Source: Lachnospiraceae bacterium (lineage in GTDB: Bacteria; Bacillota; Clostridia; Lachnospirales; Lachnospiraceae). From it: DNA of 41,517 nucleotides. The translations under genes and the position numbers were made by a program. Shown one piece after another: positions 1 to 41,517 of this stretch (positions are counted from its first letter, which is position 1; every line of letters begins with the position of its first letter). Below the pieces are notes generated by a model. That model was not told where the DNA came from and ran no database searches. It worked only from the letters and a program-made list of their open reading frames with translations. Location: positions 1-41,517 of the forward strand of contig JAFSXC010000028.1 in assembly GCA_017450105.1 (NCBI GenBank). The letters run 5' to 3'.

Positions 1-672
1 GCTGAAGTAGGCTATCCGCCCTTTGAGGATTTTGCCGAGGACGGAACCACCCCCATCGGCTATGATGTCGATATTATCACTGCCGTAGCGGATAAGCTCG
101 GGCTCGATGTAAATATCATCAACACCGCCTGGGATGGCATCTTCGCCGGGATCGGCGTAAACTACGACGTGGCCTGCTCCGCAGTTACGATCACGCCGGA
201 GCGCCAGGAGACCATGCTCTTCTCTACTCCTTATATCAATAACTATCAGGCCGTGGTGCTTCTCGCCGATGACGACAAGACCATTTCCTCATTTAATGAT
301 CTGGACGGTATGTCCATCGCGCTCCAGAAGGAGACCACCTCGGATATTTTGATGAGCGATTACAAGTCCACCGGGACCATCGACATCCAGATCGTTGCCA
401 ACGAAAAAGTCACAAGCTGCTTTACCCAGCTCCAGAACGGTGAGGTCGATGCCGTGGTCGTGGACAGTACCGTTGCCGACGGCTATATTAACAGCTCGGA
501 TGCCTTTAAGATCGCCTATGAAGATACGGAAGAGGCCGAGCAGTTCGGGATCGCCATTGCCAAGGACAATGCCGGTCTCCAGACAGCCATCAACCAGGCT
601 CTTGCCGAGCTTGAAAAGGAAGGCTATATAAAGGATACTTACGATTACTGGTTCGGCTCCGCCGCAAAATAA
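1..672 (+). CDS. Amino-acid ABC transporter substrate-binding protein (5' truncated)
   Basis: The reading frame is open at the window's first base and runs 223 codons to a TAA at 670-672, so the signal peptide, lipobox and first part of lobe 1 are missing. The visible N-terminal part (GYPPFEDF, then GYDVDIITAVADKLG) is the standard start of the mature SBP_bac_3 family (PF00497), which binds polar amino acids outside the membrane. Family hallmarks follow: the WDGIFAGI and ITPERQETMLFSTPYI segments, and a C-terminal LEKEGYIKDTYDYWFG. It would deliver substrate to the permease that starts 4 nt after its stop. The exact amino acid cannot be read from sequence. A GTG at 169 lies in frame but is internal to the domain, so it is not the real start. 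Confidence 0.93.
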   Translation, partial: AEVGYPPFEDFAEDGTTPIGYDVDIITAVADKLGLDVNIINTAWDGIFAGIGVNYDVACSAVTITPERQETMLFSTPYINNYQAVVLLADDDKTISSFNDLDGMSIALQKETTSDILMSDYKSTGTIDIQIVANEKVTSCFTQLQNGEVDAVVVDSTVADGYINSSDAFKIAYEDTEEAEQFGIAIAKDNAGLQTAINQALAELEKEGYIKDTYDYWFGSAAK

Positions 673-676
673 AAAA

Positions 677-1690
677 ATGAAAGCATTTTGTAAAAAGTAT
701 TCCAGGCAGCTTATTATTATAGCGATCATCATCGTCGCGATCATCATTCTCGGAATATTAAAGCCGAGCAGGGAGACGCTTCTTTCCCATACCTCGCCCG
801 AGATGCAGAAAATGATCGAGGCGGACGAAAACAGCACCAGAAAACGCGTGACTGTTACCTACAACAGCCTGTTCATCATCAACTACGCCTCTCTTTCGAC
901 CTCCGGCGCCAACGTCATGAGCGAGCATTACGTCGGCTTCCTCGGGAAAGTGTATCCCGCGGACGAGGGCCCCATGAAGGTTGTCGGGCAGATGGTGAAC
1001 TATACCTACCGGATGCTCGGAACCGGCGAGAACCTGATGCACGGGGCGAAGCTGACGATCCTTCTGACCACGCTGACCGTTCTGTTCGGACTTCTTCTGG
1101 GAACGGTACTGGCGCTCGGGAAGATCAGCAAGAAAAAGGTTCTGTCAAAGATCTCGAGTGCCTATATCTTTTTCTTCCGGGGAACGCCGCTGTTGATCCA
1201 GCTTTTTGTGGTCTATTTTACCGTTCCGGGAATTTTCGGCTTCGCCTGGAGAGATCTGTTCAACAGCTCGGACGCGGAGGCGGTCTACAAGGGCGCCTTC
1301 GTTGCCGCCGTGATCGCCTTTGCCCTGAACTCCGGGGCCTACTGCGCCGAGATCGTGCGAAGCGCGATCCAGTCCATTGACAAGGGCCAGTTCGAAGCCG
1401 CGAAGGCTCTTGGCATGAGCTATGGCCAGACCATGACGCGGATCGTGATCCCCCAGTCCATCCGTCGTATGATCCCGAACGTCAGCAACGAGTTTATCAT
1501 GATCCTGAAGGATGCTTCTCTGGTCTTCGCGATCTCTTTGATGGATATCACGACAATCTCCAAGAACATCATGACCTCCGAAGGGTCGTACCTGGTCTTT
1601 ATCCCGGCGCTTGTGATCTATCTTGTGATCACGGCCCTGTTCGGCTTCGTCTTCAATAAGATCGAGAAAAAATTCTCCGTCTATGAATAG
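677..1690 (+). CDS. Amino-acid ABC transporter permease (HisM/GlnP type)
   Basis: A 337-residue inner-membrane permease of the polar amino-acid uptake family. The core begins near residue 115 with GENLMHGAKLTILLTTLTVLFG. The EAA loop that contacts the ATPase is clear: EAAKALGMSYGQTMTRIVIPQ, around residues 240-260. The N-terminus is longer than in the shortest homologues: one hydrophobic helix (residues 11-27), then about 85 mostly polar residues, probably outside the membrane, before the core. The gene starts 4 nt after the binding-protein stop and 30 nt before the ATPase gene, so the three form one operon. The ribosome-binding site is weak (A-rich), which suggests translational coupling. 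It may work as a homodimer, because no second permease gene is seen. Confidence 0.95.
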   Translation: MKAFCKKYSRQLIIIAIIIVAIIILGILKPSRETLLSHTSPEMQKMIEADENSTRKRVTVTYNSLFIINYASLSTSGANVMSEHYVGFLGKVYPADEGPMKVVGQMVNYTYRMLGTGENLMHGAKLTILLTTLTVLFGLLLGTVLALGKISKKKVLSKISSAYIFFFRGTPLLIQLFVVYFTVPGIFGFAWRDLFNSSDAEAVYKGAFVAAVIAFALNSGAYCAEIVRSAIQSIDKGQFEAAKALGMSYGQTMTRIVIPQSIRRMIPNVSNEFIMILKDASLVFAISLMDITTISKNIMTSEGSYLVFIPALVIYLVITALFGFVFNKIEKKFSVYE

Positions 1691-1720
1691 GCACCAGATA
1701 GCATTTATAGAGGTGGAAAC

Positions 1721-2500
<780 letters not shown>

Positions 2501-2508
2501 ATCCTCTC

Positions 2509-3426
2509 ATGTCCAGGACAGCAAAATATTCCCTTCTGCTTCTCCTCGCGGCGGCGATCTGGGGTTTTGCCTTTGTAGCGCAGTCCGCCGGAGGGGATGC
2601 GATCGGGCCCTTTACCTTTAATTCCATACGAAATCTTATCGGTGTGGCTGTGCTCGTGCCTGTCATCCTCCTTCTCGACCGGTTCGGCTACGGGAAGAAG
2701 CCCCGGAACAAAAAAGAAAGAAGAAAGCTTTTCCTCTGCGGAAGTCTGATCGGCATCGTACTGTTTCTTGCGACCAATCTCCAGCAGCTCGGGATCACCT
2801 ACGGGCGAAGTGCCGGAAAAGCAGGCTTTCTTACCGCCTGCTATCTGATCCTGGTCCCCGTTATCGGGCTCTTCCTCGGGAAAAAGCCCGGGATCCATAT
2901 CTGGATCGCCGTTGTGATCGCGATGGCCGGGATCTGGCTGCTCAGCGTATCCGAGGCCTCCGGCCTGTCGTGGACGGATATTGTTTTGCTCCTTTCCGCT
3001 CTGGCCTTTGCCGTTCAGATCATTCTGATCGACCGGTTTGTAGCCGATGTGGACGGTGTCCGCCTGGCTGCGATCCAGTTCCTGGTCTGCGGGCTCCTTT
3101 CCGCCGTTCCGATGCTCATTACGGAAACCGGCTCCTGGGCCGGGGAAGCCGGTCCACTCAGCGCCTTTTTGCGTCCCGACGCCTGGGGCTCGATCCTCTA
3201 TGCAGGGCTTTTATCCTGCGGGGTGGCTTATACGCTCCAGATCGTGGGGCAGAAAAACGTTCCGCCCACCCTCGCCTCTCTCCTGATGAGCTTTGAATCC
3301 GTCTTCTGCGTTCTGGGCGGCTGGCTCCTTCTGGGAGAACGTATGTCCGTTAAGCAGATCATCGGCTGCGTTCTGGTTTTTGCCGCGATATTGCTTTCCC
3401 AGTTCGGAGAACGGTCCCGAAAATAA
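2509..3426 (+). CDS. EamA/DMT-superfamily transporter
   Basis: A 305-residue integral membrane protein with about ten hydrophobic helices, arranged as two EamA repeats (PF00892). The first repeat starts LLLLAAAIWGFAFVAQSAG; the second ends LASLLMSFESVFCVLGGWLLLGERMSVKQIIGCVLVFAAILLSQ, both typical of the family. Members usually export amino acids or other metabolites. It begins 8 nt after the ATPase stop, so it is probably the last gene of the amino-acid transport operon, with a strong terminator right behind it. Uptake ABC plus exporter in one transcript suggests handling of the same substrate class, but the substrate is not readable. Confidence 0.9.
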   Translation: MSRTAKYSLLLLLAAAIWGFAFVAQSAGGDAIGPFTFNSIRNLIGVAVLVPVILLLDRFGYGKKPRNKKERRKLFLCGSLIGIVLFLATNLQQLGITYGRSAGKAGFLTACYLILVPVIGLFLGKKPGIHIWIAVVIAMAGIWLLSVSEASGLSWTDIVLLLSALAFAVQIILIDRFVADVDGVRLAAIQFLVCGLLSAVPMLITETGSWAGEAGPLSAFLRPDAWGSILYAGLLSCGVAYTLQIVGQKNVPPTLASLLMSFESVFCVLGGWLLLGERMSVKQIIGCVLVFAAILLSQFGERSRK

Positions 3427-3427
3427 A

Positions 3428-3456
3428 AAAACCGCCGCTTTTGCGGCAGTTTTTTT
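3428..3456. terminator. Bidirectional intrinsic terminator
   Basis: A GCCGC-TTTT-GCGGC hairpin is flanked by an A-run on the left and a T-run on the right. It therefore ends the plus-strand transporter operon and, read from the other strand, the minus-strand kinase/microprotein transcript. Confidence 0.85.
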
Positions 3457-3475
3457 CCGTTTATTTCCCGGGCAT

Positions 3476-3628
3476 CTACTGTTTCTTTATTTTCTCGTAT
3501 TCTACCAGGGTTTCGATGGTTGTGTGGATAATGGTGGCGATCAGTGCATAGGTTTCCGCATCGGTCACACCGTCATGCTTGGATAACACCTTCGATTCCA
3601 GCTCTTCACACTGTTCCTTTGTCAACAT
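3476..3628 (-). CDS. 50-residue microprotein downstream of the permease-kinase fusion
   Basis: A small gene not recognised as a known family. The protein begins MLTKEQCEELESKVLSKHDG and ends EYEKIKKQ. It is hydrophilic, with a probable helical C-terminal half and one Cys (C7), no membrane segment and no signal peptide. The case for it being real is a textbook ribosome-binding site (AAGGAGGAG, 7 nt before the ATG), its place 49 nt after the kinase stop on the same strand, and its end just before the shared terminator. A TTGACA hexamer (minus strand, 3681-3676) overlaps the kinase stop and could give it its own promoter, but the matching -10 is poor. It could be a kinase accessory peptide or simply an unrelated small protein. 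Confidence 0.62.
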   Translation of the reverse strand: MLTKEQCEELESKVLSKHDGVTDAETYALIATIIHTTIETLVEYEKIKKQ

Positions 3629-3677
3629 AAGCGCTCTCCTCCTTCCCTTCTAACCTTACGGGTTTCCCGTTCATTTG

Positions 3678-6305
3678 TCAATTGAGAAATCTGGCCATCA
3701 GGCCGAGCATGGACGGAATGTTGATGGGCTTGGCGATGTGCCCGTTCATACCGGCTGCCTGCCCTCTTTCGATGTCCTCCTCAAAGGCGTTGGCCGTCAT
3801 GGCCAAAATCGGAACCCTGCCGCCCTCCTGCTCAGAGAGGCTTCGGATAGCGCGAGTTGCCTCATAGCCGTCCATGACCGGCATCTGGATATCCATCAGG
3901 ATCAGATCGTAGAAGCCCGCCTTCGTATCCTTGATCATGTCCAGAGCGATCTGTCCGTTTTCTGCCTCATCCACCGTACAGCCGCTGCGCTTCAGGATTG
4001 CCATGGCTATTTCCCGGTTGATCCGGTTGTCCTCCACAAGAAGGATCCTCTTCCCGGTAAAGTCACAGGAATCCTCATGCTTTTCTTCCTTTCTTTCCGT
4101 CTTTTCCTGAAGGCACAGAGGGAATTTGAACCGTACCGTAAACGTACTTCCCTTTCCAGGCTCGCTTTCGACTTCGATCGTGCCCCGCATGAGCTCGACA
4201 ATGCTCTTGGTAATGGCCATACCGAGGCCCGAGCCGTGCATACTGTCCTCCTTGGAGCTGTGCTCCTGCTCCGAGGACACAAAGAGCTTTGCGGCAAACT
4301 CCTTCGTCATACCGATACCCGTATCCTTTACCACCAGCCGGTAATGGCCGTAGCCTGAGGAACGGTTATCCTCCTGGGAAAGCAGGATCTCGATACGGCC
4401 TCCCTCCGGTGTAAATTTGATGGCATTGCTCACCAGGTTCAAAAGGACCCGGTCAAACTGATTGCGGTCGCACAGCACATTCCCGTTCTTAACTCCTTCG
4501 GTGTCTGTCACCAGCGTCAGCTTCTTTCCCTTGACCTGGCCCTCCACCATTTCCTCCACCTCCCGGATCATGGCCGGAAGATTATATTCCCTGTTTTCCA
4601 GCTCAAATCTTCCCGTTTCGATCCGGCTCATGGCCTGCACATCACTCACCATGGCCATCATATGCTCTCCGGCGGAAAGGATTTTATTCAGGTAATTCTC
4701 CGTTTCCGGATCCAGCCCCTTTCCCTGAAGAGAAAGGTGGGTAAAGCCGATAATCGCGTTCATCGGCGTCCGAAGGTCATGCGTCATATTGGAAAGAAAA
4801 TGACTCTTGGCCCGGTTCCGTTCCTCCGCGAGGGCCTTTTCGACCTCGAGCTGTTCCGCACGTGTAGACTGGAAGCGATAGGTAAAGAACATGAAAAGCC
4901 CGTTCAGAGCCAGAAGGAGCAGGAAGGGAAGAAGCATCCGGCTTCTTACATACCACATCGACGCGGAATAAAAGACCAGCGCAAACAGAAGCAGCGCCAC
5001 CATCGTGGTCCTTCCGAAGCCCTTTGTGTAGGAAAGACGGATCATCCGGAGATAGACGATGGACCCGATGAGCCCCCAGACCGCCAGCGCGAGATAGGAC
5101 TCCTCGCTCATCGAATAGATTCCAGGGAATACCGGTACCAGAATCAGAAACCCGATCGCGATTGTCAGCAGAAGACCCACGAGTCCGAGAAAGCGCATCC
5201 CCTTGTCGCCCTTTCGAAGCGCGGTCTGCCTGGCTGCGATCGAGGTAACCCCGAGAATGATCAGAATGCCCACCGAGGAAAGGTCGATCAGCCAGTTAAC
5301 GGAATAATGAGCGAAGAAATCCAGAACAGAGGCTGCCAGCGCCAAAAGAAGGACCGCGGCCACCGGCGTATTCGCTTTTCCTCTGTAAGCCAGCCATTTC
5401 GGCAGACTTCCGTCCCTGGAAATCGCCGGGAAGATCCTGCCTCCCGCAAGGAAAAACCCCAGCGAGGCAGAAAGGACTGCAAAGAACGCGGTCACAAGAA
5501 TGACGATCAGACCCTTCCTTCCCAGGAGATTCGTCCCGACCTGGAACATGGAGTTCGTCCCGGTCGTGGCCATGTACAAAGAGAAAAGGAAAAAAATAAG
5601 CGCCGATATGACCACCGCCAGCGTCATAAGCCTCCTGGAAAGCGCCCGGGAAAAGCCGAAGCGGTCAGTGAGCTGGGGGGTGGTCGTTATTCCCGCAAAA
5701 AGCCAGGGGAAGGTTACCACAACGGACAGAACAGCCCCGACCGGGGTCAGACCGTCCGCGAAGGAAAAGGCTGTGCCAGACAGAAGCTCAAATTCCGCAT
5801 TCCAGCACATGATCACAAAGAGAACCGTTCCGAGCAGAAAGGCAAGGACCAGGATCGTCTGTATTCTTCCCGAAACCCGGGTCCTGCATATGCTGAGAAG
5901 AGCAGCCAGAAGGATGATCGCAAGCGAAAGCGGGAAAAAGGTGATGTGAAAATAGCTTTCCAGCACATGAGAAAAGGCCGCGGCGCCCATAGCGATCAGC
6001 GCCGGGTAGGAAAAGGACAGAAACCAGGAGCAGAAGAAGGCGCTGTCCGGGCCGTAATTCTGCTTCACATAGGCGAAGGTACCCTCACCCTCGCTGTGCG
6101 TGTTGATCATATAATGGCAAATTGCGATAAAGACCAGAATACAGACCACGGAAACCGAAATCCCCAGGGTTGTTCCCAGAAGACCGGCCTTCGGAAGGAA
6201 TAAGGATCCGGGCACCAAAAAGGCGCCCATGCCGATCATGCACCCGAAGGCGATGGCCCAGACATGAAGCGGCCTTAGCTTCTTTATCTCCTTTGGTTTA
6301 CCCAT
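3678..6305 (-). CDS. Amino-acid-permease-like domain fused to hybrid histidine kinase
   Basis: An 875-residue fusion. Residues 1-475 form a polytopic membrane domain of the APC amino-acid/polyamine transporter type: it starts [20 protein letters not shown], keeps the glycine-rich first helix, and has about 12-14 helices. A short coiled-coil-like linker (481-500) leads to HisKA with phospho-acceptor H509 in [13 protein letters not shown]. HATPase_c follows, with N623/N627 ([11 protein letters not shown]), DTGIGM at 661-666 and GSGLGM at 691-696. A C-terminal receiver domain (752-875) has acidic E758/D759, phospho-acceptor D805 in LILMDIQMP, and K859. It probably senses a transported or bound amino compound, as CbrA-type transporter kinases do. 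No output domain, Hpt domain or separate DNA-binding regulator is nearby. The ATG at 6305 has AAGGAAGAG upstream. Confidence 0.9.
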
Positions 6306-6330
6306 AGCTCTTCCTTTTCAGCGGTCCGGC

Positions 6331-6348
6331 CGGGAGAAGCTTCTCCCG
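6331..6348. promoter_or_regulatory. Perfect 18-bp palindrome before the permease-kinase gene
   Basis: CGGGAGAAGCTTCTCCCG is a perfect dyad directly after the stop codon of the lysozyme-like gene and 25 bp before the kinase start. Read as RNA it forms a GC-rich hairpin without a U-run, so it may be a weak terminator, an mRNA-stability hairpin or a protein-binding operator. Confidence 0.45.
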
Positions 6349-7971
6349 TCAGCTAATGGTTACCCGCAGCTTATCCGTCGGCTCCGTCTCATAGTTCAGA
6401 TAGAGACAGAGATCGGTGTACTCACCCTTTTGGCCGACTGCCTTCACATAATATGTGCCGTTTTCTTCCACGACCTCTGCCACGGAAGGGTCGTCTGCCT
6501 CAAAGGTAAGCTCCACATCCTGCGTTCTGTTGGTTATCGTAAGCGCCTGCTTTCCTCCGGGCGCCAAAGTCACGGCTGTTTCCTTGATATCCGGCTTTTT
6601 CAGCTTAAACCGTACGCTAATGGTTCCGGCCGGAAGGGACCGGTCATCGGAGGTACTGTATTTGAAGGTAATCTTTAAATCCGCCTTCCCGTTTTTCCCG
6701 GGAGTTACGGTTCCGTCATACTTATCAACGTCAAAGACCTTTTTATTCGAGGAACCGTACTTTGTTATAACAAGACCCAGATTCTCCAGCTTTTCCATGT
6801 TTGTCAGAAACTCATCCAGGTAGAAGGTTTCGTTCGTGCGGATAATGCGGTCCTTGCTGACATTCACCGGCCGGACATTGATCAGAAACTCCTTCTCATC
6901 ATTCGAGCTTCCGCCCGCAACCGCCTTGACCGTGCAGGTACCCTTATTTATTCCGGTAAGAATACCGTCCGCAGTCACAACCGCCACCGAGGGGTCGCTG
7001 GATTTAAAGGAAGTCGGCGTAAACTCGGTTACTTCTGCCTTCAGATCAATGGAGCAGTCCTTGATCACGACCCGTTCCGTACCCTCATAAATCGTACCGC
7101 CGTATTTATCCCAGAATTTTTTTGCCAGGTCGGCCCGGTTATCACCGGTAGCGGGATCATCCGGCCGTTCAAAAACATCACAGAAAATATGTCCGGCCTT
7201 GCCGGCTCCGTTCCTGGTATTATTCACGGCTCTGAGCCTTGCCAGCGTATCCAGGCTGTCCGAAGTCAGCACCTCGAGCTCGTATTTCAGGAACTTTAGC
7301 TGCGGATTCAGCTTGTTTGCCTTGTACCCGTTCGTCTGGCAGAAATTATAGAGATTCGTTTTTCTGCCACCGTTCCACTGGCACAGACCGTAAGCCCCGC
7401 TGTAATCGTTCACCGCTTCCGGATCATAGGCGGATTCCACATAGATATTCGCCAGAACGCCGCAGCTTGCAGCTATGTTCAGCCCGATCTGATCATGCAG
7501 AAACAGGTAGATCTTATCCATATTCTCCGGCCGGTATACGGCACGAAGCGTAACATTTTCCGCCTCAGACTCCCCTTCGTTTGTCAGATAAACGGAAACC
7601 ACAGGCAGTTCTCCCATCGTGGGCACCGTGCAATACCCCTCCGGAAGGACCGGAAGAAATTCATAATAATAATAGCTGGTACCCTCGTACTCACCGCCTC
7701 TGGGCTCCCAGGTCACGGGAACAGCCGTCGCAGCCTCATCCTTATCGAGATAGGCCGACAGGGTATCCGGCATGGCCTCCTTCAGCTCCTCCAGCGTGGG
7801 CCTTACCCCGAAATGGAGCTCATTCTCGCCCTCCTCCGGCGCCTCAATGCCCCGGATCAGATGCACTTCATTTTCTTCTGCCCGAACGGCCTCTGTGCAG
7901 AAGGGTACTGCCGAAACGGCCATCGCCGCGGCCAGAGCCACGGTCATGATTGACTTTATCTTCTTTTTCAT
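6349..7971 (-). CDS. Secreted phage-tail-lysozyme-like protein with Ig-like repeats
   Basis: The frame extends to 8052, but the best start is the ATG at 7971: it gives 540 residues with a classic signal peptide (MKKKIKSIMT, then an Ala/Val core, cleavage near AVRA-EE at 28-33) and has AAGGAAGAAAAAGG in front. Residues 150-290 match the phage tail lysozyme family (PF18013-like): GVLANIYVESAYDPEAVN, with likely catalytic E179, then YGLCQWNGGRKTNL. Residues 300-370 form a BIG2-like Ig repeat (SSDPSVAVVTADGILTGINKGTCTV), and a second Ig-like region covers about 480-540. It should cleave peptidoglycan outside the cell. It sits downstream of a penicillin-binding protein and a YfhO protein, which fits a wall-remodelling operon. 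The overlap with the upstream gene is odd and treated separately. Confidence 0.82.
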   Translation of the reverse strand: MKKKIKSIMTVALAAAMAVSAVPFCTEAVRAEENEVHLIRGIEAPEEGENELHFGVRPTLEELKEAMPDTLSAYLDKDEAATAVPVTWEPRGGEYEGTSYYYYEFLPVLPEGYCTVPTMGELPVVSVYLTNEGESEAENVTLRAVYRPENMDKIYLFLHDQIGLNIAASCGVLANIYVESAYDPEAVNDYSGAYGLCQWNGGRKTNLYNFCQTNGYKANKLNPQLKFLKYELEVLTSDSLDTLARLRAVNNTRNGAGKAGHIFCDVFERPDDPATGDNRADLAKKFWDKYGGTIYEGTERVVIKDCSIDLKAEVTEFTPTSFKSSDPSVAVVTADGILTGINKGTCTVKAVAGGSSNDEKEFLINVRPVNVSKDRIIRTNETFYLDEFLTNMEKLENLGLVITKYGSSNKKVFDVDKYDGTVTPGKNGKADLKITFKYSTSDDRSLPAGTISVRFKLKKPDIKETAVTLAPGGKQALTITNRTQDVELTFEADDPSVAEVVEENGTYYVKAVGQKGEYTDLCLYLNYETEPTDKLRVTIS

Positions 7972-10423
7972 CCTTTTTCTTCCTTTTTTCAACAAACCAC
8001 CAAAGGAACAGGCCTGTAAAGCAGCCGGCGGAAATCGCCGCTCCCTGGCCAAACCACGGGGTTCGGTACTTTAGTTCCACATTATGATAACCGACTTCCA
8101 GGGGAATTGCAATATAGGAATCCATAAAAGTTTCACTATCCTTTAATTTTCCATCTACTTCCACAGTCCATCCGCTTTCCTGCGGTATTCCGAGCACCAG
8201 GCGCCCGGGCTCATCCACCTGAATGTCCCCGCGGACACGGGTATCCTTCCATTCCGTCACATTGAGCACACAACGCGACAGCGCCTGGTATGCCCTATCC
8301 AGCACATCCAGATCCAGCACATACCAGGTAACATCGATCGCCTCGTCATTCGAAGCACTGACGGTCAGACTTTCCCCCTTCTTAAGATAGCCAAGGTCCA
8401 GAAGATAGTGGTGCGTGGTCTTGGAGAGCGTGGTCTTTACATCTCCCCTGGTCACAAAGACACGGGGTATCCCGGTATTCTTCATCTCACCGTAGTAATA
8501 GCCGTCCTCTTCGGCCAGAAGGACGGTGCCCTCTTCGGGACCCTCCTCTTCTCCGACATAACGAAGGAGCTCCTCTCCCGCCCCAAGGGCCGAAGCCAGG
8601 CCGTTTACGGTCTCGATGCAGGAGCCGTCCTCCCTGTTCCAGCGCTCCTCCAGGCCTTCGTCCGTCAGGAAGCCCAGCGGCAGACTGTAGGTGTTCTCAT
8701 AGAGATAGAGGTCATCCTTTTCGGCGATCAGCTTTTTCAGCGGACTTTCTTCGTTTCCGTTGTCCAGCAGCATGTATTTCACCTGCAGCATGGAGGAAAA
8801 CAGGGGCGTGGCGCCGTTGTAGCAATAGTAGTTCTTTCCGCCCTCCATTCCGGCTTCATGGAAGGCATCCGCCACATCCATATTGATCAGCGAGGAAAAC
8901 AGGGAGGCTGAGGGATAGCCGCTGAGAAGATTCTCATCCTTCATCAGCCGCTCATATCTTTCCATTCTCCAGAAGCCGGGATCCTTTTCCCTTTGCTCAG
9001 CAGCCAGGCTTCTTGCCGTCTCGATCCCGGCTGTATAATCCGGGCGGCTTGTGGTATCAAAGCCCGTTTCGACAAAGTTGGCGCTCACCTCGACAACGGA
9101 AAGGAGCAGCACTCCCAAGAAGGCCACGGCTCTGGTCCCGCTCTTCGGATGGCGTGCAAGCAGATAGAGCAGAAGATAGCCGCCCAGGAAGAGAACCGTC
9201 GCCACCGCCCGCTGGGCCGGAAAACTGTCCCCGGGGACGACAAACCAGAGGATGACCGTCAGCGACACGCTTCCGACGCCGGCGATCACAATGTCCCTGA
9301 TGCTGTTTCCCGCCATGGAGAAGAAGGCCTCCGTCGCCACGGCCAGAAGCACAAAGATATAGAGGAAAGACTGTCTGGCCGGAAGTCCCTCCGGAAAATG
9401 AAAGCCGTGCCAGATGTATTCCAGAACATTGGTGCAGAAGCTGAGCTGGAAGAAGACCAGCAAAACGGCTCTCCTTATCTTTGCGCCTTTACTGATCCTT
9501 CGGTTCAGAAGATACAAAAGCAGGAGGAAAATGACAAAAACCCCGCAATAAATATTCGGAAGCTTCCCCTCGGTGGTGGTCACAGGCAGACCGAAAAAGC
9601 CCCTGGCCAGGCCCTCCAGCGGATTATAATAGATGGAAAGCTCACCCGGGAACTGGTTGTTCCCGGAGCCGCTGATCCCGAGGATCGCAATCTCCGGCAG
9701 GATCAAAACAGCCGATATCCCTCCCGACAGAAGCGAGACCAGCGCTGTCTTTCCTATGCATTTCAGCCGTCTTCCTTTCGGGCAGTTTTCCGCAAGGGTA
9801 AGGAAGAACCAGATCACGATAAAGATGCAGATCATGATCGAAATATAGTAATTGGACCAGATGGCGATCGTAAGCGTCAGCGCGTACAGCCCGAACCTCC
9901 CGTCCTTCATCAGCCGTTCCAGGCCGAGAATAATCAGAGGGAACAGCGCCACCGCGTCCAGCCACATGATATCCCAGTAATAGGCGCAGAAAAACCCGGA
10001 CAGAGCGTAGAACAGAGACGGAGCAAGAAGGCAGATGTGTTCCTTTCCCGTCCGGTGCTCCAGATAGAGATATTCCGCGAGACCCGCTACGGCAGCCTTG
10101 ATCGTGACAAAAAAGGTCATGGCCTCGATCAGGCCTTTTCTCGGGAAAATTCCCAGCAAAAGGTTCAGGGGGCTGGACAGATAATAGGCGTAGGTCGCAA
10201 GGAAATCCGAGCCGACGCCGATATTCCAGGAAAAAAACGGGCTGCCGAAGGTCTTCAGCTTTTCCATCAGCTCGGCATGAAACGGGGCATACTGGTGGTA
10301 CATATCAATATGAAGAATGCACCGGTCCCCGAAGGGATAGACGCCCTTTACCAAATAAATTATGAAGAGAATCAGCAGCGGCGCCAGAAAAGCCATCAGC
10401 CGCAGCCTGGTCTTTTTCGTCAT
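7868..10423 (-). CDS. YfhO-family membrane protein
   Basis: An 851-residue polytopic membrane protein of the YfhO family (PF09586). It starts LRLMAFLAPLLILFIIYLVKG, followed by YPFGDRCILHIDMYHQYAPF and SWNIGVGSDFLATYAYYLSSP, the family's conserved first outer loop. There are about 12 helices in residues 1-480, a large extracellular C-terminal part (about 480-790), and a last helix near 795-812 followed by a basic KRKKK tail. Relatives help transfer sugars onto teichoic acids or other surface polymers. The start ATG overlaps the penicillin-binding-protein stop (ATGA), so translation is coupled. The last 34 residues (from 818) lie inside the next gene in another frame, look non-native (Gly/Arg-rich), and may result from a lost base in the A-tracts at about 7974-7988. 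Confidence 0.88.
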   Translation of the reverse strand: MTKKTRLRLMAFLAPLLILFIIYLVKGVYPFGDRCILHIDMYHQYAPFHAELMEKLKTFGSPFFSWNIGVGSDFLATYAYYLSSPLNLLLGIFPRKGLIEAMTFFVTIKAAVAGLAEYLYLEHRTGKEHICLLAPSLFYALSGFFCAYYWDIMWLDAVALFPLIILGLERLMKDGRFGLYALTLTIAIWSNYYISIMICIFIVIWFFLTLAENCPKGRRLKCIGKTALVSLLSGGISAVLILPEIAILGISGSGNNQFPGELSIYYNPLEGLARGFFGLPVTTTEGKLPNIYCGVFVIFLLLLYLLNRRISKGAKIRRAVLLVFFQLSFCTNVLEYIWHGFHFPEGLPARQSFLYIFVLLAVATEAFFSMAGNSIRDIVIAGVGSVSLTVILWFVVPGDSFPAQRAVATVLFLGGYLLLYLLARHPKSGTRAVAFLGVLLLSVVEVSANFVETGFDTTSRPDYTAGIETARSLAAEQREKDPGFWRMERYERLMKDENLLSGYPSASLFSSLINMDVADAFHEAGMEGGKNYYCYNGATPLFSSMLQVKYMLLDNGNEESPLKKLIAEKDDLYLYENTYSLPLGFLTDEGLEERWNREDGSCIETVNGLASALGAGEELLRYVGEEEGPEEGTVLLAEEDGYYYGEMKNTGIPRVFVTRGDVKTTLSKTTHHYLLDLGYLKKGESLTVSASNDEAIDVTWYVLDLDVLDRAYQALSRCVLNVTEWKDTRVRGDIQVDEPGRLVLGIPQESGWTVEVDGKLKDSETFMDSYIAIPLEVGYHNVELKYRTPWFGQGAAISAGCFTGLFLWWFVEKRKKKDEKEDKVNHDRGSGRGDGRFGSTLLHRGRSGRRK

Positions 10424-12528
10424 GAAAACTCCTTTACGGGCAGATCGCGGATCAGCGTCAGCATTCCCTCGCGCCAGATCAGCGCGGGATAGGAGCCGCC
10501 GCTTAAGCCCTCCATGCTCCTCGGATTGTCAAAGCCCACCCATACCGTCAGCGTGTAATAAGGCGTCAATCCGCAGAACCAGCCATCCTTGTTGTCGTTT
10601 GTGGTGCCGGTTTTCCCGGCCGCCGGCATTTCGGAAAAGCTTTCCCATTCCATGCTTTTTCCTGTTCCTTCAGAGATGACGCTCTCCATCAGCTCAACCA
10701 TCTTGTCCGCCGCTGCCGCGTCATAGACCTGCTTTTCCTCCGTCCCGTCGAACAGCTCTCTCCCGTTCTTGTCCCGCATCGAGGAAAGGCAGGTCACCTG
10801 CCGGAAGGTACCGTTGTTCCCGAGCGCCGCGTAAGCCCCGGCCATCTGGGTCGTGGTAACGCTCAGCGTACCGAGCGCGGAGGAAAGCACATAATCGGAA
10901 GGCAGTATCCGTTCAAATTCCATGTCCTGAAGATAGGAAAGCCCTTTTTTCGGCGTGAGCTGGCCGAACACATACAAAGCGCAGCCATTCCGGCTGTTCG
11001 TCACGGCATTTTTCAGAGAATAGCCCTGACCCGGAAGCTCCAGCACCGGCTTTCCCTCCTCGGCCTCCTTCACATCCACGTCCGTGAGCGTTGAGTCCTC
11101 CGTAAAGCCCTCCATCAGGGCAGGCGTATACACCGCGATCGGCTTCACCGAGCTCCCGGGCTGGCGGTAGGACTGGTAAGCGCGATTCAACCCATAGGTC
11201 TCGGACAAATACTCCTGGCTCCTTCCGCCCACAACGGCGATGACCCTCCCATTCCTGTTGTCGATGGCGGTCATAGCTCCCTGAAAGGCAAAGATCCCCT
11301 CGTCCACGTCCCGTTCAATCTCAAATTCCAGTTCTCTGTCCAAAACCTCCTGCAGTCTCTTCTGCGCGTCGGAATCCAGAGATGTATACACCTTGTAGCC
11401 GCCGGAATAAAGATTTGTCCGCTCCAGCTCGTATTCCTCGTCAAAGGACTCCCTGTACTCCCGGTATTCCTCGTCCGTGGAAAAGGAATAGCGGAAGGAG
11501 AAGCCGTCCAGCCGCATCAGGTAGCGGATCGCGCAGTCTATGGCATAGGTCGTTTCGAAATTATACTCCGGGATCAGCGAGGTCCTCCGGGGTGTGATCT
11601 GAATCGGCTCCTCAAGCGCTCTTTCATACTGCACGCTCGTAATATAGCCCTGCTCCTTCATATCCCTTAAGATCTTCTGCTGTCTCGGAACAGCCCGTTC
11701 CTTATCCTCATAGGGATTAAAATAGGTCGGGCGGTTGGGCAGCGCGCAAAGATAGGCCGTTTCCGCCAGAGATAATTCGGAGGCACTTTTCCCGAAGTAG
11801 GACCGGGCCGCAGCCTCCAGCCCATAGATCGCGTTCCCGAAATTCGCGGAATTGATGTAATATTCCATCAGCTCCTGCTTGGAATATCTCTTTGTAAGGC
11901 GCTTGGCCACCAGCATTTCCTTCACCTTCCGCTCGATCGACACCTCCCGCGTCAGGTAGGTGGTCCTTGCGAGCTGCTGGGTTATGGTGCTGGCCCCCGC
12001 CACATCGTCCCCATGGGAAAAGATGTATTTGAAGAGCACGCGGAAGATCCCCTTGACATCCACCCCGTCGTTTTTCCAGAAGGTCCGATCCTCCACCGCA
12101 ACAAACGCGTTGATCGCATCCTTCGGGATATCGACATAGGACAGATAAACGGAATCGGCTCCTCCGGACAGCTTCGCAAGCTGATTTCCTTCGCTGTCGT
12201 AGAGGTAAGTCGTCTCGGCCATTCGGAAATCGTAGGGCTCGCTCTCCCTTACCACCTCCTCCGCATAGGCCACACATTCCTTATATTTCCCGCCGTAGCG
12301 CGCGTAGATGATGATAAAGCCCACCAGAAGAAGGATCCCCGCAACGATCAGCGGCCCCTCCAGAAGGATCCAGATCCCGTGCAGAAGATCTGCCAAAAAG
12401 GCTCCCATGACCTTAAAAAAATAAAGGACAGTATTTCCTCCGTTCTTCTTCTGGGCCGCAATTACCCGCATCAAAAGAGAGGAACTGTCACTTTTTATCC
12501 ATCTGCGCTTCTTCTTTTTCTTAGCCAT
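10420..12528 (-). CDS. Class A penicillin-binding protein (PBP1a type)
   Basis: A 702-residue bifunctional peptidoglycan synthase. It has a basic cytoplasmic tail, then one membrane helix (about residues 55-76). The glycosyltransferase domain includes EDRTFW with catalytic E146, then GASTITQQLARTTYL (178-192). The transpeptidase domain has SSVK (459-462, nucleophile S459), SRN (512-514) and KTG (639-641). It polymerises lipid II and cross-links the strands on the outer face of the membrane. The ATG at 12528 follows the tRNA-Leu terminator by only 13 nt and lacks a clear ribosome-binding site, so its transcription and start are uncertain. The next gene begins inside its stop codon (ATGA). Confidence 0.95.
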   Translation of the reverse strand: MAKKKKKRRWIKSDSSSLLMRVIAAQKKNGGNTVLYFFKVMGAFLADLLHGIWILLEGPLIVAGILLLVGFIIIYARYGGKYKECVAYAEEVVRESEPYDFRMAETTYLYDSEGNQLAKLSGGADSVYLSYVDIPKDAINAFVAVEDRTFWKNDGVDVKGIFRVLFKYIFSHGDDVAGASTITQQLARTTYLTREVSIERKVKEMLVAKRLTKRYSKQELMEYYINSANFGNAIYGLEAAARSYFGKSASELSLAETAYLCALPNRPTYFNPYEDKERAVPRQQKILRDMKEQGYITSVQYERALEEPIQITPRRTSLIPEYNFETTYAIDCAIRYLMRLDGFSFRYSFSTDEEYREYRESFDEEYELERTNLYSGGYKVYTSLDSDAQKRLQEVLDRELEFEIERDVDEGIFAFQGAMTAIDNRNGRVIAVVGGRSQEYLSETYGLNRAYQSYRQPGSSVKPIAVYTPALMEGFTEDSTLTDVDVKEAEEGKPVLELPGQGYSLKNAVTNSRNGCALYVFGQLTPKKGLSYLQDMEFERILPSDYVLSSALGTLSVTTTQMAGAYAALGNNGTFRQVTCLSSMRDKNGRELFDGTEEKQVYDAAAADKMVELMESVISEGTGKSMEWESFSEMPAAGKTGTTNDNKDGWFCGLTPYYTLTVWVGFDNPRSMEGLSGGSYPALIWREGMLTLIRDLPVKEFS

Positions 12529-12541
12529 GGTAGTGAGTGGT

Positions 12542-12578
12542 GTAAAAAATCGGATGGCCCTTACGGGTCATTCGATTT
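12542..12578 (-). terminator. Intrinsic terminator after tRNA-Leu
   Basis: On the minus strand, an imperfect hairpin (AATCG, ATG, CCC, loop GTAA, GGG, CAT, CGATT, with A-C mismatches) is followed by a six-T run. It sits between tRNA-Leu and the penicillin-binding-protein gene, so that gene needs read-through or a promoter of its own. Confidence 0.75.
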
Positions 12579-12591
12579 ATTGATTCTATAA

Positions 12592-12675
12592 TGCCGGTGG
12601 CGGGACTTGAACCCGCACGACGTTACCGCCAACAGATTTTGAGTCTGCCTCGTCTGCCAATTCCGACACACCGGC
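12592..12675 (-). tRNA. tRNA-Leu (anticodon CAA)
   Basis: An 84-nt class II tRNA. The acceptor arms GCCGGTG and CACCGGC pair. The anticodon loop CTCAAAA sits on a 5-bp stem and gives CAA, reading UUG. A long variable arm and a T-loop GTTCAAGTC are present. The discriminator is A and no CCA is encoded. It lies just downstream of lysA on the same strand. Confidence 0.95.
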
Positions 12676-12678
12676 CAG

Positions 12679-12698
12679 GTCCGGGAAAGCTCCCGGAC
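12679..12698 (-). promoter_or_regulatory. Perfect 8-bp stem hairpin between lysA and tRNA-Leu
   Basis: GTCCGGGA and TCCCGGAC pair around a 4-nt loop, ending 3 nt before the tRNA 5' end and 17 nt after the lysA stop. There is no U-run. If the two genes share a transcript, it may protect the lysA mRNA end or guide processing of the tRNA 5' side; it could also be a poor terminator. Confidence 0.5.
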
Positions 12699-12715
12699 GA
12701 ACACGCTTTGTTATT

Positions 12716-13993
12716 TTAACATACTTCATCCATTCCGTCCAGAATATCACAAAAATCAAAGGTCGAGAAATAATCCCGGACGGTTTCTCTGCGGCGGATC
12801 AACTGCACCGACCCGTCCTCCTTCAGCAGAAGCTCAGGTGATTTCAGCTTTCCGTTGTAGTTATAGCCCATGGAATAGCCGTGGGCACCGGTATCATGAA
12901 TATAGAGCGTATCCCCGATATCGATCTTCGGCAGCGACCTGTCGATCGCAAATTTGTCATTGTTCTCACACAGGGACCCGACCACATCGTACATATGGTC
13001 CAGCGGCTCCTCTTCCTTTCCGAGAACCGTAATATGGTGGTAAGCGTTATACATGGCAGGCCGCATCAGGTCCACCGCGCAGGCGTCCACTCCGATATAT
13101 TCCTTATAGATATGCTTTTTATGGATCGCCGTGGTAATCAGCGCTCCGTAAGGCCCCGTCATAAACCGGCCCATTTCCGTATAGATCGCGACATTTCCCA
13201 TCCCCTGCGGCACAAGAATATCGTCATAGGCCTTTTTCACACCCGCTCCAATCTCCCGGATATCATTCGGCGTCTGGTCCAGCCGGTAGGCCACTCCGAC
13301 ACCGCCGGAAAGATTAATAAAGGAAATATCACAGCCCAGATCCTTATGGAGGCTTGCGGCCAGAGAAAACAAGGTCCGGGACAGGGCAGGATAGTAGTCA
13401 TTCGTTACGGTATTGCTGACCAGGAAGGAATGGATCCCGAAATGCTTTACACCCTTCGTCATCAGGATCCGCACCGCCTCAAAGAGCTGCTCCTTGGTCA
13501 TTCCGTACTTCGAATCCCCGGGGTTATCCATAATTCCGTTGCTGATCTCGTATACCCCGCCGGGGTTATAGCGCAGGGAAACCGTTTCGGGGAAGGTCCC
13601 CACCTCCTTCTCAAAAAAAGGAATGTGCGTAATATCGTCAAAATTGATTACGGCGCCGATCTTTGCCGCATACCGGTATTCCTCCGCCGGCGTATCGTTG
13701 GAGGAGAACATGATCTTTTCGGGGGCAAAGCCGAGCTGCTTCGAAACCGCCAGCTCCGCGAAGCTCGCGCAGTCCACGCCGAAGCCGTATTCCTTGAAAA
13801 TATTCAGAATAAACGGATTCGGCAGGGCCTTTACCGCGAAATACTCGCAATAGCCCGGATTCCAGGAAAAGGCCTCCTTCACCGCCCTCGCGTTCTCCCG
13901 GATCCCCTTCTCATCATAGAGGTGGAAGGGCGTCGGGAAGGATTTTTTGATCTCATCAATCTGTTCTTTTGTTACAAAGGTTTTCTTTCTCAT
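12716..13993 (-). CDS. lysA: Diaminopimelate decarboxylase
   Basis: A 425-residue PLP-dependent decarboxylase of fold type III. It should convert meso-diaminopimelate to L-lysine, the last step of lysine synthesis. The PLP lysine is K55 in EYFAVKALPNP. The SGGVGVAYRLDQTPNDI region is the glycine-rich phosphate-binding loop, and EMGRFMTGPYGALIT and SLCENNDKF supply the C-terminal active-site parts. The usual LysA CESGD motif is CENND here, and the usual HIGSQ region reads HSFLVSN, so it belongs to a divergent subgroup; a related amino-acid decarboxylase activity cannot be excluded. The aspartokinase that starts the same pathway is elsewhere in this window. The ATG at 13993 has GTAGGAAAG upstream. 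Confidence 0.85.
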   Translation of the reverse strand: MRKKTFVTKEQIDEIKKSFPTPFHLYDEKGIRENARAVKEAFSWNPGYCEYFAVKALPNPFILNIFKEYGFGVDCASFAELAVSKQLGFAPEKIMFSSNDTPAEEYRYAAKIGAVINFDDITHIPFFEKEVGTFPETVSLRYNPGGVYEISNGIMDNPGDSKYGMTKEQLFEAVRILMTKGVKHFGIHSFLVSNTVTNDYYPALSRTLFSLAASLHKDLGCDISFINLSGGVGVAYRLDQTPNDIREIGAGVKKAYDDILVPQGMGNVAIYTEMGRFMTGPYGALITTAIHKKHIYKEYIGVDACAVDLMRPAMYNAYHHITVLGKEEEPLDHMYDVVGSLCENNDKFAIDRSLPKIDIGDTLYIHDTGAHGYSMGYNYNGKLKSPELLLKEDGSVQLIRRRETVRDYFSTFDFCDILDGMDEVC

Positions 13994-13998
13994 CTTTC

Positions 13999-14188
13999 CT
14001 ACACCGCCATCGGCTCATCCGAAAGCAGGAGCCTGCCGTCGGAAAAGAACTCCTTCAGCGTTTCATTTTCCAAGGGCTTCCCGTAACAGCAGCCTGCTCT
14101 CTCATGCAGCCGGTTTCATGCAAAAATCTGCCTGTTCACTCGTTTCCACAAGGTAGGATACCATATCACACAGCTCAAAGTCCAGTCC
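13999..14188 (-). pseudogene. Decayed remnant, possibly the C-terminal end of an EAL-domain protein
   Basis: The 197 nt between the helicase stop and lysA contains no intact gene, but it reads like coding sequence with one frameshift. The first part (14188-14105) gives VETSEQADFCMKPAA, then TGA. One base later another frame (14103-13999) gives ERAGCCYGKPLENETLKEFF and a stop. Together this resembles the end of EAL cyclic-di-GMP phosphodiesterases, which often read GVETxEQADFL...CERAQGYYYGKP. The Y-to-C changes and the missing Q would be single small mutations. The match is by eye and short; the stretch could instead be ordinary lysA leader sequence. Confidence 0.35.
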
Positions 14189-14197
14189 TTAAAAATC

Positions 14198-16300
14198 TCA
14201 CGACCCGTAGCATGAATCACACACCCCATAAGGGTAGATCCACGGCAGCTTCTTCCCGCAGCGCTTGCACCGTTTGGACTGGAACCGGCCGTCGTCCAGA
14301 ATGTCCAGAAGCTGGGCCGAGATCCTGCGCTTTTTCTCCAAAATCCTTTCGGCGTCCTCCTCACTTTCAAAGGCCAGTGCATAAGCATAGAGGAAGTCAT
14401 ACATCCGATAAGCGCTTTCGAGCGCCTGCATCCGTTCCTCACTCGCAGGATGCCTGTCCGGATCCGCGTCATCGATCAGCTCCTCCAGGTCGGCCTTCGA
14501 TCCCGCGGCCTGGCAGCGATAGCAATAAAGCCAGCAGTCATGCACGTTTTCGTCCTTGGCATCGATCGAGAAGGAGATGTATTTCCGGACCAGGTCCTTC
14601 TGGTCATCCACCGCCTCCAGCTCTCTGGCCAGCATGATCTTCTCTTCGATATCTCCCTTTTCGTAGTCCCTTGTCGCGGGAAGCTCGTTCCAGACCTCCA
14701 GGATCTCCGAGATCCTCGCATTGCTGTCCAGAAACGCCGACGGGATCTCGATGACCGCCTTCCGGATCATCGGCTCCTCCCGGACAAGGAGAGAAGCGAT
14801 CAGCTCCTTCTCGGCGTAGCTTTGTACCAGGCCCACATCGTAGATACCGTAGCGGCCGGCCCGGCCGGCGATCTGCTTTACCTCGGTTCCGTTCAGCTTC
14901 CGTTTTGTCCGTCCGTCGAATTTTGCGTATTGGAGGAATACAATCCGGCGGATCGGGAGATTTAAGCCCATGCCGATAGCATCCGTGGCCACCAGGACCT
15001 TCGTCTGTCCCGTGGCAAATTTTTCCGCCTCCTTATGGCGCACGTCGTAGGGAAGCGCGCCGTAGATGATGCTGCAGGGGATCCCGTTTTCCCGGAGGTC
15101 CGACGCGCAGCCGTGAACATCGATCCGCGAGAACACGATAAAGGCATCTCCGTCCTCCACATCCCGCGGGAAGTCGAAATCCCGGTCATCCATAATCAGC
15201 GGCGTCATCCGTTCATGCCTTATTATTTCATAATCATCGCTGCAGGAGCGGATCATCCGGATCAGGCAGGGAAGCGCATTATCCGCTGCACAGACATGAA
15301 CAACATCTGCGCGGACTCCCAGAATAGCGTTCGTCCAGGCCCCGCCGCGCTGAGCGTCGGCGCACATCTGACCCTCGTCGATCACAGCCACATCGTATTC
15401 CCTAGTATTATCAAGCATCTCAATGGTCGAGGACTGGTGCGAGGCACCCTCCATCAGGATCCTCTCCTCCCCCGTGATCATCGAGCAGGGGACCCCGTCA
15501 TCCGTCATCCGCTCAAACTGCTCGTAGGCAAGAAGACGCAAGGGAGCAAGATACACCCCTGTCGGCGCCCTTTTCAGGGTTTCCAGAGCTTCATGCGTTT
15601 TCCCCGAATTGGTCGGACCGATGTGCAGGACAAAATGTCGTTTCTGCATTCGTGTCTCCGGAAACAGATCCGCATAATTGTCCGGCGTGGAATTTAGAAA
15701 ATCCCGGGACATCTCATCCCGCAGATTCAGCTTCTGGACATAGAGCAGGGCCACATTCCGATGCACCCTGTTTTCCGAAAGCAGCTCGATGATGACTCCG
15801 GGAGTAAAATGCTCCCAAAGGTCCTCCAGGATCTCCTCCCGGAAGGGCCAGTCCGAGGCCACCATCTGCTTCATGACATGCTCCGCGGCCTTGAAGCTGC
15901 CCGTTTCACGAAAATACCTTTCCGTTTCCGGAAGCGAATGCAGGACCTTCATAAAATATTCCGGGAGTTCCTTGTATCCCGCGGCCTCTGCGAAAAAGGC
16001 TTCCGAGAGGGAGGTTTTTCTCTGAACACAGAAGGCCTCAATGGTCCGCCTCCCGAGCTTCTGGTCCACGTCCCTGTCATGCCTTCTTCTCCTCGTCTTC
16101 GGGGCATACTGCACCCGCGTTTTCAGGGAAAGCTCACCTTTTGCAATAAGGAAGGCCTCGATCTCTTCCCTCTTTCCCCGCAAAAGCTCCATCAGAGGAT
16201 ATTTTTCAAGAAGGTCTCTGGCCAGCTCCTTATTTTCCGCTAATCTTCTTTTTGCCGCCCTCCTCTGTTCGGAGGAGCGTTTTCTTCTTCTGTGCGCCAT
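14198..16300 (-). CDS. SUV3-like DExH RNA helicase with C-terminal zinc ribbon
   Basis: A 700-residue superfamily 2 helicase, closest by motif to the mitochondrial degradosome helicase SUV3. It has a basic N-terminal tail, a helical region (about 80-215), Walker A GPTNSGKT (228-235), YLAPLRLLAYE (250-260) and the Walker B variant DEGQ (308-311). ATDAIGMGLNLPIRRIVF (438-455) and QIAGRAGRYG (476-485) complete the second RecA lobe. A zinc-ribbon-like tail has C678, C681, C694 and C697. It probably unwinds RNA using ATP; its partner nuclease is not in the window. The ATG at 16300 has AAGGGA 7 nt upstream. A tRNA-Thr gene lies immediately upstream on the same strand. Confidence 0.88.
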   Translation of the reverse strand: MAHRRRKRSSEQRRAAKRRLAENKELARDLLEKYPLMELLRGKREEIEAFLIAKGELSLKTRVQYAPKTRRRRHDRDVDQKLGRRTIEAFCVQRKTSLSEAFFAEAAGYKELPEYFMKVLHSLPETERYFRETGSFKAAEHVMKQMVASDWPFREEILEDLWEHFTPGVIIELLSENRVHRNVALLYVQKLNLRDEMSRDFLNSTPDNYADLFPETRMQKRHFVLHIGPTNSGKTHEALETLKRAPTGVYLAPLRLLAYEQFERMTDDGVPCSMITGEERILMEGASHQSSTIEMLDNTREYDVAVIDEGQMCADAQRGGAWTNAILGVRADVVHVCAADNALPCLIRMIRSCSDDYEIIRHERMTPLIMDDRDFDFPRDVEDGDAFIVFSRIDVHGCASDLRENGIPCSIIYGALPYDVRHKEAEKFATGQTKVLVATDAIGMGLNLPIRRIVFLQYAKFDGRTKRKLNGTEVKQIAGRAGRYGIYDVGLVQSYAEKELIASLLVREEPMIRKAVIEIPSAFLDSNARISEILEVWNELPATRDYEKGDIEEKIMLARELEAVDDQKDLVRKYISFSIDAKDENVHDCWLYCYRCQAAGSKADLEELIDDADPDRHPASEERMQALESAYRMYDFLYAYALAFESEEDAERILEKKRRISAQLLDILDDGRFQSKRCKRCGKKLPWIYPYGVCDSCYGS

Positions 16301-16361
16301 TTTCTGTCCCTTAAAATAAAAATCCCCAAAACCGGCAGGTTTCAGGGCTTTATAATGGAAA

Positions 16362-16434
<73 letters not shown>

Positions 16435-16462
16435 AGAACCGATATTTCTGTTCGACCTATCA

Positions 16463-16491
16463 ATAATACTATAGGAATCCTCCGTTGTCAA
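16463..16491 (-). promoter_or_regulatory. Sigma-A promoter of tRNA-Thr
   Basis: On the minus strand, a perfect -35 TTGACA (16491-16486), a 17-bp spacer and TATTAT (16468-16463) sit about 30 bp before the tRNA 5' end. This may also drive the helicase gene by read-through. Confidence 0.8.
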
Positions 16492-16555
16492 TTAAATCCG
16501 TTTTTCTGTCTTATTCTGTCCGTTCTGCGTGTACTGTTCACATCACAGCAACCTA

Positions 16556-16584
16556 TTGTCTTACTGAAACGAGACTGTTATAAT
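16556..16584 (+). promoter_or_regulatory. Sigma-A promoter of the DUF3850-like gene
   Basis: TTGTCT (16556-16561), a 17-bp spacer and a perfect TATAAT (16579-16584) lie 40 bp before the start codon. It is divergent from the tRNA-Thr promoter. Confidence 0.75.
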
Positions 16585-16624
16585 AAATCATGATATAAGT
16601 TTACCGTCTGACAAGGAGAAGAGT

Positions 16625-16996
16625 ATGGAAGACAAAACAAAAAGATCCCTTATCGAAGAGCTGAGCAATACCTTTCACAAAAGCACAGCACAGGACTCCC
16701 GTTACGAGGAGCGGACCGGTTCTCTGGCCGGGAAGGACCCTTCTCTGGATGAGGTTTCCCGGGAAAGCCGCACAGAGATACCCGTAGACAAGGATGTTTA
16801 CAGCAAGATTATGCACAATGACTGGAGAGCCTATATTGTCCGAAATCCTGATTTAAAGGTGAATGACACCCTGGTTTTCCGGGAGCTGAACGGTCTGACC
16901 CAGACAGGTCAGTTCCAGATCAAGACCGTCAGCTACGTTATTCGCGAGCCGGGCCTGAAGGACGGATACGTCGTAGCCGGCTGGAAGGTCATCTGA
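16625..16996 (+). CDS. Small DUF3850/ASCH-like protein
   Basis: A 123-residue protein. The C-terminal half resembles the DUF3850 (PF12961) RNA-binding-like beta barrel of the PUA/ASCH group: LKVNDTLVFRELN (residues 77-89), then a strand and a GLKDGYVVAGWKV ending, typical of that family. The N-terminal 55 residues are charged and probably disordered (MEDKTKRSLIEELSNTFHK, then SLAGKDPSLDEVSRESR). The cellular role is not known; a nucleic-acid-binding regulator is a reasonable guess. It has AAGGAG before the ATG and its own consensus promoter, and it converges on hisS with only 21 nt between the stops. Confidence 0.72.
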   Translation: MEDKTKRSLIEELSNTFHKSTAQDSRYEERTGSLAGKDPSLDEVSRESRTEIPVDKDVYSKIMHNDWRAYIVRNPDLKVNDTLVFRELNGLTQTGQFQIKTVSYVIREPGLKDGYVVAGWKVI

Positions 16997-17017
16997 GTCC
17001 CGGAAATCCGGCTTTTC

Positions 17018-18370
17018 TTAAAGCAAAACCGCAGGGAGGGCGTTCCTTCTTTCCTTTTCCGCCAGGAGGAGGGAAAGCGCCTCCTCCCTGGTTACCGTCA
17101 CCTGCTCTCCGGTAGCCAGCTTCTTCAGAGAAACCTTTCCTTCCTTAATTTCATCCTCTCCCAAGAACATACACCAGGGAATCCCGAGCTTATCGGCATA
17201 GGCAATCTTCTGCTTGAACTTCTTCTCCTCAAAATAGACCTGTGCGCGGATCCCGCTGCTTCGGAGGAAGGTACTGGTCGAAAGCGGCTCGGCAAGGTCC
17301 TTTGTCATGGGTATGATCAGCACATCCACGGCGTTTGCACATTCCGCATTGAGATAATTCTGACTCTGCAGGATATAAAACAGCCTCGTCAGCCCTATGG
17401 ACATCCCCACACCGGGGAGTTTTCGGCTGGTGTAAAATTCGGCGAGGTTATCATAACGGCCGCCGCTGCAGATGCTTCCGATCTCCGGATGCTTTTTGAT
17501 GGTCGTCTCATAAACCGTACCGGTATAGTAATCCAGTCCTCTGGCAATCGTCAGATCTGTACGGAAGTACGCCGGGTCCACACCGAAGTTCTCCATTTCC
17601 CGAAGGACCTCACTAAGCTCCGCCAGTCCCTGGTCCAGAGTCTCATCCTTCCCCTGGTATTCCTTCAAAAGCGCGAGCATCTCCTCCGTGCTTTCCCCTG
17701 CACATAAAACATGCAGAAGCGCATCCGTCGAAGCCTTCGGAATTCCAAGCTCCGCCAGGGACTCTGCCACATTCTCCTTCCCGATCTTTTCCAGCTTATC
17801 CACCGTACGCAGAATGTCCGTCGAGCGGTCCGCCACCCCATGGACCGAGAACAGACCGTTCAAAACCTTTCGGTTATTGATGCGGATCTGGAAATCCCTG
17901 ATCCCCAGCTTTTTCAATCCTTCATAGATTATGCTCGGGATCTCGGCATCGTTCCTGATATCCAGCTTTCCATCACCGATAATGTCTATATCAGCCTGAT
18001 AAAATTCTCTAAAGCGGCCTTTTTGCGCGCGTTCTCCACGGTAAACCTTGCCGATCTGATAGCGTTTAAAGGGGAAGGCCAGCTCGTTTGCGTTCATCGC
18101 AACATACTTCGCCAGAGGTACTGTCAGGTCAAAACGCATGGTCAGATCCGTATCCCCCTTTTCAAAACGGTAGATCTGTTTTTCTGTTTCGCCCCCCGCC
18201 TTGGCCAGAAGGATATCGCTGTGCTCCAGGATCGGCGTATCCAGCGGGAAGAAACCAAAGGAGCTGTAGGTCTCCTCCAGGGTCATACGGATCCGGTCGA
18301 ACAGCACCTGATCCCGGGGCTGGAGCTCCATAAAACCGGACAGCGTCCGGGGTTTCACGAGTTCACTCAT
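17018..18370 (-). CDS. hisS: Histidyl-tRNA synthetase
   Basis: A 450-residue class II synthetase that charges tRNA-His. Motif 2 is seen at R111 in VYRGERAQKGRFREFYQ, the HisRS-specific ARGLDYYTG at 276-284, and motif 3 in LPGVGMSIGLTRLFYIL. The C-terminal anticodon-binding domain starts near residue 345 (AVDVLIIPMTKDLAEPL). It is slightly longer than typical bacterial HisRS. AspS, a frequent neighbour, is absent. A stable hairpin lies in the leader. The leader is too short, and lacks the conserved core, for a T-box riboswitch. Confidence 0.96.
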   Translation of the reverse strand: MSELVKPRTLSGFMELQPRDQVLFDRIRMTLEETYSSFGFFPLDTPILEHSDILLAKAGGETEKQIYRFEKGDTDLTMRFDLTVPLAKYVAMNANELAFPFKRYQIGKVYRGERAQKGRFREFYQADIDIIGDGKLDIRNDAEIPSIIYEGLKKLGIRDFQIRINNRKVLNGLFSVHGVADRSTDILRTVDKLEKIGKENVAESLAELGIPKASTDALLHVLCAGESTEEMLALLKEYQGKDETLDQGLAELSEVLREMENFGVDPAYFRTDLTIARGLDYYTGTVYETTIKKHPEIGSICSGGRYDNLAEFYTSRKLPGVGMSIGLTRLFYILQSQNYLNAECANAVDVLIIPMTKDLAEPLSTSTFLRSSGIRAQVYFEEKKFKQKIAYADKLGIPWCMFLGEDEIKEGKVSLKKLATGEQVTVTREEALSLLLAEKERRNALPAVLL

Positions 18371-18408
18371 CTCTTTCGTCCTTTCCTTACTTTATTCTAT
18401 GTCTCAGC

Positions 18409-18433
18409 CTGTCAGGGACGCGGTCCCGAACAG
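18409..18433 (-). promoter_or_regulatory. Symmetric hairpin in the hisS leader
   Basis: CTGT-2 nt-GGGAC-GCG-GTCCC-2 nt-ACAG forms a compact stem-loop about 40 nt before the hisS start. It may affect translation or mRNA stability, or bind a repressor. No U-run follows. Confidence 0.5.
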
Positions 18434-18475
18434 ACATCTTTGGACCATCATATCACACTTTTTTATGCATAAGAA

Positions 18476-18539
18476 GCATAAAAAGACGCCGGCCCGCTTG
18501 TTCGGAAGGAACAGACCTGCGGAAGAAAGCCGGCGTCTT
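18476..18539 (-). terminator. Intrinsic terminator of the XRE regulator gene
   Basis: A perfect 11-bp stem (AAGACGCCGGC, 18483-18493, with its complement at 18529-18539) encloses a 35-nt loop that itself contains GTTC/GAAC. On the minus strand it is followed by a run of five T. It separates the regulator from hisS. Confidence 0.85.
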
Positions 18540-18566
18540 AAACGGGTCACGCAGAAAATGACCCGA

Positions 18567-18893
18567 TCAATCATTGACTCCTTCAGAAAAGAGTCTCTTC
18601 CGTTCGGGCAGGCCCAGCTTTCTCCATCCCATGAGAAATCTGTGTTCCTCCGAAGATATGCCCCAAAGAGCCTCTTCCTTATCACCAAAATTATCGGAAA
18701 AGAATTCGGAAAGACTAATTCCGAGACCATCGCAGATCCGTTTGAGTGTACGAATCTGCGGGCTGCGATTCCCGTTCACAACGGGATAGATGTCTGTCTG
18801 GGGAAGTCCTGCTATCTGTGCCAGTTTCCTCACCGAAAGCCGACGAGCCGAAAGAAGAAAGCAAATACGTCTGGAAATGTCTTCTTCTGCCAT
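18567..18893 (-). CDS. XRE-family transcriptional regulator
   Basis: A 108-residue Cro/CI-type DNA-binding protein. The helix-turn-helix spans about residues 6-62: RLSVRKLAQIAGLPQTDIYPVVNG, then SPQIRTLKRICDGLGISLSEFF, typical of HTH_3. The C-terminal 40 residues are a short helical tail with no known ligand domain. The ATG at 18893 has AGGGAGGG just upstream. A near-perfect palindrome lies 28 bp before the gene and could be an autoregulatory operator. The target is unknown; the flavodiiron gene lies upstream on the same strand, and hisS downstream beyond a terminator. Confidence 0.88.
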   Translation of the reverse strand: MAEEDISRRICFLLSARRLSVRKLAQIAGLPQTDIYPVVNGNRSPQIRTLKRICDGLGISLSEFFSDNFGDKEEALWGISSEEHRFLMGWRKLGLPERKRLFSEGVND

Positions 18894-18920
18894 CGATCAA
18901 CCCTCCCTGGTTATTCGTAT

Positions 18921-18947
18921 AAGGAAACACCGGACCGGCGTTTCCTT
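18921..18947. promoter_or_regulatory. 27-bp near-perfect palindrome before the XRE gene
   Basis: AAGGAAACACCGG and CCGGCGTTTCCTT flank a central A, with 12 of 13 pairs matching. On the plus strand a T-rich run follows (18948-18954), so it can also act as a terminator in that direction, although no plus-strand gene ends here. It may be the regulator's operator. Confidence 0.5.
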
Positions 18948-19084
18948 ATTTTTTGTGACTCAAGGACGAATAGCCGCCGACGCAGGATGAACCTCAAATC
19001 AACCTCTTATATTGTAGAAGAAGTGTTGCTCATTGAAAATGTCAAAAAAAGGTAAATTCGTGTTCCTTTATAGAAGGAGGGTTA

Positions 19085-20290
19085 CTATTTCGCCGCATCT
19101 GCAACGGCTGCACATAACGCATCAAAATCTGAAGCCTGGTTTTCCTTAAAGGAGGAACGGATCGTAATCGCGGGCTCGATGATCTCCATGTTCTTCATCC
19201 CCTCCAGCGCTGCACGGATGCATTTCTGTGCCGAGGGAGCCCAGGTTCCGTTTTCGGCCACAGCCACCTTCTTGTTCTGCACCGCCAGAGCCTTCATATC
19301 CGAAAGCAGTGCTTCCATCTTCGGATGGATCCCTGCATTGTAGGACACAGACGCCAATACTATGGTGTTGAAGCGGAATATTTCTGCAATCAGAACCGAA
19401 ATATCCGTTGTGGACACATCATAAACAGCAATATTCCGAATTCCCTTCTCCGCAAGAGCTCCGGCCATGGCATCCGCAAAGGAGGCGGTATGTCCATACA
19501 TAGAGGAGTAAAGGATCGCCACACCCTTTTCCTCCGCTTCATAGGTACTCCACTTCTGATACTTGTCAAGAAGCCAGGCCAGATCCTTTCTCCAGACAGG
19601 CCCGTGCAGGGGAAGAATCAGGCTGATCTCGATTCCGGCCGCCTTCTTCAGGACCGCCTGTACATTATTTCCGTACTTTCCTACTATATTGGTATAGTAC
19701 CGTCTTGCATCCGGAAGCCAGTCCCGTTCAAACTCGACCTCATCCGCGAAGATATTCCCGTTCAGGGCGCCGAAGGTTCCGAAGGCGTCGGCAGAGAACA
19801 GAGCCTTGTCTGTTGCATCATAGGAAAACATGGCTTCCGGCCAATGTACCATCGGAGCCATGACAAAGGTCAGGTTATGCTTTCCGAGGCTCAACTGATC
19901 CCCCTCCTTCACAACCACTCTTCTGTTCTCCGGAAGCTCAGCGTCAAAAAACTGCTCCAGCATCTGGAAGGTTTTTGCGTTTCCGACTACTTCCACAGAA
20001 GGATAACGAAGCAGGGTTTCACCGACAGTCGCACAGTGGTCCGGCTCCATATGATTGATAACAAGATAGTCCAGCTTCCTTCCGCTCAGAGCCGCTTTCA
20101 GGTTTTCCAGGAACTGCTCCGAGACAGAAGCATCGGTTGTATCCATCAAGGCCGTTTTATCATCATTTATTAAATATGAATTATACGAAACGCCTCTCGG
20201 GATCGGAAACGCATTCTCAAACAGCGCCAGTCTTCGATCGCTGGCACCGATCCAAACAATATCTTCTGTTACCTTGCGGATATTCTTCAT
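19085..20290 (-). CDS. fprA: Flavodiiron protein (A-type flavoprotein)
   Basis: A 401-residue cytoplasmic flavodiiron protein that reduces oxygen and/or nitric oxide to protect an anaerobe. The N-terminal beta-lactamase-like domain carries the diiron ligands: H80, E82 and D84 in NHMEPDHCAT, H149 in MVHWPEAM, D168 in FSADAF and H229 in LPLHGPVW. The C-terminal flavodoxin domain binds FMN, with YSSMYGHT at 261-268 and SVSYNAGIHP. Electrons would come from a separate rubredoxin or similar carrier, not encoded here. The ATG at 20290 has GGAGG about 9 nt upstream. The XRE regulator gene follows 191 bp downstream. Confidence 0.95.
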   Translation of the reverse strand: MKNIRKVTEDIVWIGASDRRLALFENAFPIPRGVSYNSYLINDDKTALMDTTDASVSEQFLENLKAALSGRKLDYLVINHMEPDHCATVGETLLRYPSVEVVGNAKTFQMLEQFFDAELPENRRVVVKEGDQLSLGKHNLTFVMAPMVHWPEAMFSYDATDKALFSADAFGTFGALNGNIFADEVEFERDWLPDARRYYTNIVGKYGNNVQAVLKKAAGIEISLILPLHGPVWRKDLAWLLDKYQKWSTYEAEEKGVAILYSSMYGHTASFADAMAGALAEKGIRNIAVYDVSTTDISVLIAEIFRFNTIVLASVSYNAGIHPKMEALLSDMKALAVQNKKVAVAENGTWAPSAQKCIRAALEGMKNMEIIEPAITIRSSFKENQASDFDALCAAVADAAK

Positions 20291-20371
20291 AAATTATATC
20301 CTCCATTAATTTAATTTTGTATTTAATATATTACTGTTACTCAGATTTTCTACCTGCTTCGAAAGCATTTT

Positions 20372-22951
<2,580 letters not shown>

Positions 22952-23006
22952 TTCTTTCTTCTCCCAATTCTTCACATAGATGCGCCAGGGCGCAACAATC
23001 TTTACT

Positions 23007-23035
23007 ATTTTATCACGTATGCGCACATTCGACAA
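23007..23035 (-). promoter_or_regulatory. Sigma-A promoter of secA
   Basis: On the minus strand, TTGTCG (23035-23030), a 17-bp spacer and TAAAAT (23012-23007) lie about 55 bp before the chosen secA start. Their position supports the start at 22951 rather than 23065. Confidence 0.7.
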
Positions 23036-23071
23036 CACTTTATGCGTCTGAGTCGGCCGGATCATAAAAGA

Positions 23072-23100
23072 TTGAATAATCTACCGTTCTGGGCTATAAT
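23072..23100 (+). promoter_or_regulatory. Sigma-A promoter of the rhamnose operon
   Basis: TTGAAT (23072-23077), a 17-bp spacer and a perfect TATAAT (23095-23100) lie 27 bp before the rfbD start, divergent from the secA promoter. Confidence 0.8.
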
Positions 23101-23127
23101 TATCCCGTTATATTAAGGAGGATAAGC

Positions 23128-23997
23128 ATGAAAAAAATATTACTTACCGGCTGTAACGGCCAGCTCGGACGTGCGGTTCAGAAGGAATACGGTTTTGATG
23201 CCGAGTTTATCCGGACCGACGTGATCGACCAGGATGGCATAACACGTCTGGACATCACAAACGTGGCGGAGGTTCTCGCCATGGCCAGGGAAACGAAGCC
23301 CGATGTGATCTTAAACTGTGCTGCTGCAACCAATGTCGACGGCTGTGAAAAGGAGCCCGACTTCGCCTACCGTGTAAATGCCATCGGCCCCCGGAATCTT
23401 GCGATTGCCGCTAGGGAAACCGGTGCGAAGCTGATCCATATCAGTACGGACTATGTCTTTCCGGGAAATGAAAACCGTATGCTGACGGAATTTGATTCTC
23501 CGGGCCCCATCAGCGCCTACGGCAGGACCAAATATGCAGGAGAGCTTTTCGTGAAGGACTTTGCAGACCGTTACTTTATTCTTCGGACAGCCTGGCTTTA
23601 CGGAGACGGTAAGAATTTTGTCCGCACCATGCGTTCCCTTTCCGAGACCCACGACGAGCTGAACGTCGTCTGCGACCAGATCGGCTCCCCTACCTCCGCG
23701 AAGGAGCTGGCTAAGATGATCCGGTTCCTTGAGTCCACGGAAAACTACGGTCTCTTCCATGCCACCTGCGAGGGAAATACCTCCTGGGCAGACTTTACCG
23801 AGGAAATCTTCCGTCTTTCCGGTATCAAAACAAAGGTAAACCACGTCACCAGCGCCCAATACAAGGAAATGAACCCGGCGTCAGCAGACCGACCGGCCTT
23901 TTCCATCCTGGACAATTATATGCTTCGGCTGACCAGCGACTATTCGATGGCCGACTGGCATGACGCGATTGAAGAGTATATTAAGGAGGAAGGTTAA
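23128..23997 (+). CDS. rfbD: dTDP-4-dehydrorhamnose reductase
   Basis: A 289-residue extended short-chain dehydrogenase that makes dTDP-L-rhamnose with NAD(P)H. The Rossmann motif TGCNGQLG covers residues 7-14, STDYVFPG 106-113, and the catalytic pair is Y131/K135 in YGRTKYAGE. RTAWLYG and CDQIGSPT are typical RfbD segments. It has a strong ribosome-binding site (TAAGGAGG) and is the first gene of the operon; rfbB starts directly after its stop codon. In most organisms rfbD comes last, so the order here is unusual. Confidence 0.95.
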   Translation: MKKILLTGCNGQLGRAVQKEYGFDAEFIRTDVIDQDGITRLDITNVAEVLAMARETKPDVILNCAAATNVDGCEKEPDFAYRVNAIGPRNLAIAARETGAKLIHISTDYVFPGNENRMLTEFDSPGPISAYGRTKYAGELFVKDFADRYFILRTAWLYGDGKNFVRTMRSLSETHDELNVVCDQIGSPTSAKELAKMIRFLESTENYGLFHATCEGNTSWADFTEEIFRLSGIKTKVNHVTSAQYKEMNPASADRPAFSILDNYMLRLTSDYSMADWHDAIEEYIKEEG

Positions 23998-25083
23998 ATG
24001 AGAACATATCTGGTCACCGGCGGTGCCGGCTTCATCGGCTCCAACTATATCCATTACATGTTCCGGAAGTATGACAACGAGATCCGGATCATCAATGTGG
24101 ACGCCCTTACCTATGCGGGGAACCTGGAGAATCTGAAGGACCTGGAAGGCCGGGAGAACTATACCTTTATCAAGGCAGACATTACAGATAAGGAAGCCAT
24201 CGAAAAGATCTTTGCCGAAAACGATATTGACCGTGTCGTACATTTCGCGGCAGAAAGCCACGTGGACCGCAGCATCAAAAACCCCGAGGTCTTCGTTCAT
24301 ACGAACGTGATCGGGACCGCCTGTATGCTGAACGCGGCGAAGGCAGCCTGGGAAAACCCCGACGGGTCCTTTAAGGAAGGGAAGAAGTTTTTGCATGTTT
24401 CCACAGACGAGGTCTACGGCTCGCTCCCCGATGACGGGAAGAGCTATTTCTATGAGACCACGCCCTACCAGCCGCACAGCCCCTATTCCGCCAGCAAGGC
24501 GGGGTCGGACCTTCTGGTGAAGGCCTATATGGATACCTATAAATTCCCGGCCAATATTACCAATACCTCCAACAATTACGGTCCGTACCAGTTCCCGGAG
24601 AAGCTGATCCCCCTGCTGATCAACAACGCGCTTGCAGGGAAGGAGCTTCCGGTCTATGGTGACGGCATGAATATCCGTGACTGGCTGTATGTGGACGACC
24701 ACGCCAAGGGCATCGACATGGTCCAGGAGCAGGGAAAGCTCTTCGAGACCTACAACATCGGCGGCCATAACGAAAAGCGGAATATCGAGATCGTTAATCT
24801 CGTGATCGATACCCTGCAGGAAATGCTGCCGGATGACGATCCCAGGAAGAAGAATGTCAGCAAGGACCTGATCAAATACGTAACCGACCGCAAGGGCCAC
24901 GACCGCCGGTATGCCATCGCTCCGGACAAGATCAAGGCCGAGGTCGGCTGGGAGCCTGAGACAAAATTCGCCGACGGTATCAAAAAGACCATCCGCTGGT
25001 ATCTGGACAATCAGGATTGGCTGAAAAACGTCACCTCCGGGGATTATCAGAAATACTATGACTCCATGTATGAAGGAAGGTAG
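23998..25083 (+). CDS. rfbB: dTDP-glucose 4,6-dehydratase
   Basis: A 361-residue short-chain dehydrogenase-type enzyme that converts dTDP-glucose to dTDP-4-dehydro-6-deoxyglucose using bound NAD+. It has TGGAGFIG (7-14), [12 protein letters not shown], the catalytic STDEVYG (135-141) and Y163/K167 in [24 protein letters not shown] and the RPGHD-like KGHDRRYAI are family signatures. The ATG follows the rfbD TAA with no spacing; GAGGAAGG inside the end of rfbD serves as ribosome-binding site. Confidence 0.97.
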
Positions 25084-25088
25084 TTGAA

Positions 25089-25967
25089 ATGAATGGTATT
25101 ATTCTTGCCGGGGGGTCCGGTACAAGGCTTTATCCGCTGACAAAGTCCATCAGCAAGCAGATCATGCCGGTTTACGACAAGCCCATGATCTATTATCCGC
25201 TGTCCACGCTCATGCTCGCAGGTATCCGGGAGATCCTGATTATCTCGACTCCCCGGGATCTTCCGGTGTTCGAGGATCTGCTGAAGGACGGAAGCCAGCT
25301 CGGTATGAGTATTTCCTATGCTGTGCAGGAGGAGCCGAGAGGCCTCGCCGAAGCCTTCATTATCGGAGAGAGCTTTATCGGAGACGACGCTGCCGCTTTG
25401 GTGCTGGGCGATAATATTTTCTACGGCCAGAGCTTTTCGCATATTTTGAGAAGGGCGAATGAGCGGGTTACAGAAGAAGGAGGCGCCACGATCTTCGGCT
25501 ATTACGTAAGAGATCCCAGGGAATACGGGGTTGTGGAATTTGATGAGAACGGACATGCCTTATCGATCGAGGAAAAGCCCGCCGAGCCGAAGAGTAATTA
25601 TGCCGTTCCCGGTCTTTACTTCTATGATAACGACGTAGTGGAGATCGCGAAAAACGTAAAACCCTCCGCCAGAGGCGAGATCGAAATTACCTCTGTCAAC
25701 AACGAATACCTGAAGCGCGGTAAGCTTTCGGTCGAGACGCTCGGGCGGGGCTTTGCCTGGCTGGATACCGGAAACCACGACATGCTTCTGAAGGCCGCAG
25801 AATTTGTAGCCTCGGTTCAGAAGCGGCAGGGGCTTTACGTGTCCTGTATTGAAGAGATTGCCTATAAACGCGGCTTTATTACCAAAGAGCAGCTTGTGGC
25901 TCTGGCCCAGCCGCTTCTGAAGACGGATTACGGAAAATACATTCTGGAAGTCTCCGAGGGACTCTGA
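25089..25967 (+). CDS. rfbA: Glucose-1-phosphate thymidylyltransferase
   Basis: A 292-residue nucleotidyltransferase that makes dTDP-glucose from dTTP and glucose-1-phosphate, the first step of the rhamnose pathway. The N-terminal [12 protein letters not shown] (8-19) is the nucleotide-binding signature, [17 protein letters not shown] follows, and metal-binding D108 lies in [22 protein letters not shown] is the usual sugar-binding part. The gene starts 5 nt after rfbB. The epimerase rfbC, the remaining enzyme, is not found in this operon. Confidence 0.97.
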
Positions 25968-26000
25968 TCAGACGCTTTATACGAAGAAAGGAAAAAGAAA

Positions 26001-26258
26001 ATGCATCATACCTATAAAACCAAAGGAACCTGCTCCTCCAAAATCGATTTCGATCTGGAGGACGGAATTGTTCAAAATGTCCGTTTTACCGGCGGCTGCA
26101 ACGGAAACCTGAAGGGAATTTCCGCTTTAGTGGAAGGGAAAAGAGCAGAAGAGATCGCCTCTCTTCTGCAGGGTGTTCAATGCGGCATGAAGGGTACCTC
26201 CTGCCCGGACCAGCTTTCCCGCGCCCTGACCGAGGCGATGGCTGCCCAGGCCGGATAA
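26001..26258 (+). CDS. TSCPD-domain protein (TIGR03905-like)
   Basis: An 85-residue protein made only of the TSCPD domain, named for its TSCPD motif (residues 67-71). It has four cysteines, C11, C33, C61 and C68, probably a metal or redox site: GTCSSKIDF, FTGGCNGNLKGI, and CGMKGTSCPDQLSRAL. The same domain forms the C-terminus of some B12-dependent ribonucleotide reductases. The function of free-standing copies is unsettled. It lies 33 nt after rfbA with a GAAAGGAAA ribosome-binding site, so it is probably the last gene of the rhamnose transcript, though the functional link is unclear. Confidence 0.88.
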   Translation: MHHTYKTKGTCSSKIDFDLEDGIVQNVRFTGGCNGNLKGISALVEGKRAEEIASLLQGVQCGMKGTSCPDQLSRALTEAMAAQAG

Positions 26259-26366
26259 ACCGAAGCATTCGTTTGAATTGTTTAAATAATATAGACAATT
26301 AAGAGAAATGCAACATTTTTATCCGATTTTTTGTAATAAAAATTCTAAATTTTTTCATTTTTCCTA

Positions 26367-26395
26367 TTGACAAACTCAAATATTATGGATATAAT
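26367..26395 (+). promoter_or_regulatory. Perfect consensus sigma-A promoter with AT-rich upstream element
   Basis: A perfect TTGACA (26367-26372), an exact 17-bp spacer and a perfect TATAAT (26390-26395). The 60 bp before it are very AT-rich with A and T tracts, like an UP element. Nothing else in the window matches consensus so well, which predicts very strong transcription. No protein gene follows it on this strand. Confidence 0.92.
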
Positions 26396-26401
26396 GAGCT
26401 T

Positions 26402-26745
26402 ACAATCAACGAGGGAGAAAAAAAGGGGTTCCAAAGACACGGGCCCAGTCCAAAAATCCAAGTAAAGGAGGTACGGACCACCGAAAACGTAACGAGTTCT
26501 AAAGGGTACTCCCGAAGGGGTTCTTCCGACGAACAGAGACCATGAACGTATAAAAAAAACGAAAACAGAACAGAGGATCAGAGAGAATATTCAGATATGG
26601 TCCCGGTTCCAGAGAGTTCATGGAGAACGGAAAGAGAGTGGAGGATTTCGGAGGGAAACAACAGAAAGAGAGGTATGGTCCAATGGACACAGAATTCTGA
26701 GAGGGCGCCATCAGGAAAGATCGTGATGACGCCCTCAAACTTTGT
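26402..26745 (+). ncRNA. Probable strongly expressed structured non-coding RNA (unknown family)
   Basis: About 340 nt from the predicted start near 26402 to a hairpin terminator. The sequence is purine-rich, with A-rich linkers and little C, quite unlike neighbouring genes. Helices visible by eye: CCATGAAC (26540-26547) with GTTCATGG (26616-26623), 8 bp perfect; GGACCA (26475-26480) with TGGTCC at 26598-26603 or, alternatively, at 26676-26681; GTCC-AAT-GGAC (26678-26688); and possibly GGGAG (26413-26417) with CTCCC (26509-26513). A perfect anti-ribosome site AAAGGAGGT (26464-26472) has no start codon after it. A 26-codon frame (26620-26700) ends exactly at the terminator but lacks a good ribosome site. 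I saw no tmRNA, RNase P, SRP, 6S, T-box or riboswitch signatures. Confidence 0.72.
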
Positions 26746-26751
26746 CCTTTT
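26701..26751 (+). terminator. Intrinsic terminator of the orphan RNA
   Basis: GAGGGCGCCATCA (26701-26713) pairs with TGATGACGCCCTC (26724-26736), 12 of 13 positions, with a 10-nt loop. A moderately T-rich stretch (26741-26751) follows. It lies directly against the 3' end of the convergent L,D-transpeptidase gene. Confidence 0.8.
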
Positions 26752-27853
26752 ATTCTTCCTCATCTACCGGGTATTCCGGGTCTGTGGGATCCCAGCCCGG
26801 ATGCTCTGCCCCTTCCTCGATCCTAAGCGGCTCCGGCTTTCCGAGCGGCCCCGGGTCGTCCGCATCATCATAAACCTCCACCAGAGTGCCTTCTTTGCAA
26901 TGATCATAAACCCACTTGGCATCCCGCACATTCATGCGGATGCAGCCGGCCGAGGCCTGCTCTCCGAGGCGGTTGTATTGATAAACCTCAAGATTTCCCG
27001 GATTTTTCGTATAATAGGGAACCGAATGGATCATCACGCCCCGGTAGACGCGTGTGGCATACTGCGACCAGACGCCGCCCAGCATACATCTCCAGCGATA
27101 CCGTTCCTTCAGCGGGAAGGTGCCAAGAGGAGTCCGGTTGTTTCTCCCCGTGGAACAAAGAAGCACCTTGTAGGGAATCGTGTACTCCCCCGCTTCATCC
27201 CGTACATAGACCGTAGCACAGTTTTGCGCCCGGTTGATCCTGATAAAATAATCCGGAAGTCCGTCCTCCGGAGGCAGCGGCATCAGAGGGTAGATCACCT
27301 CATGCTCCTCGGCGTAGATCAGCTCCGCCAGCCCTTCCCCTACCGGATCACCGGATTCCGTACGCATATTCCATGCAAGTCCCGCAGGCTTCAGGATCTG
27401 CTCCTCCGAAATCGCGAAGGTTTCCGGCGTGTTCCCGGCTTCAACCAGTCCCTCCGGCTCTTCTTCCACGGTCTTCTTCGGTTCTTCTCCCTCGGTCAAC
27501 TTCTCCTGCTCCGACGCCGGTACCTCTTCGACAAGTCCCGTTTCCGCCTTCTCTGAATCTTCTACCGCGGCCGCCTCAAGCTGTTCCGCCGCCGCTGCGA
27601 GATCGGCACTCCCCTCTTCACTGACCGTCCGGGACTTATGCGCGTTGTCCTGCGCTGTCGGCTCCTGTGCCACCGCAAGCAGAAGCTCCTCTTCCCCCTC
27701 TTCCTCTGTCGTTTCATTCTCCTCTTCAAATAAGAACAGACGCTCTCCGCCCGTCAGGAAGTAAAAAACGACATCTCCGGCCACAACGATCGCCAGAACG
27801 ACCCCGAGAATTCCGATGATCAGTTTCACATAAAAGCTGCGGAATGGATTCAT
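26750..27853 (-). CDS. Membrane-anchored L,D-transpeptidase (YkuD domain)
   Basis: A 367-residue enzyme forming 3-3 cross-links in peptidoglycan, or attaching proteins to it, outside the membrane. It has one N-terminal membrane helix (about residues 8-34), then a long acidic, Glu/Ala-rich spacer (about 43-150) that probably reaches into the wall. The YkuD domain (about 200-330) ends in the catalytic pattern: histidine in VMIHSVPYY and nucleophile cysteine in QASAGCIRMNV (H276 and C304). A TTG at 27856 also fits the frame, but the ATG at 27853 is preferred. It lies 13 nt after the aspartokinase gene and is the last gene of the long operon. No strong ribosome-binding site is visible, suggesting coupled translation. 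Confidence 0.9.
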   Translation of the reverse strand: MNPFRSFYVKLIIGILGVVLAIVVAGDVVFYFLTGGERLFLFEEENETTEEEGEEELLLAVAQEPTAQDNAHKSRTVSEEGSADLAAAAEQLEAAAVEDSEKAETGLVEEVPASEQEKLTEGEEPKKTVEEEPEGLVEAGNTPETFAISEEQILKPAGLAWNMRTESGDPVGEGLAELIYAEEHEVIYPLMPLPPEDGLPDYFIRINRAQNCATVYVRDEAGEYTIPYKVLLCSTGRNNRTPLGTFPLKERYRWRCMLGGVWSQYATRVYRGVMIHSVPYYTKNPGNLEVYQYNRLGEQASAGCIRMNVRDAKWVYDHCKEGTLVEVYDDADDPGPLGKPEPLRIEEGAEHPGWDPTDPEYPVDEEE

Positions 27854-27866
27854 CAAAGCATACCAT

Positions 27867-29186
27867 TTACAGCCTTGTCACAACAAAAATATCGTAAATC
27901 GCCCGAATGGCATTTTCAAAGTCCTCGTTCTTCACACCGATGATGATATTCAGCTCCGAGCTGCCCTGATCGATCATCTTGACGTTGATGCTGGCGTGGG
28001 CAAGGGCGGAAAAGAGCCTCCCTGCCGTGCCTCTGGCCTCCTTCATCCCGCGCCCCACTACGGCAATCAGCGCCAGATCCCCTTCCAGATCGAGAACGTC
28101 CGGATCGCAGAGCTTGTGAAGCTCCGCCAGGATCTGCTGCTCCTTGCTCATGAATTCCTCCTGAGACACGAAGACCGTCATGGTATCGATCCCGGAGGGC
28201 ATGTGCTCGATTGAAATGTTGTTATCCTCAAAAGCCTGCAGCGCCTTCCGGCAGAAGCCGACCTCGGAGTTCATCCTGTCCTTGTCAATATTGACCGCAA
28301 CAAAGCCCTTTTTCCCGGCGATACCCGTGATCGTATATTCCGGAACATGGCAGGTACTCTCCACGATCAGGGTTCCGGGCTCCTCCGGCGCGTTCGTATT
28401 TCGGATATTGATCGGGATCCCGGCCTTCCGTACCGGGAAAATAGCGCTTTCATGCAAAACGGAGGCTCCCATGTAGGACAGCTCCCGCAGCTCACGGTAG
28501 GTCACCACCTGGATCGGCTTCGGGTTTTTGATGATCCTGGGATCGGCCACCATGCAGCCGGACACGTCCGTCCAGTTTTCATACATTCCGGCCTCGGCCG
28601 CCTTGGCCACGATGGAGCCCGTAATATCCGAGCCGCCCCGGCTGAAGGTCTTGATCGTTCCGTCGGGCATCATTCCGTAGAAGCCCGGAATTACAGCCTT
28701 TTCCGCACTGTGGAGTCTCTTTTTCAACACCTGATTCGTTTTATCCGGAAGGAAATGACCGTTCTTGTCAAAAAAGATCACCTCTGCCGCATCGATGAAT
28801 TCGAAGCCAAGGTAGGCCGCCATGATCTTTCCGTTCAGGTATTCCCCTCTGGAGGCGGCATAGTCCTCCCCGATCTGGTCCTTCATGTTTTTCTCGATCT
28901 TTTTATACTCATCCTCCAGCGAGAGCTTTAAGCCCAGGCCGTTGATGATGGTGTTGTACCGTTCCTTGATGCGGTTGAAGGCAATGCGGATGTTCTCATT
29001 CCGGCCGGCTGCCCGATAACAGTCATAGAGCATATCCGTCACCTTGCTGTCCTTGTCGTTCCGCTTTCCCGGCGCACTGGGCACCACATATTTCCTGTCT
29101 TCATCCGAGCGGATGATCTCCCCCGCCTTGGCAAACTGCTCCGCGCTGGCAAGAGAGCTACCCCCGAATTTTACTACCTTGATCAT
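27867..29186 (-). CDS. lysC: Aspartate kinase
   Basis: A 439-residue monofunctional aspartokinase, the first step to lysine, diaminopimelate, threonine and methionine. The N-terminal VVKFGGSSLASAEQF is the kinase signature, and FSRGGSDITGSIVAKA is the aspartate/ATP-binding part. Two ACT domains at the C-terminus (about 300-439) provide feedback control, with ALAHASINVKMIDQGSSE in the second. It has AAAGGAGT about 10 nt before the ATG and lies 29 nt after truA. Together with lysA elsewhere in the window it serves diaminopimelate supply for the wall. Confidence 0.95.
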   Translation of the reverse strand: MIKVVKFGGSSLASAEQFAKAGEIIRSDEDRKYVVPSAPGKRNDKDSKVTDMLYDCYRAAGRNENIRIAFNRIKERYNTIINGLGLKLSLEDEYKKIEKNMKDQIGEDYAASRGEYLNGKIMAAYLGFEFIDAAEVIFFDKNGHFLPDKTNQVLKKRLHSAEKAVIPGFYGMMPDGTIKTFSRGGSDITGSIVAKAAEAGMYENWTDVSGCMVADPRIIKNPKPIQVVTYRELRELSYMGASVLHESAIFPVRKAGIPINIRNTNAPEEPGTLIVESTCHVPEYTITGIAGKKGFVAVNIDKDRMNSEVGFCRKALQAFEDNNISIEHMPSGIDTMTVFVSQEEFMSKEQQILAELHKLCDPDVLDLEGDLALIAVVGRGMKEARGTAGRLFSALAHASINVKMIDQGSSELNIIIGVKNEDFENAIRAIYDIFVVTRL

Positions 29187-29215
29187 GAAACAAATACTCC
29201 TTTCAAAATATCGCT

Positions 29216-29980
29216 TTATTGTAGGGAAACGCCCGGTTCCTGCGTTTCCGGCTCGATTGAGATCAGCGTCAGTGCATGGGCCGGGGCCGTCGGTCCGGCG
29301 AGCTGCCGGTCCCTGGCTTCCAGAATAGCCGGTATGTCCGAAGACTTCCGTTTTCCGCTTCCGACCTCCAGAAGTGTCCCCGCCATAATACGTACCATAT
29401 TATATAAAAATCCGCTCCCCTTCACATGAAAGGTGAGAAGCTCGCCTTCCTTTTTCAGGAAAGACTCGTAAATCGTTCGTACACGGGTCTTTGCTGTCGA
29501 GTGGATCGAGGCAAAGCTGGTAAAATCGTGTTCCCCCAGAAAACAGGCGGCTGCCTCATTCATCGCCTCCGCATCGAGAGGATAATGGTAATGCAGCGTA
29601 TTCCTTCGGATATTGGGCTCTGACACCGGGCGGTTTAAGATCCGGTATTCATAGGTTTTTCTACTTTTCATCTTTCTGGGGTGGAAGCCGCTCCCCACCT
29701 CCTTCGACCACTGGATCCGAATATCCTCGGGAAGCCGTTCGTTCAGCGCGTAGCAGAATTTCTCCGGCGGGATCCGGCTTTCGGTGTCAAAAACCGCCAG
29801 GTTCCCGAGCGCATGAACCCCGGCATCCGTGCGGCTGGCTCCGGAGATTGCCAGACTCTCCCCGGTCAGTGCAAGGAGCGCCTTATTTACCGCCTCCTCT
29901 ATGGTCAGCGCATTCTTCTGAAGCTGAAAGCCCGCATATTCCGTTCCGTCGTAAGCGATACAGAGCAAGATCCTCTTCAT
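29216..29980 (-). CDS. truA: tRNA pseudouridine synthase A
   Basis: A 254-residue enzyme that makes pseudouridine at positions 38-40 of tRNA anticodon arms. Catalytic D52 lies in SGASRTDAGVHA. Other family parts are LCIAYDGTEYAGFQLQ at the start, and SGFLYNMVRIMAGTLLEVG near the end. The frame is open to 30112, but the ATG at 29980 gives the usual TruA start (MKRILLCIAYDG) and overlaps the EcfT stop as ATGA. The pairing of truA with the Ecf genes is common in Firmicutes. Confidence 0.95.
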   Translation of the reverse strand: MKRILLCIAYDGTEYAGFQLQKNALTIEEAVNKALLALTGESLAISGASRTDAGVHALGNLAVFDTESRIPPEKFCYALNERLPEDIRIQWSKEVGSGFHPRKMKSRKTYEYRILNRPVSEPNIRRNTLHYHYPLDAEAMNEAAACFLGEHDFTSFASIHSTAKTRVRTIYESFLKKEGELLTFHVKGSGFLYNMVRIMAGTLLEVGSGKRKSSDIPAILEARDRQLAGPTAPAHALTLISIEPETQEPGVSLQ

Positions 29981-30789
29981 CGCGATTTCCACCATACAGA
30001 GGCTGCGATGACTGCAGTTACATAACCCAACAGGACAAAGTAGCTGATGAAATCCCTTTTCTGGTAGATCAGAGGCTTCAGCTTCGTCCGTCCCCTTCCT
30101 CCATGGTAGCATCTGGCCTCCATCGCCAGCGCCAGATCATTGGCCCGGCGGAAGGCGGATACAAAAAGCGGCACCAAAAGCGGAATCATGGCCTTTGCCC
30201 GTTTGATCAGGCCTCCGGTTTCAAAATCGGCTCCACGGGCCATCTGCGCCCGCATAATCTTATCCGTTTCCTCGGTCAGGATCGGGATAAACCGGAGCGC
30301 GATCGACATCATCATCGCGATCTCATGGATCGGAACCCCGATGTAGGAAAGCCACCGCAGCCCCTTTTCCATTCCCTCCGTCAACTGGTTCGGCGTGGTT
30401 GTAAGCGTAAGAATGCTGGTCCCGAGGATCAGAAAAATCAGCCGAAACACCATCAGGCAGGCCATCTTGATCCCCTCGATGGAAATCTTCAGAACACCGT
30501 AGGACCAGAGAATATGCTCCCCGTTCGTAAAAAACAGGTTCATCAGCGCCGTAATGATCAGGATGACGAGAATCAGCCTGAGTCCGCGGATCATGAAGGA
30601 AAAGGGAATCCTTGTCAAAACGATCACAAAGATCAGGAAGGCGGCGCAGACCCCCATGGCCACGGGTCCCTGAAACGCGAACAGCGTGATCAGAAAAATG
30701 AGCACCGCCGCAAGCTTTACCCGGGGATCCAGCCGATGGATCACGGAGTCCGTGGGATAATATTGTCCGAGGGTAATATCCTTCAGCAT
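29977..30789 (-). CDS. ecfT: ECF transporter transmembrane component EcfT
   Basis: A 270-residue membrane scaffold of the energy-coupling-factor module, which lets different substrate-binding S-proteins import vitamins or metal ions. It starts with GQYYPTDSVIHRLDPRVKL, has 5-6 helices, and shows both conserved cytoplasmic Ala-Arg-Gly motifs in AQMARGADFETG and DLALAMEARCYHGGRGR. Its ATG overlaps the EcfA stop by 7 nt. No S-component gene is nearby, which fits a shared, group II ECF module. Confidence 0.95.
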   Translation of the reverse strand: MLKDITLGQYYPTDSVIHRLDPRVKLAAVLIFLITLFAFQGPVAMGVCAAFLIFVIVLTRIPFSFMIRGLRLILVILIITALMNLFFTNGEHILWSYGVLKISIEGIKMACLMVFRLIFLILGTSILTLTTTPNQLTEGMEKGLRWLSYIGVPIHEIAMMMSIALRFIPILTEETDKIMRAQMARGADFETGGLIKRAKAMIPLLVPLFVSAFRRANDLALAMEARCYHGGRGRTKLKPLIYQKRDFISYFVLLGYVTAVIAASVWWKSR

Positions 30790-32552
30790 GGCCTGATCCT
30801 TTCCAGAATAGCCTGTGCAGCCTCCTCAACGGTAGTGGGAAGCTCCGGAAGTACGAGCCCGGAGCTTTCCGAGAGCGCCCGGCAGACATAGGTCACCTCC
30901 GGAGCCGAAAGCCCGTGCTGCTCGAGCTCGTCGGCCATTTTAAAGACCTCTCCCGGCACATCATCATACAAAATTCCGCCGTCCATCATAACGATCAGAC
31001 GCTCCGCGTAACGCGCCACATCCTCCATACTGTGCGAAACCAATATCACCGTCTGATTCTTTTTTTCATGGAGCTCCGCCACCATCGACAGGATCTCCTC
31101 CCGCCCCTTCGGGTCCAGTCCCGCCGTGGGTTCATCCAGGATCAGCACCTCCGGCTCCATCGCAAGAACGCCGGCTATGGCCACCCGGCGTTTCTGTCCG
31201 CCGGAAAGCTCAAAGGGAGAGTCGTAATAATGCTCCTCGGGAAATTTAACCGCCTGCAGAGCCGCAATGGCTCTTCTTCCGGCAGACTTTTCGTCCAGAC
31301 CCTGGTTCTTCGGCCCAAAGCAGACATCCTTAAAGACCGTGCTCTCAAAAAGCTGATACTCCGGATACTGGAACACCAGCCCGACCTTCGTCCGAAGCGT
31401 ACGCCGGTCATAGTCCTTGGAGGAGATGTCCACGCCCTGGTAATATACCTCCCCGGAGGTGGGCTTATTCAAACCGTTCATAAGCTGGATCAGGGTAGAC
31501 TTCCCCGACCCGGTATGACCGATGATCGCGACAAACTCACCCTCCCGGATGGAGAGATTAACGTTCTCCAGCGCCACTACCTCCATTTCGGTTCCGGGCT
31601 GGTAACGGTATTCGACGTTCTGAAAATTGATACAGAAGGGAGCGTCCTTTCTGTTCACAGCCTCCCTTTTTCTCACAGACGGAGCCATGCCGAGACCGAG
31701 ACGACCTGTCTTCAGAAGCTCCTCTACAAGCTCCTCGCGGGTCAAAATACCCTCAGGAAGACGGATTCCTCCCTTTCTCAGCGCATAGGAAAGCGCAGTC
31801 ACCTGGGGAACGGTAAGCCCATAGCGCTCCAGCTCCTCCACCCGGGAAAAGATCTCACGGGGCGGCCCCTGCATGACCAGCTTCCCCTTTTGCATAACAA
31901 AAAGGATATCCGCCTTGGTCACCTCCTCCATGTAGTGGGTGATCAGGATCACGGTAATCCCCTTTTTCTCATTCAGCTCGCGGACAGCCGACAGAACCTC
32001 CCGCCGTCCGATCGGATCCAGCATGGCCGTAGGCTCATCAAGAACGATGCACTTCGGCTCCATCGCAAGCACCCCCGCGATGGCCACCCGCTGCTTCTGG
32101 CCGCCGGAAAGACGGTTGGGCGAGGCTTCCCGAAAGTCCTTCATATGAACCGCCGACAGACTTTTCTCCACGCGCTCTTCCATTTCTTCCCGCGGAACGC
32201 CCATGTTCTCCGGCCCGAAGGCAACATCCTCCTCCACCATCGTGGCGATGATCTGATTATCCGGGTTCTGGAAGACCATTCCCGCCGTTTGCCGGATCTT
32301 AAGCAGAAGGTCATTGTCGTTTGTATCCATGCCGTCGACCCATAAGGTCCCGTCTCCGGGCACCAGAAGGGCGTTCAGATGCTTGGCAAAGGTACTCTTT
32401 CCGGAGCCGTTGGCTCCCAGAATCCCGACAAAGCTTCCCTCGGGGATATCCAGAGAAACATCGTCCAGGGCCTTTTCGATCCCCTCTACGTTTCCATCAT
32501 CATCCCGTCTTATATATTCAAATACAAGGTTCCGGGCGGTAACGATATCCAT
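30783..32552 (-). CDS. ecfA: Fused ECF transporter ATPase (EcfA1-EcfA2 in one chain)
   Basis: A 589-residue protein carrying both ATPase subunits that are usually two separate proteins. The first copy has Walker A GANGSGKST (46-54), Q-loop VFQNPDNQ, LSGGQ (148-152) and IVLDEPTAMLDP (169-180), the EcfA1 style. The second has GHTGSGKST (345-353), VFQYPEYQLFE, LSGGQ (449-453) and LILDEPTAGLDP, the EcfA2 style. A poorly conserved linker (about 255-305) joins them. Both copies keep all catalytic motifs, so both sites should work. The ATG overlaps the aminotransferase stop by one base. A reading error that fuses two genes is unlikely because the linker is continuous and ordinary in composition. Confidence 0.93.
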   Translation of the reverse strand: MDIVTARNLVFEYIRRDDDGNVEGIEKALDDVSLDIPEGSFVGILGANGSGKSTFAKHLNALLVPGDGTLWVDGMDTNDNDLLLKIRQTAGMVFQNPDNQIIATMVEEDVAFGPENMGVPREEMEERVEKSLSAVHMKDFREASPNRLSGGQKQRVAIAGVLAMEPKCIVLDEPTAMLDPIGRREVLSAVRELNEKKGITVILITHYMEEVTKADILFVMQKGKLVMQGPPREIFSRVEELERYGLTVPQVTALSYALRKGGIRLPEGILTREELVEELLKTGRLGLGMAPSVRKREAVNRKDAPFCINFQNVEYRYQPGTEMEVVALENVNLSIREGEFVAIIGHTGSGKSTLIQLMNGLNKPTSGEVYYQGVDISSKDYDRRTLRTKVGLVFQYPEYQLFESTVFKDVCFGPKNQGLDEKSAGRRAIAALQAVKFPEEHYYDSPFELSGGQKRRVAIAGVLAMEPEVLILDEPTAGLDPKGREEILSMVAELHEKKNQTVILVSHSMEDVARYAERLIVMMDGGILYDDVPGEVFKMADELEQHGLSAPEVTYVCRALSESSGLVLPELPTTVEEAAQAILERIRPC

Positions 32553-33718
32553 CAGCTTCTTCGTTCCTCCACAAAGAGACGGATCCGTTCCAGCGCCGTC
32601 TTCAGGTTTTCAAGGGAATAGGCATAGGAAATACGGACAAAGCCCTCGCCGCTCTCTCCGAAGGCCGTCCCGGGCACGACCGCCACCTTCCGGGAGGTCA
32701 GAAGCTCATTTGCGAACTGCTCCGAGGAGAGTCCGGTGGAACGGATATCCGGGAATACATAAAAGGCGCCCAGCGCTTCAAAGGCGGGAAGTCCCATTTC
32801 CCGCAGGCTGTGGAGTACAAAGCGTCTTCTGCCGTTATACTCCTCCCGCATTTTGGCCACCTCCTCATCGCCCCGCCTCAGGGCCTCAACGGCCGCATAC
32901 TGGCTCGTCGTCGGGGCACACATGATGCAGTACTGGTGGATCTTCAGCATCTGAGAGAGGATCCTTTTCGGCCCGCAGGCATAGCCCAGCCGCCAGCCCG
33001 TCATCGCATAGGACTTGGAAAAGCCGTTGATCGTGATGGTCCTCTCCTTCATCCCTGGAAGAGAGGCAAAGGAAACATGGTTTTTCCCGGTGTAGGTAAG
33101 CTCTCCGTAGATCTCGTCGCTGATGACGAAAAGATCCCTTTCCTCCACAACCCTTGCTACCGCCTCTAGGTCTGCCTTTTCCATCACAGCGCCGGTAGGG
33201 TTATTCGGGAAGGGCAGAACCAGGATCTTTGTCCGGTCCGTGCAATGACTTATCACATCCTCCGCCGTGAGTCGGAACTCGTTTTCGTGGGAAAGAGGAA
33301 CCGGAACCGGCGTTCCCTGGGCCAGGATCGTACAGGGCAGATAGGACACATAGCTGGGCTGCGGGATCAGGACCTCATCTCCCGGATCCAGCATCGCCCG
33401 TAAGGCCAGATCAATCGCCTCACTCCCGCCAACGGTCACAATGATCTCGCCCGCAGGATCATAATCCGTAAAAAAACGCCGGGAAAGATAGCGGGAGATC
33501 TCCACCTTCAGCTCGCGAAGACCCGCATTGCTCGTATAAAACGTCCTTCCCTTTTCCAGGGAATAGATTCCCTCATCGCGGATAAACCAGGGCGTATCAA
33601 AGTCCGGCTCTCCGACGCCGAGGGAGATCGCGTCCTTCATTTCATTTACGATATCGAAAAATTTCCGGATGCCGGAGGGTTCAATTTGTGTGATTACTTT
33701 CGACAGGGGTTCTCTCAT
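32552..33718 (-). CDS. PLP-dependent aminotransferase, class I/II
   Basis: A 388-residue fold-type-I aminotransferase. The PLP lysine is K235 in NGFSKSYAMTGWRLGY, with the FPNNPTGAV and VISDEIYGELTY motifs and the GSEAIDLALRA phosphate loop. It is of the aspartate/aromatic aminotransferase group, subgroup Ib. It is translated from an ATG overlapping the stop of the Lrp-type regulator (ATGA), a common pairing in Clostridia. A role in the aspartate/lysine branch or in amino-acid breakdown is possible; the substrate cannot be read from sequence. Confidence 0.92.
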   Translation of the reverse strand: MREPLSKVITQIEPSGIRKFFDIVNEMKDAISLGVGEPDFDTPWFIRDEGIYSLEKGRTFYTSNAGLRELKVEISRYLSRRFFTDYDPAGEIIVTVGGSEAIDLALRAMLDPGDEVLIPQPSYVSYLPCTILAQGTPVPVPLSHENEFRLTAEDVISHCTDRTKILVLPFPNNPTGAVMEKADLEAVARVVEERDLFVISDEIYGELTYTGKNHVSFASLPGMKERTITINGFSKSYAMTGWRLGYACGPKRILSQMLKIHQYCIMCAPTTSQYAAVEALRRGDEEVAKMREEYNGRRRFVLHSLREMGLPAFEALGAFYVFPDIRSTGLSSEQFANELLTSRKVAVVPGTAFGESGEGFVRISYAYSLENLKTALERIRLFVEERRS

Positions 33719-34197
33719 GGGCTGACAATCTGCCTTTCATCCTTTTCCGGCTCCGCAGTCACGGTCCCGTGGTCCTTATATTTTTTCAGAATAAAATTCG
33801 TTTTTGTGGAAAGAACGGACTCCAGCGTCGAGAGCTTTTCCGCCACAAACTGCGAAACCTCGCGCAGCGTCTTTCCCTCGATGGTCACCATCAGGTCGAA
33901 CCCGCCGGAGATCAGGTATACGGAATTAACCTCGGGATAATTTACGATGCGGTTCGCGACCATGTCAAAGCCTTGGCCTCTCTGCGGAGTCACCCGCACC
34001 TCGATCAGGGCCGAAACCTTTTCCACCCCGGTCTTGTCCCAATCGATAATCGTATGGTAGCCGCAGATGATACGCTCCTTTTCCATGGCTTCCATCTCGT
34101 TCAATACGGCCGCTTCGTCGACTCCGAGAATGATCGCCAGCTCGGAGAGATCAATCCGGCTGTTCTTTTCAATAAAGGTCAGTATTTTTTCGCGCAT
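33715..34197 (-). CDS. Lrp/AsnC-family regulator
   Basis: A 160-residue regulator. It has an N-terminal winged helix-turn-helix (about 1-50: RIDLSELAIILGVDEAAVLNEM) and an RAM/AsnC ligand-binding domain (about 60-140: VSALIEVRVTPQRG, then VYLISGGFDLMVTIEG). It likely senses an amino acid and may control this operon, because the aminotransferase gene starts inside its stop. AAGGAGTG lies about 8 nt before the ATG. Confidence 0.92.
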   Translation of the reverse strand: MREKILTFIEKNSRIDLSELAIILGVDEAAVLNEMEAMEKERIICGYHTIIDWDKTGVEKVSALIEVRVTPQRGQGFDMVANRIVNYPEVNSVYLISGGFDLMVTIEGKTLREVSQFVAEKLSTLESVLSTKTNFILKKYKDHGTVTAEPEKDERQIVSP

Positions 34198-34212
34198 GGG
34201 ACTTCACTCCTT

Positions 34213-35205
34213 CTATACTATTTTATAAATCTCATCCGCCGCAGGCGGTTCCAGGGGAACCGGCTTCCCGTTTACGATCAGGAGCCGTTCCTTTGTATCC
34301 GTCGTTTTCCCGATCAAGGCCGCCGGGATATGGGCAGCCCTCAAGCTTTCCGTCAGGGCCCGGCCATCCGGGGCCGCGATCAGCATACAGCCGCTGCTGA
34401 TCAGGCGGTAGGGGTCCAGGCCGAAGCAGTCACAGAATTTTCGGGTATCTTCCCTCAGAGGAATCGCCGAAAGCTCCGCCGTAATCCCGCAGTTTCCGGC
34501 CTCTGCCAGCTCCCACAGAGCTCCGAGGATCCCGCCTTCTGTCACATCATGCATCGCAAGCGCCCCGTTTTTCGCAGCGATCCGGGCTTCCGGCAAAACA
34601 GACAGGAAGCGGCTCAGGTGCAAGGCCTCTGAAACCGCTTCCTTCGAAAACCGTTCTTCAAGCTCCGTTCCCTTTTCCCTGGCCATCAGGACCGTTCCTT
34701 CCAGACCGATCCACTTTGTGGCCACAAGGTCCTTTTGTCCTCTGATCTCCGTTCCCCGGATGAGTTCTTCCCGCTTCACCTTGCCGACTCCGCATACATT
34801 TACCAGAATGCGGTTCACGGCATCGCTTACTTCGGTATGCCCTCCCAGGATCTCCACCTGATTCTCGGCGCAGGTCCTCTCGGCGTCCTCCATCAGCTTT
34901 CCCAGCTCCATACTCCCGGTCCCGGGCGGAAGGAGCACCGTAAGCAGCACACCCAGCGGTTCGCAGCCCGTCGTAGCCAGATCATTCAGGGTAACCTGGA
35001 TCGCCAGGGAGCCGATCTCCTTTTCACAGGCCGTAATCGGGTCTGTGGACAAAACAAAGGCTTCTCCCTCCTCCAGCATCAGCGCCGCGCAATCCTCACC
35101 GACCGCCGCTCCGAGAAGTACCTCCGGCCGTCTTTTCCCGATTCCCGAAAGCACCAGCTCCTTTAACAGCCGTTCGGGGAGCTTACCGATAGACAGCCTC
35201 TCCAT
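34213..35205 (-). CDS. AIR-synthase-related protein (PurM/HypE-like)
   Basis: A 330-residue ATP-binding protein of the PurM/ThiL/HypE/SelD superfamily. The N-terminal half has GAAVGEDCAALML, LSTDPITACEKEIGSLAIQVTLNDLATTG, and GGHTEVSDAV; the C-terminal half has the MHDVTEGGILGALWELAEA segment. It resembles HypE, but the conserved C-terminal cysteine of HypE is missing (the chain ends DEIYKIV), and no hydrogenase maturation genes are nearby. So the exact reaction is unknown. Its ATG shares one base with the VanW stop, and the regulator follows 15 nt later. Confidence 0.85.
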   Translation of the reverse strand: MERLSIGKLPERLLKELVLSGIGKRRPEVLLGAAVGEDCAALMLEEGEAFVLSTDPITACEKEIGSLAIQVTLNDLATTGCEPLGVLLTVLLPPGTGSMELGKLMEDAERTCAENQVEILGGHTEVSDAVNRILVNVCGVGKVKREELIRGTEIRGQKDLVATKWIGLEGTVLMAREKGTELEERFSKEAVSEALHLSRFLSVLPEARIAAKNGALAMHDVTEGGILGALWELAEAGNCGITAELSAIPLREDTRKFCDCFGLDPYRLISSGCMLIAAPDGRALTESLRAAHIPAALIGKTTDTKERLLIVNGKPVPLEPPAADEIYKIV

Positions 35206-36782
35206 TACTGGCCCGCCGCGGCCGCCATTTCAGCCGCCATCGCTGCTTCCGCCGCGGCCTGCTGGGCCGCAAGCTCCTCCGGAGAGGGCCCCGCCGGAGC
35301 GGCAGGCGCTCCGCGGTACTGGTTCACAGCCGCCATGATCGTATCGTAATTACCGGTAGCGAAGGCCGCACCCATGGCAGCAGCCGCCTCCGGATTCTCT
35401 GTGTGGGTTCCGATGGCCACCGTCTTGGGGGTGCTCCGATAGCTGCTCTGATTTACCAGAACCCGGTCAACCTCCACGCCATCCTCATAGATTATCTTCC
35501 AGAGCTCCGCCTCTTTTCCGGCATGGCCGCCGGAGATCGTCGCCACATAGCCGATGGGCTCCGCAGCAGGAGTACAGGTAATCGGCGAGGGGATATCCGC
35601 TGTAGTCACCGATTCGAAGGAGATGGTCCGGTTAGCGGGCCTGGTCTCATGACCGAAGATCGTAAAGTTCAGTTGTCTTCCCTCGGTCCACCCCTCGATA
35701 TAGATCGGGGCATCCGTTGTATTCCGGAAAATAAAGTTTTTATAATCGCCCGCAATTGCGGCATCCCTGGCCGGCTCCACATAGGCCACGGTCATGGAAT
35801 GGGGCGACCGTTTCACCACCTCAAGCTCCGCGTTCAGAACGGCGTTATAGAGCGTCGAGGATACCTGGCAGACCCCGCCGCCGTAGGCCTGTACCGTCTG
35901 GCCGTTTTCATAGGCCCCCGCCAGCTTATAGCCGTTGGTCTCATCGGTGGGGCCGATGGTATCATATACCGAAAATTCCTCTCCGGGGTAAACCACGGAG
36001 CCGTTGATAAAGCCGCAGGCATGCTCCACATTGAAGGCACGCTCCGAGGAGCTGCTGCTGTAATCCGTATGAAAGCTCCCCAGAACATCCTTCACGAGAA
36101 GGAGCTGTTCCCTGGTTCCCTCGGGGGGCGTTTCCGTTGTGGCAAGCTCGATCTCCGCGTCCGAGCCGTCCCACTTCTTCTCGACATACTTACGGATAGC
36201 CTCGGTCGAACCCTGGACATCCAGGATCTGTCCCGGAAGGCCTCCGGTCACCTCAAAGCCGTCTCCGGTCCGGATCAGTCCGGCATTTTCCGCCTTCACC
36301 GCCAAGTCTCCCGCGTTCGCATTTAAAAACGCCGCTGTTTCCGTATCATCCACGGTCAGCAGAAGGTCATAGGCTTTTCCGCTCTGTTCCAGGTCCTTTT
36401 TATTTTTGTACCGAGTCAGGAGATTCCCGGATTTTCCGACCAGAAGCGCATCCGATACAACCTGGGTATTCTTCCAGCTCAGTCCGAAATCCAGCGCGCA
36501 GGCGCTGATGGACTTTTCTCCGGCCTTCAGGACGAAGGTTCTTTCCTGAAGCTCCCTCACCCGGTCCCGGACCGCATTTTCCGCGTCCTTCTTATTCATT
36601 CCGCCGACGTTCACCCCGCCGATCGTAACATTGGGCGCGATCTCGTCAAAGGAGGAAGCTCCCGTCCGGGTCAGCCCGGTAAAGGACAGAGCTCCCGCTT
36701 TCGCCTTTGTACGGGGAATCAGGAGCAATGAAAACACAAATAAAACCACGAGCGCCGACAGCGCAATTCTTCTTTTACTCAT
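35205..36782 (-). CDS. VanW-family cell-wall protein
   Basis: A 525-residue exported protein. An N-terminal membrane helix (about 6-23) is followed by two peptidoglycan-binding-4-like segments (about 50-220), the VanW domain (about 248-378, with YPGEEFSVYDTIGPTDETNGY and QAYGGGVCQVSSTLYNAVLNAELEVVKRSPHS split across it), and a G5-like beta domain (about 385-460). The last 60 residues are Ala/Pro-rich and probably flexible. VanW proteins are wall-linked but their activity is not settled. This is the first gene of the nine-gene operon. GAGGTGAG precedes the ATG. Confidence 0.92.
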   Translation of the reverse strand: MSKRRIALSALVVLFVFSLLLIPRTKAKAGALSFTGLTRTGASSFDEIAPNVTIGGVNVGGMNKKDAENAVRDRVRELQERTFVLKAGEKSISACALDFGLSWKNTQVVSDALLVGKSGNLLTRYKNKKDLEQSGKAYDLLLTVDDTETAAFLNANAGDLAVKAENAGLIRTGDGFEVTGGLPGQILDVQGSTEAIRKYVEKKWDGSDAEIELATTETPPEGTREQLLLVKDVLGSFHTDYSSSSSERAFNVEHACGFINGSVVYPGEEFSVYDTIGPTDETNGYKLAGAYENGQTVQAYGGGVCQVSSTLYNAVLNAELEVVKRSPHSMTVAYVEPARDAAIAGDYKNFIFRNTTDAPIYIEGWTEGRQLNFTIFGHETRPANRTISFESVTTADIPSPITCTPAAEPIGYVATISGGHAGKEAELWKIIYEDGVEVDRVLVNQSSYRSTPKTVAIGTHTENPEAAAAMGAAFATGNYDTIMAAVNQYRGAPAAPAGPSPEELAAQQAAAEAAMAAEMAAAAGQ

Positions 36783-36802
36783 TCTTCTCTCACCTCATTT
36801 TT

Positions 36803-36830
36803 ATTTTAGCATCCGGCAAGGGTTTTTCAA
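36803..36830 (-). promoter_or_regulatory. Promoter of the VanW-Lrp-Ecf-lysC operon
   Basis: On the minus strand, TTGAAA (36830-36825), a 16-bp spacer and TAAAAT (36808-36803) end 20 bp before the VanW start. It is the only good promoter seen ahead of the nine tightly spaced genes. Confidence 0.65.
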
Positions 36831-36851
36831 GGCATAAAATCACGAATATCG

Positions 36852-36881
36852 TTGACGCTTTATACGCATTTTTAGTATATT
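36852..36881 (+). promoter_or_regulatory. Promoter of the membrane-anchored hypothetical gene
   Basis: TTGACG (36852-36857), an 18-bp spacer and TATATT (36876-36881) lie 22 bp before the start codon, divergent from the VanW promoter. Confidence 0.7.
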
Positions 36882-36903
36882 GTAACCATGTCAGGAGGTA
36901 TCC

Positions 36904-37521
36904 ATGTTTCCGTTTCTTACCGCATTTATGATCTTCATCGTCGTGACCACCATCCTAAGGACCAAGGCCACCCGTGACGAGAAGGCCCGTACGGAGGCCT
37001 TCTGGAACAGAGAAAACGAAGCAAACAACACAAGAAGGGCGGATCTTTCCCTCTTAAGCTACTATTCCTTCCCTTGCGAGACTCTTCCCGCCTTTCCGGA
37101 GGATCCGGAGCTTTCCTCGGCCTATGAGGAGCTCACCTCTCTCTGCGAAAAAAGAATGCTGAATCTGAACAGACTCTCCAATACGGATCTGAAGCTGAAA
37201 TACGGGCCTCAGAATCTTGAGGAGCTTACGGTGTACGGAGATAATTTCGCCGCTCTGGAGAGTGCTCTTTTAAGCTACGGGAAGCTTTTGAACGAAAAGG
37301 GTACGCGGCAGGACGCCGAAAAGGTCCTGGAGAGGGGGATAGCTCTGCCTACGGAGCTGATGGAAAACTATGAGCTTCTGGCGGCCTGGTACCGGGAGGA
37401 AGGGGCCGATCGTAAGCTGCAGGGCCTGAAGAGTATGGCAGAGGCGAATCTGCAGGGCTATGCAAAGGACGCGGTTATAAAGGCTTTATCGGATAGCGCA
37501 GGCCGGGCAGAGATCGCTTAG
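36904..37521 (+). CDS. Hypothetical membrane-anchored protein
   Basis: A 205-residue protein of no family I recognise. It has one N-terminal hydrophobic helix (residues 3-18, FPFLTAFMIFIVVTTI) followed by a helical, charged soluble part, probably cytoplasmic given the basic residues after the helix. The C-terminal two thirds (about 90-200) have TPR-like spacing: YGKLLNEKGTRQDAEKVLERGI, then ELLAAWYREEGADRKLQGL. It has an AGGAGGT site 5 nt before the ATG and its own promoter, so it is clearly expressed. Its last 36 bp overlap the 3' end of nth on the other strand. Confidence 0.82.
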   Translation: MFPFLTAFMIFIVVTTILRTKATRDEKARTEAFWNRENEANNTRRADLSLLSYYSFPCETLPAFPEDPELSSAYEELTSLCEKRMLNLNRLSNTDLKLKYGPQNLEELTVYGDNFAALESALLSYGKLLNEKGTRQDAEKVLERGIALPTELMENYELLAAWYREEGADRKLQGLKSMAEANLQGYAKDAVIKALSDSAGRAEIA

Positions 37522-38121
37522 GAAGCACTCAGCGCATTTCGGCGAGCGGGCCGTACAGAGGGTGCGGCCGAGAGTAATGATATGCATGTTCCAGAGGATC
37601 CAGTGGTCCTTCGGGAGGACCTTCATCAGGTCAAACTCCACCTCCACGGGATCCGTTTTTTTTGTCAATCCGAGCTTCCCGGAGATCCGTTTTACATGGG
37701 TATCCACAACGATTCCCGGCTTATGATAGACGTTTCCGAGGATCACATTCGCGGTTTTTCGCCCAACGCCGGGGAGAGCGGTCAGCTTCTCGATCTCGTC
37801 CGGGACGACGCCGCCGAACTCGGTTTCGAGCATCCGGGCGCAGGCGATGATATTCTTTGCCTTGTTGTGGTAAAAGCCCGTAGAGTGGATATCCTTTTCC
37901 AGCTCCGGCAGCTCGGCATTCGCAAATGCATGGAGATCGGGGTATTTCCGGAACAGGTCCTTCGTCACAAGATTCACCCGGGCATCCGTGCATTGCGCGG
38001 ATAAAATCGTCGCAAAAAGGAGCTGGTAAGGCTCTTCATGCGATAAATAGCAGATGGGCTCTGTTCCGTAAGCCTCATCCAGCCGTTCTAATATTTTCCC
38101 GATCCGTTCCTTTTTTGTCAT
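37486..38121 (-). CDS. nth: Endonuclease III
   Basis: A 211-residue base-excision-repair glycosylase/AP lyase removing oxidised pyrimidines. The helix-hairpin-helix LPGVGRKTANVILG carries catalytic K122, followed by D140 in VVDTHVKRIS. The C-terminal four cysteines (spacing C-X6-C-X2-C-X5-C, from CTARSPKC) bind a 4Fe-4S cluster. It begins 11 nt after the SGNH-like gene. Its 3' end overlaps the convergent membrane-protein gene by 36 bp. Confidence 0.96.
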   Translation of the reverse strand: MTKKERIGKILERLDEAYGTEPICYLSHEEPYQLLFATILSAQCTDARVNLVTKDLFRKYPDLHAFANAELPELEKDIHSTGFYHNKAKNIIACARMLETEFGGVVPDEIEKLTALPGVGRKTANVILGNVYHKPGIVVDTHVKRISGKLGLTKKTDPVEVEFDLMKVLPKDHWILWNMHIITLGRTLCTARSPKCAECFLSDLCPACAIR

Positions 38122-38132
38122 GGGACCACTTC

Positions 38133-39140
38133 CTATGCAGCCGGCGCAGCCGCATTCATCGCTACCGGGTCAAAGGTTTCCATCGCGGTAAAGACCTTAT
38201 CCGCGATATAGGCCATCGCCGCATCGTTCGGATGCTTTGCGGCTCCTTCATGCGCGATCTGGTGCGGGAACCCGGAGGCATCGTATACGGTTGTGCCCAT
38301 GCCGCACTGGTAAGCCGGGTTATCCCGGATCTCCGCGAGGTCAATGCAGGGAAGGCTGTATTTGATGGCCACCCGCATTTTCAGCTCATCCACCGTATTG
38401 TTCGTCCAGAAATTCCCGATGATCACGATCATGGCCTTGGGCGCACGCGCCTGAATAAACCGGATCATTTCATCGAAATCCGCCTCAAAAGTCGCCGTAT
38501 CGGACACGTTCTCTCCAAGCTGGATACTGACATAGTTCAGGTCCTCGGAAAGATAGTTTTCAAGCAGCGTCAGCGCCTCCGCCCGGTCCGTCCCCTGAGG
38601 CTCCCAGGCATAGAAATTATAAGCACGCGCCGTCACCTTTCCGTGCTTTTCCTTCAGCTTCTGCTTCACCAGATGGAAGTAGTCCTTATCCTCCGAAGAC
38701 GCAGCCATACCCCAGTCTCCCCACCAATAATCACTCATCTGGTGGCGGGTAATGCTGTTGCCGATCGCCAGGTAATTAATGGAATCCGGCGAAAAATCCT
38801 CGTTCTCTGTTTCGGTCTCCTCCGTTTCCTCCGTAACCTCCGTCTCCGTTTCGCTCGGTATTACAATCTCCGTCTCCTCTTCCGTTTCCGGCTCGACAAC
38901 GATCGGCTCCGGCACCGGAGGCTCGGTCTGGTAGGTGTTGATCTGCTTCTCCTCCAACGCACTCAGCCGGTCCGAAATCCGCTCCATCTCGCGGCCAAGC
39001 CTCGCCTGTCTCGCCGAGATCACGATCGTGGACACCACCACAACCGCGATCATGGTTATCATAGTTATAAGTACAACAATTACCGCCCGCCGCGCAGTCT
39101 GTATCTCCCGCCGGCGTCGTCTTCTTTCATTCTCGTCCAT
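38133..39140 (-). CDS. Membrane-anchored SGNH/GDSL-hydrolase-like protein
   Basis: A 335-residue protein. It has a basic cytoplasmic tail, one membrane helix (about 18-43), a coiled-coil-like stretch (about 45-68), and a Glu/Thr-rich spacer (about 73-115). The SGNH-like domain follows: YLAIGNSIT with the likely nucleophile S129 (GNS instead of GDS), GEN with N211, and a C-terminal HPND with H303. The Asp normally three residues before that His is Ala here, so catalysis may be altered. Such anchored enzymes often trim acyl groups on surface glycans. AAAGGAG precedes the ATG, and nth follows. Confidence 0.78.
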   Translation of the reverse strand: MDENERRRRRREIQTARRAVIVVLITMITMIAVVVVSTIVISARQARLGREMERISDRLSALEEKQINTYQTEPPVPEPIVVEPETEEETEIVIPSETETEVTEETEETETENEDFSPDSINYLAIGNSITRHQMSDYWWGDWGMAASSEDKDYFHLVKQKLKEKHGKVTARAYNFYAWEPQGTDRAEALTLLENYLSEDLNYVSIQLGENVSDTATFEADFDEMIRFIQARAPKAMIVIIGNFWTNNTVDELKMRVAIKYSLPCIDLAEIRDNPAYQCGMGTTVYDASGFPHQIAHEGAAKHPNDAAMAYIADKVFTAMETFDPVAMNAAAPAA

Positions 39141-39254
39141 GTTCTCCTTTATACTACTTTCGGGGGGATTCGTCCAGTTTAATTTTTCGGTCAGTGTTCC
39201 TTCGTGTAGAATGATCCCTCTCCTGTTACCTCTCTGGCATCTCAGAAGTCCCGA

Positions 39255-40820
39255 TTATTTATACTCTGACAAAAACTTCTGTCGTTCCTCCTCATAGCGA
39301 AGCTCTGAGGAACTCCCTCGGTCAGCACTAACCTCGTGGAGCACACCGGCCCGGCCGAGCTGCAAAAAGCCGACAGATAATCCTTTCTTTCTGTATTCTC
39401 TGCAGGCCGAAACATCATAAAAATGGAAATCCGTAAAAAGGTCGTTTCGAAAAGGAACACTCTCTTTGGTTGCCAGCAGGACTCCATCCAGGGCGTCCAT
39501 TGCAAGCATCTTTTCTATTCCCTTTTCCGTTACAGAATCCTGTACATACATGACCCAATCCTGCAGCAGACATGTATGAAGGGCCTCCTTCGAAGCATCC
39601 CACCATCGACCTGTATCCGGCATATATTCGCTGCCGGCCAGTCCGACCAAACTGTATTCCGACGAAATAAGCGCATGAATCAGGTTTTTCGTGTAACAAG
39701 GATCAAAAATAAAGGTGTCCTGATGTATATAGATCCTGTATCGGGCAGGGATCGTTTGCATGGCGAGATTATATCCCGAAGTCATACTCCCGGCATTCCA
39801 GACAACGCATGCAATACCGGAAAAACCGGGCGGAAGAAGCTGGTTTCTCAAATATACCAGCACCTCATCCACATAATTCTGTTTCGTAGCGCAAAATATC
39901 CAGGCGACGGAATTTTCAGGATCAAAGCCGTCAGGGGGCTCTCCTTCGTCCGATGATTGTGCATCCAAAGCAACCAGGGATACATTATTGACCTTTTCTG
40001 TATTCACCCTCTTCTCTTTCGGAAGCTCCGAGCTTTCCCATTGCTCGCGAACCCAAGCAGCATACAGACGGATCACATCCGCTTCCTCTTTGCTGAACAG
40101 CTCTTCAAAGAAGGAAGCTGCTTTATCAAGTACTGCTGCCGTATACTCCTTCGTGACAGAGCATTTGATACAAATCACTACAAATTCCGGAGATAGCTTC
40201 CGCTTTTGGCAGACCGATGAAAACAACTCCAATGCGCCGACACGAAACCAGATCCGCCGAATCGCGAATTTTAATTCCGTAACCGCCTCACAAAATACGG
40301 CCATGTCCTTCATACGGTCAGCCGTAGTCTCCGTAAGCCCACGGTTTTGCTCACAGTCCGTGATTTCCAGAAGCATATGGTAATAACGAAGTTTAGTATC
40401 ATTTACCTCCCGAAACAGAAAAGGGTCATCTGAGAAAATCAGTGTGGAAACAAATCTGTAAGTACTTTGAAAAATGCGCATTTTTAGTCTGTCTTCTATC
40501 AAAGAGAAAAGCAGCTCTCTTGTAACCGACGCATTTAACCCTCCAAAACCAGCGTTTGAAGCCGTTTCCGTAATGACAGCCAGGTCTTCAGGCTCCTGCA
40601 AGCAAAGCGTAGCGGAAAGCAGGTAGTATAGATAAGCTTCCTCCCTGTGGCCAAACTGAAGCTGATCGTTCGCTATCATAAAAGCCATTTCATAATTGTC
40701 CGGATACTCCCGGAATCCTTTTTTTGCCAGCAACAGAGCATCCCCAAGCTGTCCGGCGGCTTCAAGGGCAGCCGATTCTCTGATATATTCCTCAGCAGTT
40801 TTCATCTTGCCCGCTCTCAT
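39255..40820 (-). CDS. TPR-containing glycosyltransferase (family 2-like)
   Basis: A 521-residue protein, probably a cytoplasmic glycosyltransferase. The N-terminal part (about 1-80) has TPR-like helices (ALEAAGQLGDALLLAKKGFREYP), then a long helical region (to about 290). The C-terminal domain (about 305-500) looks like the Glyco_tranf_2_5/StrF-type group: YNLAMQTIPARYRIYIHQDTFIF with a candidate metal-binding D, then SLVGLAGSEYMPDTGRWWDA. It likely adds a sugar to a surface polymer or protein. An ATG at 40805 is a second possible start. Together with the next gene it suggests a glycan-synthesis locus at the window edge. Confidence 0.75.
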   Translation of the reverse strand: MRAGKMKTAEEYIRESAALEAAGQLGDALLLAKKGFREYPDNYEMAFMIANDQLQFGHREEAYLYYLLSATLCLQEPEDLAVITETASNAGFGGLNASVTRELLFSLIEDRLKMRIFQSTYRFVSTLIFSDDPFLFREVNDTKLRYYHMLLEITDCEQNRGLTETTADRMKDMAVFCEAVTELKFAIRRIWFRVGALELFSSVCQKRKLSPEFVVICIKCSVTKEYTAAVLDKAASFFEELFSKEEADVIRLYAAWVREQWESSELPKEKRVNTEKVNNVSLVALDAQSSDEGEPPDGFDPENSVAWIFCATKQNYVDEVLVYLRNQLLPPGFSGIACVVWNAGSMTSGYNLAMQTIPARYRIYIHQDTFIFDPCYTKNLIHALISSEYSLVGLAGSEYMPDTGRWWDASKEALHTCLLQDWVMYVQDSVTEKGIEKMLAMDALDGVLLATKESVPFRNDLFTDFHFYDVSACREYRKKGLSVGFLQLGRAGVLHEVSADRGSSSELRYEEERQKFLSEYK

Positions 40821-40895
40821 AATCGTTTTCTTCTTTCCCGCATAGTTTTTGATGGTTTGTCAAGAAAACTCTCAGGAATCAACATCTCTTTAGAT

Positions 40896-41004
40896 AACGC
40901 TGATTAAAGCATTTCCCGCGCCGGATTTTCGGCACGAAGTGCCAGTTTCCGCTGAAAATCCGTGCGCATCCTGCGGACAATCCAAGGAAATACTGATCAG
41001 TGTT
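40896..41004. repeat. MITE-like structured repeat with terminal inverted repeats
   Basis: A non-coding element of about 109 bp. The left end AACGCTGATTAAAGCATTTCC (40896-40916) and the complement of the right end, AACACTGATCAGTATTTCC, match at most positions with a 2-nt gap. Between them, GGATTTTC (40923-40930) pairs with GAAAATCC (40954-40961), and GGCAC-GAA-GTGCC (40931-40943) forms an inner hairpin; GCGC arms lie outside. The right end forms a 26-bp palindrome (40984-41009) that runs into the glycosyltransferase stop codon. It has no gene inside. Confidence 0.55.
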
Positions 41005-41007
41005 TCC

Positions 41008-41517
41008 TTAGATTCTTGATTCAAGAGCAGCCTTCAATCTATTCTGTCCTAAATAGTTGAATAAGTCAGCAATATATGGGTCCTGAAGCATCTCCTTTAC
41101 CTGAAGCATTCTTTGTTCATACGTAACGGAAATGGGATTCATGCATTTGTCCCTGCAGGTCCCATTATTCATCAGGATATCAATATGACCAACCAGATTA
41201 TCGAAGATCTTTTCCGCTACATAACGGATATTCTGCTCACCCCGATAGTTTTCCCTTTCAAAGACCTCTTTGAATGCTTTCCATTGACCGGAAATGATCC
41301 TGTAAAAATTCCATGTGTATTTGCCATGTGTTTGCGATGTATTCATGGTCAGAAGATATACGACCTTGTCATAGGAGAGAATCTTTTCCGCTCGGCAGAG
41401 AGCCTCCGTCATGCCCCCACAATCTCCATAAAACGGCTCATAAAAATCAATTCCATGCGTCTTCAAGAAAGACAGCCGGCAATAGTGAAACATGGAATTA
41501 TAATAGGTCTGACTCAA
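41008..41517 (-). CDS. Probable glycosyltransferase, C-terminal part (5' truncated by window end)
   Basis: The frame is open at the window's last base; 169 residues are visible. DFYEPFYGDCGGMTEALCRAEKI and VVYLLTMNTSQTHGKYTWNFY recall the C-terminal regions of multi-domain family 2 glycosyltransferases of Lachnospiraceae. The catalytic GT-A part would lie beyond the window, so the call rests on context and general resemblance. The stop codon TAA is part of the palindrome that closes the MITE-like element. Confidence 0.55.
   Translation of the reverse strand: MSQTYYNSMFHYCRLSFLKTHGIDFYEPFYGDCGGMTEALCRAEKILSYDKVVYLLTMNTSQTHGKYTWNFYRIISGQWKAFKEVFERENYRGEQNIRYVAEKIFDNLVGHIDILMNNGTCRDKCMNPISVTYEQRMLQVKEMLQDPYIADLFNYLGQNRLKAALESRI

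Follow-up and report, generated by a model that had tools for sequence, protein, structure and literature searches.

What is made from a consensus promoter that no protein gene follows? The window, by which we mean the whole 41,517-nt stretch of Lachnospiraceae DNA analyzed here, raises this question at position 26367, where a protein gene is absent over ~300 nt 3′ of such a promoter. A preliminary description had proposed an orphan structured non-coding RNA. Judged against its relatives, the segment that starts there is one copy of an apparently undescribed RNA family of gut Clostridia, and the RNA gene is conserved and partly structured, though not strictly non-coding. Its outer parts are the following.

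26367–26395, + strand: sigma-70-type promoter TTGACA-17-TATAAT, 12/12 consensus, with an AT-rich stretch upstream.
26402–26463, + strand: 5′ segment, in which even congeners show little conservation.
26701–26736, + strand: terminator hairpin, 12/13 pairs, directly adjoining the stop codon of a micro-ORF.

The promoter, with its exact boxes and AT-rich upstream stretch, had been described correctly. At a looser 9-of-12 threshold, four promoter-like sites lie in the 2.1-kb region, against a shuffled mean of 1.3. We infer a transcription start ~7 nt past the –10 box, and the transcript probably spans ~26402 to ~26750, in agreement with the limits given in the preliminary description. Promoters of homologs are also strong: among 78 extracted transcripts, 44 score 12/12 and 20 score 11/12, in a set chosen by strict terminator rules under which 68 loci (window included) were uncalled, 9 of them lacking a promoter call. 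The hairpin pairs at 12 of 13 positions as first described, although its T-tract is poor (AAACTTTGTCCTTTT), and a mechanical terminator scan of the region did not include it among its calls. A 319-aa ORF at 26597–27556 is not conserved: in each of the three congeners it runs into a stop before 50 codons have passed.

Composition and folding set the region apart in part. The preliminary description had called it A/G-rich unlike its neighbors; 26402–26701 is indeed 67.7% purine, and when 1649 300-nt windows are ranked by skew, the RNA region supplies three of the top eight. A coding stretch is equally skewed, however, on the other strand (300-nt windows that start at 27326–27451). The segment 26400–26750 folds more stably than its shuffles (z −2.69), one of 100 equalling it.

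The absence of a recognizable family also stood up. Against 4227 Rfam families, the whole window yielded at the gathering threshold only two tRNAs, elsewhere in the window; the best match in 26250–26800 had an E value of 0.8, and nothing reached the gathering score over the RNA in 30 relative loci. Sub-threshold matches to rli22 (L072), SpF19 (L264 and L267), and mir-4477 (L267) fall on or next to terminator hairpins. RF01699 was discarded as the family of this RNA, its match in L015 being a neighboring RNA on the other strand: a Clostridiales-1 RNA (L015:1689–1855, 124.7 bits) that lies beside the RNA gene. In the literature covered, namely titles, abstract openings, and passages of PMC8040213 and PMC2864571, we did not find the RNA described.

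Between its 5′ segment and its 3′ end, the RNA has a core with predicted structure.

26540–26547, + strand: 5′ arm of a long-range helix, CCATGAAC, pairing with 26616–26623.
26568–26609, + strand: core hairpin, GAACAGAGGATCA ... TGGTCCCGGTTC, with 11 pairs kept in four of four genus members.
26616–26623, + strand: 3′ arm of the long-range helix, GTTCATGG, pairing with 26540–26547.

All long-range complements listed in the preliminary description are present: the two helix arms, GGACCA (26475–26480), and two copies of TGGTCC (26598–26603 and 26676–26681). Compensatory changes were found in the helix, in four sequences only. Across these four genus members, three of six consensus pairs are changed on both sides with pairing kept, and one consensus pair is broken in one member. 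Over the full small alignment of the window and three congeners, both-side changes occur in 6 of 53 consensus pairs, three of them in this helix. The core hairpin is nearly static, with 10 of its 11 pairs unvaried and a single U·G/U-A change. The suggested switch between GGACCA and the TGGTCC copies is not supported. The first TGGTCC pairs with GGATCA in another conserved hairpin, and at the variable base the first and last modules show no covarying complementarity (A-T 21, A-A 15, T-T 7, T-A 7, rest 10; 60 loci). By eye the core looks unalignable between genera, whereas short modules do align.

These modules carry the main result. The first is start-less, and the second ends in a micro-ORF.

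26464–26492, + strand: start-less SD module, AAAGGAGGU ACGGACC A CCG AAA ACG UAA.
26665–26700, + strand: terminal module, SD GAGAGGU, UAUGGUCCA, then the micro-ORF; E 4.1e-6 with the module model; kept in three genus relatives.
26683–26700, + strand: micro-ORF MDTEF*, ATG GAC ACA GAA TTC TGA.

The perfect AAAGGAGGT without a start codon, to which the preliminary description had drawn attention, is conserved, and it is predicted to pair with ACCUCCUUU, the 3′ end of 16S rRNA as found in relatives. It occupies 26464–26472; a start codon at usable distance is absent, and CCG stands where a minigene has its start codon. The module scores E 1.4e-6 with the module model, whose training set includes this same module. 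Within the module, AGAAAGGAGGU complements ACCUCCUUUCU at the 3′ end of 16S rRNA, a sequence found exactly in 4 of 10 genomes queried and not found in the organism's own genome, which is incomplete. Pairing of the SD part with the 16S tail is worth ~−13 kcal/mol. We considered, and set aside, that CC-type modules are translated from a start codon further upstream in the same frame: this is possible in L014, L049, and L056, but in the window an in-frame TAA directly precedes the SD.

Among homologs, the 32-nt module AGAAAGGAGGUACRGWCC-A-[CCR/AUG/AAG]-NNN-NNN-UAA occurs in 1 to 11 copies per RNA. A weight matrix with the consensus AGAAAGRRAGGU ACRGWCC A, codon position, two codons, stop recovered 255 modules in 143 loci and none in 174,649 antisense windows; about a dozen of the loci, by reading, are chance matches inside genes that were kept in the counts. 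The codon position reads CCA in 103 modules, CCG in 59, ATG in 37, TTG in 32, GTG in 7, ACA in 6, AAG in 5, and others in 6; where columns 15 and 16 are T and G, the codon is ATG 37, TTG 32, GTG 7, or CTG 1 times. Only 4 of 164 CC-type modules have ATG, GTG, or TTG near the SD, and 160 have none. All the same, 130 of the 164 keep a stop in the frame of the missing start codon, at the fourth codon, and so do 105 of 137 CC-type seed modules picked without the stop columns. At 18 other offsets (−6 to +12), stops number 0–18 each among the 164, except for 59 at +5; since this second stop is out of frame, the stops of CC modules are not wholly frame-bound.

Internal modules of the start type are minigenes, encoding MA*, MG*, MGT*, MYT*, MKT*, and similar. 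Modules are often clustered: 61 of 63 pairs within 75 nt are spaced 48–60 nt apart, which is about one 30S footprint. Anaerobutyricum hallii has 8 modules in a row, L275 has one array of 11 (by the matrix), six of these MYT*, and L254 carries two whole genes of the RNA in tandem. Sequence comparison identifies the conserved units as SD modules, often in tandem, that either are start-less or have a start codon from which one or two sense codons lead to a stop. In start-type modules, column 10 (W10) can pair with the first base of the start codon (column 14) in 56 of 69, where the null had a mean of 40 and a maximum of 50; relatedness is uncontrolled in this comparison, and a clade effect is possible.

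By the same comparison, most members have at the 3′ end a terminal ORF of 5–9 codons in which SD, start, frame, and stop are preserved; the stop abuts the terminator stem or lies within it. The position and frame of MDTEF* are kept as MDSEG*, MDSMF*, and MDSMF* within the genus and as MDSIV* and others beyond it. An SD-preceded ORF of 3–12 codons ending at the terminator stem was found in 88 of 131 loci, whereas 100 shuffles gave a mean of 5.3 and a maximum of 12. A terminator was called in 131 of the 143 loci, and for the window and some others the call was a wrong, later hairpin; such calls account for part of the misses, together with chance loci, ORFs missed by the rule (L064, L074, and L154), and true absences, L084 and L091 having no terminal ORF. 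The 88 ORFs have 5 codons (57), 6 codons (23), or 7–9 codons (8) and end in TAA (38), TAG (36), or TGA (14), and in 82 no more than 3 nt separate the end of the stop from the called start of the stem. MDSIV* (16) and MDEIV* (7) recur among them in several synonymous spellings each. The independent RNA gene of the preliminary description is supported, and it is conserved in relatives, but non-coding in the strict sense is not supported, because a conserved micro-ORF touches its terminator. Terminator stems of distant members (for example L015, L049, L061, L069, and L172) share GCGGGTATCRAT or close variants, a likeness that exceeds what a terminator needs.

How widely is this plan distributed? 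The preliminary description had proposed a search of relatives, and such a search showed the RNA to be conserved in congeners and the module in other genera. By BLAST against 61 genomes, near-full-length homology is confined to one congener (82%, E 1.2e-93), with partial homology in two more, while other genera share short conserved stretches. With ≤2 mismatches allowed, the start-less module pattern was present in 62 of 150 family genomes, part of them by chance, because a reversed control matched 30; some of the fetched loci lie inside genes (L045, L057, L067, L082, L083, and others). The exact pattern is found in at least 119 stretches of GTDB contigs. The 80 matches listed are mostly Lachnospiraceae or genera placed there by record title, among them Anaerobutyricum hallii, Eubacterium ramulus, Hungatella hathewayi, Blautia, and Roseburia; exceptions among those listed include MAGs that bear the titles Bacillus sp. 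(L111) and Krumholzibacteriia (L156), and the latter match, without a promoter, is perhaps chance. When the pattern was tightened to ≤1 mismatch and applied to 146 genomes of the order, it picked out 2 of 16 family members and none of 130 others.

The module model, a sequence-only model built from 60 modules, some of which came from genomes that it then matched, detects the module in 60 of 100 Lachnospiraceae genera at E ≤0.05 (~5 by chance), 47 of them below E 0.001. These are major gut bacteria, and no searched family covers the RNA. In 195 genomes of the class, the model matched 24, with ~10 expected by chance, and 18 of the 24 lie outside the family. Of eight out-of-family loci inspected, four (G323, G313, G456, and G426) have the full plan, and G357, G448, G424, and G478 resemble ordinary gene starts or are ambiguous. 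The same plan occurs in three other Clostridia families and its 3′ half in a fourth. Across 249 genomes of the phylum, only two reached E ≤0.002, both family members. A distinct terminal ORF was found in six of 392 class genomes, from four other Clostridia families: MLDIKSEQK* in four and MLDIKSEQE* or MLDIKSVEK* in the others. Read by eye, its stop lies within the terminator stem. A 5′ minigene accompanies it in five of these genomes (three families), and the pattern found none in G532. Outside the family, L264–L267 share the linker elements AACACGRCGGTGT and AATTCGCCTTTTG or close variants. A phage origin was set aside, the exact pattern occurring on a single viral contig.

What could such an RNA do? 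We consider the most likely mechanism, with a probability of roughly 0.4, to be that it acts as a decoy that parks or titrates 30S subunits. The gene would produce a trans-acting RNA from a near-perfect promoter, and its conserved parts would be mimics of translation initiation sites. Subunits would bind the modules through the 16S tail without useful initiation or elongation, and a ribosome on the terminal ORF would halt at the 3′ end, on the terminator. Bound ribosomes might also shield the RNA from 5′ and 3′ decay. If ribosome binding is true, the RNA would provide for RNA-based storage or limitation of translation initiation.

Several findings fit this mechanism poorly. Ribosome binding does not require the conserved spacer UACRGWCCA, and pairing with rRNA does not explain it: in an ungapped scan of one rRNA operon, ACRGWCC never exceeded the maximum of 100 column permutations (18 tests), and extended pairing with GGAUC of the 16S tail did not stand out among 400 common permutations (fraction 0.14). 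Something else may therefore read the module. In CC-type modules, a hairpin is predicted between the SD and ACCACC (GGAGGU-ACRG-ACCACC, with an A·A mismatch; the loop is ACGG in the window). It is weak (mean −3.3 kcal/mol), and through this pairing the SD is predicted to be less accessible, with a mean unpaired probability of 0.32 versus 0.47 for other G residues of the same RNAs and 0.39 for start-type SDs (69 transcripts, from the first 70 of 88). Many modules also fall below the strongest SD, with GAGAGG or GGAAGG in its place. Finally, the MIEESK- and MLDIKSEQK-type terminal ORFs lack the UCCA motif, and two members (L084 and L091) show no terminal ORF.

The module might instead bind a regulator that usually sits on the start regions of mRNAs, be it an RNA-binding protein or a C-rich sRNA resembling the anti-SD; the RNA would then be its sponge, in the way that CsrB and RsmZ serve CsrA. 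We regard this as somewhat unlikely. An invariant CC and a conserved UACRGWCCA beyond the SD, present in tandem copies, would suit a specific binder, as would the predicted hairpin and the retention of the whole motif in start-less modules. A few near-copies precede ordinary genes, at the gene starts of L257 and L258 and in the leader of L221, but outside the loci of the family the exact start-type motif is rare: of 14 matches in 40 genomes, 11 lie in loci of the RNA family (by reading), and a reversed pattern gave 10, so no broad shared set of mRNA targets is visible. Nor was a long complementary partner found in the organism's own genome, where the best other match has an E value of 0.018 over 24 bases. 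CsrA itself is disfavored as the ligand, since its GGA core is not in every site and modules such as AAAGAGAGGUACAGUCCACCAAAAAC (L058) lack it. The L221 copy (G158:C60) is a single AUG minigene, MGK*, in a protein-gene leader outside any array.

Could the peptide be the product? A dual-function mRNA would encode 5–9 amino acids (MDSIV, MDEIV, MDTEF, or MLDIKSEQK), its upstream modules tuning translation or stability. Frame, start, and stop are kept through synonymous changes (AGT/AGC, GAT/GAC, TAA/TAG/TGA), and MLDIKSEQK is nearly invariant across its six genomes and four families. The peptides are, however, very short and widely different between genera, the two or three codons of other modules are hardly a peptide signal, the best-conserved sequence lies in modules that are mostly start-less, and the ORF is absent from L084 and L091. 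This explanation is unlikely.

More improbable still is that the modules are only a scaffold for stability or processing, with start-less SDs guarding against 5′ exonucleases in the manner of STAB-SD elements and the real function residing in the variable structured core. The covarying core helix within the genus speaks for such a function, as does a hairpin with the invariant 11-nt loop UGACGAGAAAG in 20 other loci (L012, L017, L038, L043, L058, L060, L061, L073, L074, L076, L078, L105, L123, L124, L132, L133, L169, L231, L255, and L256). These are 20 of 23 pattern matches, and their stems are unrelated and, counting G-U, from 3 to at least 9 pairs long; the other three matches have 0–1 stem pair. 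In L058 the loop is that of the terminator, and by reading no such hairpin was seen in the window RNA. Against a scaffold, it is the modules and not the core that can be aligned between genera, and protection should not call for arrays as long as 8 to 11 modules.

A leader in which micro-ORF translation blocks the terminator, letting RNA polymerase reach a downstream gene, is highly improbable: the stop does touch or sit inside the stem, and one same-strand downstream cluster, which we take to be NagZ-like, occurs in 39 of 143 loci, 31 times as the immediate neighbor, but elsewhere downstream genes vary and some are convergent, including the window's own at 26750–27856 on the other strand, presumably an L,D-transpeptidase. 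With that cluster as the largest, no conserved same-direction downstream gene, as an attenuator would have, was found; clustering of neighbors by BLASTP, read by eye, likewise gave no constant neighbor gene across loci. Upstream on the same strand, 26001–26258 encodes what we assume to be a TSCPD-domain protein. A TSCPD-like gene also adjoins the RNA in L010, and an L,D-transpeptidase-like gene in L128.

How does a 30S decoy compare with known systems? The type III toxin–antitoxin RNA ToxI, which has an endoribonuclease toxin gene directly downstream, shares tandem repeats, a strong promoter, and a terminator, but BLASTP clustering of neighbors shows no constant gene downstream of the module RNA, whose repeats hold SDs and micro-ORFs. 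Lambda bar minigenes consist of an SD, a start, one or two codons, and a stop. Part of the internal modules of other members (MA*, MG*, MGT*) have this arrangement, and the window's first module, with CCG for the start codon, does not; the module RNA is also a chromosomal gene of its own, in which minigenes form arrays interspersed with start-less copies. In Bacillus mRNAs, STAB-SD elements are SD-like sequences without a start codon that can bind 30S and thereby stabilize the mRNA downstream. The window has a comparable sequence at 26464–26472, an SD complementary to the 16S tail (taken from relatives) and without a start codon; the module RNA differs in repeating its modules, in keeping spacer and stop, and in having no protein gene in the unit. 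CsrB and RsmZ are sponge RNAs for CsrA and resemble the module RNA in their repeated SD-like sites within a strongly promoted, terminated RNA, whereas its conserved site is an initiation mimic of 20-plus nt with a stop codon.

A further parallel is 6S RNA, a small RNA that mimics the nucleic-acid substrate of RNA polymerase and can sequester the enzyme. The Rfam covariance model of 6S has no match in the window or the 30 relative loci, and the target of the module RNA would be the ribosome instead of RNA polymerase. The likeness lies in the principle, a small RNA mimicking the substrate of a central machine that it could thereby sequester, so that a ribosome-parking RNA would be the translational counterpart of 6S action on RNA polymerase. 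With slightly less confidence than in the decoy itself, we tentatively suggest that a chromosomal array of start-less ribosome-binding sites and two- or three-codon minigenes at about 30S-footprint spacing, closed by a micro-ORF on which a ribosome would be parked at the terminator, may define a new class of bacterial RNA, a 6S-like RNA that would set the free 30S or initiation capacity of Clostridia.
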